Shown here in pieces: positions 1-41,685 of a stretch of 41,685 bases of DNA. Each line of letters opens with the position of its first letter. Positions within the stretch are counted from its first letter, which is position 1. The notes under the pieces were generated by a model. The model saw only the letters and a program-made list of their open reading frames with translations, was not told where the DNA came from and ran no database searches. The stretch spans positions 1 to 41,685 of the forward strand of contig JAGNBF010000069.1 in the NCBI GenBank assembly GCA_018004935.1. The letters are read 5' to 3'. The position numbers were made by a program, and so were the translations under genes. The stretch comes from Chloroflexota bacterium (GTDB taxonomy: Bacteria; Chloroflexota; Anaerolineae; Promineifilales; Promineifilaceae).

Positions 1-2
1 CC

Positions 3-1553
3 GAGGAGCAGATGCGTTTGCTGGTGGCGGCAGGGGCGGCAAGTGCTATTGCGGCCGCATTTAAAGCGCCCATTGCCGGTGTCTTTTTTGCCCTGGAAGT
101 TGTCCTAAACGGCGCATTTGAAACACGATCATTTGGCATTGTGGTGCTGGCGGCCGTTGTTGCTTCTGCGTTTACCCAGGCTATTGAGCCAGGTAGTGAG
201 ATGGGTCCCTTTCATTACAGCCTGGGTAGCCCATTGGAGATACCTCTCTTTGCCCTTCTCGGTGTGATCATAGGTCCTTTAGCCGTTCTGTTTATCCGCG
301 CCGTCTATTGGCAACATGATTGGTGGCATTATCATGTCCATTTTCCCCGCCCCCTACGCACGGCTCTGGCTGGTGCTCTGGTCGGGGCAGTTGGTATTTT
401 CTTCCCCCAAATTTTAGGGCCAGGACGAGAAACGATGAATGCTATCCTGAGTGGAGAGGTTCACTTTGGCCTTACCTTTCTGCTGTTACTCGGCCTGTTC
501 AAACTGTTGATGACCTCGGTCAGTATGGCGGGAGGGTTTGTCGGTGGTGTATTTGCGCCTACTCTGTTTATGGGCATTGTCTGGGGCGATCTCTATGGCC
601 GATTGCTTCAATTTCTGGGGCTTTCAGCGTTAAGTGATTCTCAGGCTTACGCGATTGCCGGGATGGCGGCTATGATGGGTGGTGTTGTGCGTTCGCCTAT
701 TACAGCCATTATGTTGGTGTTTGAATTAACGAATGACTATCGCCTCATTCTGCCTATTATGCTGGCTACAGTTGTTAGTATTTATATTGCAGAACATCTT
801 GAACCATCGGGAATTTATAGATTGGGCTTGTTGCGTCAAGGGGTTCATTTGGTGTCAGGGCGTGAAACTGATCTGATGCAAGGAGTGACGGTTGGCGAAG
901 TCATGATGTCCCCTCCACCCATTATTACGGCCACTGCCTCTCTATTAGAATTGCGGGATGCTTTGCGTAAGTACACTAAAAATTCCCTTTGTGTGGTAGA
1001 TAAAGATGGCCTGCTTTGTGGTGTGGTGACTTTATCCGATTTGCGTCGTGCCTATGATGCCGATGTGGCACAACCCTTAACTGTTGGCGATATTTGCTCC
1101 CGAGATGTTGTAACCATCTACCCGGAAGAAACATTATGGACAGCCATTCGTATGATGGGGCAGATGGATATAGGCCGGTTGCCGGTCATCAAACGTGGGA
1201 CACGTGAGGTCATTGGTTTGATTGGTCGGTATGGGATGATGCAAGCGTATCATCTGGCTGTTGCGCGAAAAATGCAGGATCAACAAACAGCCGAACGGAT
1301 TCGGTTGGATACTCTGACCGAGAGCCATGTATTTGAATTCCATATTGTTGCTGGGTCTTTGGTAGCGGGTAAACAAATTCGTGATGTACCCTGGCCATCG
1401 GAGAGTGTGGTGGCCTCCATTCGCCGCCAGGGACGTTTGTTAATTCCCCATGGTGATACCCAACTCAATAGTGGTGATGCGCTTGTTGTCGTAGCGGCTC
1501 CATCGGCTGAGCCAGTCCTAAAAAGGCTGACTCAACTGCCATTGCCGGAGTGA
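3..1553 (+). CDS. CLC-family chloride channel/transporter with CBS pair and TrkA-C domain (5' truncated)
   Basis: Membrane anion channel or H+/Cl- exchanger of the CLC family. The reading frame is open from the first bases of the window and begins inside the conserved membrane core, so the N-terminal half, including the GSGIP and GREGP selectivity motifs, lies outside. What remains shows the core helices (IAAAFKAPIAGVFFALE, then GGVFAPTLFMG, the anion-pathway GxFxP-type motif, then AAMMGGVVRSPITAIML). After about residue 295 come two CBS domains (VGEVMMSPPPIITATASL and VGDICSRDVVTI), which in this family bind adenine nucleotides. The end (about residues 440-510) resembles a TrkA-C domain, which often senses a ligand. 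The ATG at 12 is internal. Family assignment is firm; whether it is a channel or an exchanger cannot be judged from this part. Confidence 0.93.
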   Translation, partial: EEQMRLLVAAGAASAIAAAFKAPIAGVFFALEVVLNGAFETRSFGIVVLAAVVASAFTQAIEPGSEMGPFHYSLGSPLEIPLFALLGVIIGPLAVLFIRAVYWQHDWWHYHVHFPRPLRTALAGALVGAVGIFFPQILGPGRETMNAILSGEVHFGLTFLLLLGLFKLLMTSVSMAGGFVGGVFAPTLFMGIVWGDLYGRLLQFLGLSALSDSQAYAIAGMAAMMGGVVRSPITAIMLVFELTNDYRLILPIMLATVVSIYIAEHLEPSGIYRLGLLRQGVHLVSGRETDLMQGVTVGEVMMSPPPIITATASLLELRDALRKYTKNSLCVVDKDGLLCGVVTLSDLRRAYDADVAQPLTVGDICSRDVVTIYPEETLWTAIRMMGQMDIGRLPVIKRGTREVIGLIGRYGMMQAYHLAVARKMQDQQTAERIRLDTLTESHVFEFHIVAGSLVAGKQIRDVPWPSESVVASIRRQGRLLIPHGDTQLNSGDALVVVAAPSAEPVLKRLTQLPLPE

Positions 1554-1583
1554 TGACGAGTAAGGAACTGATGACAATTTACT

Positions 1584-2570
1584 ATGCAAGAACAACCTAT
1601 ACAACTTCCGTGGGAACAGCCCGGTTGGCTGGAAGAAGCAACGGCGTGGATGCAGGCCCAATTAGGGGCGCAGGGATGGCAGGTCGTCACTCCGGTAGAG
1701 TTGTTACACCAACGGCCCTGGTCTACCTTTGCCCGGGTGGGTACGGACAAGGGGTTGGTCTATTTCAAAGCTCCGGCCCCCCCGTTTTTTGAAGCCCCAC
1801 TCACTCAGTTTTTAGCCCAGAAACGACCTGATTGTACTGTGTCGGTTCTGGCGATTGAGCGGGATCGGGGTTGGATTCTCTCCCCGGATGCAGGCATGAC
1901 GGTACGGAGTGCCAGTCCCACGGTGGAACAGGTGGATGATTGGCTTAAACTGTTACCCGCTTATGCTGAATTTCAGATGCAGATGGCCGAATATGTGCCA
2001 GATGTGTTGGCGATGGGAATGCCGGATCGGCGGCTGGCTGAGTTGCCCGGTTTGTACGATGAGTTGATGGGGGCGCACGAGAATTTACGCGTGGGGTTGG
2101 AGCCGGGTTTGACGGCAGAAGAGTATGAGCGGTTGTTGGCTTTGCGGCCGCGACTCACTCTCTGGTGTGAACAGTTAGCCAGCTACGGCCTGCCCGAAAC
2201 TCTCACCCACGAGGAATTGCATGATGCCAATGTGTTGGTTAATGAGGGCCGCTACATTTACACCGACTGGAGTGATAGCTGTGTGGGGCATCCCTTTTTT
2301 ACGATGTTGGTAACAATTCGTGCGGCCGCGCATCGGCTCAAGTTAGAAGAAAGTGGTCCAGAGATGGAACGCCTGCGCGACGCCTACCTGGAACCCTGGA
2401 CAATCTTTGCCCCACAGGAGCAGTTAGCAGAGGCGTTCCGGTTGGCTTATAAGCTGGGGATGCTAAACCGGGCACTCTCCTGGCATCACGGCACCGGCTC
2501 GCTGGCGATGAAGCATAAAGAAGCCTATGCCGACTATGTGCCGGGTTGGCTACAGGATTTTTTGCAGTAA
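1584..2570 (+). CDS. APH-fold phosphotransferase family protein
   Basis: A 328-residue soluble protein with a weak aminoglycoside phosphotransferase/choline-kinase (APH) fold signature. The catalytic loop is recognisable as LHDANVL (His213, Asp214, Asn216), followed by the metal-binding DWSD (Asp228), which matches the HxDxxxxN...D pattern of these kinases loosely. Lys62 in YFKAP is a candidate ATP-binding lysine. The substrate is unknown; such proteins act on aminoglycosides, choline, homoserine, sugars or other hydroxyl compounds, and nothing nearby points to antibiotic resistance. The start ATG follows the CLC stop by 30 bp with only a distant GTAAGGAACT as possible ribosome site, so the two may be co-transcribed. 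Confidence 0.75.
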   Translation: MQEQPIQLPWEQPGWLEEATAWMQAQLGAQGWQVVTPVELLHQRPWSTFARVGTDKGLVYFKAPAPPFFEAPLTQFLAQKRPDCTVSVLAIERDRGWILSPDAGMTVRSASPTVEQVDDWLKLLPAYAEFQMQMAEYVPDVLAMGMPDRRLAELPGLYDELMGAHENLRVGLEPGLTAEEYERLLALRPRLTLWCEQLASYGLPETLTHEELHDANVLVNEGRYIYTDWSDSCVGHPFFTMLVTIRAAAHRLKLEESGPEMERLRDAYLEPWTIFAPQEQLAEAFRLAYKLGMLNRALSWHHGTGSLAMKHKEAYADYVPGWLQDFLQ

Positions 2571-2807
2571 CTATACACGTCCTCGAGGGCTGAAATTACC
2601 GAAGCCCGACTCCGCCTTCGACAAGCTCAGGTATCGCTGTGCCCTACCGGTATAGATACTTTTTGCATGAGGAGCGCCTTTGTGATTCCGTTTAAGTGTG
2701 TCGTTACCGGTCTCGGTAATTGCCTTCATAAGGTTTTACCAAAATACTGTACAATGACACAATAAAATGGTATACTCGTGCTCATCTGTTCTCCTCAAAC
2801 AGAGAAT

Positions 2808-2872
2808 GCCTTCGGAAGGTTCATTATTTTCCTCCTAATTTGAGGTAATGCTGGGACAGGCCTTCCGAAGGC
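2808..2872. repeat. CCTTCGGAAGG-arm repeat (family R4), copy 1
   Basis: Two CCTTCGGAAGG-type palindromic words, about 50 bp apart, bracket an A/T-rich core. The same layout recurs at 21283-21345 and 30211-30267 with different cores. The adjacent sequence 2571-2807 holds no gene I can support, only a TTCGACAAGCTCAGG element at about 2617. Confidence 0.6.
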
Positions 2873-2910
2873 AAAATGTTTTGTGTATAAGAATGAGACA
2901 TAAAAAACCT

Positions 2911-3020
2911 GGTTCTTGGGGAATTCAGGGGTTGATACCAGATGTAAAGGCGGGCCTTGTGCCTGCCCAGGGTGGGGCAACCACAAGGGTTGCCCGTACC
3001 CCACGAAATCTCGAAGAACC
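2911..3020 (+). repeat. Interspersed repeat family R2, copy 1
   Basis: About 110 bp rich in short inverted words: GGTTCTTGGGGAATTCAGGG, then CAGATGTAAAGGCGGGCC, then GGGCAACCACAAGGGTTGCC and CGTACCCC. Close copies occur at 21393-21486, 23212-23275 and, inverted, 34777-34884, with a fragment at 7770-7803. There is no coding capacity. The inner GGGCAACC/GGTTGCCC arms can form a hairpin. Confidence 0.7.
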
Positions 3021-3033
3021 AAAAACTTATTCG

Positions 3034-3100
3034 CTGGGAGTGGCCCGGTCAGGAGATCGGCCACAGAAAATGTTCAAGTTATTTAATCGTCAATCATTAG
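3034..3100 (+). repeat. Interspersed repeat family R3, copy 1
   Basis: Contains AGTGGCCCGGTCAGGAGATC then GGCCACAG followed by TTCAAGTTATTTAATCGTCA. The same block is found at 29281-29358 and, inverted and fuller, at 34263-34372, with diverged cores at 13313-13366 and 35031-35062. The GTGGCC...GGCCAC arms pair around the GGTCAGGAGACC core. Confidence 0.65.
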
Positions 3101-3172
3101 GGTTCGCTCAAGATTAAGTTGGGCGGCAGGGTACGGTTGTTTTGTGAGGTGCCGGAAAAGGACCCGGCTTCT

Positions 3173-3766
3173 ATGGAAGTGATGACACTCAACGTGGGTC
3201 AACGGATTCGTACCATTCGGGAGCGGCAAGGCTTGTCGTTGCGGGCTGTGGCCGAACGTTGTGGTCTTTCTTTAAATGCCATTAGCCTGATCGAGCGGGG
3301 CGAAAATTCGCCTACCGTTTCCTCCCTACACCATCTCGCCACCGCTCTGAATGTGCCGATTACTCGTTTTTTTGAAGAGAACCAGGAAGAAACAACGGTA
3401 TTTGTTCAGCCCACAACCCGGCTACGGTCTGAAGCGAATGGCATTACGATGGAAAGTTTGGGCTTGGGTTTGCGCAACCAACAATTAGAACCGTTCCTGC
3501 TCATTGTGGATCCGGGAGCCAATAACCTGGACCAACCCATAAGCCATCTAGGCGAAGAATTAGTTTTTTGCCTGGAAGGGGAGATTGTTTATTACGTGGC
3601 TGGACAGGCGTATCGGTTGTTGCCGGGATTCAATCTATTATTTCAGGCCACACAGTCCCATTGCTTTCACAATGACACAGAGACAGTGGCAAAGTTGATG
3701 TTGGTCTTTCATGCCTCTGAAGGTAGTCACCTGGGGCGACCACTACACCTGGCGTCAAGGCCTTAA
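3173..3766 (+). CDS. XRE-family transcriptional regulator with C-terminal cupin domain
   Basis: A 197-residue regulator. Residues about 8-65 form a Cro/C1-type helix-turn-helix (GQRIRTIRERQGLSLRAVAE then NAISLIERGENSPTVSSL), and residues about 120-185 form a cupin beta-barrel (HLGEELVFCLEGEIVYYVAG), the arrangement of the PuuR/SutR-like family in which the cupin senses a small ligand. ATG 3173 is chosen because it follows GGAAAAGGA and because upstream codons in this frame run into repeat sequence; ATG 3182 is possible. The next gene starts 27 bp downstream, so the lipoprotein may share the transcript. The target genes and ligand cannot be inferred. Confidence 0.85.
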   Translation: MEVMTLNVGQRIRTIRERQGLSLRAVAERCGLSLNAISLIERGENSPTVSSLHHLATALNVPITRFFEENQEETTVFVQPTTRLRSEANGITMESLGLGLRNQQLEPFLLIVDPGANNLDQPISHLGEELVFCLEGEIVYYVAGQAYRLLPGFNLLFQATQSHCFHNDTETVAKLMLVFHASEGSHLGRPLHLASRP

Positions 3767-3793
3767 ACCTTCGGCATCTTGGTGAGGAGAACC

Positions 3794-4426
3794 ATGTCAC
3801 ACCGAAAAATGTTCTTCTATGGCCCAATAGTCATTCCCATTGGTATGGCTTGTTTGCTGATTATCTTGGGTGGTTGCGCTACGTCAACGGGCGAGGCGGA
3901 TAGTAGCCCGGAGCCAACGGTAACAGCCGAAGCGCCTGCTGATGTGGTAGCGGCGCGTGAGGCAGTTTTGGATTACCTGCGCGATGGAGCGAACGAATGT
4001 GTGCCTCCAGATGGGGTTCAATGGCGAGCCTTACTGGGTTCGGCTCCCGATGGATTCAATGTTTACCGCTTCCGGGCTGAGGATTGTTTGATGACGGTTT
4101 CTTATGCTCTGGATGAGGGGGCTGACACCCGTTATCATGTAACGTTGGGGGATCAGGTGACGGGTTTTTGTTGGCAGGCGGTGGTGGATGCCCGCGGCCG
4201 CGTTCGGGACACAGGTCTTGAGGCCCAAATGAGAGAGGAGTTGGTCAACGCCGCGGCCGCGTACTGCACCGAACAAGGCTACCAATACGAACTTCGTACC
4301 CAACCCGATGGCCGCGAATGTGGGGCTTGCATCTTTCCCGATGCCAGTGCCTGTAACGCCTGGGCTTACTTCCAGCAAGAGTGCCAACCTGGTGATATCC
4401 CCGACAGTGAACAAACGACCGACTAA
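3794..4426 (+). CDS. DUF333-like lipoprotein
   Basis: A 210-residue predicted lipoprotein. The N-terminus has a basic start, a hydrophobic stretch and a lipobox ending LGGC, followed by a Ser/Glu/Pro/Thr-rich linker, so the mature protein should be tethered to the outer face of the membrane. The C-terminal 45 residues (AAAYCTEQGYQYELRT..., CGACIFPDASACNAW, AYFQQEC) have the cysteine spacing and order of the DUF333 domain found in small secreted proteins sometimes called putative hemolysins; that name is not functional evidence. The central part (VAAREAVLDYLRD...) is unrecognised. The start ATG is supported by GGTGAGGAG seven bases upstream. The region carries two GCGGCCGC octamers. Confidence 0.75.
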   Translation: MSHRKMFFYGPIVIPIGMACLLIILGGCATSTGEADSSPEPTVTAEAPADVVAAREAVLDYLRDGANECVPPDGVQWRALLGSAPDGFNVYRFRAEDCLMTVSYALDEGADTRYHVTLGDQVTGFCWQAVVDARGRVRDTGLEAQMREELVNAAAAYCTEQGYQYELRTQPDGRECGACIFPDASACNAWAYFQQECQPGDIPDSEQTTD

Positions 4427-4429
4427 ACG

Positions 4430-4747
4430 ATGAGAACCGCACTCCTCTTCACCTTTCTCTTGCTTATGGTTCTGTGGCCTACCGGAGGGGAACCCTGCCC
4501 CCCGGTCAATACGTCATTGGCTACCCAGGTCTATTTTGTCCCGTGTGATGGTACCATCATTCACCTCATCGTTGTTTCCCCCGCATCATTCAGCTCTACC
4601 TTCTCCTTTTCCGTTCTGCTTCCGATTTTAGCCTCTTTCTGGCCTGCCTGGATTCGCGCAACCGCCTTCCCACCCTGCCAGCGAACTCCCAATGCAACAT
4701 TTGCCCGCGTCCTTCTCCCCCCTCCCCGCACTCTGACTTACGCCTGA
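4430..4747 (+). CDS. Small hypothetical protein, possibly exported
   Basis: A 105-codon frame that opens three bases after the lipoprotein stop. The first 22 residues are strongly hydrophobic after a basic start and resemble a signal peptide; the rest is hydrophobic, Pro- and Ser-rich and matches no family I know. There is no good ribosome-binding site (only the upstream coding end), and the reading frame runs into the repeat-rich spacer. It may be translated by coupling to the lipoprotein, or may not be a gene at all. Confidence 0.25.
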   Translation: MRTALLFTFLLLMVLWPTGGEPCPPVNTSLATQVYFVPCDGTIIHLIVVSPASFSSTFSFSVLLPILASFWPAWIRATAFPPCQRTPNATFARVLLPPPRTLTYA

Positions 4748-4875
4748 GAACGCCCAACAAAAATTTATTGACTGATTCGCATTTTTTGATTTTACAAGAG
4801 GGTGAACAGCCTGAAAGGCCGTTCTACATCTTGTATGGGCGTTCCTACGCGCAAACTCCCATACGCACAAACTTG

Positions 4876-4992
4876 TTTTCGTAGGCGTTCCCCATGAACG
4901 GGGCGCTCACCCCGAGGAATGAAAATCTGTAGGACAATTTTATAAATTGTTCACTGGGCGATTTACCCAATCGCCCTACATTTTCCGAGGAG
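4876..4992 (+). repeat. Composite repeat R1 ending in a Shine-Dalgarno sequence, copy ahead of cydA
   Basis: Order of parts: TTTTCGTAGGCGTTCCCCATG, a small variable hairpin (AACGGGGCGCTCACCCC), GAGGAATGAAAAT, then two back-to-back hairpins (GGACAATTTTATAAATTGTTC and GGGCGATTTACCCAATCGCCC), then CTACATTTTCCGAGGAG. The terminal GAGGAG is five bases ahead of the cydA start. Full copies lie at 6624-6740 and 41474-41584 and partial ones at 6474-6560, 24666-24695 and 32860-32916. Confidence 0.8.
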
Positions 4993-4997
4993 ACCCA

Positions 4998-6380
4998 ATG
5001 ATGGATCCTGTTTCCCTTTCCCGTATTCAGTTTTCGATTACCACCATTTACCACTTTTTCTTTGTCCCCTTGACCCTGGGCCTTTCTATCCTGGTGGCCC
5101 TCATGGAGACAATTTATGTCCGTACCAACCAGGAAGTGTACAAAAAGATGGCAAAATTCTGGGGTAAGCTATTCCTCATTAACTTTGCTATGGGGGTTGT
5201 GACCGGTATCGTACAGGAGTTCCAATTCGGTATGAACTGGTCAGAATATTCTCGCTTTGTCGGTGACATCTTTGGTGCTCCTCTGGCAGTAGAAGCCTTG
5301 GCCGCATTTTTTCTGGAATCCACCTTCTTGGGCATCTGGATTTTTGGGTGGGAAAAGCTATCCAAAGGCTGGCACGCCGTCACCATCTGGCTGGTGGCTC
5401 TGGCAACCAATCTTTCCGCCTTCTGGATTCTGGCGGCCAACTCGTTTATGCAACAGCCAATCGGTTACATCCTACGCAATGGCCGCGCCGAAATGACCGA
5501 CTTCTTCGCCCTCATCCTCAACCCCAACTTGTGGGTACAACTACCGCATGTGTTGGCGGGTGGTTTTGTTACCGCCGGATTCTTTATGATGGGGATCAGT
5601 GCCTATCATCTACTCCGGCAAAAAGAGTTAGATTTCTTCCGCCGCTCGTTCCAGATTGCCGCTATTATCGGCTTCTTGGGTATTAGTATGAGCATTCTGA
5701 CAGGGCATAGTCAGGCACAACACATGGTCGAGACGCAACCGATGAAGATGGCGGCCGCGGAAGCTGTTTGGGAAACAGAAAACCCGGCAGGTATGTCCCT
5801 CTTCACCATTGGCAACGAGACAGAACGACGTGATGTGTTCGCCATTCGTATTCCCCGCCTGCTCAGTCTGTTAGCCTTCAATCAACTCAACGGCACAGTA
5901 CAGGGAATCAATGATTTGCAGGCCCAGTACGAAGCGCAGTACGGGCCAGGCAATTATGTGCCCCCGGTAGCCGTCAGTTATTGGAGTTTCCGCATAATGG
6001 TTGGAGCCGGGTTTGTTATGCTGGCCTTAGCCATCTATGGCCTATATCTGGTCATGGCCGAACAACTCACCTACCAACCCCAATGGCTCAAGCTATTTCC
6101 ACTCGTCATCATCTTGCCCTACGTTGCCAACAGTACCGGCTGGATTCTCACCGAAGTGGGACGTGCGCCCTGGATTGTGTATGGCCTGATGACGATCGAA
6201 TCGGCAGTGTCACCGAACGTAACAAGTGGCATGGTCTTGACCTCACTCATCGTTTTTACCCTGCTTTACGGTGGCCTGATGGCGGCGGATATTTACCTGC
6301 TCCAAAAGTTTGCCCGTGGTGATGTGGCCGAAACCGGTCCCCAGGCGATTCCGGGTGTTTCGTTGATTCCTGGTGATTGA
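4998..6380 (+). CDS. cydA: Cytochrome bd ubiquinol oxidase subunit I
   Basis: Integral membrane subunit I of the bd-type terminal oxidase, which oxidises quinol and reduces O2 to water without pumping protons. It is 460 residues long with about nine membrane helices. From ATG 4998 the high-spin heme ligand falls at His19 (YHFFFVPLTLG), the same number as in the E. coli protein, which supports this start. GHSQAQHMVETQPMKMAAAE is the conserved quinol-loop entry, and GRAPWIVYG replaces the usual GRQPW. The quinol loop is of the short type, as is usual outside enterobacteria. GAGGAG, the end of repeat R1, provides the ribosome site. cydB follows after 369 bp of repeats. Confidence 0.97.
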   Translation: MMDPVSLSRIQFSITTIYHFFFVPLTLGLSILVALMETIYVRTNQEVYKKMAKFWGKLFLINFAMGVVTGIVQEFQFGMNWSEYSRFVGDIFGAPLAVEALAAFFLESTFLGIWIFGWEKLSKGWHAVTIWLVALATNLSAFWILAANSFMQQPIGYILRNGRAEMTDFFALILNPNLWVQLPHVLAGGFVTAGFFMMGISAYHLLRQKELDFFRRSFQIAAIIGFLGISMSILTGHSQAQHMVETQPMKMAAAEAVWETENPAGMSLFTIGNETERRDVFAIRIPRLLSLLAFNQLNGTVQGINDLQAQYEAQYGPGNYVPPVAVSYWSFRIMVGAGFVMLALAIYGLYLVMAEQLTYQPQWLKLFPLVIILPYVANSTGWILTEVGRAPWIVYGLMTIESAVSPNVTSGMVLTSLIVFTLLYGGLMAADIYLLQKFARGDVAETGPQAIPGVSLIPGD

Positions 6381-6439
6381 GATAGGGGAACTCGAGACTC
6401 AAAATTTATTTGCGTAACGAAACCCCAAAGAACTTATTT

Positions 6440-6560
6440 TCTTCCTCTCAACCGGAATGAAACACACCCTTGGGCAAATCGTCCGGGCGATTTACAAAAT
6501 CGCCCTACATTTTCGCAGGGGTTCCCCATGGGCCTACGGCGCACCAAGATGAATGAAAAT
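6440..6560. repeat. Partial R1 copy joined to an inverted GGTTGAGAGGAAG element
   Basis: In the cydA-cydB spacer (6381-6749, no gene). TTTCTTCCTCTCAACCGGAA followed by TGAAACACACCC is the inverse of a block at 24696-24730 and is related to 16668-16690. It is fused to GGGCGATTTACAAAATCGCC and CTACATTTTCGCAGGGGTTC of family R1. A TCCGTGTTTC word repeat follows at about 6583-6610. Confidence 0.65.
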
Positions 6561-6623
6561 GACGCCACCATTTTCATCCCCATCCGTGTTTCTTCCTATC
6601 CGTGTTTCCAGTATCAGTGGCTA

Positions 6624-6740
6624 TTTTTGTAGGAGTTCCCCATGTGCCTTTGGCACACCAAGAGGGTTGAAAATCTGTAGGACGATTTTGTAAATCGTCC
6701 ACTGGGCGATTTGCCAAATCGCCCTACATTTTCGTAGGAG
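6624..6740 (+). repeat. Composite repeat R1, full copy ahead of cydB
   Basis: Same order as at 4876-4992: GTAGGAGTTCCCCATG, a small hairpin (GTGCCTTTGGCAC), ACCAAGAGGGTTGAAAAT, the hairpin pair GGACGATTTTGTAAATCGTCC and GGGCGATTTGCCAAATCGCC, and the tail CTACATTTTCGTAGGAG. The last AGGAG is nine bases before the cydB ATG and is its only plausible ribosome site. Confidence 0.8.
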
Positions 6741-6749
6741 TATCAAAAA

Positions 6750-7763
6750 ATGGACCTCAATATTCTCTGGTTTGTCCTGATCGGTGTGTTGTACATCGGT
6801 TTTTTTGTCTTGGAAGGCTTTGATTTTGGTGTAGGGATCTTGCTTCCGTTTTTGGGCAAAAACGACAAGGAACGGCGCATGATCATCAACACCATTGGCC
6901 CCCACTGGGATGGGAACGAAGTGTGGTTGCTGACGGCGGGTGGCGCGACCTTTGCCGCGTTTCCCGAATGGTATGCTACGCTGTTCAGTGGCTTTTATAT
7001 GGCCTTGTTCCTGCTGTTGGTGGCCTTGATTTTGCGCGGGGTGGCGTTTGAGTTTCGCAGTAAAGACAGTAACCCCCGGTGGCGCTTATTCTGGGATTGG
7101 GCCATCTTTGTGGGGAGTTTTCTGCCTGCCTTACTCATGGGGGTGGCGTTTGCCAATCTGGTGCGGGGTGTGCCCATTGATGCAGAGATGAACTATGTGG
7201 GCGGATTCTGGAACCTGCTCAATCCTTATGCGCTGGTGGCGGGATTAGCTACGGTAGCTGTGTTTACGTTATACGGGGCGATTTTTTTGACCTTAAAGTT
7301 GGGGCAACCACTCCAGGAGAAGGCCCAAATTATTGCCCAGTGGTTATGGTTTCCGGCCCTGGTGTTGATTGTCCTGTTTTTTGCCGGAACTTATCTGGCT
7401 ACAGATGCTCTGGAGCAGTTAGGGGTGAATCCAGGGGTTATTCCTATTACGGCTGGGTTAGGTTTGTTGATGGTGGGGCCGTTGTTGCGGCGCAAGATGG
7501 ACGGTTGGGCATTTGGGTTGACAGCGTTAGCGGTTGTCAGTGCTACTGCCACCATTTTCTTGATTCTCTTCCCCCGGGTGATGGTGTCGAGCCTGAACCC
7601 GGAGTTCAGCCTGACGATTTACAATGCCTCATCTAGCCCCTACACGTTGCGGGTGATGACGATTGTGGCCCTGACGTTGGTTCCGGTGGTGCTGATTTAT
7701 CAGGGGTGGACGTATTGGGTGTTTCGTAAGCGGATTACGGAAGAGACGGTGTTGGAGTATTAA
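6750..7763 (+). CDS. cydB: Cytochrome bd ubiquinol oxidase subunit II
   Basis: Integral membrane subunit II of the bd oxidase, 337 residues with about eight membrane helices. The N-terminus (LEGFDFGVGILLPFLG) and IGPHWDGNEVWLLTAGGA are the family hallmarks; RGVAFEFRSKD follows helix III. It pairs with CydA, which holds the hemes. The start is fixed by AGGAG nine bases upstream, contributed by repeat R1. The stop is followed one base later by a short frame (7765-7812) that overlaps the beginning of the cydDC gene, so oxidase and maturation transporter probably form one transcript. Confidence 0.97.
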   Translation: MDLNILWFVLIGVLYIGFFVLEGFDFGVGILLPFLGKNDKERRMIINTIGPHWDGNEVWLLTAGGATFAAFPEWYATLFSGFYMALFLLLVALILRGVAFEFRSKDSNPRWRLFWDWAIFVGSFLPALLMGVAFANLVRGVPIDAEMNYVGGFWNLLNPYALVAGLATVAVFTLYGAIFLTLKLGQPLQEKAQIIAQWLWFPALVLIVLFFAGTYLATDALEQLGVNPGVIPITAGLGLLMVGPLLRRKMDGWAFGLTALAVVSATATIFLILFPRVMVSSLNPEFSLTIYNASSSPYTLRVMTIVALTLVPVVLIYQGWTYWVFRKRITEETVLEY

Positions 7764-7764
7764 A

Positions 7765-7812
7765 ATGAGTGGGTCTTGGGGATTTTGCGGGGTACGGGCA
7801 ACTTATGTTTGA
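7765..7812 (+). CDS. Possible 15-codon leader ORF coupling cydB to cydDC
   Basis: ATG one base after the cydB stop, with GGAG at 7754-7757 at ideal spacing, encodes MSGSWGFCGVRATYV. Its TGA (7810-7812) lies just inside the likely cydDC ATG at 7805, giving an overlap typical of translational coupling. The frame is written largely in a fragment of repeat family R2, so the arrangement may be accidental. Confidence 0.25.
   Translation: MSGSWGFCGVRATYV
7770..7803 (-). repeat. Fragment of repeat family R2 at the cydDC start
   Basis: GGGTCTT, GGATTTTGCGGGG and TACGGGCAAC match, with small differences, the inverted R2 copy beginning at 34777. It occupies exactly the gap between the cydB stop and the ATG at 7805 and includes most of the codons that would follow the alternative GTG start at 7769. 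Confidence 0.55.
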
Positions 7813-10800
7813 TCGCGTTTTGTGGCGTTATGCTTTGCCTTTTCGCCCACACCTCTGGTTGACGATTTTGACCGGGGGTGTGGGTGGTTTGTTGACAGTG
7901 GGGCAGGCGTATTTGTTAAGTTTGATCATCAATGGCGTGTATTTGCAGGGGCTGGGGGTAGGACAGGTGTGGGGCTGGCTGGTGGGGTTGTTGGGGGTGA
8001 TGGTGGGGCGAGCGGTGATGGTGGGTGTGGGTGACGCGGCCGCGCGTAGGCTTTCTGCTCAGATCAAACAGGCAGTACGGGGCCACCTCTTCGACCATCT
8101 CCTGGCTCTGGGGCCGGGGTTCGTGCAGGGGGAGCGTACCGGCGAACTCAGCCAGACCCTCAGCGAAGGAGTAGATGCCCTGGATGCCTACTTCAGCGAA
8201 TACCTGCCGCAGTTGTTCCTTGCCGCTCTCGTACCTCTGACCATTCTCCTCTTTGTGTTTCCTCTGGACTGGCCTTCAGCCCTGCTCTTACTGGTGACAG
8301 CCCCTCTCATTCCCTACCTGATGCGTCTCATCGGCCTGGCGGCGGATAAGATGACACAGAAGCAGTTTCACCTATTGGGGCAGATGAGCGGCCATTTTTT
8401 GGATGTGCTCCAGGGGCTGAAGACGCTTAAAACGCTGGGGCAGAGTCGTGCCCAGAGTCGGAATGTGGCTCAAATCAGCGATTCTTTTCGCCAGGTGACG
8501 ATGCAGGTGTTACGGGTAGCCTTTCTTTCGGCGCTGGTGCTGGAGTTATTGGCAACATTGAGTACCGCTCTGATTGCCGTGGAGATTGGTCTGCGTCTGC
8601 TTTACGGACAGATGGCTTTTACCCAGGCGTTGTTTGTCCTGGTGCTGGCACCAGAGTATTACCTGCCGCTCCGGTTGTTGGGCGTGCGCTTTCACAGTGG
8701 GCAGGCGGGCAGTGCGGCCGCGCTTCGCATCACCACTTTACTCGCCACGCCTATCCCCTCTCTGCCCCCCCTACCTGCCACCCAACCAGACGAGGCTTAT
8801 TTGCACGGGGTCACGGTTCAGTTTGAAGGCCGGGCGCAGACAGCCTTGCGGAATGTCACTCTGACCATTCCTGCCGGACAAACCACGGCCCTGGTGGGGC
8901 GGAGTGGGGCGGGTAAGAGCACCATCGCCCAATTGCTCCTGGGGTTTATTCGGCCCGATTCAGGAGTGGTGCGGGTGGCAGGGCAAGCTATCGCCTGGGT
9001 ATCGCAGAAGCCTCACTTGTTCTATGGCTCGATAGCCGATAATTTGCGCCTGGGTAAACCAGATGCTACTGATGAGGAAATGGTCGCGGCCGCAACCCTG
9101 GCCCAACTCCATTCATTTATGTCAACTTTGCCCGATGGGTACAACACCATCATTGGTGAACAGGGGGTGCGGCTCAGTGGTGGGCAGGGGCAACGGCTGG
9201 CGGTGGCCCGCGCTCTGCTTCAAGACGCGCCAATTTTGTTATTGGATGAGGCAACATCACAGCTTGATGGGGGAACGGAACGGCGGCTCATGGCGGCAAT
9301 ACGGGCACGACGGCGCGGCCGCACTACTCTCATCATCGCCCATCGCCTTACCACCATCACGAAAGCTGATCAGATTGTGGTGCTGGCGAAGGGGCAGGTG
9401 GTCGAGCAGGGGACTCATGCTGATCTGCGGGCACGTGGCGGCGAGTATGCCAGGTTATGGCAGGAGCAAACAATACCTTCAAGGCCACTACCGGAGTTGG
9501 CTTCTACACCCGAACCGGTACAAATTTCGCCCCGACCCTTGATTGCCACCAACCCACCCTGGGCGCTGGGACAGAGGTTGTGGGCGTTGGCGCGGCCGCA
9601 TCGCCGGGGGATGGCGCTGGCGGTTTTGCTCAATGTGTTGACCATTGCCAGCAGTATTGGCCTGTTGACTACTTCAGCTTATTTAATTTCTGCGGCCGCG
9701 CTTCACCCCTCCATTGCCACCCTGAGTTTGGCGATTGTGGGGGTACGCTTTTTCGGTATCAGCCGGGCGGTATGGCGTTATTTAGAGCGATTGGTGGCGC
9801 ACAATGTCACTTTTCACCTGTTGGCCCGCCTGCGTGTCTGGTTTTATGAGGCCCTGGAACCCCTGGCTCCAGCCCGCCTGCTCACCTTTCGCAGTGGCGA
9901 TTTGCTAACACGCATCGTCAACGATATCGAAACCCTGCAACATTTTTATGTCCGCATCGTTGGTCCAGCCTGCACGGCTCTGGTGATTGGGCCAGGAATG
10001 GCGCTCTTTCTGGGTTGGTGGAGTGTCTGGCTGGCGTGGGTCTGGCTACTGGCAGGCCTGTTGGCGGGGGTGGTTTTACCCTGGCTGGTGTACCGGGTGA
10101 GCCGGACAGATGGGGTGGTTTTGGTGCAGGCGCGAGCCGAATTGGGGAGTTTGTTGGTAGATACGGTGCAAGGGATGGCGGATGTGTGGGCCTTGGCCGC
10201 GGCCGCGGTGTTCCAGACACAATTTACCCATCTAAACCAAAAAAGTACCCAGGCTCAGATACGGTTGGCACGGCAGGCGGGCTGGCACAGCGGGTTGGGG
10301 CAACTCCTGCTTCAGGGTACGTTGTGGAGCCTGCTGGTTGTGGCGATTCCCTTAGTGGCTAGGGGGCAGGTAGATGGGGTATTCCTGGCGGGTTTGGGAC
10401 TGGGAGCGGTGGCGGCATTTGAGGCGTGGCAACCGTTACCCCAGGCGGCTCAATTTTGGCAGAGTAGTATGGTGGCGGGGGAGCGGTTGCTGGCAATTCT
10501 GGATACAGGGAAAGAGCGTCGCCACAGCTTACCCCCCTTGACTCAAATAACTGGAGGGAGCACAGGAGTAAGAGGGGAACACGGTGCGGGGGTGCATTTG
10601 CGTGTGGAAGGGGTGAGTTTTGCTTATGAGGCGGAAGGGGTACCGGTGTTACGGGATGTGTGGCTGGATGTGCCGCCGGGGAAAAAGATTGCGCTAGTCG
10701 GTGAGAGTGGATCGGGTAAGACGACACTGGCGCATCTGTTATTGCGCTTCTGGGAGCCGGATGCGGGGCGGATTACGGTGGATGGGGTGGATGTGCGGGA

Positions 10801-11230
10801 GCAAGACCCGGACGTGGTACGGAGTTTGTTTGGGGTGATTGGACAAGACACCTACCTTTTTAATGGCACTGTGGGGGAGAATATTCGCCTGGCGCGGCCG
10901 CGAGCGAAACCAGAGGAGGTGATTGCGGCCGCGCGTAAAGCCCATCTGCACGAATTCATCACCACCTTGCCTGCTGGATACGATACACCTATTGGAGAGC
11001 GGGGTCTGCAATTGAGCGGGGGGGAGAGGCAACGGTTGGCTTTGGCGCGGGCGTTTTTACGTGAAGCCCCCATTCTTTTGCTGGATGAACCCACGGCCAA
11101 CCTGGACCCGGAGACAGAGCGCAACGTGATGAATGAGATAGTGGCCGCGGCCGCGGGGCGGAGTCTTATCCTTATCACCCACCGGCAGGCCGGGTTGGCA
11201 CAGATGGATGAGGTTGTGTTGGGTCTTTAG
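7805..11230 (+). CDS. cydDC: Fused thiol-reductant ABC exporter CydDC
   Basis: A 1141-residue single polypeptide carrying both halves of the heterodimeric ABC exporter that moves cysteine/glutathione (or heme-related cargo) and is needed for assembly of bd oxidase. First half, CydD-like: membrane domain about 1-310, Walker A GRSGAGKST near 365, signature LSGGQGQRLAVARA near 456, Walker B ILLLDEATS near 477. Second half, CydC-like, from about 583: membrane domain with LLTTSAYLISAAALHPS and RYLERLVAHNVTF, Walker A GESGSGKTT near 966, LSGGERQRLALARA near 1068, ILLLDEPTANLD near 1088. Fused forms are known in some bacteria, notably actinobacteria. ATG 7805 is preferred; GTG 7769 would add 12 residues encoded in repeat sequence. 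Ten GCGGCCGC octamers fall inside this gene. Confidence 0.94.
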   Translation: MFDRVLWRYALPFRPHLWLTILTGGVGGLLTVGQAYLLSLIINGVYLQGLGVGQVWGWLVGLLGVMVGRAVMVGVGDAAARRLSAQIKQAVRGHLFDHLLALGPGFVQGERTGELSQTLSEGVDALDAYFSEYLPQLFLAALVPLTILLFVFPLDWPSALLLLVTAPLIPYLMRLIGLAADKMTQKQFHLLGQMSGHFLDVLQGLKTLKTLGQSRAQSRNVAQISDSFRQVTMQVLRVAFLSALVLELLATLSTALIAVEIGLRLLYGQMAFTQALFVLVLAPEYYLPLRLLGVRFHSGQAGSAAALRITTLLATPIPSLPPLPATQPDEAYLHGVTVQFEGRAQTALRNVTLTIPAGQTTALVGRSGAGKSTIAQLLLGFIRPDSGVVRVAGQAIAWVSQKPHLFYGSIADNLRLGKPDATDEEMVAAATLAQLHSFMSTLPDGYNTIIGEQGVRLSGGQGQRLAVARALLQDAPILLLDEATSQLDGGTERRLMAAIRARRRGRTTLIIAHRLTTITKADQIVVLAKGQVVEQGTHADLRARGGEYARLWQEQTIPSRPLPELASTPEPVQISPRPLIATNPPWALGQRLWALARPHRRGMALAVLLNVLTIASSIGLLTTSAYLISAAALHPSIATLSLAIVGVRFFGISRAVWRYLERLVAHNVTFHLLARLRVWFYEALEPLAPARLLTFRSGDLLTRIVNDIETLQHFYVRIVGPACTALVIGPGMALFLGWWSVWLAWVWLLAGLLAGVVLPWLVYRVSRTDGVVLVQARAELGSLLVDTVQGMADVWALAAAAVFQTQFTHLNQKSTQAQIRLARQAGWHSGLGQLLLQGTLWSLLVVAIPLVARGQVDGVFLAGLGLGAVAAFEAWQPLPQAAQFWQSSMVAGERLLAILDTGKERRHSLPPLTQITGGSTGVRGEHGAGVHLRVEGVSFAYEAEGVPVLRDVWLDVPPGKKIALVGESGSGKTTLAHLLLRFWEPDAGRITVDGVDVREQDPDVVRSLFGVIGQDTYLFNGTVGENIRLARPRAKPEEVIAAARKAHLHEFITTLPAGYDTPIGERGLQLSGGERQRLALARAFLREAPILLLDEPTANLDPETERNVMNEIVAAAAGRSLILITHRQAGLAQMDEVVLGL

Positions 11231-11256
11231 TAGAAACGCAAAATTGTGGATTTTTA

Positions 11257-11284
11257 GTAGAGACGCAAAATTTTGCGTCTCTAC
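11257..11284. repeat. Perfect 28-bp palindrome after cydDC
   Basis: GTAGAGACGCAAAA followed by its exact reverse complement, preceded by a diverged half copy (GTAGAAACGCAAAATTGTGG) at 11230. It could act as a bidirectional terminator for cydDC and shield the Lrp gene, though there is no T-run beyond the arm. The rest of 11285-11424 is A/T-rich and presumably holds the promoter of the next gene. Confidence 0.65.
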
Positions 11285-11424
11285 TTACGCACAAACGTTT
11301 ATTCCGTTCAAGATTCCCTGTTTACCCGTAAAACGAATAAAATTTAGTAAAACGTATCCTAAACCAACGTTTATTTCTTGTTTTTGCCGAATTACAAAAG
11401 GTTATTGAAGGCAGGAAAGCTCTC

Positions 11425-11904
11425 ATGTTACAATCTTCGTCAGAAATCCACCTTGATGAACTAGACATTGCTATTCTTCGTGAGGTGCAGGCCAGCGGCC
11501 GCATGACTTTGGCGGAATTGGCCCGGCATATCAACCTCTCGGCCCCAGCTACCCATGCCCGTTTACATCGCCTGGAACAACAGGGGTTGATTCGGGAATA
11601 TGTGGCGGTATTGGATCGCGGCCGCATGGGTTTTGATATGCTCTGTTTTGTCAGTATCAGCCTGCAAGTCCACCAATTTGAACAGGTACTCCTGTTCCGA
11701 CAGCGTGTTTTACAAATGCCGGAAGTCCAAGAATGCCACCATATCACCGGTGAATATGATTACTTGCTCAAGGTGGTCATTCACAACCGGCAAGACCTGG
11801 AACGATTCGTTGTCAACCAATTGACTCCCATGCCGGGTGTTGCCCGTATCCATACCAGCCTGGTTCTGACCGAGGTCAAAAACACAACAGCGATTCCGAT
11901 TTAG
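11425..11904 (+). CDS. Lrp/AsnC-family transcriptional regulator
   Basis: A 159-residue feast/famine regulator. Residues about 9-60 form the winged helix-turn-helix (LDELDIAILREVQASGRMTL then LSAPATHARLHRLEQQGLI), and residues about 70-150 the RAM/AsnC ligand-binding and oligomerisation domain (CHHITGEYDYLLKVV is the usual effector-pocket strand). AGGAAAG precedes the ATG. Lrp-type regulators commonly sit next to the amino-acid gene they control, and the next gene in the same direction is a sulfur amino-acid PLP enzyme, so control of that gene in response to methionine or another amino acid is a reasonable inference. Confidence 0.92.
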   Translation: MLQSSSEIHLDELDIAILREVQASGRMTLAELARHINLSAPATHARLHRLEQQGLIREYVAVLDRGRMGFDMLCFVSISLQVHQFEQVLLFRQRVLQMPEVQECHHITGEYDYLLKVVIHNRQDLERFVVNQLTPMPGVARIHTSLVLTEVKNTTAIPI

Positions 11905-11962
11905 TTATTTCTTCGACTCGGGCGAATTTACACATGACCTCTGAACGTAGTACAGCCTTTCC

Positions 11963-12000
11963 AGGCTGGGCGTTCTCTGGTCAAAGCAAAAAACGCCCAT
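11963..12000. repeat. GGGCGTT hairpin in the lrp-PLP enzyme spacer
   Basis: CTGGGCGTT and AACGCCCA form arms around about 20 bases, just ahead of the ribosome site of the next gene. A role as attenuator or simple repeat cannot be told apart. AGCCTTTCCAGGCT immediately upstream forms a second small stem. Confidence 0.35.
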
Positions 12001-12033
12001 GTCTCGTTATTTCTTATCCCCAAGGAGCTTTCC

Positions 12034-13260
12034 ATGAACCACAAACCCACTTACGCCCTGGAACATAGCCTGCACCCGGATCATTTCGGCGGGGTGAATC
12101 CGGCTATCAACGACTCTTCCACTTATGCTTTCCACAACCCGCAGACGATGAAAGAGATGTTTGAGCATGAGATGGAGGGCTGTTTTCTGTATGCCCGCCA
12201 TTGGAACCCGACGAATAAAGCGTTAGCCGACGCCCTGGCGCAGATGGAAGGCAGTGAAGCGGCTCAGGTATCGGCTTCGGGTATGGCGGCCATCAGCACG
12301 ACCCTGTTGCAGTTGTGTGAGGCAGGCGATGAGATTATTTGCGGCCGCACCATCTACGGCGGCACATATGCGTTACTGAAAAACTTCTTGCCCCGCTTCA
12401 ACATCCATACCCGCTTTGTCAACCTGCAAAACCTGGCCGAAGTCGAAAAAGCCATCACCCCCCGCACCAAAGTCATCTATGGCGAAGCCATCAGCAACCC
12501 CCTGCTTGAAGTGGCGGCCATCCCGCGCCTGGCCCATATTGCCGACGAACACGGACTTACTCTGGTCATTGACAACACCTTCAGCCCCCTTCTCATTTCC
12601 CCCCTCGCTTTAGGAGCGCATGTTGTTGTCCATAGTCTGACCAAATTTATCAACGGTGCCAGCGATTGTGTCGCCGGAGCCATTTGCGCCAGCAAAGCGT
12701 TTGTTGCCCAACTGGCCGATGTCAACAAAGGGGCGTCCATGCTCCTTGGCCCGGTTTTGGATAGTACCCGCTCGGCGGGTATTCTGAAAAACCTGCACAC
12801 CCTTCACCTGCGGATGAAACAACACAGTGCCAACGCGCTCTATCTGGCCCAACAACTCCACTCTGCCGGAGTACGCATCCATTACCCAGGCCTGCCGACC
12901 CATCCCCAATACCAGTTACTCAACAACCTGATGAACGAGGGGTACGGTTATGGGGGTATGATGACGTTGGATGCCGGAGATGAAGCCACTGCGCACAAAT
13001 TGTTGATGCTGATGCAAGAAGCCAAAATCGGCTATCTGGCGGTGAGTCTAGGCTATTTTAAGACCTTGTTTAGCCTGCCGGGAAGCAGTACCTCATCGGA
13101 AATTCCGGTTGAGGAGCAAAAGGCAATGGGGTTGACACCGGGTTTGGTGCGGCTGTCGGTGGGGTTGGATGAGGATATTGCGGATACCTGGCGGCGGCTG
13201 GCGATCTGTCTGGAGCAAGTGGGGATGTTGACCGCGGCCGCGGTAACTCCCTATGGATGA
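12034..13260 (+). CDS. Cys/Met metabolism PLP-dependent enzyme, methionine gamma-lyase-like
   Basis: A 408-residue fold-type I enzyme of the gamma family (cystathionine gamma-synthase/beta- and gamma-lyase, methionine gamma-lyase). The PLP lysine is Lys204 in HSLTKFINGASD, with Asp180 in VIDNTFSPLL contacting the ring nitrogen; Tyr53/Arg55 in YARHWNPTN bind the phosphate of the neighbouring subunit's cofactor, and SASGMAAIST is the usual phosphate loop. Expected reactions are elimination from methionine, homocysteine or cystathionine, giving a keto acid, ammonia and a thiol. The Lrp-type regulator directly upstream favours an amino-acid degrading role over synthesis. AAGGAG seven bases upstream fixes the start. 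Exact substrate is not decided by sequence. Confidence 0.87.
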   Translation: MNHKPTYALEHSLHPDHFGGVNPAINDSSTYAFHNPQTMKEMFEHEMEGCFLYARHWNPTNKALADALAQMEGSEAAQVSASGMAAISTTLLQLCEAGDEIICGRTIYGGTYALLKNFLPRFNIHTRFVNLQNLAEVEKAITPRTKVIYGEAISNPLLEVAAIPRLAHIADEHGLTLVIDNTFSPLLISPLALGAHVVVHSLTKFINGASDCVAGAICASKAFVAQLADVNKGASMLLGPVLDSTRSAGILKNLHTLHLRMKQHSANALYLAQQLHSAGVRIHYPGLPTHPQYQLLNNLMNEGYGYGGMMTLDAGDEATAHKLLMLMQEAKIGYLAVSLGYFKTLFSLPGSSTSSEIPVEEQKAMGLTPGLVRLSVGLDEDIADTWRRLAICLEQVGMLTAAAVTPYG

Positions 13261-13312
13261 TGAATTCCCAAAGAGCCTTAATAAAGTCTCAATAACTTGG
13301 GGTAGATCGGGT

Positions 13313-13366
13313 CGGTATCCTGACCGTGACCGCTGGTGGTTCGGTCAGGATACCGGCCACAGCCCC
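13313..13366. repeat. Diverged R3 repeat
   Basis: GGTATCCTGACCGTGACC and GGTTCGGTCAGGATACCGG form a long imperfect hairpin ending in GGCCACAG, the core of family R3. The preceding TGAATTCCCAAAGAGCC at 13261 is the tail of family R2 (compare 34869). The 13261-13495 spacer holds no gene. Confidence 0.5.
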
Positions 13367-13399
13367 CAAATATTGAGAAGTTGGAAGATACCTCTACAA

Positions 13400-13432
13400 C
13401 TTCACAAAGTCTTCACAAGCTGGGGTTAGGAT
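13400..13432 (+). promoter_or_regulatory. Direct repeat CTTCACAA spaced by 11 bp with downstream -10-like box
   Basis: CTTCACAA at 13400-13407 and again at 13411-13418 are in the helical phase used by OmpR/PhoB-type response regulators. TAGGAT at 13427-13432 is at a distance suited to a -10 box. It precedes the exported OB-domain gene by about 65 bp. The nearest such regulator in the window is at 32942-33628, but no link is shown. Confidence 0.4.
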
Positions 13433-13495
13433 AAGGAAAGTTCATAAAAACTTTCCGAGGGGAAACCCTCGCCCTTCAGTCAAAGGAGACTCATC

Positions 13496-14386
13496 ATGTT
13501 GAAGAAAATAGTTATCGCCGTTTTGGTACTGACGGTCATCGGCGCGGCCGCGGCCGCCACCCTCTACTCCGCTTCCCAACCCACCCCGGAAGCCACCACA
13601 TCCCTCAACCCCATCACTGATAGTGCCGCCAACGCGGCCGCAGTTCCCGCCAACTCCACTGCCCCCGTCGGCAACGGGCAATATGGGGCCGATGTCACCC
13701 CCCAGGCGCAGGGCACACCCGTCGCCCAAGGGGCCGAGGGTGAACCCTGGCAGGCCACCGGCAATATCGCCGCCGTAGACGATTTTGGCTTTGATATGAC
13801 CCTCGACACGGGCGAAACCGTCTATATCGAGCTTGGTCCGCCAACTTATTGGCAGGCACAAGGCATCACCCTCACCGTCGGGCAGGTTGCCACCGTCATC
13901 GGCACGATTAACGAAGGCATGATCCACGCCGCTCAGGTGCAACTGGCCGATGGGCAAACGCTACAGGTTCGTAGTGACACGGGGCAACCCCTGTGGAGTG
14001 GTGGGGCGGAAAATGGGCAGGCCGCGGGCACAGCCGACGGTTCCCACACCCCCGAACCCCGCGTCCAGGTAGACGCCTGGATCACCATCACCGGCACCAT
14101 CGTCGCCTACGAGGGCAACGTCATGACCATCGCCAGTGATGATGGACAACTCATCACCTTACAAAGTGGTCAACCCCGCTTCTTCGCCGCTCAGGGTATT
14201 ACCTTCCAGGTGGGTGATGAAGTCATCGTGGTTGGTTTCTACCAGGGGGATCAATTCATGGCTGGTGACATCACCCAGGTGTCTACCGGACTACGCGTAC
14301 TCCTGCGCGACCCCAACGGGCGGCCGCTCTGGGCGGGTGCGGGCAACAATGGCAATGGCAACAGCAATGGGGGCCAAAGTCAATAA
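13496..14386 (+). CDS. Exported protein with duplicated DUF5666-like OB domains
   Basis: A 296-residue protein with an N-terminal hydrophobic segment (signal peptide or anchor, residues about 4-25), an Ala/Thr/Pro-rich linker to about 80, and two related beta-barrel domains. Each contains a YWQAQGITLTVGQ- or FFAAQGITFQVGD-type strand followed by a V-x-V/I-x-G strand and ends with a G-x-PLW motif (TGQPLWSGG near 162 and NGRPLWAGAG near 278). This pattern resembles DUF5666 and related OB-like exported proteins of unknown role. AAAGGAG precedes the ATG. It directly precedes the cytochrome b gene but is separated by two hairpins, so it may be a single-gene unit controlled by the CTTCACAA direct repeat. 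Confidence 0.75.
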   Translation: MLKKIVIAVLVLTVIGAAAAATLYSASQPTPEATTSLNPITDSAANAAAVPANSTAPVGNGQYGADVTPQAQGTPVAQGAEGEPWQATGNIAAVDDFGFDMTLDTGETVYIELGPPTYWQAQGITLTVGQVATVIGTINEGMIHAAQVQLADGQTLQVRSDTGQPLWSGGAENGQAAGTADGSHTPEPRVQVDAWITITGTIVAYEGNVMTIASDDGQLITLQSGQPRFFAAQGITFQVGDEVIVVGFYQGDQFMAGDITQVSTGLRVLLRDPNGRPLWAGAGNNGNGNSNGGQSQ

Positions 14387-14392
14387 ATCGTG

Positions 14393-14431
14393 ATGCGTGG
14401 TGCGTCCCCCAACGCACCACGCACCACGCCC
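14393..14431. repeat. Word-iterated hairpin (GCGTGGT) after the OB-domain gene
   Basis: GATGCGTGGTGCGT and ACGCACCACGCACCACGC are arms made of a repeated 7-10 base word around CCCCCA. It could end transcription of the upstream gene, but there is no T-run. Confidence 0.5.
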
Positions 14432-14482
14432 TAACTTCCCAACGTTTTCTCCAAACGATTCATTCCAAAATAAGTTCCACCC

Positions 14483-14516
14483 AGACCTGACAGGTTTTCG
14501 GAAACCTGTCAGGTCT
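14483..14516. repeat. 15-bp-stem hairpin, family R6, copy 1
   Basis: AGACCTGACAGGTTT, a four-base loop and the exact reverse complement. An identical stem with a different loop lies at 35116-35149. Likely a dispersed palindrome that may also stop transcription ahead of the cytochrome b gene. Confidence 0.7.
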
Positions 14517-14558
14517 AAATCAAGCAGTTATTTTTAGATACCCATTCAGGATGCCCCC

Positions 14559-15938
14559 ATGACCCACGAAACCACCCCCCCCGCCCCCACCGGTTCGATT
14601 GTGCGACGTATTCGGGACTCCATTCAACGGGACCCGTTACCACCAGCAGATGACCGCGGCCGCATGCGCGTCGTGATGAACAGTCTTATTCTGCACCTGC
14701 ACCCGTCCAAAGTGTCCAAACCCGCCCTCAAATTCAGCTACACCTTCGGTTTGGGCGGCTTACTTCTCTTACTCTTCACCATTCTATCCATCACCGGCGT
14801 TTTGCTCATCTTCGCCTACACCCCTTCCCCGGATGCCGCTTATGACAGTATGGTCGCCCTCCAGACAGAAATTTACTTCGGCAACCTCATCCGCAACCTG
14901 CACCATTGGTCGGGCAACCTGATGGTCGTGGTCGGTATTTTGCACCTACTGCGGGTCTTTTTCACCGGCGGGTACGCGCCGCCCCGTGAGTTCAACTGGG
15001 TGATGGGGCTGGCTCTGCTCCTGCTCATTGTGGCCGCCAACTTTACCGGCTACCTGCTCCCCTGGGATCAACTGGCTTATTGGGCGGTCACGGTCGGCAC
15101 AAGCCTGCTCGATTACCTGCCCTGGATTGGCGAACCACTGACCCGCCTCTTGTTGGGCGGCTCAGAAGTGGGCGCGGCCACCCTGATCAACTTCTACGGT
15201 CTGCACATCGCCCTCATTCCGCTGGCAATTGCCGGGTTAGTTTCCTTCCACATCTGGCGAGTACGCAAAGACACCATCACCGTGCCCAAAGCGGTGGGGG
15301 AGAAGGCCAGTGCGGAAAAAGTGACCACCATTCCTCACCTGGTCAGCATCGAACTGGTGTTTGCGCTGGTGTGGATTGCCCTGCTGTTGGTCTGGTCGGC
15401 CTTTGTGAATGCGCCGTTGGAAGAGGCGGCCAACCCGGCCCACAGCCCCAACCCGGCCAAAGCGGCCTGGTATTTCATGGGGTTTCAAGAGTTGCTCTTG
15501 CACTTCCATCCGCTCTTTGGGGCGATTATCGTACCGGGGCTGGCGTTGGGCGCACTCTTCATCCTGCCCTACCTGAACCGGGACATGGCGTCGGAAGGGG
15601 TGTGGTTTCGCTCGGTACGCGGCCGCGTGCTCACCCTCATCAGCTTTATCTTAGGCGTGGTGGGTACGGTCGGCTTTGTTCTACTCGATGAAGCCTGGCT
15701 CGATTTACCGGGCTGGCTCCCCTTCCTGCCCAGCGCCATCAGCAACGGCTGGGTTCCCCTGGCGGCCTTGCTCTTGCTGATTATGGCCTACTACGAAGGG
15801 GTCAAACTGCTCAAAAGTACCGTCTGCGAAGCCCGTCAGGCTGTTTTCACCCTGCTCTTCGCCAGCTTCGTCACCCTCACCCTGGTGGGGATTTTCTTCC
15901 GGGGCGAGGGGATGGTGTTGATATGGCCGTGGGGATAG
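14559..15938 (+). CDS. Cytochrome b fused with subunit IV-like region (bc/b6f-type complex)
   Basis: Membrane diheme cytochrome b of a quinol:electron acceptor oxidoreductase, 459 residues. The N-terminal part holds the four heme histidines: His115 and His129 (LHHWSGNLMVVVGILHLLRV), then His216 and His231 (LHIALIPLAIAGLVSFHIWR). The 14- and 15-residue intervals are the b6-type pattern. The C-terminal part is subunit IV-like with PNPAKAAWYFMGFQELL; the Qo-site motif PEWY appears here as AAWY, lacking the glutamate. It partners with the Rieske protein downstream, and the two cytochromes c that follow presumably take the role of cytochrome c1/f. The start lacks a strong ribosome site (only AGGATGCCCCC). 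Confidence 0.94.
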   Translation: MTHETTPPAPTGSIVRRIRDSIQRDPLPPADDRGRMRVVMNSLILHLHPSKVSKPALKFSYTFGLGGLLLLLFTILSITGVLLIFAYTPSPDAAYDSMVALQTEIYFGNLIRNLHHWSGNLMVVVGILHLLRVFFTGGYAPPREFNWVMGLALLLLIVAANFTGYLLPWDQLAYWAVTVGTSLLDYLPWIGEPLTRLLLGGSEVGAATLINFYGLHIALIPLAIAGLVSFHIWRVRKDTITVPKAVGEKASAEKVTTIPHLVSIELVFALVWIALLLVWSAFVNAPLEEAANPAHSPNPAKAAWYFMGFQELLLHFHPLFGAIIVPGLALGALFILPYLNRDMASEGVWFRSVRGRVLTLISFILGVVGTVGFVLLDEAWLDLPGWLPFLPSAISNGWVPLAALLLLIMAYYEGVKLLKSTVCEARQAVFTLLFASFVTLTLVGIFFRGEGMVLIWPWG

Positions 15939-15954
15939 GGAACTGGTGGGAACT

Positions 15955-16100
15955 CTAGCAGACTATCGGAGAAAGAAATTTGGACACGGATATTCACGGA
16001 TAAACACGGATTTGGGTACGTGTCACAGTCAAAAATCCGTGTAATCCGTGTGAATCCGTGTCCTACAAAACAATACGGGCGTTTTCCGACAACCTGCTAG
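15955..16100. repeat. Nested word-iterated hairpin between cytochrome b and Rieske genes
   Basis: Outer arms CTAGCAG/CTGCTAG and TCGGAGA/TTCCGA enclose inner arms that repeat ACACGGAT-type words (15983-16013) and their complements AATCCGTGT (16033-16062). Further iterated words (TAACTCG, AACTCG) run from 16104 to 16150 up to the Rieske start. No gene is present in 15939-16154. Confidence 0.65.
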
Positions 16101-16154
16101 GAACTTTGTAACTCGTAACTTGTAACTCGTAACTCGAAACTCGGAACTAAAAAC

Positions 16155-16646
16155 ATGGCAACCGAAACCATTTCACGTCGTGATTTTTTACATTTACTCT
16201 GGGGGACAGCCGGAGCCGTCGCGCTGACCGAGATGTCCCTGGTGGGTTTACGTTTTCTGGCCCCGCGCCCGGTGGTGGGCGAGTTCGGCGGTGTGTTTAA
16301 CGTGGGGGTGGTAGACGATTTTCCCCTGGGGAGCGTCACCCCCGTCGAGGCTGGGCGGTTTTATGTGGTGCGCCTGCCCGATGGGGGTCTGTTGGCCGTC
16401 TACCGCCGCTGTACCCATTTGGGCTGTGCCGTCCCGTATGATCCATCGGTTGGGCAGTTTGTCTGCCCCTGTCATGGCTCCGCCTTCACGATGGATGGGG
16501 CGGTGTTGAATGCGCCTGCGCCGCGGCCGCTAGACCTATTCGCCCTCACCCTCAACGAGGTCGGGGAAATTCTGGTAGACACCCAAACCTCCATCCAGCG
16601 CGACCAGATCAGCCCGGAGCATGTGGTTTATCCGGTCGTTGGTTAA
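16155..16646 (+). CDS. Rieske [2Fe-2S] protein of the cytochrome bc/b6f-type complex
   Basis: A 163-residue Rieske iron-sulfur protein. The cluster ligands are plain: CTHLGC (Cys86, His88, with Cys91 for the disulfide) and CPCHGS (Cys104, His107, with Cys106). The N-terminus SRRDFLHLLWG followed by a hydrophobic stretch is a twin-arginine type signal anchor, expected because the folded protein crosses the membrane by Tat. It carries electrons from quinol at the Qo site of the upstream cytochrome b to a c-type heme. In many bacteria the Rieske gene precedes cytochrome b; here it follows it. No Shine-Dalgarno sequence is visible: the start is preceded by iterated AACTCG words. Confidence 0.95.
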   Translation: MATETISRRDFLHLLWGTAGAVALTEMSLVGLRFLAPRPVVGEFGGVFNVGVVDDFPLGSVTPVEAGRFYVVRLPDGGLLAVYRRCTHLGCAVPYDPSVGQFVCPCHGSAFTMDGAVLNAPAPRPLDLFALTLNEVGEILVDTQTSIQRDQISPEHVVYPVVG

Positions 16647-16667
16647 TCAAATGGCTGGAGGTTGCAT

Positions 16668-16810
16668 ATCGGTTGAGAGGAAGAAAATAGTTAATCGGTG
16701 AATTTGTGAAGGGTTGAATGATTAATGGGGGGAGTGTCTACCGCTTCATTAACAGTGCAACAATTCAACAGTTCAACAATTAATTATTCAACTCATTTGA
16801 AACACACCCG
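16668..16810. repeat. Word-iterated hairpin (TTGAAT/ATTCAAC) shared with 24696-24768
   Basis: GGTTGAGAGGAAGAAAATAG, then TTAATCGGTGAATTTGTGAA and GGTTGAATGATTAAT form a left side; CAATTCAACAGTTCAACAAT and TAATTATTCAACTC form the right side. The left side recurs almost unchanged at 24710-24768. No gene lies in 16647-16846. Confidence 0.6.
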
Positions 16811-16846
16811 TTGGTATATTGGTTATTAACGCTAAGGAATCTTACC

Positions 16847-17914
16847 ATGACCCCACCCCTGAAATGGACCGGGTTCTTCGCTACCCTGGTCATCATCATC
16901 ATCCTACCCCTGTATACCTGGCGCGAACCGGGCCAGCAGACCACCCTGCTCCGCGACCTGCAAACGGACGCTGTGGTTAAGGCTACCGATTTGTACGCTG
17001 AAAATTGTGTGGTTTGTCATGGGGCCGCCGGTGAAGGCATCGGCACGACCCCGCCGCTGAATACGGACGCCATTCGGGAAATGGCCGAGAATGATTTGTT
17101 TAAGACGATAGCCCGCGGCCGCGCCAACACCCTCATGGCCGCCTGGGCCAGCGACGAAGGGGGTATCTTCACCAACGCCCAAATCGCCGATCTCATCACC
17201 TTCATCCAGGCCGTCAACTGGGAGTACGTGACCGCCCGCGTGGACGAATTGGGGCTGACCCCGCCCCAGGTCATCGAAATGGAGATCACCGAAGAGATGC
17301 TGACCGCCCTGGAAACCATGCCCGACAGCCCCATCCTCAGTGATGGCCTGACCGTCTACGCCGAAAATTGCGCCGCCTGCCACGGAGCCAACGCCGCCGG
17401 AACCGTCATCGCCCCGGCTCTGGATTCGGCGGATCTGCGGGCCAGACCCCAAGAAGAGGTGATCGCCCTGGTCAACGAAGGGGTTCCCGGTACGCTCATG
17501 GCCGCCTGGCAAAACATCCTCGCCCCAGAGCAAATCACATCAGTGGTAGAACTGCTGTATCAATGGCCCAATTTGATGCAAGCCGGGGTGGAATTTCCAG
17601 AGGTAGAGGTTGTGTTCGCCGCCACGCCGGAGATGATCAGCGCAGGCAGTCGGTTGTTCAACATTGCCTGCAAAACCTGTCACGGCGTGGACGCCTACGG
17701 CACGGTCATGGCCCCCGCGCTGAACAACGTCCTCTTCCTTTCCCAAACACCGGATGCCGCTATTTACCAGATTATTGCGGGGGGTGTGCCCGGTACGATG
17801 ATGCCCGCCTGGGGTAGCCGCCTGAGTGATCAGGAGTTGCAATCGCTGGTGGCCTATTTGCGAAATATGGAGCCAGACGCACCGGTGGTGATGCCGCCGA
17901 TTTTGGCCCCGTAA
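16847..17914 (+). CDS. Triheme cytochrome c
   Basis: A 355-residue membrane-anchored c-type cytochrome with three heme-binding sites: CVVCH (54-58), CAACH (175-179) and CKTCH (275-279). An uncleaved N-terminal helix (about 8-24) would leave the rest on the outer face. The three cytochrome domains look internally duplicated: each has a candidate axial methionine in a TLMAAW or TMMPAWG motif. Its position after cytochrome b and Rieske suggests it replaces cytochrome c1/f as electron acceptor. ATG 16847 is chosen for the AAGGAA eleven bases upstream; an upstream TTG would add 12 residues encoded in repeat sequence. Confidence 0.93.
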   Translation: MTPPLKWTGFFATLVIIIILPLYTWREPGQQTTLLRDLQTDAVVKATDLYAENCVVCHGAAGEGIGTTPPLNTDAIREMAENDLFKTIARGRANTLMAAWASDEGGIFTNAQIADLITFIQAVNWEYVTARVDELGLTPPQVIEMEITEEMLTALETMPDSPILSDGLTVYAENCAACHGANAAGTVIAPALDSADLRARPQEEVIALVNEGVPGTLMAAWQNILAPEQITSVVELLYQWPNLMQAGVEFPEVEVVFAATPEMISAGSRLFNIACKTCHGVDAYGTVMAPALNNVLFLSQTPDAAIYQIIAGGVPGTMMPAWGSRLSDQELQSLVAYLRNMEPDAPVVMPPILAP

Positions 17915-17971
17915 GTATGAATTTGGCGGCGTTTGGGTGAGGATGGGCATACGGAGAAGGGATCATATTCA

Positions 17972-18000
17972 CTGTTCGTCTGCGGCCGCGTCCCTATAAT
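17972..18000 (+). promoter_or_regulatory. Probable promoter of the monoheme cytochrome gene, with a GCGGCCGC spacer
   Basis: TATAAT at 17995-18000 is a consensus -10 box, 32 bases before the ATG. The -35 position (about 17972-17977, CTGTTC) is weak. The octamer GCGGCCGC (17982-17989) fills the spacer, one of few intergenic examples. Confidence 0.45.
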
Positions 18001-18031
18001 CGCTATAAATTAAACAACCATGGAGTGTGTT

Positions 18032-18844
18032 ATGAAACGAATGATGTTCTTGATGTTGAGTGTGGGCCTGATCCTTGTGGCCTGCACCACTGCTTCCCCT
18101 GAAGAAAATAGCACCGCCAGCACCCCAGCCTCTGGCTCTACCACAAGTATGGGGCCGGGTATGGGAATGCAAAGTGGTATGATGGCCCGGCATCAGGCCT
18201 CCATTCCCGAAGAATACCAGGGATTAACCAACCCGGTGGTGGCGGACGAAACCTCATTGGAGCGGGGTGCGGAGCTTTTTGCCACTTATTGCGCATCTTG
18301 TCATGGAGATGGAGGTATGGGTGATGGCCCTGCCAGCTCTGCGCTTGATCCGGCCCCCGCCCCTATTGCCCACACCAGCCAGATGATGGGTGATGATTAT
18401 TTATTCTGGCGGGTGAGTGAAGGGGGAGCGCTGGAACCATTCAACTCTGGGATGCCGACCTGGAAAAACACTCTGGATGAACAAGAGCGTTGGGATGTGC
18501 TTAACTATGTGCAGGCGCTAGGCAGTGGTACGGTGATGCCCCAACAAAATATGGGGGGCGCAAGGTACGACGCGGCCGCGGAAGCAGAACAGCGGGCTAC
18601 CATGTTAAATGAGGCCGTGGCCCAAGCGGTCATTACCCAGGCCGAAGCCAACCTCTTCACCCGCGTACATAACTTTCTGGATGCCGCAATGGCCCAGCAT
18701 CGCGGCATGATGAGCGGCTCCATGGCCGATATGCAGGCGACAATTCTGGAGCAACTGATCGCGGCTGGCACGATTACCCAGACCGAAGCAGATGCGTTTA
18801 ACGATATTCATGACCGACTGATCGAATCGGGGTTGATGCAGTAA
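18032..18844 (+). CDS. Monoheme cytochrome c lipoprotein with C-terminal helical repeats
   Basis: A 270-residue predicted lipoprotein: signal peptide ending in the lipobox LVAC (Cys18), a Ser/Thr/Gly/Met-rich linker, then a cytochrome c domain with CASCHGDGG (Cys87, Cys90, His91) and a candidate axial methionine in SGMPTWKN. After residue about 185 come two related helical segments (LNEAVAQAVITQAEANLF and LEQLIAAGTITQTEADAF), similar in pattern to the helices of DUF2680-type proteins. It probably shuttles electrons at the membrane surface for the upstream complex. ATG 18032 has GGAG six bases upstream; ATG 18020 is less likely. Met-rich stretches (GPGMGMQSGMM) could bind copper, but that is a guess. 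Confidence 0.88.
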   Translation: MKRMMFLMLSVGLILVACTTASPEENSTASTPASGSTTSMGPGMGMQSGMMARHQASIPEEYQGLTNPVVADETSLERGAELFATYCASCHGDGGMGDGPASSALDPAPAPIAHTSQMMGDDYLFWRVSEGGALEPFNSGMPTWKNTLDEQERWDVLNYVQALGSGTVMPQQNMGGARYDAAAEAEQRATMLNEAVAQAVITQAEANLFTRVHNFLDAAMAQHRGMMSGSMADMQATILEQLIAAGTITQTEADAFNDIHDRLIESGLMQ

Positions 18845-18885
18845 ACAAATGCAGTCACCGCTCAGGGAAGAGTGGCAACCAGGAT

Positions 18886-18922
18886 GGTGACGTTGGTTGA
18901 GCCTGTCGAAACCAACGTCACC
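18886..18922. repeat. 13-bp-stem hairpin with GAGCCTGTCGA loop
   Basis: GGTGACGTTGGTT and its exact complement flank GAGCCTGTCGA, a loop sequence common in dispersed bacterial palindromes. It lies 42 bp after the cytochrome gene and may serve as a terminator, though no T-run follows. Confidence 0.55.
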
Positions 18923-18978
18923 ACCCTAACCCCGTTCCCCCACTGGTCTCGGCGGAGAAATCTGCCCTGTCATCCCCC

Positions 18979-19104
18979 ATGTTGAGGCGCTACAACCTGC
19001 CCCAACACGATGACGAATTCATCGCCAGCACCACAGAACTGGCGCAGGTCGCCCGCATCCCGGCTGGCGATTCTTTACTCCCCAAAACGAACCCATCCCC
19101 CTGA
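18979..19104 (+). other. Possible gene fragment, 41 codons
   Basis: The frame reads like the middle of a real protein (LPQHDDEFIASTTELAQVAR then IPAGDSLLPK) rather than like repeat sequence. There is no ribosome-binding site and the sequence after it (to 19233) is non-coding. It may be a remnant of a deleted gene; I do not recognise the parent. Confidence 0.2.
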
Positions 19105-19233
19105 TAACGATTTCTCCTGGGAAGAGGAAAAAATCAATTGGGCCGTATCTTTTTGCCGGGTTATGCGTCTCAATAAATAGATCATAGATCCAGAGGCTGA
19201 AGGTGTCCTCGCCCCTGCCCAGGGTTAGCAACG

Positions 19234-19788
19234 ATGACTGACACAGACGCTATCCTTCTCCAACGTGCCCGGACGTTTGATCGCCGGGCATTAGCTGATA
19301 TCTACGAAACCTACCATCCCCTCATCTATAGCTATGTCTTTCGACGAGTTGGAGATGTTGAACACGCCCGCGACCTGACTGCGGAAGTGTTCAAACATCT
19401 TCTACAAACCCTGCGTCAAGGGGGTGGCCCTGATCAGAGTCTTAGAGCCTGGCTGTATCGTACGGCTCATAATCAGGTGATAGACCATTACCGCCGTCAA
19501 CAGTTTCGCCAACATCAAACATTGGCAGAGGAGTGGCAGGATGCGGCCGCGGAACCTGGGCATATTGTTGAACAAGAAATGACGGCGCAGAAAGTGCGGC
19601 AGGCTCTCCATACATTGACCCCGATACAACAAGAAGTGATTGCGCTTAAATTTTTGGAAGGGTGGTCTAACGAAGAAGTGGCGACGCTGATTGAGCGCCC
19701 CATAGGAGCGGTTAAATCGCTCCAACACCGTGCCCTGGCGACTCTCCAGCGTTACCTGTCACCTCTTAAAGAAAAGGTAAGGCTATGA
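19234..19788 (+). CDS. ECF-type RNA polymerase sigma factor
   Basis: A 184-residue extracytoplasmic-function sigma factor. Region 2 (residues about 20-90) includes YETYHPLIYSYVFRRVGDVE and the -10 recognising LRAWLYRTAHNQVIDHYRRQ; region 4 (about 125-175) has LTPIQQEVIALKFLEGWSNE followed by the helix-turn-helix VATLIERPIGAVKSLQHRAL. The stop overlaps the start of the next gene by four bases (ATGA), so the downstream DUF5667-type membrane protein is its obvious partner and may act as an anti-sigma or regulator. No Shine-Dalgarno stronger than AGGGTT is seen. Target promoters unknown. Confidence 0.93.
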   Translation: MTDTDAILLQRARTFDRRALADIYETYHPLIYSYVFRRVGDVEHARDLTAEVFKHLLQTLRQGGGPDQSLRAWLYRTAHNQVIDHYRRQQFRQHQTLAEEWQDAAAEPGHIVEQEMTAQKVRQALHTLTPIQQEVIALKFLEGWSNEEVATLIERPIGAVKSLQHRALATLQRYLSPLKEKVRL

Positions 19789-21251
19789 CAACCGACAATC
19801 TCACCCATATTTTGGATATAGCCGTAACGCGGTGGCAAAAGCATGAACCATGGGATGATTTGATCGAAATGGACGATACCAAACAGGCAGAGGCCTTACC
19901 GTCGTTATTGGGTGTTGTCGCTACATTGGATCTGCTTCAACCTGTAGAAATGCCAACTGAAGAAGCTATGGTTAATGATCGTAATGCGTTTTTGAGCGAA
20001 ATTGCCCATTGGCAACTCCAGGCCGTATCGCCAACGGGGCTGAAACGTCTTAAAGAGTGGTTAACAAATCATCGCCTGCGGTTGAGCCATCGCTCACCCT
20101 GGTTACGAAAGGAGAAACCCCTCATGAACAGCATTCTGGCCAAATTTGTTATGATTTTTGCGTTGACCTTTGTTGCTATCGGCGGAACCGCGGCCGCGGC
20201 CGCGGAGAGTCTCCCCGATTCCACCCTCTACCCAGTCAAGTTGGTCATGGAAGATACCCAACTGGCTCTGACCCAAGACCCGGCCCATTCCGTTGACCTC
20301 TACCTCACCTTTGCCCAAGAACGGATTGAGGAAATGGCCCAAATGGCCCGCGCCGGTGTCGATCCCGGTGAAGCAACTGTCCTGCGACTGGAAAATCACC
20401 TGCAAAATGCAATGGTTCAGTCAGCCCAACTCTCTGATAACACGGCTTTACTAACTTTGCTGGAGCAGATGCAACAAACCGTGCAAACCCAATCGCAACT
20501 GCTGGCCCAGAGTCAACTAAATGTCTCTGCCCAGACCCAGACCCGCTTGATTCAGGCACAAACCATTTGTAATCAGGTGCTGGCCGAGGTCGAAACCGGG
20601 TTACAAGACCCCGCACTTTTCCGTGAGCGGCACACCGGGAATCGCCCCGAAGGGACACCTCCCTGGCCCGAAATGACCCCCAGACCCAATAGCACCGCGA
20701 CGCCAGACGGAACGCCTAACTGTGCTGATTGCACACCCACTGGCGATGCTCATCAGTATGGCCCGCAACCTACTCAACCTGGCCCTGGCGGACCAGGCGG
20801 TAATCCCAATGCTACTCCCCAGCCCACCGGCACGGCCTACCAAAATGGCCCACAACCCACCCAAGCTGGTCCTGGCGGACCAGGCGGTAATCCCAATGCC
20901 ACTCCCCAGCCCACCGGCACGGCCTACCAAAATGGCCCACAACCCACCCAAGCTGGCCCTGGCGGACCAGGCGGTAATCCCAATGCTACTCCCCAGCCCA
21001 CCGGCACGGCCTACCAAAATGGCCCACAACCCACCCAAGCTGGCCCTGGTGGACCAGGGGGTAATCCCAATGCTACTCCCCAACCTACCGGCACGGCCCA
21101 CCAAAATGGCCCGCAACCCACCCAAGCTGGCCCCGGTCAGCCCGGGGGTAATCCCAATGCCACCCCCCAGGCAACTTGTACGGCCATTCCTCAAGGAACA
21201 CAAACCACACCTTCAGGTACAAATGGCACGGGTGGAAACTTCGGGCATTAA
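19785..21251 (+). CDS. DUF5667-type membrane protein with tandem Gly/Pro-rich repeats, sigma factor partner
   Basis: A 488-residue protein translationally coupled to the ECF sigma gene. Residues 1-110 are cytoplasmic and mostly helical; one membrane segment lies at about 118-140 (AKFVMIFALTFVAIGG). The external part begins ESLPDSTLYPVKLVMEDTQL with LYLTFAQERIEEM, the pattern of DUF5667, followed by a Gln-rich coiled-coil-like helix. From residue about 325 come five near-identical 29-residue units (QPTQAGPGGPGGNPNATPQ and PTGTAYQNGP), a collagen-like, flexible stalk that may span the envelope. By analogy with other ECF/DUF5667 pairs the cytoplasmic part could hold the sigma factor, but no zinc-binding anti-sigma motif is present. 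Confidence 0.8.
   Translation: MTTDNLTHILDIAVTRWQKHEPWDDLIEMDDTKQAEALPSLLGVVATLDLLQPVEMPTEEAMVNDRNAFLSEIAHWQLQAVSPTGLKRLKEWLTNHRLRLSHRSPWLRKEKPLMNSILAKFVMIFALTFVAIGGTAAAAAESLPDSTLYPVKLVMEDTQLALTQDPAHSVDLYLTFAQERIEEMAQMARAGVDPGEATVLRLENHLQNAMVQSAQLSDNTALLTLLEQMQQTVQTQSQLLAQSQLNVSAQTQTRLIQAQTICNQVLAEVETGLQDPALFRERHTGNRPEGTPPWPEMTPRPNSTATPDGTPNCADCTPTGDAHQYGPQPTQPGPGGPGGNPNATPQPTGTAYQNGPQPTQAGPGGPGGNPNATPQPTGTAYQNGPQPTQAGPGGPGGNPNATPQPTGTAYQNGPQPTQAGPGGPGGNPNATPQPTGTAHQNGPQPTQAGPGQPGGNPNATPQATCTAIPQGTQTTPSGTNGTGGNFGH
20758..21192 (+). repeat. Five tandem 87-bp coding repeats
   Basis: Each unit encodes 29 residues of the Gly/Pro-rich stalk of the DUF5667-type protein. The units are almost identical at DNA level, including synonymous positions, with the first and last diverged, which points to recent unequal exchange or slippage. 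Copy number probably varies among strains. Confidence 0.85.
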
Positions 21252-21282
21252 CCGCTCAGTAAGCGTTCAGTCCCTCTGGTGG

Positions 21283-21345
21283 GAAAGCCTTCTGAAGGTT
21301 TTGGGAAAGGTGTTGACCAGCGGAACAAACCTTCGGAAGGCTGAA
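21283..21345. repeat. R4 repeat, copy 2
   Basis: GCCTTCTGAAGGTTT and AAACCTTCGGAAGGC arms around a core of about 35 bases, right after the DUF5667-type gene. It may end that transcript. Confidence 0.6.
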
Positions 21346-21392
21346 CGCTTATAACCGTTCACGCTAAGAATTAGCTTACAAAAAATAACTTT

Positions 21393-21486
21393 TGGTTCTT
21401 TGGGAATTCAGGGGGTTGACACCAGATGGAGGGGCTGGCCTTGTACCTGCCCCGTGTGGGGCAACCACACCGGTTGCCCGTACGGT
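21393..21486 (+). repeat. R2 repeat, copy 2
   Basis: TTGGTTCTTTGGGAATTCAG then GGGTTGACACCAGATGG and GGGGCAACCACACCGGTTGC, matching 2911-3020 in order and spacing. Confidence 0.7.
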
Positions 21487-21518
21487 TTATCCGACCCCTA
21501 ACCCCACCCCAGTTTCTC

Positions 21519-21556
21519 GGTGCGGTTTGGCGGGCAGACGCCCGCCAAACCGCACC
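21519..21556. repeat. 16-bp perfect-stem hairpin, family R5, copy 1
   Basis: GGTGCGGTTTGGCGGG, a six-base loop (CAGACG) and its exact complement. The same stem with the loop TATCCG lies at 30107-30146. No gene is evident in 21557-21745. Confidence 0.75.
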
Positions 21557-21745
21557 GTTGGTTTACCCCCTTCCCTACCCTCACATCCTATGGAGTCCGA
21601 TACCAGACGCATCAGGACTAATGCCACCAATTTTGTCCCCGTAAGCAGTACCCTCATGTCATTGTTGTGATTCCCACCTTCTGTTATGTTAGGCAATAAT
21701 CAAGTATGAGTCCTTTGAAAAAGGAACCGCAATATTTCTATACAA

Positions 21746-23071
21746 GTGCGGTACGGCTCAGCCTTCGAGAATGTGTATAGTTACCCGCAATATTTCTCAG
21801 AGATTGCGACCTTTTTGGGAATGGTCGTAATTTCATCATCCTTCATGACAAACATCATCACATCCCCTCTTGAAACAAGAATCGCTGGTTCGTTCTTTAC
21901 TCGTTTTTGGCTGGAATTATTCGGCAATTCAGCCCATTTTCCTATCGCCAACATTTTACTTGAACTACTCATAGAAAATCCGCAGGCCTACCTGCGGATG
22001 CCAGATCTGTATGTCATCATCACCGCCAGTCTCACACAATCGTATTTTCTGGCCCGTTGGCAGACAACCCCTCACCCAAGACGCTTTTGGGGTAATTTGA
22101 TTGGGCCAGCCTTGTACACATTGGTGGAAAGTTTATTTGAAGGTCCGAGCTTTTTTTCGGCTACCCATCACCAGGCTTATTGGGGTTTTGCTCTGGCTAT
22201 CGGTATTTGGCAATCGCTACGGCTTCAATTGCCGACTAAATTTCGTGTTTTTAGTATCGTGGTTGAAAATGTCACACGCTCTTCCATCCTTTTCTTTATG
22301 TATGCCGTGATGGAAACAAGTGCTAATTCGGCCCAAACGACCTCAGTCACGGCCTTTTTTACTGACATCAGCCATCAGTTCATAGGATTGGCCGTGCTGT
22401 TTTTGGGCCTTAGCCTGGGTCTGGCTAACCTGACAGCAGACCGCTATCTGGTTTTATTGCAGGAAACGTCGGCTCAACTCAGAACTTATTCTGAATGGCT
22501 GTTGGGCCGCGATTTGCTCGGACAAACTTTTGTCAACCCCCTGGTTTTGGGTCTTGCCCGGCGTGAACGAGTGGTTATGTTTATGGATGTGCGCGGTTTT
22601 ACGCGTTGGAGCGAGGCCCAATCTCCTGAGGCGGTTGTCAGTTTGTTGAACCAATATTATCAGGTTGCCGAGACGGTTCTATTTCGTCATGGAACCATTA
22701 AGTTTAAGCTGACGGCAGATGAGGTGATGGCGGTTTTTGCTACGGTGGAAGCGGCAGTCGCGGCCGCGCTTGAATTGCGCCTACAGGTCAAACAATTATT
22801 GTTACCCCATCACCTTGGTGCCGGTATTGGTTTGCACAGCGGCCCACTGGTGGAAGGGTTAGTGGGGAGTTCAAACGTCAAGTTTTATGATGTTTTGGGC
22901 GATACAGTGAACACGGCCAAACGCATCGAAAGTGTAGCGGGTCAGGGCGAACTGCTAATTTCCGCCGAAATCCATAACCATCTGGATCAGACATTCCGTA
23001 TCGGCATCCAACGGGAAATTCAGGCGAAAGGAAAGGAAAACTCTCTCGTTGTCTATCCGCTGGAAGCGTAA
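21746..23071 (+). CDS. Membrane class III adenylate/guanylate cyclase
   Basis: A 441-residue protein with a hydrophobic N-terminal half of about five to six membrane segments (to about residue 230) and a C-terminal class III cyclase catalytic domain. The first metal ligand is Asp281 in MFMDVRGFTRWSE, the second Asp325 in KLTADEVMAVF, and the transition-state residues are Asn389 and Arg393 in VLGDTVNTAKRIES. All essential positions are present, so it should be active, making cAMP or less likely cGMP. The start is uncertain: GTG 21746 has no close ribosome site, while an ATG at 21706, preceded by nothing better, opens a different frame that stops at 21780; ATG 21821 is another candidate. Confidence 0.88.
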   Translation: MRYGSAFENVYSYPQYFSEIATFLGMVVISSSFMTNIITSPLETRIAGSFFTRFWLELFGNSAHFPIANILLELLIENPQAYLRMPDLYVIITASLTQSYFLARWQTTPHPRRFWGNLIGPALYTLVESLFEGPSFFSATHHQAYWGFALAIGIWQSLRLQLPTKFRVFSIVVENVTRSSILFFMYAVMETSANSAQTTSVTAFFTDISHQFIGLAVLFLGLSLGLANLTADRYLVLLQETSAQLRTYSEWLLGRDLLGQTFVNPLVLGLARRERVVMFMDVRGFTRWSEAQSPEAVVSLLNQYYQVAETVLFRHGTIKFKLTADEVMAVFATVEAAVAAALELRLQVKQLLLPHHLGAGIGLHSGPLVEGLVGSSNVKFYDVLGDTVNTAKRIESVAGQGELLISAEIHNHLDQTFRIGIQREIQAKGKENSLVVYPLEA

Positions 23072-23211
23072 AACATAATTGCCCCCGATGGATAATAGGG
23101 TGGTTGCCAGCGACAACCAGAAGGAACGCAGGCATATTTAGCGGTCCCACGCTGGACGGCTAAAGCCGTTACTACAAACCAGGCTCAAAATCATTTTCTG
23201 AACATCTATAG

Positions 23212-23275
23212 ATGGATGGGCTGGCCTTGTGCCTGCCTGGTGTAGGGCAACCACAAGGGTTGCCCGTACCTCCAA
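23212..23275 (+). repeat. R2 repeat, copy 3 (core only)
   Basis: GGGCTGGCCTTGTGCCTGCC followed by GGGCAACCACAAGGGTTGCC and CGTACC. It lies between the convergent cyclase and SHMT-like genes. Confidence 0.65.
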
Positions 23276-23315
23276 AATACCGCAGACCCGAAAAGCGCAA
23301 CCCAGCGTCTAACCA

Positions 23316-24659
23316 TTACCGTGGCAAACCATGATCGAAGTTGTAGTATAGCGTCTGATACGCCTGGCGAAACTCAATCACATCCTCAACCACCGTATCG
23401 GGTGACTCCTTGTGGAGCAGGACACGAGCCATAAATTCGGCGATGGTCGCCATCTCCGCTTCGCGCATGCCGTAGCGGGTGACTTCAATTGTGCCCAGGC
23501 GTAGCCCGCCGGGTGTATCCCAATCCTGGGGGGTGTCGCCGGGGATCAGGTTCTTGTTGGTCACGATGTTGGCCCGAGCCAGGAGATGGGCCGTATCCAG
23601 ACCCCCGCCAAAAGCGCGGGCATCGGCGATGACTTGGTGGGTGCGGGTGTACCCCTTGTGGCGGCCCAGCACGGTCAGCCCCTGTTGTTCCAGAGCCGCG
23701 CCCAGAGCCTGGGCGTTGCGGACAATTTGGGCCATGTAGGCCGTGCCAAACTCAATCATCTCCGCGGCCGCGACAGCCAGCGCCGCGACACGATTCACCT
23801 GATGGGTGGCGGCCAGTACCGGGAAGATGGCCTGGGTTAGCGGTTGGGTCAGGGCCGGATCATCCCAGGCGATGATACCACTCTGTGGGCCGCTGAAGGT
23901 TTTGCCCGCCGAACCGGTCAGTACCACGGCCCCTTCCCGTAATGGGTCCTGAAACTGCCCTCCGGCAATCAGGCCAATCTGATGCGCTCCATCAAAGAAG
24001 ATTTTGCCCCCCCATTCAGCTACGACCTCACTCATCTCCCGGAGAGGAAAGGGGAACAGAGTCATCGAAGCCCCCAGAGCCACCAGTTTGGGACGCACCA
24101 GGGGAGCAACCAGGCGGAAACGCTCCAGATCAACCACCAGTTCCACCGGATCCATGGGCACGTCCACGATCTTCAAACCCCTGACTCCGGCTGGCCCATC
24201 CACCCGATTACTGGAATGGCCGCCAAACGGCTGAGGGATACTCATGATCACATCCCCCGGTTCGGTGAGGGCGGTGTAGACGGCCATGTTGCCGATCATG
24301 CTGGCGACCAGGCGGTGATCGGCATAACGGGCGTGTAGTGCCTTTTTGAGGAGTTCCACACAGAGGGCTTCAATCTCATCAATGTATTTAGTTCCGGCAA
24401 ACCAGCGGTTGACCTTGCCAATGTGCCCTTCGGCGGCCCGTGTCCCCACTTCGGATGATAAGAGGGCGCGGACGGTGGGGCTGGTGGGAGCTTCGGGGGC
24501 CAGTAGATTGATACATTGTTCGCCGCGCCACTGTTCATTGCGGCGCACTGCGGCCAGGACTTGATCCTGCATTTCTTTGCCGGATGAGCAGGCAGACAAC
24601 ACGGCTCGTGCCTGGGCGAGTATTTCTGGGTCGTGGACTTCAAAGGAAGAATCGGGCAT
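23316..24659 (-). CDS. Serine hydroxymethyltransferase-like PLP enzyme
   Basis: A 447-residue fold-type I PLP enzyme related to glycine hydroxymethyltransferase. The cofactor lysine is Lys253 in TGSAGKTFSGPQSGI; Asp223 and His226 in FFDGAHQIGLIAGGQFQDPL match the DxAHxAGL motif. Canonical SHMT has TTTTHKTLRGPRGG around the lysine, so this loop is clearly diverged, and the protein has an extra N-terminal segment of about 40 residues. It may act on another beta-hydroxy amino acid (an aldolase or alpha-methylserine-type reaction) rather than being the housekeeping glyA. Its ribosome site (CAGGAG) is the end of an R1-type repeat. No operon partner: the neighbour downstream is convergent. Confidence 0.8.
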   Translation of the reverse strand: MPDSSFEVHDPEILAQARAVLSACSSGKEMQDQVLAAVRRNEQWRGEQCINLLAPEAPTSPTVRALLSSEVGTRAAEGHIGKVNRWFAGTKYIDEIEALCVELLKKALHARYADHRLVASMIGNMAVYTALTEPGDVIMSIPQPFGGHSSNRVDGPAGVRGLKIVDVPMDPVELVVDLERFRLVAPLVRPKLVALGASMTLFPFPLREMSEVVAEWGGKIFFDGAHQIGLIAGGQFQDPLREGAVVLTGSAGKTFSGPQSGIIAWDDPALTQPLTQAIFPVLAATHQVNRVAALAVAAAEMIEFGTAYMAQIVRNAQALGAALEQQGLTVLGRHKGYTRTHQVIADARAFGGGLDTAHLLARANIVTNKNLIPGDTPQDWDTPGGLRLGTIEVTRYGMREAEMATIAEFMARVLLHKESPDTVVEDVIEFRQAYQTLYYNFDHGLPR

Positions 24660-24665
24660 GGGTTA

Positions 24666-24768
24666 TCTCCTGAGAAAATGTAGGGCGATTTGGTAAAGGG
24701 TGTGTTTCATTTCGGTTGAGAGGAAGAAAATAATTAATCGGTGAATTTGTGAATTGTTGAATGATTAA
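24666..24768 (-). repeat. Partial R1 copy plus GGTTGAGAGGAAG element
   Basis: Read on the minus strand: AAATCGCCCTACATTTTCTC then AGGAG just ahead of the SHMT-like start. It is fused to GTGTGTTTCATTTCGGTTGA and a left hairpin side matching 16668-16730. 24769-24990 holds a fragment CATGAGGAACTCCTGGGATG and no supported gene. Confidence 0.65.
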
Positions 24769-24990
24769 CCAGGGGAACCCACTCATGAGGAACTCCTGGG
24801 ATGATGTTATGGGTCGTGAGGATATCTGTTCAGCCCTCACGTATAAACAAATAGTAATGGGGAAGGAGAAAATTGCCAAAGATGGGACTGAGAAGCATTT
24901 TGGGGTGGTGGCTATTCCTTTATGTCAATAGAGAATGAGCCACTCCCAGCTTCTCATTTAGTATAGAATGCGAGGCTAAAGAGGAAAAGC

Positions 24991-25131
24991 ATGGCACAGA
25001 AACCGTCTACAGGGCGAGGGTGTCTGTACGGGTTCCTGGATCCGGCCCTGAATGAGCAGGGACAGGGGTACTTTATAACCGTGATAAGTATAGCTGACAT
25101 TTTCTCGCCCCTACTCTCCTTTCCTTTATAA
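24991..25131 (+). CDS. Possible small ORF upstream of the LuxR regulator
   Basis: A 46-codon frame with GAGGAAAAGC directly before the ATG, a good ribosome site. It ends eight bases before the LuxR-family start. The residues (MAQKPSTGRGCLYGFLDPAL) match nothing I know. It may be a leader peptide, or chance. Confidence 0.25.
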   Translation: MAQKPSTGRGCLYGFLDPALNEQGQGYFITVISIADIFSPLLSFPL

Positions 25132-25138
25132 TGTGTTC

Positions 25139-27778
25139 ATGTCTGGCGATTTACTGCAAACAAAGCTGTTTGTGCCGCGGCCGCGGCCATCATTCATCCC
25201 TCGCCCCCATCTCATTGCCAAACTTAACCAGGGAGCGCATCACAAACTGACCCTTATCTCCGCTCCCGCCGGGTTTGGCAAAACCACCCTGGTCAGCGAA
25301 TGGATCGCCGGGTGTAAACGACCATTTGCCTGGCTGTCATTAGACGAAAGAGATAGCGATCTCACTCGCTTTCTGGCTTACTTCATGGCGGCCCTACAAA
25401 CGCTCGCCCCGGAAATTGGGAAACGGGCATCCGGCATACTCGACTCGCCGGAACAACCACCCCCCGAATCCATTCTGACCATCCTGCTCAATGAAATTGC
25501 CACCCTTCCGGAAGAGTTTGCCCTCGTTCTGGATGATTACCACGTTTTGGATGCGCCCGCCGTTGATCAGGCCCTCACTTTTTTCCTGGAGTACCTGCCC
25601 CCGCAGATGCATCTGATCATCGCCACCCGCGAAGACCCATCCTTGCCGCTGGCCCGGTTACGTGTGCGGGGGCAATTGACAGAACTTCGGGCGGCTGATT
25701 TACGGTTTACACCTGCTGAAGCGTCCACATTTCTCAACCAGGTGATGGGGCTAACCCTCTCCCAAGAAGAGATCGCCGTTCTGGAAACGCGCACCGAAGG
25801 CTGGATCGCCGGTCTGCAATTAGCGGCCCTCTCCATGCAGGGGGATAAAGACAGCACTGACTTTATCAAATCCTTTACCGGTAGCCATCATTTTGTGCTG
25901 GACTATTTGCTCGAAGAGGTTTTCCAACAGCAGTCCGCCACGGTGCAAACCTTCTTACTGCGTACCGCTATCCTCAACCGGTTGTGTGGACCGCTGTGTG
26001 ATGCTGTCTGGAGTTCCCCTTCGGCTTCCGGGCAGGAGATTTTGGAATATCTGGAGCGGGCTAACCTGTTCGTTGTTCCTTTAGATAACGAGCGGCGTTG
26101 GTATCGTTATCACCATCTCTTTGCGGAATTGTTACAGCAACGGTTGGGGCAAACCCTTTCAGCCGGGGAAATCGCGCAACTGTATAACCAGGCCAGTGCC
26201 TGGTATGAAAACAATGACATCGTTGAGGCTTTTCGCCTCGCGGCCGCGGCCCAGGACATTGAACGGGCTGAACGTTTGCTGGAAAGTACGCAGATGCCCT
26301 TACACCGGCACGGCGCAGTGACAACCATCCTCGATTGGTTGGTGACATTGCCCGATACCGTCCGCAATGCCCGGCCCCTGTTGTGGTGGAAACAGGCCGC
26401 ACTCATGCTCACTATCGGCCAAACGAGTGGCGTGGCCGAGATACTTCAGACAGCGGAAACGGCTCTAGATGCCGTAACCGCATCAGGCGCACCCGATGAG
26501 GCGACCCGCGACTTGAGGGGAAGAATTGCCACCACCAGAGCGAACCTGGCCCAAACACAAGCCCAGGCCGAAATCATCTTTGTTCAGGCCCGGCTGGCTC
26601 TGGACTTTCTGCACCCCAACAACCTGACCTACCGCTCGGCGGCCATCTGTGCGCTGGGTTTTGCCCATTATTGGCAGGGCAACTGGGCTGAAGCTCATCA
26701 AGCCTATACCGAAGCTTTATCTCTGGCCCAAATGGTGGGGAATGTTACCAATATCATACTGGCTTCTATCGGTTTGGGTCAGGTGCAAGAAAATCAAAAC
26801 CAACTGCACCAGGCGGCTGAGACCTACCAGCATATCCTGCAACTGATTGGGGATTATGCCCCGCCCAATACCGTGGCCGCGTATCTGGGTCTGGCCCAGA
26901 TATTTTATCAGTGGAATGATCTGGATGGAGCTGAGGCGTATGCAAAGCAAGGTCTGCAATTGGCGCAACAGTATGATCAAATCATTGACCGAATGATCAT
27001 GAGCGAGTTGCACCTGGCCCTCATCAAATTAGCCCGGAATGATGTCAGTGGCGCGGCACAATGGGTAACGCAGGCGGAACAGGTGGCGCGGCAAAAGAAT
27101 TTCACCTTGCGTCAGCTCAACATTGTCTACTTCCAGTTGTTGATTCTTTTGCGCCAGGGGAATCTGTCTGCGGCCGCGCAACTGGCCCACCAATACGAAC
27201 TCCCGCTCATGCAGGCCCGTGTGTCCCTGGCCCAGGGTGAACCAGCGGCGGCCCTGGCCGTGTTGGAACCCCTGCGCCAGAAGGCGGAAAGGGCAGGATG
27301 GGCACGTAGATTGCTCGACGTGATGACTGTGGAATCTGTCGCTCTTTATGCAGACGGAGCCAGGGACAGGGCTGTGGCCCTGCTCGACAAAGTGCTGGCG
27401 CAAGCTGAACCTGGCGGTTATATCCGTCTTTTTGCAGATGAAGGCAGGACAATGATGGAACTCTTGACCGTCGCGGCCGCGCAAGGCATCCGGCCAGACT
27501 ATATCCACAAGTTGCTAGCCGCCTTCACAATAGAGACACAGACTGAACGGCCCACCTCCTCTGTGCCTCAGTCTGTGTCCTGGGTTGAACCACTCAGCTC
27601 CCGTGAGCTAGAAGTCCTGCGCCTGATCGCCGAAGGCCTTTCCAACCAAGAAATCGGTGCCCGACTTTTCCTGGCCCTGGATACCGTCAAAGGCCACAAC
27701 CGGCGCATTTTTGAAAAACTACAGGTTCAGCGGCGCACCGAAGCCATCGCCCGCGCCCGTGAATTGGGCCTGTTATAA
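25139..27778 (+). CDS. LuxR-family regulator with MalT-like STAND ATPase
   Basis: An 879-residue transcriptional activator of the LAL/MalT type. The N-terminus (LLQTKLFVPRPRPSFIPRPH) is the usual lead-in; the ATP-binding P-loop is SAPAGFGKTTLVSEW (Lys48), with LDDYHVLD as Walker B near residue 130. Residues about 450-790 are TPR-like helical repeats that would bind an inducer or protein partner. The C-terminal 65 residues are a LuxR helix-turn-helix (LSSRELEVLRLIAEGLSNQE then LALDTVKGHNRRIFEKLQVQ). ATG 25139 has no Shine-Dalgarno; TATAAT at 25127-25132 raises the chance of a leaderless message. The small genes that follow on the same strand are candidate targets. Confidence 0.93.
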   Translation: MSGDLLQTKLFVPRPRPSFIPRPHLIAKLNQGAHHKLTLISAPAGFGKTTLVSEWIAGCKRPFAWLSLDERDSDLTRFLAYFMAALQTLAPEIGKRASGILDSPEQPPPESILTILLNEIATLPEEFALVLDDYHVLDAPAVDQALTFFLEYLPPQMHLIIATREDPSLPLARLRVRGQLTELRAADLRFTPAEASTFLNQVMGLTLSQEEIAVLETRTEGWIAGLQLAALSMQGDKDSTDFIKSFTGSHHFVLDYLLEEVFQQQSATVQTFLLRTAILNRLCGPLCDAVWSSPSASGQEILEYLERANLFVVPLDNERRWYRYHHLFAELLQQRLGQTLSAGEIAQLYNQASAWYENNDIVEAFRLAAAAQDIERAERLLESTQMPLHRHGAVTTILDWLVTLPDTVRNARPLLWWKQAALMLTIGQTSGVAEILQTAETALDAVTASGAPDEATRDLRGRIATTRANLAQTQAQAEIIFVQARLALDFLHPNNLTYRSAAICALGFAHYWQGNWAEAHQAYTEALSLAQMVGNVTNIILASIGLGQVQENQNQLHQAAETYQHILQLIGDYAPPNTVAAYLGLAQIFYQWNDLDGAEAYAKQGLQLAQQYDQIIDRMIMSELHLALIKLARNDVSGAAQWVTQAEQVARQKNFTLRQLNIVYFQLLILLRQGNLSAAAQLAHQYELPLMQARVSLAQGEPAAALAVLEPLRQKAERAGWARRLLDVMTVESVALYADGARDRAVALLDKVLAQAEPGGYIRLFADEGRTMMELLTVAAAQGIRPDYIHKLLAAFTIETQTERPTSSVPQSVSWVEPLSSRELEVLRLIAEGLSNQEIGARLFLALDTVKGHNRRIFEKLQVQRRTEAIARARELGLL

Positions 27779-27924
27779 CCTCTCCCCTGCATTTCCATTC
27801 AACAACTCAAAACAACACTTCCCACCCACACTAAAGTGTCTACACGGTGACACGGCGGTGCGGCTATATTGCCTGTACATGGCGTGGCCCGGACTGCATA
27901 ACCAGCCACAAGAGGTACAAGGTG

Positions 27925-28179
27925 ATGTCAAACGATCTCAATCCCCAACCCACCCTCAGTCAACCCCTGGTATATCAGATCAGAGTCAAAGGCCACCTGA
28001 ACAGCCAATGGACAGAGTGGTTTGAGGGTCTGGCTGTCACGCTAGAAGAAGATGGCGATACGCTTTTAACCGGTCCGGTGGTTGATCAGGCCGCTTTGCA
28101 TGGCTTGCTCAAAAAAGTGCGTGACCTGGGTTTACCCCTGGTTTCGGTCGTTCAAATCCAGGGTCTGGACTCTCATTAA
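27925..28179 (+). CDS. Conserved small hypothetical protein
   Basis: An 84-residue soluble protein. The segment GHLNSQWTEWFEGLAVTLEE, DGDTLLTGPVVDQAALHG and LLKKVRDLGLPLVSV is a pattern I know from small uncharacterised proteins often placed beside LuxR-type regulators or membrane proteins in diverse bacteria; no function is established. AAGGTG precedes ATG 27925; codons upstream in the frame lack a good start. It opens a run of four same-strand genes (27925-30101) with short spacers, each with a good A/G-rich ribosome site. Confidence 0.75.
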   Translation: MSNDLNPQPTLSQPLVYQIRVKGHLNSQWTEWFEGLAVTLEEDGDTLLTGPVVDQAALHGLLKKVRDLGLPLVSVVQIQGLDSH

Positions 28180-28202
28180 AACGATGCAAAAAAGGGGGAA
28201 AA

Positions 28203-28766
28203 ATGAACACAAGCGACAAACTTATACAAGTGATGAATGACCCACAACCTTCTTTCCGGTCAATTCTGTATCGGACGGTTATTTCTCATACGGTCACTTA
28301 TTTCGCTACCGGCGTGGTTGCTTCTATTCTCCTGGGCTATGCAACGCGCATGATCCGGCCCGATGTCGCCCCGATCATTCGACCCATCACCGATCCGATC
28401 CTGATAGCCAGCCCTCTGTTTCAGCCAGTCAGGGCGGCATTATTGGCCTTTGTGTTTTACCTGTTCAGAGACGTTTTATTCAGTAAGCGAAAAGGCTGGC
28501 TGATCATGTGGTGTACGTTAGTTGTTATAGGGATTCTTACGCCATTTTCCGCCAGTTGGGGAGGGATTGAGGGGATGATTTTTTTCAATTTACCCGTATG
28601 GGATCATGTCGTCGGTTGGCCAGAGGTGTTTGCCCAGACATTGGTCTTATCCGTCATTCTCACTTACTGGGTAGATCACCCCAAAAGCAAACGTCTCCAG
28701 GTCATCCTGGGGGTGGGTTTCATTTTGACCATGTTATTGCCGATTCTTGCCTTATTGGCGGCCTGA
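28203..28766 (+). CDS. Predicted multi-pass membrane protein, unknown function
   Basis: A 187-residue protein with about four to five hydrophobic segments (roughly 30-50, 75-95, 100-118, 140-160, 165-186) and charged loops. I do not recognise the family; the gene length and the motif WGGIEGMIFFNLPVWDHVVG might help a search. The ribosome site is AGGGGGAA. It starts 23 bases after the preceding stop and so is probably in the same operon. Confidence 0.75.
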   Translation: MNTSDKLIQVMNDPQPSFRSILYRTVISHTVTYFATGVVASILLGYATRMIRPDVAPIIRPITDPILIASPLFQPVRAALLAFVFYLFRDVLFSKRKGWLIMWCTLVVIGILTPFSASWGGIEGMIFFNLPVWDHVVGWPEVFAQTLVLSVILTYWVDHPKSKRLQVILGVGFILTMLLPILALLAA

Positions 28767-28856
28767 TGATCGGATTCTGCGTCAGTTACCTCTAAATATT
28801 GGCTCTCAAAACGCTGTCTCCCCCATCATTCATATTGATTCAAAAAAGGAGAAAAA

Positions 28857-29267
28857 ATGAAGCAAAGCACAACCCCTGTAAAGAAGATGGACACGAAAGC
28901 CCTACTCTCCACCCTGTGGATTGTCGTCATGATCAACATGGTGAAAGCAGATGTCCTTTCGCTGTTTATTCCCGGTGCGGCCGCTGAAGTGGCGAGAACT
29001 GCTGTCAATGCGGCCGCGACCATTCCCCAACTGATGCTGGTCGGCGCCATCATGGGGCAACTCGGCATCGCCATGATCATCCTGTCCCGTGTGTTGAAAT
29101 ACAGCCTCAACCGCTGGGCCAATATCATCGTGAGCCTCATCACACTTGCCTATATCTGGGGCGGCATGTCGGCCTATCCCCACTACCTGTTTATCGCTGG
29201 CGTTGAGACCCTCTGCTTGCTGTTCATCATTGGGACTGCCTGGAAATGGCACAACGTCGAAGCCTGA
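28857..29267 (+). CDS. DUF6326-like small membrane protein
   Basis: A 136-residue protein with four predicted membrane helices. LLSTLWIVVMINMVKADVLS followed by LFIPG resembles the DUF6326 family (small membrane proteins of unknown function); this is a recognition from memory, not a search. AAAGGAGAAAAA gives a strong ribosome site. Two GCGGCCGC octamers are just 25 bp apart here, both reading Ala-Ala-Ala. Confidence 0.75.
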   Translation: MKQSTTPVKKMDTKALLSTLWIVVMINMVKADVLSLFIPGAAAEVARTAVNAAATIPQLMLVGAIMGQLGIAMIILSRVLKYSLNRWANIIVSLITLAYIWGGMSAYPHYLFIAGVETLCLLFIIGTAWKWHNVEA

Positions 29268-29280
29268 TCAAAATAAGGAA

Positions 29281-29358
29281 TGAGAATTAAATAACCTGCT
29301 TGCTAAGAGTGGCACGGTCAGGAGACCGGCCACAGCAGTTTCGCAGGTCATTTAATCT
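29281..29358 (+). repeat. R3 repeat, copy 2
   Basis: TGAGAATTAAATAACCTGCT, GAGTGGCACGGTCAGGAGAC and CGGCCACAGCAG match the inverted copy at 34263-34372 including the flanking TTAAATAAC words. It lies between two genes of the same putative operon. Confidence 0.7.
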
Positions 29359-29378
29359 TCGATCCCAAGGAGAAAACC

Positions 29379-30101
29379 ATGAAAACTGTACAAAAATCTG
29401 GCAGTCTCGCGGCTCTGTACATGGCCGTCGCCCATCTGGTGGGCATCATCATCTTTCTGGTCATTTTGGACTACGTCAACATCACCGACCCGGCGCAAAA
29501 GATGGCCCTGAACGTCGAAAAGCAGGCGATTGTTTTTTCGACCAACCTGCTCATGTACGTGTTCTTCAGCTTTGCCCTGGTCGTCCTCTCGCTGGCGTTA
29601 TTCAACCGGATGAACTCTGGCGCACCCGCGCTCATACAGGTCGCTACGGCGGTTGGCATCATCTGGGCTGGCTCACTGATGGCCAGTGGGATGGTGGCGA
29701 ATGCCGGGTTGGCCGCGGTCGTCGCGCTCTCGGCTCAAGACCCGACTCAAGCGACGTTGCTCTGGCAGGGGGTTGAAGCGGTAGCCAATGGGCTGGGCAA
29801 CGCCAATGGTGAAATCCTGGGTGGTGTTTGGGTGCTCCTGGTCAGCCTGGCCGCGTTACGGGCGGGCGGACTTCCCCGGAGCCTGAATGTTCTTGGTTTG
29901 TTGGTGGGTGCGGTGGGCATCATTTCCCTCATCCCAGGGCTGACCGGAATGATGATTGGCGTTTTCGGCCTGGGCCAAATCATCTGGTTCGTTGGATTGG
30001 GTATCAGCCTATGGCGCAGTAACCCAAACCGGGCCACGGAAAATGAACAGGCTACCCGTCTACAAGTTTCAACCTACCCTTTCCCAAAGGGAAGGGGATA
30101 A
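29379..30101 (+). CDS. DUF4386-like membrane protein
   Basis: A 240-residue protein with about six membrane helices. KSGSLAALYMAVAHLVGIII, the central SGMVANAGLAAVVALSAQDP and the pattern of G/A-rich helices fit the DUF4386 family, commonly found next to LuxR- or AraC-type regulators in Gram-positive-like and Chloroflexota genomes; the function is unknown. CCAAGGAGAAAACC is a strong ribosome site. The last dozen codons run into a palindromic repeat (CCCTTTCCCAAAGGGAAGGGG), so the C-terminus may have been altered by repeat insertion. Confidence 0.78.
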   Translation: MKTVQKSGSLAALYMAVAHLVGIIIFLVILDYVNITDPAQKMALNVEKQAIVFSTNLLMYVFFSFALVVLSLALFNRMNSGAPALIQVATAVGIIWAGSLMASGMVANAGLAAVVALSAQDPTQATLLWQGVEAVANGLGNANGEILGGVWVLLVSLAALRAGGLPRSLNVLGLLVGAVGIISLIPGLTGMMIGVFGLGQIIWFVGLGISLWRSNPNRATENEQATRLQVSTYPFPKGRG

Positions 30102-30106
30102 ACCAG

Positions 30107-30146
30107 CGGTGCGGTTTGGCGGGTATCCGCCCGCCAAACCGCACCG
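30107..30146. repeat. 17-bp perfect-stem hairpin, family R5, copy 2
   Basis: CGGTGCGGTTTGGCGGG, loop TATCCG, then the exact complement. It directly follows the DUF4386-like gene and may terminate it. Confidence 0.75.
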
Positions 30147-30210
30147 GAAATAGTTTCCCGCCCCTGGGGGCGGGATTAGGGGAGGGGGGTCGCCTCGGTA
30201 AAGTGCGGAA

Positions 30211-30267
30211 CCTTCGGAAGGTTTGAACCACGAGCCAGGCTATAGATGAAATCTTCCGAAGGTTTGC
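30211..30267. repeat. R4 repeat, copy 3
   Basis: AACCTTCGGAAGGTT and ATCTTCCGAAGGTT arms with a core of about 30 bases, in the spacer between convergent genes. Confidence 0.6.
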
Positions 30268-30337
30268 CATTGACAGGTCTATATCGGGAAGTGATAGTTT
30301 TACAGACCCTTAACACGGACCACAGTGTATGACAGCA

Positions 30338-31072
30338 CTATTCACTTATCACCTCGATCAGTTCAACCGTTTCGCCGGAATCTACGGCGAGTTCTTTAAT
30401 CACCCCCACACCAGGGGCGTAAAATTTGTGTTCCAGGACACCGGGTTCCAGGGGCGTCCAGTCTTTGGTCTGCACCACCGTGGTGAATGTGCCAAAGGGA
30501 ACGGTAACGGTTTCCGTGACGCTCAGCACTTCGCCCATGTCTTCGGCTTCCCCGACAAAATATTCCTGGCGGTACGGCTCGCCGATGTGGTCGGCGGGGT
30601 GGGCGACCATGACAATGCCGGGCAAGGCCCCATCCACACCAGCTTGCCACGCCCCATGATGATCGGCCAGAATGCCATCTTCGTAGTTATCTACCTCTTC
30701 ACCAAAGTACCAGACATTGCCTTGTTTGTCCTGGGCAAACCAGTCGTGGGTATCTTCGAGCAAAACACCATCCAGATACACAGTATCCCGGACAATGGTG
30801 ACGGTGACGCCCATGACCTGTTTGGTTTCGCTCAGGGTGGTCACTTCGACACGTTCTGTCCCGTCTTCGGTTTCACCTTCATAAATGCGGGTGGTGCCAG
30901 GGATGAGGGGCATATATGGGTTGTCAATGACGGTCACGAAGTTAGCCGGATCTATGGTGACGGTGTAGGGCATCGCGGCCGCATCTTCATTGTCTGTGTT
31001 CTGATTGCTACAGCCAACCAGGCCCATAACCAGGACGATAACGATAATCCAATAGGGGGTCAATTTTTTCAT
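30338..31072 (-). CDS. Lipoprotein of unknown function
   Basis: A 244-residue predicted lipoprotein: signal peptide ending in the lipobox GLVGC, then an all-beta-looking domain. FVTVIDNPYMPLIPGTTRIY, VRDTVYLDGVLLEDTHDWFA and DKQGNVWYFGEEVDNYEDG form a conserved-looking set that I associate with uncharacterised secreted proteins in several phyla. A signal-ligand or binding role is possible but unproven. ATG 31072 has AAGGAG seven bases upstream; the longer frame to 31126 lacks one. It is the last gene of a minus-strand group with the histidine kinase and response regulator, 95 bp after the kinase stop, and may be regulated by them. Confidence 0.82.
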   Translation of the reverse strand: MKKLTPYWIIVIVLVMGLVGCSNQNTDNEDAAAMPYTVTIDPANFVTVIDNPYMPLIPGTTRIYEGETEDGTERVEVTTLSETKQVMGVTVTIVRDTVYLDGVLLEDTHDWFAQDKQGNVWYFGEEVDNYEDGILADHHGAWQAGVDGALPGIVMVAHPADHIGEPYRQEYFVGEAEDMGEVLSVTETVTVPFGTFTTVVQTKDWTPLEPGVLEHKFYAPGVGVIKELAVDSGETVELIEVISE

Positions 31073-31167
31073 GAGTTTGCTCCTTGCTAAAAGACAGTTT
31101 TGTTCATCACTCTCGGAGCATAACAAGTGGGATTAAAAAAATGATGAAGGCAATATAGGAACAGTTC

Positions 31168-32610
31168 TTAATCAAGGGAAAGAGACGCCGCTGAAACAGA
31201 AGAAGCGTCATGTGCAGGCAAAGGGAATTGGACAACAAACATGCTACCGAGACCATTTTGCACCGGAGTTGTGACATGGATTGCGCCACCATGCGCCCGC
31301 ACGATGTCGTAAGCAATTGCCAAGCCTAACCCTGTGCCGCCTGCATCGCTGTGTTCCCTGGCGCGTGAGCGATCTGTTTCTACCCGGTAGAATCGTTCAA
31401 ATAAATGGGGGAGATGGGCGGCGGGAATGCCAGGGCCGCTATCCTGAACGGCGATGTGCAGTCCAGCCGGATTTTGTTCTGCCGTGATGGTAATGTGCCC
31501 ATTTTTCGGGGTGTATTTCACGGCATTGTCCAGTAAATTCAAAAAGAGCCGAAGCAATAAATCCATATCCCCTTGTAGGGTCAATTCGGGCGGGATGGTT
31601 TCGGTCAGGGTGATAGCTTTCGCGGCCGCTAATGGTCGTATTTGATCCACCACCGAGCCTAAAAAATCTTGTACCTGGATGGTTTCCTGGTGCAGTGGAA
31701 TCTGTCCCTTATCCAGCCGGGCCATGAAGAGTAAATCATTGCTCAGACGAATCAGCCGGTTTACCTGCCCTTCCATCTCTTGCAACGTTTCAATGTAGGC
31801 TTGCCGCGGCCGCGGCTGGCTCAAGGTTACTTCTAGCCGTCCTTTTAAGGTGGTCAATGGGGTGCGTAACTCGTGGGCGGCATCACCGGTGAAACGACGC
31901 TCGCGGGCAAAGGCACTCTGCAAACGATCCAACATGGCATCGAGAGTCGCCGCCAACCGCCCTACCTCGTCGGCTGGGCCGATGTAGCCAATCCGCTGTT
32001 GTAACTCGTCGGCCTGGATGGCCTGGGCGGTGCGGGTGATCCGGTCAATAGGGCGGAGAGCGCGTCCGGCCAGGAAAAACCCCCCTATTCCGGCCAGTAG
32101 CCAGGCCAGGGGCAAACCCCATAGAATCTGGGTGCGTAAACTCTGTAACGTGGCGAGCGTTGGCTCTAACTCGCGGACAACTTGAAGCCAGCCGGTAACG
32201 CGGCCGCGATTCACTTCTCGGCTGTATACCCGCCACAGTTCACCCTGGTTCGTCAGCGTCACATACCCTGCCGCCGGTGTGTCCCAAACCGGTGCGTCCG
32301 GCTCACGCCCCAACTGATCCCACAGTTCCCCATCCGGCGTGACAAGATAGACCATAAAGTCATCGTTGAGCAAACGGGCTGTCTGGGGAATATGGTCCAT
32401 GTTCTGGAAGGCTAATCGCTCATTCTCTACCCGAATATTGAGGAGAGCCTGGGTTGCAAGGACATCCAACCCAATGTCCAACTGAGCCAGCAGGTTGTGG
32501 CGCAGTTGCAGATAGAGGTAAGTGGCAAAAAGCAGGAGAATTAGCCCCAGCGAAGCTGTATACCAGAGGGTAAGGCGAGTCCGAATAGGTAAAGCGAATC
32601 GTTTAGGCAT
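31168..32610 (-). CDS. Two-component sensor histidine kinase
   Basis: A 480-residue membrane kinase. Helix 1 lies at about 14-35 and helix 2 at about 158-180, enclosing an external sensor domain of about 120 residues. HAMP follows (ALRPIDRITRTAQAIQADEL), then the phosphoacceptor His246 in FTGDAAHELRTPLTTLKGRL, the N box LLRLFLNLLDNAVKYTP, G1 DSGPGIP and G2 GGTGLGLAIAYD. It should phosphorylate the OmpR-type regulator encoded 331 bp upstream. The start chosen (MPKRFALPIRTRLTLWYT) fits the family; no ribosome site is visible, and the longer frame to 32721 is encoded in repeat sequence. Confidence 0.93.
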   Translation of the reverse strand: MPKRFALPIRTRLTLWYTASLGLILLLFATYLYLQLRHNLLAQLDIGLDVLATQALLNIRVENERLAFQNMDHIPQTARLLNDDFMVYLVTPDGELWDQLGREPDAPVWDTPAAGYVTLTNQGELWRVYSREVNRGRVTGWLQVVRELEPTLATLQSLRTQILWGLPLAWLLAGIGGFFLAGRALRPIDRITRTAQAIQADELQQRIGYIGPADEVGRLAATLDAMLDRLQSAFARERRFTGDAAHELRTPLTTLKGRLEVTLSQPRPRQAYIETLQEMEGQVNRLIRLSNDLLFMARLDKGQIPLHQETIQVQDFLGSVVDQIRPLAAAKAITLTETIPPELTLQGDMDLLLRLFLNLLDNAVKYTPKNGHITITAEQNPAGLHIAVQDSGPGIPAAHLPHLFERFYRVETDRSRAREHSDAGGTGLGLAIAYDIVRAHGGAIHVTTPVQNGLGSMFVVQFPLPAHDASSVSAASLSLD

Positions 32611-32666
32611 TAGATATGCGGTGTGAAGCGTGAGGGTTGAGTTCTCAGAGTGCCCCCAGGTTCCTA

Positions 32667-32766
32667 CATCTTTTTCCAGACTTCGCTGGGAAAAAGGTGT
32701 AAACACGGATAGGAAGAACACGGATAAAAGCTAAAACCATCCGTGTTTCTCCTATCCGTGTTTACA
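32667..32766. repeat. Word-iterated hairpin (AACACGGATA)
   Basis: AAACACGGATAGGAAGAACA then CGGATAAAAG pairs with ATCCGTGTTTCTCCTATCCG. TCTTTTTCCAGACTTCGCTG then GGAAAAAGG at 32670-32698 forms a second stem. Same word as at 15983-16062 and 33652-33714. Confidence 0.6.
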
Positions 32767-32859
32767 AGATTTCTCAAGCCTTCCATTTTTCAGGCAGGTC
32801 GGCAATGTGAGTGCCTATAAACGGCGTGGTTCAAAAGTCGGCAAACGGTGCTTAACAGT

Positions 32860-32916
32860 TTGTAGGGCGATTTGGTAAATCGCCCACGAGACGATTTACC
32901 AAATCGTCCTACAAAT
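32860..32916. repeat. R1 hairpin pair, between response regulator and kinase
   Basis: TGTAGGGCGATTTGGTAAAT, CGCCCACGAGACGATTTACC and AAATCGTCCTACA: the two hairpins of family R1 in inverse orientation, without the Shine-Dalgarno tail. Confidence 0.7.
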
Positions 32917-32941
32917 TTGTAAAGCTGACCTGAACCATGCC

Positions 32942-33628
32942 CTATAAATTCCCGGTGTTTCCCAGTAGCCGATACCCCACGCCGCGAATCGTCTCAATTA
33001 CCGTCTGGCCGCCGACCTTTTCAATTTTGCGCCGCAAGTAACCAATGTACACATCTACCACGTTGGATTCATTGTAAAAATCAAAATTCCAGACGTGTTC
33101 GCCGATCTGGGTGCGGGTCAATACCTGGTTGGGATGGCGCATGAGATATTCAAGGACGGCGTATTCACGGGGACTGGGATCAAGCGGCTGATCCTGGCAT
33201 GTGACCTGCCGGGTGGCGGTGTTCATCGCCAGATCACCCACTCGCAACACCGTTCCTGTTTGGAGTGGTGGGCGACGCAACAGGGCACGAACACGAGCCA
33301 ACAGTTCGAGGAAAGCAAATGGTTTGACCAGATAATCGTCGGCTCCTGCATCTAACCCTTCAACGCGGTTGTCTATGGTGTCTCGAGCCGTGAGGATGAG
33401 GGTAGGGGTTTTGAGGTTGCGGCCGCGTAATTGGCGCAATAGTTCCAGCCCATTTAATTTGGGGAGTAGCACATCAAGAATGAAGACATCATATGCGGCC
33501 GCGAGAGCATAGTCCCATCCTTCAAGGCCATCCCCGGCCACATCTACGGCATAACCGGCTTCTGTCAACCCCTGCCGTACAAAATGGGCAATCCCTGGCT
33601 CATCTTCAACAAGAAGAATTCGCATCAT
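32942..33628 (-). CDS. OmpR-family response regulator
   Basis: A 228-residue regulator with receiver and winged-helix domains. The receiver has the acidic pair Glu8/Asp9 (LLVEDEPGIAH), the phosphoacceptor Asp52 (VFILDVLLPKLNG), Thr80 (LILTAR) and Lys102 (DYLVKPFAFLELLARVRALL). The C-terminal domain (about 128-225) ends with VYIGYLRRKIEKVGG and TVIETIRGVGYRLL. It is paired with the downstream kinase gene. The ribosome site TAGGAG is part of the word TTATTTTCGTAGGAG shared with repeat R1. Two GCGGCCGC octamers lie within it. Confidence 0.95.
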   Translation of the reverse strand: MMRILLVEDEPGIAHFVRQGLTEAGYAVDVAGDGLEGWDYALAAAYDVFILDVLLPKLNGLELLRQLRGRNLKTPTLILTARDTIDNRVEGLDAGADDYLVKPFAFLELLARVRALLRRPPLQTGTVLRVGDLAMNTATRQVTCQDQPLDPSPREYAVLEYLMRHPNQVLTRTQIGEHVWNFDFYNESNVVDVYIGYLRRKIEKVGGQTVIETIRGVGYRLLGNTGNL

Positions 33629-33651
33629 TTTCTCCTACGAAAATAACTTTA

Positions 33652-33714
33652 GTACACGGATTAGCACGGATGACACGGATTAAAAAATCTGTGTTAATCT
33701 GCGTAATCTGTGGA
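33652..33714. repeat. Word-iterated hairpin (GCACGGAT)
   Basis: TACACGGATTAGCACGGATG then ACACGGATTAAA, pairing with AAATCTGTGTTAATCTGCGT and AATCTGTG. It lies just upstream of the response regulator start on its coding strand, in its presumed promoter area. Confidence 0.55.
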
Positions 33715-33721
33715 TAAATTT

Positions 33722-34150
33722 TCATTCCTCTTGGTGAGCATTCGCTCATGGGGAACTCCTACGAAAATAAGTTGCGAGTGGCGAGTTCGCGAGTGGCGAG
33801 TTTGCGAGTGGCGAGTGAATGCTTACTCGCCCACTCGCTACTCGCATACTCACTATTTTCATTCCTCTTGGTGAGCGACATGCTCATGGGGAACTCCTGC
33901 GAAAATAAGTTGCGAGTGGCGAGTTTGCGAGTGGCGAGTGAATGCTTACTCGCCCACTCGCTACTCGCATACTCACTATTTTCATTCCTCTTGGTGAGCG
34001 ACATGCTCATGGGGAACTCCTGCGAAAATAAGTTGCGAGTGGCGAGTTTGCGAGTGGCGAGTGAATGCTTACTCGCCCACTCGCTACTCGCATACTCACT
34101 ATTTTCATTCCTCTTGGTGTGCCAAAGGCACATGGGGAACCGCCAGGAAA
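33722..34150. repeat. 123-bp tandem repeat array built of an R1 segment and a GCGAGTG hairpin
   Basis: Two identical-looking 123-bp units (from 33851 and 33974), one longer diverged unit before them and a partial one after. Each unit carries CTCTTGGTGAGC...GCTCATGGGGAACTCC, the inverse of the first part of R1, then TTGCGAGTGGCGAGT words and their complement ACTCGCCCACTCGCTACTCG. The open frames across it simply follow the repeat period (123 = 3 x 41) and are not genes. Confidence 0.8.
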
Positions 34151-34262
34151 ATAAGACACGGTGAGGGAGTGAAAGGACGAGACGGCGAAAAAAAGTCGCC
34201 GTGTCACCGCGTTGTCACCTCTTCCGTGGGGTCAAGTGTAACCGAGAACGGTAAGAAAATGA

Positions 34263-34372
34263 TGAAGCCTGCTTAGGATTGGCGATTAAATAACTTGAAC
34301 ATTTGCTGTGGCCGGTCTCCTGACCGTGCCACTCCTAGCGAACAAGTTATTTAGTTCTCATTCCTTATCAAA
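34263..34372 (-). repeat. R3 repeat, longest copy, inverted
   Basis: GGCGATTAAATAACTTGAAC, TGCTGTGGCCGGTCTCCTGA, CCGTGCCACTCC and AACAAGTTATTTAGTTCTCA. The outer TTAAATAACTTG and CAAGTTATTTA words are themselves inverted repeats, like the ends of a small mobile element. No transposase is nearby. Confidence 0.65.
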
Positions 34373-34628
34373 CCGGGTAGTACGCACTCCCACCTGTGCG
34401 GCCGCGGGCGTCAACATCATTGTTAGACTGGCGACGGGCATAATCTGTGGTTTTTTCGCCCTGTTACCCCATCGCTTTGTCGCCGTACCGGGTATAACTG
34501 GCCGACCAGCGACACAAAAGAGGCGGGGTGGGCGGTTTGTGGCCTTGACGGTGACTTCTCCGCCCCCATCATTCGCCTCACGATCTCACCATGGTTGGAA
34601 ATAATCTCATGTTACGACTGTCCAATCC
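34373..34628. other. Non-coding spacer without recognisable features
   Basis: About 250 bp of ordinary composition with one GCGGCCGC octamer (34398). Short frames are present but none has a ribosome site or recognisable product. It could be decayed coding sequence. Confidence 0.3.
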
Positions 34629-34692
34629 TTAACCCTTGAATAACTTAAAATTAACGTCTGCTTAACTCCCCCTTAAAACAGGACTTTTATCC
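34629..34692 (+). promoter_or_regulatory. Pho-box-like array (five 11-bp-phased words) with -10 box
   Basis: TTAACC at 34629, ATAACT at 34640, TTAACG at 34651, TTAACT at 34662 and TTAAAA at 34673 follow each other at exactly 11-bp steps. TTATCC at 34687 is 14 bp after the start of the last word. PhoB/PhoP-type regulators bind TTAAC-type direct repeats of this period in place of a -35 box. The next plus-strand gene is the choice-of-anchor I protein at 35326, after about 600 bp of hairpins. Confidence 0.6.
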
Positions 34693-34776
34693 TCTTCCCT
34701 GGTGTGTTGCTCAACACATTCTTGTTGGCCTTGATCAGAATCCGATATCCCATCAGACCTGAACCTGGTTGATATG

Positions 34777-34884
34777 GGTCTTCAGGATTTCGTGGGGTAC
34801 GGGCAACCCTTGTGGTTGCCCCACACTGGGCAGGCACAAGGCCAGCCCGTACATCTGGTGTCAACCCCCTGAATTCCCAAAGAG
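34777..34884 (-). repeat. R2 repeat, inverted copy
   Basis: GGTCTTCAGGATTTCGTGGG then GTACGGGCAACCCTTGTGGT and GGTGTCAACCCCCTGAATTC, the inverse of 2911-3020 with all parts in order. Confidence 0.7.
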
Positions 34885-34922
34885 CCGTTGATATCTGCTG
34901 GTTGTTGGCGACTTTTATCTTA

Positions 34923-34997
34923 CTGGAGTTTAGAGAGAGGAGAGAACTAGAGAGAACTACTCTGGAAAACCCTCTAGCTCTGAACTCTAAACTCCAG
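34923..34997. repeat. Word-iterated hairpin (AGAGAACT)
   Basis: Outer arms CTGGAGTTTAGAG and CTCTAAACTCCAG are exact complements; inside, AGAGAGAACT words pair with CTCTAGCTCTGAACTCT. Confidence 0.6.
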
Positions 34998-35030
34998 ATA
35001 TTAGTAATCGTTCGCAAATAACTTTTGAGT

Positions 35031-35062
35031 TTGCTGTGGCCGGTCCCCTGACCGAGCCACCC
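35031..35062 (-). repeat. R3 repeat core
   Basis: TGCTGTGGCCGGTCCCCTGA then CCGAGCCAC: core of R3 without the TTAAATAAC flanks. Confidence 0.55.
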
Positions 35063-35115
35063 AACTTAATTTTGAGCGAACCCTTAGTGAACATCTAAAA
35101 ATAACTTCCCGATTT

Positions 35116-35149
35116 AGACCTGACAGGTTTCCGAAAACCTGTCAGGTCT
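35116..35149. repeat. 15-bp-stem hairpin, family R6, copy 2
   Basis: AGACCTGACAGGTTT, loop CCGA, exact complement. Same stem as at 14483-14516. Confidence 0.7.
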
Positions 35150-35210
35150 GTGCGGAACTTATTTTTGGACGATTACTTAGTAATTGTTCAGATTTAACTT
35201 AGCGGTTTTT

Positions 35211-35243
35211 AGATTGCGGCAGTTTTGAAGACTGCCGCAATCT
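35211..35243. repeat. 13-bp-stem hairpin
   Basis: AGATTGCGGCAGT, loop TTTGAAG, exact complement. It lies in the probable long 5' leader of the choice-of-anchor I gene. AACTCGAAACTC word iterations follow at about 35268-35292. Confidence 0.6.
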
Positions 35244-35325
35244 AGCGAACTTATTCACGAACGATACTCGAAACTCTGAACTCGAAACTCCTAACCTGTT
35301 GAGTCTAATCTAAATGGAGGGTCTT

Positions 35326-37110
35326 ATGCAGTTGTCTTCTGTGCGGAAACTGTTGTTTCCTATCGTGTTACCCGTTTTGGCTTTGTATATTTTTCTGGGT
35401 GGTGTCCTGATCCCCAACCCGGTGGCGGCGGATCCATCCCCTAACCACAGTCCGGCGAATAACCCCTTACAACCTACCGAAGCGATTACGCTGACGCTTT
35501 TGGGAACCTATACCAATATCACGGCCACCTTTGGCGAGGGTGCGTCGGAAATTGTGTCGTATGACCCGGTGAGCCAGACGTTGTATGTGGTAAATGGGTT
35601 CGCGGCCGCGATTGATATCCTCGACATCAGTGACCCCACCCTGCCCACCTTGCTCGGCCAGATTGACGTGACCCCCTACGGGGCCAATGTGAACAGTGTG
35701 GCGGTGCAGAATGGTGTGGTCGCGGCCGCGGTCGAAGCCGATCCTCTGCAAAATCCCGGCAAACTGGTGTTCTTTGATCGGGCAGGCAACTACCTCAACG
35801 ATCTTACCATTGGTGCCTTACCCGATATGGTCACATTTAGCCCTGATGGACAAACGGTTCTGGTAGCCAATGAAGGCGAACCCAACAGCGATTATGATAA
35901 CGACCCGGAAGGTTCCGTCACTCTGGTGGACATCTCCGGGGGAGTGGGGTCTGCTACCATTACCAATATTGGCTTTACCGATTTTAATGTTGGTGGCCCC
36001 CGCCACGGTGAACTGCCAACCGCTGTGCGTATCTACGGCCCCAACGCCACCGTCGCTCAGGACATCGAGCCGGAATATATTGCTGTTTCCCCTGACTCCA
36101 GCACCGCTTATGTGACGTTACAAGAAAACAATGCTCTGGCGATCATTGATATAGACACCGCCTATATCACCGCCATTGTGGCTCTGGGTTTCAAAAATCA
36201 TGAGCTGGGTGGGGCGGGCCTGGATGCCAGCGACCGGGACAACATCATCAACATCGCCAACTGGCCGGTGTATGGTATGTATCAGCCGGACTCTATTGCC
36301 GCCTATGAGCAGGGTGGTAACTTGTATCTGGTTACATCCAACGAAGGGGATACCCGCGATTATGATGCCTATGGCGAAGAATCCCGTGTCAGTGGTTTAG
36401 ACCTGGACCCCGGTGTATTTACCGATGCGGCCACCTTACAACTGCCGGAAAACCTGGGCCGTTTGACGGTGACAACGGCCAACGGCGATACGGACGGGGA
36501 TGATGATTTTGACGCCCTGTATGTTCCCGGTGCACGTTCTTTCTCTATCTGGTCTGCCACCGGTCAACTGGTTTATGACAGCGGGGATGCTCTGGAGCAG
36601 ATTACCGCCACTGTCTATCCGGATGATTTCAACAGCAATAACGATGAAAACAACAGCTTTGACAATCGCAGTGATAACAAAGGGCCGGAACCGGAAGCCC
36701 TGGCCCTGGGGCGGATTTATGATCGGGTGTATGCCTTTGTCGGTTTGGAGCGGATGGGCGGCATCATGGTGTTTGATGTGACCGATCCGATGGCTCCCGA
36801 ATTTGTGCAATACGTGAATAACCGCGATTTTGCGGGCGACCCGGAAGCGGGAACTGCCGGTGATCTGGGGCCGGAAGGGCTGTACTACATTCAAGGGAAT
36901 GTCAGCCCTAATGGTGCGCCCATTCTGGCTGTTGCCAATGAAATCAGTGGCTCCACCACCCTCTATGGTGTTCAAGTTCCTGCGCCCACCGATGTCAACC
37001 TGACTGCTTTCACGGGTATGCAGGTGTTGGATGGAATGATGGTTCTGGCGGCTGGGGTGGGACTGTTGGGGCTGTTGGGGCTGTGGCGGATTTTGCGGCC
37101 GCGAAGATAA
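35326..37110 (+). CDS. Choice-of-anchor I family secreted beta-propeller protein
   Basis: A 594-residue exported protein: signal peptide (residues about 8-35), then a beta-propeller of the choice-of-anchor I type. Hallmarks are FSPDGQTVLVANEGEPNSDY, DIEPEYIAVSPDSSTAYVTL with QENNALAIID, QPDSIAAYEQGGNLYLVTSN with EGDTRDY, and GPEPEALALGRIYDRVYAFV. The C-terminus (LDGMMVLAAGVGLLGLLGL then WRILRPRR) is a single helix with a basic tail, as in sorted or membrane-anchored surface proteins. Members are sometimes annotated as phytase- or alkaline phosphatase-like; activity here is unknown, but the Pho-box-like array upstream would fit a phosphate-related role. ATG 35326 has GGAGGG at good spacing; ATG 35314 is less likely. 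Confidence 0.88.
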   Translation: MQLSSVRKLLFPIVLPVLALYIFLGGVLIPNPVAADPSPNHSPANNPLQPTEAITLTLLGTYTNITATFGEGASEIVSYDPVSQTLYVVNGFAAAIDILDISDPTLPTLLGQIDVTPYGANVNSVAVQNGVVAAAVEADPLQNPGKLVFFDRAGNYLNDLTIGALPDMVTFSPDGQTVLVANEGEPNSDYDNDPEGSVTLVDISGGVGSATITNIGFTDFNVGGPRHGELPTAVRIYGPNATVAQDIEPEYIAVSPDSSTAYVTLQENNALAIIDIDTAYITAIVALGFKNHELGGAGLDASDRDNIINIANWPVYGMYQPDSIAAYEQGGNLYLVTSNEGDTRDYDAYGEESRVSGLDLDPGVFTDAATLQLPENLGRLTVTTANGDTDGDDDFDALYVPGARSFSIWSATGQLVYDSGDALEQITATVYPDDFNSNNDENNSFDNRSDNKGPEPEALALGRIYDRVYAFVGLERMGGIMVFDVTDPMAPEFVQYVNNRDFAGDPEAGTAGDLGPEGLYYIQGNVSPNGAPILAVANEISGSTTLYGVQVPAPTDVNLTAFTGMQVLDGMMVLAAGVGLLGLLGLWRILRPRR

Positions 37111-37137
37111 TGAATTAGTGATTGGTTATTGGTGAGG

Positions 37138-37173
37138 AACGCGGCCGCAAGGAGAGTTGCGGCCGCGTTTTTT
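37138..37173 (+). terminator. Intrinsic terminator whose stem is made of two GCGGCCGC octamers
   Basis: AACGCGGCCGCAA (37138-37150), loop GGAGAG, exact complement (37157-37169), then a run of six T. It begins 28 bp after the choice-of-anchor I stop. A textbook Rho-independent terminator, with stem built on the window's over-represented palindrome. Confidence 0.9.
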
Positions 37174-37201
37174 ATTGTAACTATTCAGGTGTCACAACTT
37201 A

Positions 37202-37368
37202 TTCCCACGCTCGGCGTGGGAATTCCCTCTGGGACGCTCTGCATCCTACACGGCGCTGAGCGTGAAATGAGGATGTGAAACCGCTGACCCTCACCCCCGG
37301 CCCCTCTCCCGCTTCGGGAGAGGGGAGTTAGTTCCCTCTCCCTGGGGAGAGGGTTAGGGTGAGGGGTT
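37202..37368. repeat. Two dispersed-type hairpins
   Basis: TTCCCACGC...GCGTGGGAA (37202-37222), and a longer structure with CCCTCACCCCCGG and CCCCTCTCCC arms pairing with GGGAGAGGGTTAGGGTGAGG (37286-37368). The second type is common between genes of many bacteria. TTCCCACCAGTTCCC words follow to 37432. Confidence 0.55.
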
Positions 37369-37437
37369 GTATAGATACTTTTTATTTCCCTAAGTTCCTC
37401 AGAGTTCCCACCAGTTCCCTTCCCCCTTTTCTAACTC

Positions 37438-37501
37438 TTAACCAACCACAAGAAAAATATTAACAATCACTTTAACAGGGTTTAACACCAGGCCGTTATC
37501 T
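37438..37501 (+). promoter_or_regulatory. Second Pho-box-like array with -10 box, ahead of the glycan cluster
   Basis: TTAACC at 37438, then TTAACA at 37460, 37472 and 37482: the steps are 22, 12 and 10 bp, again on an 11-bp period. TTATCT at 37496 is 14 bp after the last word, the same distance as in the array at 34629. The first gene of the cluster starts at 37639, leaving a leader of about 130 bases that contains iterated AGTTCC words. Confidence 0.55.
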
Positions 37502-37638
37502 TGATTTCTGGTAAATAAGAACGTGATGCGTGATACGTAATGCATTGGTTCCAGAACTATTTGCCCTGAAAAAAAACAAGCGTCAAGGTGAACCAAGTTC
37601 CCAGAGTTCCTAGAATTCCTACAAGTTCCCAACCCGTT

Positions 37639-38646
37639 ATGAAACAAAAAATCCTCTTCATCGGTGGTTCGCTCAACCAGACAACCCAAATGCACAGCAT
37701 CGCCCGGCATTTAGAGGGGGAGTATGACTGCTATTTTTCCCCCATGTATGCCGATGGCCTTCTGCGCCGCCTGGCCCAAGCCGGTTATCTCGACTTCACC
37801 ATCATGGGCGGCCGCTTCCGCCAACAAACCGAAGCGTATCTTAACGAGCATAACTTAAAGGTGGATTACCGGGGTGAGGCCCATGATTACGCCCTGGTGC
37901 TGATGGGAACCGACCTCATCGTGCCGAGGAATGTCCGCGGCCGCAAATTCATCCTCGTCCAGGAAGGCATGACCGACCCGGAAAACCTGGCCTACTATCT
38001 GGTCAAATGGCTTGGTTTGCCCCGTTACCTCGCCAGCACCTCCACCAACGGCCTCTCCAACGCCTACGACCTGTTCTGCGTCGCTTCGGCAGGATACCGC
38101 GACCTCTTCATCCGCAAAGGAGTGCCAGCGGAGAAAATCGCCGTCACCGGCATTCCCAACTACGACAACGCCGCCCGCCTGCTCCACAACGATTTTCCCT
38201 TCCACGACTACGTTCTGGTAGCCACCTCCGATGCGCGGGAGACGGGTAAGTGGGACAACCGCAAAAAATTCATCCGCCACTGCCTGGACGTTGCCAGAGG
38301 GCGTCAGCTACTCTTCAAGCTCCATCCCAACGAAAAACGGGAGCGAGCCATGCGGGAAATTCGCGCTCAGGCCTCGGATGCCCTCATCTTCACCGACAGC
38401 CCGATTGATCCGATGATCGCCAACTGCGCCACCCTCATCACCCAATATTCGACGGTTGTCTACACCGGCATTGCCCTGGGCAAAGAAGTCCACTCCTACT
38501 TCGATGTGAATATGCTCAAACGGCTGGCCCCCATTCAAAACGGGGGTACATCAGGAATGCACATCGCGGCCGCATGCCGCACCCTACTGACAAGTAAACA
38601 GTGGCTAGTGAATAGTGAACTGTCACCTTTCGCTATCACAGCCTAA
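37639..38646 (+). CDS. CDP-glycerol phosphotransferase/glycosyltransferase-like protein
   Basis: A 335-residue cytoplasmic protein with a GT-B/TagF-like fold. The N-terminal KILFIGGSLNQTTQMHSIAR is a Rossmann start; the C-terminal half has LLFKLHPNEKRERAMREI and ANCATLITQYSTVVYTGIAL with GKEVHSYFD, the HPxxx and D/TQYS-type motifs by which CDP-glycerol glycerophosphotransferases and UDP-GlcNAc 2-epimerase-like proteins bind the nucleotide sugar. It probably transfers or processes the product of the downstream cytidylyltransferase. The last 18 codons or so (SKQWLVNSELSPFAITA) are encoded by a hairpin arm and are unlikely to be native. No ribosome site precedes ATG 37639. First gene of a four-gene cluster. 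Confidence 0.75.
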   Translation: MKQKILFIGGSLNQTTQMHSIARHLEGEYDCYFSPMYADGLLRRLAQAGYLDFTIMGGRFRQQTEAYLNEHNLKVDYRGEAHDYALVLMGTDLIVPRNVRGRKFILVQEGMTDPENLAYYLVKWLGLPRYLASTSTNGLSNAYDLFCVASAGYRDLFIRKGVPAEKIAVTGIPNYDNAARLLHNDFPFHDYVLVATSDARETGKWDNRKKFIRHCLDVARGRQLLFKLHPNEKRERAMREIRAQASDALIFTDSPIDPMIANCATLITQYSTVVYTGIALGKEVHSYFDVNMLKRLAPIQNGGTSGMHIAAACRTLLTSKQWLVNSELSPFAITA

Positions 38647-38674
38647 ATACTGTTCACTGGTCACTGTTCACTAC
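38593..38674. repeat. Word-iterated hairpin (AGTGAACAGT) overlapping the 3' end of the preceding gene
   Basis: AACAGTGGCTAGTGAATAGT then GAACTGT pairs with ACTGTTCACTGGTCACTGTT then CACTA. The left arm is read as the C-terminal codons of the upstream gene. Confidence 0.65.
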
Positions 38675-38684
38675 CCACTCCTTT

Positions 38685-39500
38685 ATGCGCCTTCTCACCG
38701 TCATCCAGGCCCGCATGAATTCCAGCCGCTTACCGGGGAAGGTACTGCGGGCGGTGTTGTACGAACCGCTCCTACTGCACCAGATTCGGCGCGTCCAGGC
38801 TTCGCGCTACGTAGATGCCCTCGTCGTCGCCACCACCACCGACCCCGCCGATGATCCCATCGTAGACCTGTGTATCAGCGAAGAAATCCCCTGCTTTCGC
38901 GGCCACCCCACCGACCTGCTCGACCGCCATTATCGGGCCGCCCTCTGGTTCAAAGCTGAAGCCATCGCCAAAATCCCGTCTGATTGCCCCTTGATCGATC
39001 CCGATGTCATCAGCCGGGTCCTGCGCTTTTATCGGGAAAACGCCGACCGCTACGACTATGTGAGCAACCTGCACCCCGCCAGCTACCCCGATGGCAACGA
39101 TGTCGAAGTGATGTCGTTTGCCGCCTTACAAACGGCCTGGCGTACTGCCACCCATCCCTGGGAACGGGAACACACCACCCCCTACCTCTGGGACAACCCG
39201 GATCGCTTTCGCATAGGCAATATCGTCTGGGAAACCGGGCTAGATCATTCACTTAGCCACCGGTGGACGCTTGATTACGAAGCCGACTATGCTTTCATCA
39301 AAGAGGTGTACGAGGCTCTTTATCCACAAAATCGCCTGTTTAGCCTGAACGACATTCTGGCCCTGTTGGAACGTTGTCCCGACATCGCCGCCATCAACCG
39401 ACACCTGGTTGGCGTCAACTGGTATCGCCACCACCTGGGGGAGTTGAAGACGGTGGGGGCTGGGCAGATGAGACTGGAGACTGAGAGACTGAGAGATTAA
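38685..39500 (+). CDS. SpsF-like cytidylyltransferase family protein
   Basis: A 271-residue nucleotidyltransferase of the SpsF/CMP-KDO synthetase superfamily. The nucleotide-binding start is VIQARMNSSRLPGKVL, followed by DALVVATTTDPADDPIVDLC and the metal-binding SDCPLIDPDVI. HPWEREHTTPYLWDNPDRF with HRWTLDYEADY is typical of the SpsF group found in surface polysaccharide clusters. It is expected to activate a sugar or sugar-alcohol with CTP. The final dozen residues (MRLETERLRD) come from a hairpin of GAGACTGA words, so the native end is probably near residue 258. There is no Shine-Dalgarno sequence (ACCCACTCCTTT precedes the ATG). Confidence 0.87.
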   Translation: MRLLTVIQARMNSSRLPGKVLRAVLYEPLLLHQIRRVQASRYVDALVVATTTDPADDPIVDLCISEEIPCFRGHPTDLLDRHYRAALWFKAEAIAKIPSDCPLIDPDVISRVLRFYRENADRYDYVSNLHPASYPDGNDVEVMSFAALQTAWRTATHPWEREHTTPYLWDNPDRFRIGNIVWETGLDHSLSHRWTLDYEADYAFIKEVYEALYPQNRLFSLNDILALLERCPDIAAINRHLVGVNWYRHHLGELKTVGAGQMRLETERLRD

Positions 39501-39545
39501 GAGACTGGTCAGTCTCTCAGTCTCTTAGTCATCTCAGTCTCTTCC
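39471..39545. repeat. Word-iterated hairpin (GAGACTGA)
   Basis: GAGACTGGAGACTGAGAGAC then TGAGAGATTAAGAGACTG, paired with CAGTCTCTCAGTCTCTTAGT then CATCTCAGTCTCTT. It spans the stop codon of the cytidylyltransferase and ends six bases before the next ATG. Confidence 0.75.
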
Positions 39546-39551
39546 CAAAAT

Positions 39552-40409
39552 ATGACCAACCTCAACCATTCCCACCTCGAATCTACCGCCCTGCGCGTGC
39601 GCGAGCATATTATCCGGCTGGCGACGAATGGGGGCTGTTTTATCGGTGCATCCCTCTCCTGTGCTGATCTGATGGTGTATCTGTACCATCATTTTTTGAA
39701 TGTCAGCCAGGAAACGCTGAACGATCCCGACCGGGATTATTTTTTCCTCTCCAAAGGGCATGATGTCCCGGCGTTGTATGGCACGTTTGTGGAATTGGGC
39801 TGGCTGGAGCGGGGGCGGTTGAAAAACCACCTCAAAACGAGCGACAGTATCTACTGGCATCCTAACCGGGCCGTTCCGGGCGTTGAATTTCATGCCGGAT
39901 CATTGGGGCATCTGCTCTCGGTGTCGGTGGGGGTGGCGCTGGATAGCAAAATCCGCGGCCGCACCAATCGCATCGTTGTCATTGTGGGGGATGGCGAACT
40001 GAACGAGGGGTCTAACTGGGAAGCGTGCCTGGTCGCGGCCGCGTACCACCTGGATAACCTGGTCATCGTCGTAGACCGCAACCAGTTCCAGGCCAACGTC
40101 CCCACCGAAAGCCTCATCCCTCTGGAACCGCTTGAAGATAAGTTTGCCGCCTTTGGTTGCCAGGTGATGCGCGTGGACGGCCATGATTTCACCGAACTCC
40201 ATGACACCTTCTGCCAGATACCGTTCCGAACCGGCAAACCCAATGTGATCATCGCCGACACAGTACGCGGCCGCGGCCTGCCCAGTATCGAAAACCGTGC
40301 CGACCGTTGGTTCTGCAACTTCAACTCCGCCGAAATCGCCGCCCTGCTGGAAGAACTGCACGGCCTGACTGGGGCAGAGTTGGCGTCGGAACCGTTGCTG
40401 GTCAGGTGA
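39552..40409 (+). CDS. Transketolase-like protein, N-terminal (ThDP-binding) subunit
   Basis: A 285-residue half transketolase. It binds the thiamine diphosphate pyrophosphate through VIVGDGELNEGSNWEACLVA ending in NLVIVVDRNQFQ (the GDG...N motif), with the substrate-side FLSKGHDVPALYGTF and HAGSLGHLLSVSVGVAL. It must pair with the next gene product, which carries the pyrimidine-binding half. Two-subunit transketolases occur in archaea and some bacteria, and as dedicated enzymes in surface sugar or antibiotic pathways. With SpsF- and TagF-like neighbours, a role in moving a two-carbon ketol unit to make an unusual ketose or branched sugar is likely, but inferred. No ribosome site. Confidence 0.9.
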   Translation: MTNLNHSHLESTALRVREHIIRLATNGGCFIGASLSCADLMVYLYHHFLNVSQETLNDPDRDYFFLSKGHDVPALYGTFVELGWLERGRLKNHLKTSDSIYWHPNRAVPGVEFHAGSLGHLLSVSVGVALDSKIRGRTNRIVVIVGDGELNEGSNWEACLVAAAYHLDNLVIVVDRNQFQANVPTESLIPLEPLEDKFAAFGCQVMRVDGHDFTELHDTFCQIPFRTGKPNVIIADTVRGRGLPSIENRADRWFCNFNSAEIAALLEELHGLTGAELASEPLLVR

Positions 40410-40414
40410 AGAAG

Positions 40415-40503
40415 TATATTGGTGTATTGGTGTATTAGTTATTGATACACCAATACACCAATACACCAATACACCAATACACCAATACACCAATACACCA
40501 ATC
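40415..40503. repeat. Word-iterated hairpin (TTGGTGTA / AATACACC)
   Basis: TATTGGTGTATTGGTGTATT, then AGTTATTGATACACC and six or more further copies of AATACACC. It fills the whole gap between the two transketolase genes; the right arm is longer than the left, so the word has expanded on one side. Confidence 0.8.
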
Positions 40504-40509
40504 TCTCCT

Positions 40510-41412
40510 ATGACCTACGAACAAACCCTCCTCAACCTCGCCTTGACCGATGACCGTTATGTGGTGATGACGGCGGAAAACCGGGCCGCCATTCGTAATT
40601 TACCGGCCCACCTGGGGAACCGGTTTATTGATACCGGCATTACCGAACAGACGATGATTGGCGCGGCCGCGGGGCTGGCGTTATGCGGCCGCATTCCCAT
40701 TACCCACGCCCTCGCCACCTTCCTCACCATGCGGGCCTTTGAGTTCATCCGCACCGATGTCGGCCTGCCTAACCTGCCGGTCAAGCTGGTGGGCGGTGTG
40801 CCCGGCTTCCTCTCCGATGGCAACGGCCCCACCCACCAGGCATTGGAAGATATTTCGCTCATGCGGGGCATTCCCAACATGCACATCTTCTGCCCCGCCG
40901 ACGAACAAGACATGCTCATCGGTTTGCGCCATGTGCTGTCCAGCCCGCACCCGACCTACATCCGTTATAACAACCAGCCCGCCATCTACCAGCACGACCC
41001 GGCCTTTGCTATTGGCAAAGCGGAGCAGATTGGTGAGGGGACAGATGTCGCCATTTTGGTGTATGGCTTGCTTTTCAAACAGGCCCATCAGGCCCGCAAT
41101 TTGCTCAAGGCGCAGGGAATTTCCACCCGTTTGATCAACCTGCGGATGGTGAAACCGATTGATGAGGCGGTGATTTTGGACGCGGCCGCGAACACCCGCC
41201 TGCTCGTTACCGTAGAAGACCATTTCCTGACCGGTGGCCTTTACTCCATCGTCAGCGAACTGCTCATCAAACACCGCCAGATGGCCCACGTCCTGCCCCT
41301 GGCCCTGGAAGACCGCTGGTTCAAACCCGCCCTGCTCAATGATGTCCTCAGCTACGAAGGTTTTACCGGCACCCAGATTGCCCGCAAGATAACTGAGAGA
41401 CTAAAAGAATAG
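40510..41412 (+). CDS. Transketolase-like protein, C-terminal subunit
   Basis: A 300-residue partner of the preceding gene product, with the pyrimidine-binding domain and transketolase C-terminal domain. The catalytic glutamate is in DTGITEQTMIGAAAGLAL (the EQ motif that activates the cofactor). LPVKLVGGVPGFLSDGNGPT with HQALEDISLMRGIPNM is the usual cofactor-side loop, and GTDVAILVYGLLFKQAHQAR begins the C-terminal domain. Four GCGGCCGC octamers are near or inside conserved motifs, including two 22 bp apart around the EQ motif region. No Shine-Dalgarno (CAATCTCTCCT precedes the ATG). It ends the cluster. Confidence 0.9.
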   Translation: MTYEQTLLNLALTDDRYVVMTAENRAAIRNLPAHLGNRFIDTGITEQTMIGAAAGLALCGRIPITHALATFLTMRAFEFIRTDVGLPNLPVKLVGGVPGFLSDGNGPTHQALEDISLMRGIPNMHIFCPADEQDMLIGLRHVLSSPHPTYIRYNNQPAIYQHDPAFAIGKAEQIGEGTDVAILVYGLLFKQAHQARNLLKAQGISTRLINLRMVKPIDEAVILDAAANTRLLVTVEDHFLTGGLYSIVSELLIKHRQMAHVLPLALEDRWFKPALLNDVLSYEGFTGTQIARKITERLKE

Positions 41413-41473
41413 GATGGAGCGACGCAGGGACACGGCCACGCGGCGATTATTCGCCCCATCACCCCTTCTCATT

Positions 41474-41622
41474 TCCCAGGAGTTCCCCATGGGCCTTTGG
41501 CACACCAAGAGGGATGAAAATCTGTAGGACGATTTGGTAAATCGTCCGGGCGATTTGCCAAATCGCCCTACATTTTCGTAGGAGACAACATGAACGGGGT
41601 TCACCAGAGGTGATGAAAATTT
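41474..41622 (+). repeat. Composite repeat R1, full copy followed by a second first-half copy
   Basis: CAGGAGTTCCCCATGGGCC, CTTTGGCACACCAAGAGGG, the two hairpins (GGACGATTTGGTAAATCGTC and GGGCGATTTGCCAAATCGCC) and CTACATTTTCGTAGGAG, then GACAACATGAACGGGGTTCA with CCAGAGGTGATGAAAAT, which begins another unit. The ATG after AGGAG opens only a seven-codon frame. Confidence 0.8.
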
Positions 41623-41685
41623 ATCCGCAGATTACGCAGATTATTTTCACCCTTTATCCGTGTTTCTTCCCATCCGTGTTTCTTC
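41623..41685. repeat. Start of a TATCCGTGTTTC word-iterated region at the window edge
   Basis: CCGCAGATTACGCAGATTA and TTTATCCGTGTTTCTTCCCA then TCCGTGTTTC. Same words as at 6583, 15983, 32700 and 33652. It is cut by the window end. Confidence 0.5.

Follow-up and report, generated by a model that had tools for sequence, protein, structure and literature searches.

A predicted Pho-box promoter upstream of a choice-of-anchor I gene in Chloroflexota

PhoB boxes are built of 11-nt direct repeats, and the repeated word varies between species (PMC4415409). In the pho box of E. coli, CTGTCAT repeats are bound head-to-tail by PhoB, and the regulator contacts the sigma subunit directly (PMC4415409). 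The box of the cyanobacterial regulator SphR consists of at least three direct CTTAACCT repeats, with 8-bp units and 3-bp linkers, and lies upstream of pst and phoA genes (PMC1906773). Among the secreted phosphatases of phosphate-limited cells are PhoAaty of cyanobacteria and Psip1, the latter with a predicted beta-propeller (PMC11098088).

Here we analyzed a possible promoter of this kind in a Chloroflexota genome. The stretch of DNA under study (41,685 nt, hereafter the window) contains an array of short phased words, followed at some distance by a gene of the choice-of-anchor I family. The kind of promoter is known, and in the literature searched, which was covered in part, we found no Pho-box motif for Chloroflexota and no mention of “choice-of-anchor I”. 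Provisionally, therefore, neither the lineage nor the gene family has been linked to phosphate in that literature.

Phased words and promoter geometry in the window

A first, sequence-only reading of the window had noticed five TTAAC-type words from position 34629 onward in exact 11-bp steps. On the + strand these are TTAAC at 34629, ATAAC at 34640, TTAAC at 34651, TTAAC at 34662, and TTAAA at 34673, which together score 23 of 25 letters by direct reading of the sequence. Simulations bear the observation out: when the whole window was simulated 200 times with an order-2 Markov model, five words at 11-bp steps scored 18 at best, and none of the 200 reached 23. Other steps from 8 to 14 bp did not exceed 18 in the real window either. 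Dinucleotide shuffles gave a mean of 0.54 three-word matches (at most three mismatches) per window, against five overlapping matches observed, and no four-word matches in the 8-Mb genome rank above the two given by this array. The array at 34629-34677 is beyond chance.

The TTAAC word proves little by itself. It is AT-rich, and genome-wide a loose three-word pattern showed no excess (61 matches against 87 for the reversed control). The analysis therefore turned to longer arrays, an independent matrix, and the spacing of the -10 element, and the argument rests on array length, phase, and context. AT-rich words falling into line by chance between genes would fit the loose counts. This is nevertheless scarcely credible as an account of the array, given that the five-word score is unmatched in the simulations and that the independent matrix, the -10 spacing, and the conservation across phyla at the 11-bp period, all described below, argue against it.

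A -10 box follows the array, as had been proposed. Its best placement is TATCCT, one base later than the TTATCC suggested at first, because 13 of 21 sister promoters have TAnnnT exactly 15 bp beyond the point where the last word begins (+15), where about 0.3 would be expected per offset; three of the 21 have it one turn further, at +26. These 21 arrays, from which the window sites were excluded, lie upstream of pstS, btaA-like, and choice-of-anchor I genes, and two of them (L057 and L077) appear to be one locus. The window site obeys the +15 rule though it was not used in deriving it. No sigma-70 -35/-10 pair was found there, and the suggestion that direct repeats and a -10 box make up this promoter without a -35 box now has a quantitative form in the +15 spacing. 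This geometry is the one expected where a bound regulator takes the place of the -35 element.

When three words plus this -10 were searched together in the genome, the window site was the single perfect match (0 mismatches) and the genome’s best, and the second-best match (one mismatch) was another array of the window (Table 1). At two mismatches the genome total was 16 against 13 for the reversed control, so that weaker sites are indistinguishable from chance by the full-promoter pattern alone. The other two-mismatch matches had low matrix scores and were set aside, except for a btaA-like site and one site on contig C8. The latter (L002:138-200) is a possible weaker Pho box 5′ of an extracellular solute-binding-protein-like gene, with no -10 at +15.

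Table 1 Features of the window discussed in the text (positions count from the first letter of the window)
Feature	Position	Strand	Remarks
Neighboring two-component system	response regulator 32942-33628, kinase 31168-32721	-	akin to regulators of the metal or RppA type
Pho-box array, five 5-bp words	34629-34677	+	predicted PhoB/PhoP/SphR-type response-regulator binding site
-10 element TATCCT	34688-34693	+	begins 15 bp after the start of the last word; predicted transcription start ~34700
Dispersed repeat A in leader	34776-34886	+	>20 further genome copies, 94-100% identity
Dispersed hairpin repeat B in leader	35000-35185	+	many genome copies; includes perfect hairpin 35116-35149
Hairpin, 17-bp arms, without following T-run	35210-35244	+	read from the sequence
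Choice-of-anchor I gene, 594 aa, predicted promoter target	35326-37110	+	PF22494 2e-141, NF038117 3e-180
Second Pho-box-like array	37427-37486	+	TTAAC 37438, 37460, 37482; TTTAA 37471
Second promoter -10, TATCTT	37497-37502	+	again at +15
Surface-carbohydrate-like gene cluster, predicted target of second promoter	37639-41412	+	operon inferred from orientation and spacing

Predicted Pho boxes on phosphate genes

Boxes with 11-bp phasing were found in the same genome 5′ of pstS on contig C186, of a pst operon on contig C90, and of a btaAB-like gene pair, also on C186. The motif is thus present on pst-type promoters of this genome, where its absence had been named in advance as the finding that would count against a Pho box. 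The pstS array, 94 bp upstream of the gene (TTAACcatccgTTAAAaagaccTTAAC), is among the best genome-wide matches. The second C186 array precedes a DUF3419 (BtaA-type) gene, which is followed by a methyltransferase (BtaB-like) gene. A BtaA/BtaB pair is expected for betaine lipids, which replace phospholipids. This region and its Pho box occupy 4781-4823 and 4844-6823 of locus L048. No BtaA family member was found in the related genomes searched, the family being present in this genome only, and it is possible that the BtaA/BtaB-like genes were gained by transfer.

On C90, the array lies upstream of an operon of pstS, pstC, a fused permease/binding-protein gene, pstB, and phoU. The PstS-like protein encoded there (667 aa, L035:12763-14763) has two substrate-binding domains in one chain, and the adjoining 739-aa gene carries a third. 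Just upstream of the operon are genes for a response regulator and a PnpS/PhoR-like histidine kinase, whose best profile scores are below the curated cut-offs; no PhoB profile match over the cut-off was found in the genome.

Among 30 regions upstream of pstS, taken from this genome and its Chloroflexota relatives, 12 have an array at the 11-bp period (three words scoring at least 12/15), and only 0-2 have one at any single other period between 7 and 17. A matrix was trained on nine boxes of the relatives’ pstS genes only, without the window, and the unit consensus of these boxes is CgTTAACaaAa. With this matrix, the window array has a chain-of-units score of 25.4, against a maximum of 20.7 in 60 simulated windows. 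In the stretches of the genome that were scanned, the only sites above 20 are at pstS (C186), at the btaA-like gene, and at the C90 pst operon, and the scanned stretches of C119, C167, C192, C210, C168, and C196 hold none.

The window’s highest chain score, 28.9 against the same null maximum, belongs to the second array (Table 1), so the choice-of-anchor I gene is flanked by two Pho-type promoters. The first gene of the cluster behind the second promoter encodes a protein of 335 aa that weakly matches surface-carbohydrate glycosyltransferases, and the cluster also includes a cytidylyltransferase gene (38685-39500) and a split transketolase-like pair (39552-40409 and 40510-41412). This arrangement suggests that surface glycan synthesis may be phosphate controlled as well. 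The window holds further repeats: a perfect ATACACCA octamer repeat of 7.2 copies lies between the two transketolase-half genes (40445-40502), and an 87-bp tandem repeat at 20758-21170 (4.7 copies, 92%) forms a 29-residue repeat protein segment within a 488-aa frame.

The regulator acting on the array need not be the one encoded on C90. A two-component system lies in the window itself, with its OmpR-family regulator about 1 kb upstream of the array, and OmpR-family regulators of the metal/RppA type likewise bind direct repeats spaced at roughly one helical turn. The array could then be an operator of this neighbor, which would control choice-of-anchor I upon metals or envelope stress. We regard this as very improbable, since the same array and -10 spacing are found on other contigs and in relatives in front of pstS, pst, and btaAB-like genes, no high-scoring array lies upstream of the system’s own gene, and in relative G007 the identified neighbors of the choice-of-anchor I gene include no such system. 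Between the two-component system and the Pho-box region, positions 33784-34155 contain three tandem copies of a 123-bp unit (96% alike).

The choice-of-anchor I gene, its orthologues, and its leader

The gene downstream of the array had been read as a choice-of-anchor I gene, and both family profiles agree, with scores of 472 bits (cut-off 32, PF22494) and 600 bits (cut-off 300, NF038117), above the curated cut-offs. Translation likely starts at ATG 35326, which is preceded by GGAGGG, rather than at ATG 35314. An AlphaFold2 model (64-row alignment, pLDDT 86.5) has an N-terminal hydrophobic helix, one 7-bladed beta-propeller, and a C-terminal transmembrane helix, which bears a basic tail. In the structure search, the model matched 7-bladed propellers in general (Z ~32), and a phosphotriesterase that is itself a propeller (5hrm) came at Foldseek rank 46. 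Generic propellers dominated this search, and a phosphatase assignment from the fold was dropped. Similarly, the only hits of a PDB search with a profile of 64 relatives were an S-layer YVTN propeller, hydrazine synthase beta, and a weakly matching gluconolactonase, with no phosphatase. The 64 sequences share 34 invariant residues, many of them Glu or Asp in motifs such as NEGEP, EPE, QEN, NEGD, PEPE, and LER; the invariant Glu residues of the domain include E183, E250, E340, E457, and E475. These acidic residues would suit a metal site, but a similar fold is no proof of activity. In other proteins, the domain occurs in fusion with a phytase-like domain (as in the cyanobacterial protein L140), a 5′-nucleotidase C-terminal domain, or an endonuclease/exonuclease/phosphatase domain. 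All three of these families contain phosphate-releasing enzymes. The choice-of-anchor I family may be kin to animal MSP130.

The box accompanies the gene in other genomes. Four to six units lie directly 5′ of the orthologue in the same-family relatives G024, G002, and G007 (L056, L057, and L058), and no array was found upstream of the orthologue in another, G005 (L060). Across phyla, 77 orthologous loci had usable upstream DNA (one genome per species), and 20 of them carry a TTAAC array, against a mean of 0.8 and a maximum of 4 in 200 shuffles. Controls at other periods gave 0-3 loci, and of 775 control segments taken from other parts of these loci, only 3 had an array. The majority of the distant orthologues (57 of the 77 loci) have no TTAAC array at the threshold used (at least 12/15). 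The array-bearing loci come from Cyanobacteria, Chloroflexota, Bacteroidota/Rhodothermota, Acidobacteriota, Desulfobacterota, Verrucomicrobiota, and others, and in the distant orthologues the array lies 46-237 bp from the start codon. As TTAAC is AT-rich and partly palindromic, a few of the distant matches may be due to chance. The E. coli-type word TGTCA also forms 11-bp arrays, at six choice-of-anchor I loci against 0-2 at other periods. One further locus, L059, was uninformative on promoters, its choice-of-anchor I domain lying inside a giant protein. In G007, the choice-of-anchor I gene leads a cluster that encodes an HAD acid-phosphatase-like protein (a match below the Pfam cut-off), SurE, PhoU, PstS, PstC-like, PstA-like, and PstB-like proteins, and PhoU, and three Pho boxes lie within this stretch. 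The presence of the same kind of site before choice-of-anchor I genes in many phyla points to a hitherto unrecognized family role in getting phosphate. Tentatively, and at somewhat less than an even chance, choice-of-anchor I would be both a conserved member of the phosphate-starvation regulon across phyla and a new cell-surface beta-propeller, either a phosphohydrolase or a metal-phosphate-binding scavenger.

In the window, about 700 bp separate the box from ATG 35326, and the leader from the -10 to the ATG (~630 bp) consists about half of dispersed repeats. The sequence-only reading had put some 600 bp of inserted hairpins between box and gene; the spacing and the repeats hold, but inserted repeats make up only part of that length. 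A relative of repeat B, perfect hairpin included, also lies upstream of pstS on C186. Because the orthologues keep the box near the start, the simplest history would be that repeats were inserted between an ancestral promoter and its gene. These insertions may have weakened the promoter’s hold on the choice-of-anchor I gene or uncoupled the two. If uncoupled, a true Pho-box promoter would make only a short leader RNA, and the distance to the ATG, well beyond that in distant orthologues, fits this possibility, as do the dispersed repeats and stable hairpins of the leader. We nevertheless judge it unlikely: the hairpins have no T-runs, the sole, weak terminator-like site (35164-35192) is at chance level, the box and -10 are still the genome’s best and hence without decay, and no other gene is apparent between the promoter and choice-of-anchor I.

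Proposed mechanism and comparison with known Pho boxes

The proposal that the array belongs to a PhoB/PhoP-type activated promoter gains support from the boxes on pst and btaAB-like genes, the -10 at +15, the independent matrix, and the conservation with orthologues. With these, we consider it very probable that the array is a Pho-box promoter at which a phosphorylated regulator would drive expression of the secreted choice-of-anchor I propeller by read-through of the leader. When phosphate is limiting, a response regulator of the OmpR/PhoB family, in its phosphorylated form and most likely the product of the gene next to the C90 pst operon, would bind the 11-bp repeats head-to-tail, and the repeat length would place all bound monomers on one face of the helix. 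The regulator would replace the -35 element and recruit RNA polymerase to TATCCT, with a start near 34700. The transcript would then read through the repeat-lengthened leader into the choice-of-anchor I gene, and the product would be a secreted, membrane-anchored beta-propeller, probably scavenging phosphate at the cell surface. The box, its geometry, the regulon context, and the conservation come from the sequence; the identity of the regulator, the response to phosphate, the read-through, and the role of the protein are what we infer.

A Chloroflexota Pho box with an exact promoter geometry would make Pho regulons readable from genomes of this phylum. A widespread protein family that bears only a placeholder name would also be linked, across phyla, to phosphate scavenging. 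The enzymatic side of this proposal lends itself to direct testing.

Finally, the locus can be set against the systems described above. With PhoAaty and Psip1, the choice-of-anchor I protein would share secretion and, with Psip1, a predicted beta-propeller; the cyanobacterial family member L140 additionally carries the phytase-like domain named above. Like the E. coli PhoB box, the array has 11-nt direct repeat units, for which head-to-tail binding is predicted here; it differs in its core, TTAAC instead of TGTCA, and in having three to six units instead of two. The SphR box has the same architecture, with direct repeats (at least three), an 11-bp period, and a TTAAC core. In contrast to that box, the window array is found in Chloroflexota, where the relatives’ unit consensus is CgTTAACaaAa, the -10 is fixed at +15, and the C90 response regulator is the candidate regulator.

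Follow-up and report, generated by a model that had tools for sequence, protein, structure and literature searches.

We consider it probable that the operon described here makes a CMP-activated 2-keto-3-deoxy sugar acid, an ulosonic acid that is probably amino-substituted, and transfers it for use in an envelope glycan or glycolipid. Its 5' half lies in the window, by which we mean the whole stretch of 41,685 nucleotides that was analysed, and encodes a putative transferase (GT), a cytidylyltransferase (CT) and the two halves of a split transketolase-like enzyme (TKN and TKC). The remaining core genes lie on a second contig of the same genome and encode a class-III aminotransferase (AT), an SDR oxidoreductase, a KdsC-type HAD phosphatase and a NeuB-type PEP synthase. 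The combination of NeuB, a KdsC-type phosphatase and a PF02348 cytidylyltransferase is the signature of CMP-activated 2-keto-3-deoxy sugar acids, and because all three are found together the product is most likely a CMP-ulosonate and not a polyol phosphate or a branched ketose. An initial annotation of the window had proposed an unusual ketose, a branched sugar or a polyol-phosphate polymer, and these candidates are displaced by the NeuB and KdsC-type phosphatase genes in the unit.

The four window genes are intact, co-directional ORFs on the forward strand at the positions first reported for them. GT (37639..38646) encodes 335 aa when read from the ATG at 37639, with an in-frame GTG at 37588, and is a GT-B fold protein that may act as a CMP-ulosonate transferase. 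It is followed by CT (38685..39500, 271 aa), a cytidylyltransferase of the SpsF/KdsB/NeuA type that scores 78.2 bits against PF02348 (cut-off 22.6). TKN (39552..40409, 285 aa) is the N-terminal, ThDP-binding half of the split enzyme, with 95.4 bits against PF00456 (cut-off 22), while TKC (40510..41412, 300 aa) is the C-terminal half and lies above the cut-off for both PF02779 and PF02780. A search of 36000-41685 for Rfam families found none.

The window ends 273 bp past the TKC stop, and its last 127 bp (41559..41685) overlap perfectly with the end of contig C192 (locus L063) of the same genome. In the same direction as the window genes, C192 carries AT, SDR, HAD and NeuB together with genes for a GNAT and a phosphoesterase (MPE). 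The join between the window contig (C37) and C192 falls in a dispersed repeat, a third copy of which, 99% identical, is on C210. The relatives L043, L045 and L046 have the same gene order as the window and C192 taken together, and L044 differs from them by one extra ORF between TKN and CT. The compactness of the four genes is thus an artefact of the contig end. The suspicion that the cluster may run past the window is borne out by C192 and by the relatives, where four more core genes replace the idea of a pathway of exactly four. We reject a stand-alone four-gene pathway on the basis of the C192 continuation and the eight-gene order in the relatives.

The initial annotation had suggested searching genomes for the conserved set and its neighbours, and this search found the four genes conserved and extended by AT-SDR-HAD-NeuB. 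The genome-wide scan took the best 80 of 393 relatives, a choice whose spread is biased toward the close relatives of the window. The order GT-CT-TKN-TKC is kept in 72 of these best 80 loci and the full order GT-CT-TKN-TKC-AT-SDR-HAD-NeuB is complete in 54, with 11 of the remaining 26 cut by contig ends. Both the four-gene set and the eight-gene order are far beyond chance. Median intergenic gaps range from -4 to 45 bp in the 52 loci where all eight ORFs are complete, with the start codons of the relatives chosen by script as those nearest to the window's starts, which does not prove those starts. The best 80 loci come from Chloroflexota, Bacteroidota, Ignavibacteriota, Chlorobiota, Calditrichota, Myxococcota and Bdellovibrionota, and the full set of eight, 54-69% identical, is present on a gammaproteobacterial plasmid, where HAD follows NeuB. 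Some loci depart from this pattern and count against the proposed operon: among the best 80, no HAD was detected in 6 with a NeuB, and in 4 it is found upstream, as a weaker match. Additionally, TKC is absent from the TKN locus in four Flavobacteriales genomes; in three of these it is found elsewhere, adjoining AT in one, and the fourth (G360) gave no TKC match at the limit applied. Six CT peptide patterns found no CT relative in viral contigs, and phage records gave only transketolase halves, at no more than 41% identity among the 10 of 14 matches listed.

The residue counts below come from alignments of 85 loci, to which the window was added for its own four genes, and rows outside set length limits or lacking a complete ORF were dropped from them. 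This left 84 rows for TKN, 76 for TKC, 72 for AT, 70 for SDR, 69 for NeuB, 44 for HAD, 79 for GT and 84 for CT, where L046 and L134, identical in sequence, are both counted. NeuB is nearest to the NeuB/SpsE families, with 251 bits against PF03102 for the L043 protein, and its residues E22, H27, K50, H212, E231 and H233, which we take to be the metal and PEP residues, are kept in all 69 rows. The catalytic residues are likewise kept in every row of HAD (44/44), AT (72/72) and SDR (70/70). HAD and NeuB form a single ORF in L081, and the two are fused in the one Mucilaginibacter locus examined for fusion.

These family assignments could also fit another scheme, in which a 9-phosphate route leads to a conventional nonulosonic acid (Kdn or a sialic acid, for example). 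The role of the ThDP pair, AT and SDR would then be confined to supplying or modifying the precursor, and the end product would be a known sugar. The placement of NeuB next to the NeuB/SpsE families agrees with this, as does the L046 HAD, which reaches 163 bits against the Kdn-9-phosphate phosphatase model (cut-off 180), and in the relative G030 a 66% identical NeuB sits directly behind a fused CMP-synthetase/KdsC-type phosphatase, an arrangement that supports the CMP-ulosonate reading too. However, in 54 of the best 80 of 393 loci AT, SDR and the transketolase genes stand between CT and HAD-NeuB, and we know of no need for an aminotransferase, SDR or transketolase in the Kdn route. CT also argues against it: by curated models it is not a KdsB (51 bits for the best KdsB model, against a cut-off of 255, and 27 against 155 for TIGR00466) and it is far below the PseF cut-off too. 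Furthermore, NeuB lacks the C-terminal SAF (antifreeze-like) domain that forms a cap over the sugar site of sialic acid synthases: the four unit proteins that were Pfam-scanned (L043, L081, L106 and L163) match PF03102 alone, or in the fusion PF03102 and HAD. This absence counts against the CMP-ulosonate reading as well. In the NeuB of the window's own genome TIGR03569 matches positions 1-277 of 329. Taken together we regard an ordinary nonulosonate as unlikely. The nearest solved relative of CT is the cytidylyltransferase 6oew (7.9e-30), and in the 290-aa NeuB-type synthetase 6ncs the solved chain is again too short for the C-terminal domain. Both are structural-genomics entries, presumably from Leptospira, with no function given in the structure listing.

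The ThDP pair has the features of a transketolase in its ThDP-binding and pyrimidine domains, its GDG..N motif and its catalytic Glu. TKN keeps D147 and N177 in 84 of 84 rows, and TKC keeps the catalytic E46 (76/76 rows) as well as His H109. Two active site histidines are gone from the whole family. At the SGHP site all 84 rows have Phe (F30 in TKN), compared to His in 31 and Tyr in 2 of 33 comparison loci, and at the WHG site all 84 have Trp-Phe (W253/F254 in TKN), compared to His in 33 of 33, with six of the comparison loci (L020-L025) nearly alike at both sites. We take the two sites to be those of H26 and H261 in the E. coli transketolase. The comparison set consists of two full-length and two split transketolases of the window genome and 29 loci from a phylum sample. 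The next-best TKN matches in that sample, 33-48% identical, look like generic split transketolases; 29 of them were covered as loci of 2.6 to 3.8 kb, and beside the two halves these showed no other gene of the unit apart from an SDR, weakly matched, in two loci. The nearest solved relative of both TKN and TKC is the split-chain transketolase of Carboxydothermus hydrogenoformans (6yak, 6yaj), which is likewise a two-subunit enzyme but has the SGHP His; in all 84 rows of the window family that column is Phe, and the WH column too is without His.

Judged by sequence, then, TKN/TKC is not an ordinary transketolase. Because the two histidines are missing, a two-carbon ketol transfer by the pair is not certain, and the changes to the active site suggest that the donor or the acceptor is unusual. 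The domain composition of a split transketolase might be read as that of a spare enzyme of central metabolism, but the genome already has two full-length transketolases, the histidines are lost in all 84 family rows and the pair is tied to sugar-acid genes, so that we give this reading almost no weight. With two other split transketolases also present in the genome, the earlier view that the pair works outside central metabolism stands, and a central-metabolism transketolase was rejected on these other enzymes and on the lost histidines.

The transferase was initially labelled TagF-like. GT scores 13.2 bits against PF04464 (TagF/Glyphos_transf), below the cut-off of 22.1, and its L046 relative falls just above it at 22.7. 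The predicted structure (pLDDT 92.7) has a GT-B fold that matches TagF (3l7k_B) with a Z of 15.3 and an rmsd of 4.9 over 279 residues, compared to a Z of 18.7 and an rmsd of 3.8 over 287 residues for a UDP-GlcNAc 2-epimerase (3ot5_C) and a Z of 18.5 for NeuC (5zlr_A). In sequence it is also below the cut-off of PF02350, the UDP-GlcNAc 2-epimerase family (14.3 bits against 30.6). UDP-GlcNAc 2-epimerases are thus no worse a match for the model than CMP- or CDP-dependent transferases, a point against the proposed pathway. Of the TagF label the fold resemblance holds, and the family assignment is weak at the sequence level. The H and P of its HP motif (KLHPNE) are invariant in 55 aligned rows. An independent four-gene pathway for a teichoic-acid-like or other polyol phosphate, as first proposed, could draw on the weak PF04464 similarity and on a GT-B fold near TagF and TarL. 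We see it as highly improbable given that GT-CT-TKN-TKC is bound to NeuB, the KdsC-type phosphatase, AT and SDR across phyla and that the window GT is below the PF04464 cut-off. The polymer was rejected on this score and on the linkage to sugar-acid genes.

In the pathway that we propose for the CMP-ulosonate, the SDR would oxidise a sugar-phosphate hydroxyl and AT would turn the resulting ketone into an amine. TKN/TKC may then move a two-carbon unit to give an aldose phosphate of the right length, although we infer the order of the SDR, AT and transketolase steps only by analogy. NeuB, as expected of its family, would add PEP to the aldehyde of this presumed substrate, the KdsC-type HAD would remove the phosphate, CT would couple the ulosonate to CMP and GT, given its fold, may transfer it to an acceptor that is perhaps a lipid. 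The CTP activation and the transfer step of the initial annotation are therefore both retained as likely.

Comparison with known systems helps to place this scheme. The pathways of CMP-nonulosonic acids (sialic, legionaminic and pseudaminic acid, and Kdn) have the same NeuB-family synthase, PF02348 cytidylyltransferase, KdsC/Kdn-9-P-type phosphatase and transferase gene in one cluster. They start from a nucleotide-hexosamine front end, in place of which the window operon has the split ThDP enzyme, AT and SDR, and its scanned NeuB proteins lack the SAF domain. No such front end (UDP-GlcNAc dehydratase, 2-epimerase, acetyltransferase) was found in the conserved eight-gene unit, in which GT has a 2-epimerase fold. 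The available portion of one paper describes the start of the aminoshikimate (AHBA) route as oxidation by RifL, transamination by RifK, a transketolase step (orf15) and PEP condensation onto an aldose phosphate by RifH (PMC8788734). The window operon parallels it in these four reaction types, a likeness of pathway logic and not of compared proteins. However, the PEP enzyme there is an aminoDAHP synthase whose product is cyclised to an aromatic ring, whereas here a NeuB-type enzyme takes its place and its product probably goes on to be cytidylylated. In Legionella pneumophila serogroup 6/12 the O-antigen cluster shares NeuB, an acylneuraminate cytidylyltransferase and a class-III aminotransferase like glutamate-1-semialdehyde aminomutase, but the available portion of its description mentions no transketolase and lists PseG, HisF/HisH and a DegT aminotransferase (PMC3694923). 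Neighbours beyond the window, which the initial annotation had seen as a possible pointer to a known pathway, do indicate a known pathway class; the variant itself, for which we infer the exact sugar and the ThDP step, we found nowhere described, and a literature search for the gene set gave no description. In the available text of PMC3877843 the search words are confined to a gene-category table and a passage on viral genes.

The genes downstream of NeuB point to lipids. One possible reading, which we hold tentatively, is that the ulosonate or its amine is a lipid head group, joined to a fatty chain by N-acylation or a glycosidic bond to give a glycolipid analogous to ornithine lipids or ceramides. 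A fatty-acid-hydroxylase family gene lies directly downstream of NeuB in 54 of 61 testable loci, and the best NCBIfam match of the L106 hydroxylase is the ornithine-lipid hydroxylase OlsE (108 bits, cut-off 475). In 4 of the 61, those of Chloroflexota, a GNAT gene takes this place, and some plasmid homologs of this GNAT are labelled dATP pyrophosphohydrolase, presumably the label that the Caulobacter ceramide synthase carries. On a Methylomagnum plasmid this downstream place is taken by a lysophospholipid transporter, a GNAT of family PF13444 and an acyltransferase of family PF01553. Nevertheless, these accessory genes vary by lineage and may be mere neighbours, and 3 of the 61 loci have neither hydroxylase nor GNAT.

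In its fullest form our proposal is of an eight-gene pathway to a CMP-amino-ulosonic acid outside the known nonulosonates, in which a split ThDP enzyme without the transketolase histidines would shape the carbon chain and the sugar would end up on a membrane lipid, whether or not the bacterium has an outer membrane; so specific a version we offer as speculative. Should the proposal hold, a widespread pathway to a sugar acid will have gone unnoticed behind the labels that its genes bear, which on the Methylomagnum plasmid, for instance, include transketolase, DXP-synthase domain, class-III aminotransferase and glycosyltransferase. CMP-ulosonates would then have a further route, one without nucleotide hexosamines, and with it would come a ThDP enzyme whose active site has been rebuilt. 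Chloroflexota and Bacteroidota (for example Mucilaginibacter and Hymenobacter) would also share a new marker on their surface or in their lipids. As a separate observation, the Chloroflexota rows do not form one group in a quick tree with long outgroup branches.

Four genes run in one direction at 37639-41412 and encode a GT-B fold transferase (GT), a cytidylyltransferase (CT, PF02348) and the N- and C-terminal halves of a split transketolase-like ThDP enzyme (TKN, PF00456; TKC, PF02779 and PF02780). The predicted start of GT is ATG 37639 rather than GTG 37588, because the ORF in L045, L118 and other related loci begins shortly ahead of the conserved KKILFI stretch, by a few residues. The intergenic gaps around these genes contain short tandem repeats (38649-38679, 39470-39543, 40417-40502, 41540-41685), with an 8-bp unit in 7.2 perfect copies at 40445-40502. 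Elsewhere in the window, at 33784-34155, a 123-bp unit occurs three times (96% match), and the ORFs listed there on both strands consist of this repeat.

The initial annotation read these genes as a compact pathway of four. However, TKC ends 273 bp before the end of the window (contig C37), and the unit is cut there. Searching with the NeuB (PEP synthase) of a relative identified a gene 74% identical to it on C192, a contig of the same genome whose end has 127 identical bases in common with the window end (41559-41685). Past this overlap C192 carries, all in one direction, a class-III aminotransferase (AT), an oxidoreductase (SDR), a KdsC-type phosphatase (HAD), NeuB, a GNAT and a metallophosphoesterase. 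The overlap sits in a dispersed repeat for which the genome gives 111 matches, and a third copy on contig C210 is 99% identical, thus we can only infer that C37 and C192 adjoin. Relatives L043, L045 and L046, which have the genes in the same order, support the join; so does L044, apart from an additional ORF that separates TKN from CT. AT, SDR, HAD and NeuB continue the unit on C192 and in relatives, so the limit of four genes does not hold. Past the phosphoesterase of C192 are a family-4 glycosyltransferase and a cytochrome P450 (L063 6906-10151), possibly for further lipid or sugar tailoring. In Promineifilum-like relatives a PIG-L type de-N-acetylase gene lies upstream of GT (L045 11623-12423, L087 7317-8057, L098 2634-3374), an assignment based on PF02585 in L087 only and on similar protein starts in the other two; the window has a choice-of-anchor I protein there instead.

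In a genome-wide scan, a TKN profile matched 393 relatives, and our counts rest on the best 80 of these. The order GT-CT-TKN-TKC is kept in 72 of the 80 loci and the complete order GT-CT-TKN-TKC-AT-SDR-HAD-NeuB in 54, thus the proposed four-gene set is conserved across genomes and has further core genes as neighbours. Among the 26 incomplete loci, which include the single Calditrichota, KSB1 and Bdellovibrionota ones, the sequence stops within 0.5 kb of the last gene in 11, NeuB is present with no HAD detected in six, a weaker HAD match lies upstream in four (one of them, L072, also without a detected GT), and GT was not detected in L070. The remaining four, all Flavobacteriales, have unrelated genes after TKN, where the sequence covered is 10 kb in L078, L080 and L114 and 0.6 kb in L089. 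Three of these four genomes have TKC at another site, adjoining AT in one, and the search of the fourth gave no TKC at the limit used. In L081 HAD and NeuB are fused in a single 477-aa ORF. In the 52 loci where all eight ORFs are complete, adjacent genes are separated by median distances of -4 to 45 bp. The best 80 of 393 come from Bacteroidota, Ignavibacteriota, Chlorobiota, Calditrichota, KSB1, Myxococcota (Minicystis rosea), Bdellovibrionota and Chloroflexota. All eight genes also occur on a Methylomagnum ishizawai plasmid, where they are 54-69% identical and HAD is placed after NeuB. TKN is found in 72 of 120 genomes of the genus of Mucilaginibacter straminoryzae (E up to 1e-90). The unit is sparse near the window: 4 of 59 relatives carry a CT that is at least 60% identical, and 300 other genomes sampled from the phylum gave no TKN match better than 8e-68. 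In one relative of the same class, a few genes separate a 642-aa ORF matching TKN (40%) from homologs of SDR, HAD and NeuB (48%, 40% and 40%; L066 4103-10167), possibly a remote form of this pathway logic.

The combination of NeuB, a KdsC-type phosphatase and a PF02348 enzyme is characteristic of routes to CMP-activated 2-keto-3-deoxy acids. The NeuB residues E22, H27, K50, H212, E231 and H233 are kept in 69/69 rows, the HAD DxD in 44/44, the SDR Ser/Tyr/Lys in 70/70 and the AT lysine in 72/72. No SAF domain was found in the four NeuB proteins scanned with Pfam; the solved structure 6ncs is about as long (290 aa). In relative G030 a 66% identical NeuB lies directly behind a fused CMP-synthetase/KdsC-type phosphatase, which supports a pathway that would run via a phosphorylated intermediate. 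AT is closest to glutamate-1-semialdehyde aminomutases, and aminoglycoside C-6' aminotransferases are among its solved relatives.

The closest solved relative of TKN/TKC is the split transketolase 6yak/6yaj, and the ThDP motif and catalytic Glu are kept in the family. However, the SGHP histidine column is Phe in 84/84 TKN family rows (His in 31/33 comparison transketolases), and the WHG histidine column reads Trp then Phe in 84/84 (His in 33/33). In transketolase structures these two histidines touch the C3 hydroxyl of the donor and the carbonyl of the acceptor. Since both are replaced, the substrate or reaction probably differs from that of an ordinary transketolase. The pair is also not the only transketolase of the genome, as had been considered, because two full-length and two other split enzymes occur elsewhere in it; the split ones (L049 7890-10010, L050 9136-11251) fall outside the TKN/TKC family.

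The AlphaFold model of GT (pLDDT 92.7, pTM 0.89) has a GT-B fold. It matches UDP-GlcNAc 2-epimerases best, NeuC among them (Z about 18); the PF02350 score is below the cut-off. The earlier TagF-like label survives as a structural resemblance (Z about 15), but PF04464 is also below cut-off and the epimerases are closer. A polysialyltransferase (Z about 14) and, by Foldseek, a CMP-bound capsule polymerase are also matched. An HP motif, which sialyl- and Kdo-transferases also have, is invariant in 55 rows. The most economical reading is that GT is a CMP-ulosonate transferase, but it may instead be a sugar epimerase.

In the route we propose, SDR and AT would aminate a sugar phosphate, TKN/TKC would set the chain length, NeuB would add PEP, HAD would dephosphorylate the product, CT would form the CMP-sugar and GT would transfer it. 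The data show the gene families with their order and conservation, and the active-site residues; the substrates, the sequence of the first three steps and the acceptor are our inference. The nearest worked-out logic known to us is the start of the aminoshikimate pathway, where RifL, RifK and a transketolase act before RifH condenses PEP (PMC8788734). The Legionella serogroup 6/12 cluster has NeuB, a cytidylyltransferase and an aminotransferase similar to AT, but the passages available mention no transketolase (PMC3694923). We found no account of the eight-gene set in the library of open-access papers searched, and we regard the unit as a variant CMP-ulosonate pathway.

The region downstream of NeuB could be assessed in 61 loci: 54 carry a gene of the fatty-acid-hydroxylase family there, four (Chloroflexota going by record names) carry the GNAT and three carry neither; an SMR-type gene is additionally present in 36 of the 61. 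Past the unit, Methylomagnum has a lysophospholipid transporter, a PF13444 GNAT and a PF01553 acyltransferase. This pattern of accessory genes suggests that the product is lipid-linked or the acceptor a lipid. On plasmids, some homologs of the GNAT of Chloroflexota are labelled dATP pyrophosphohydrolase, a label also borne by the Caulobacter ceramide synthase.
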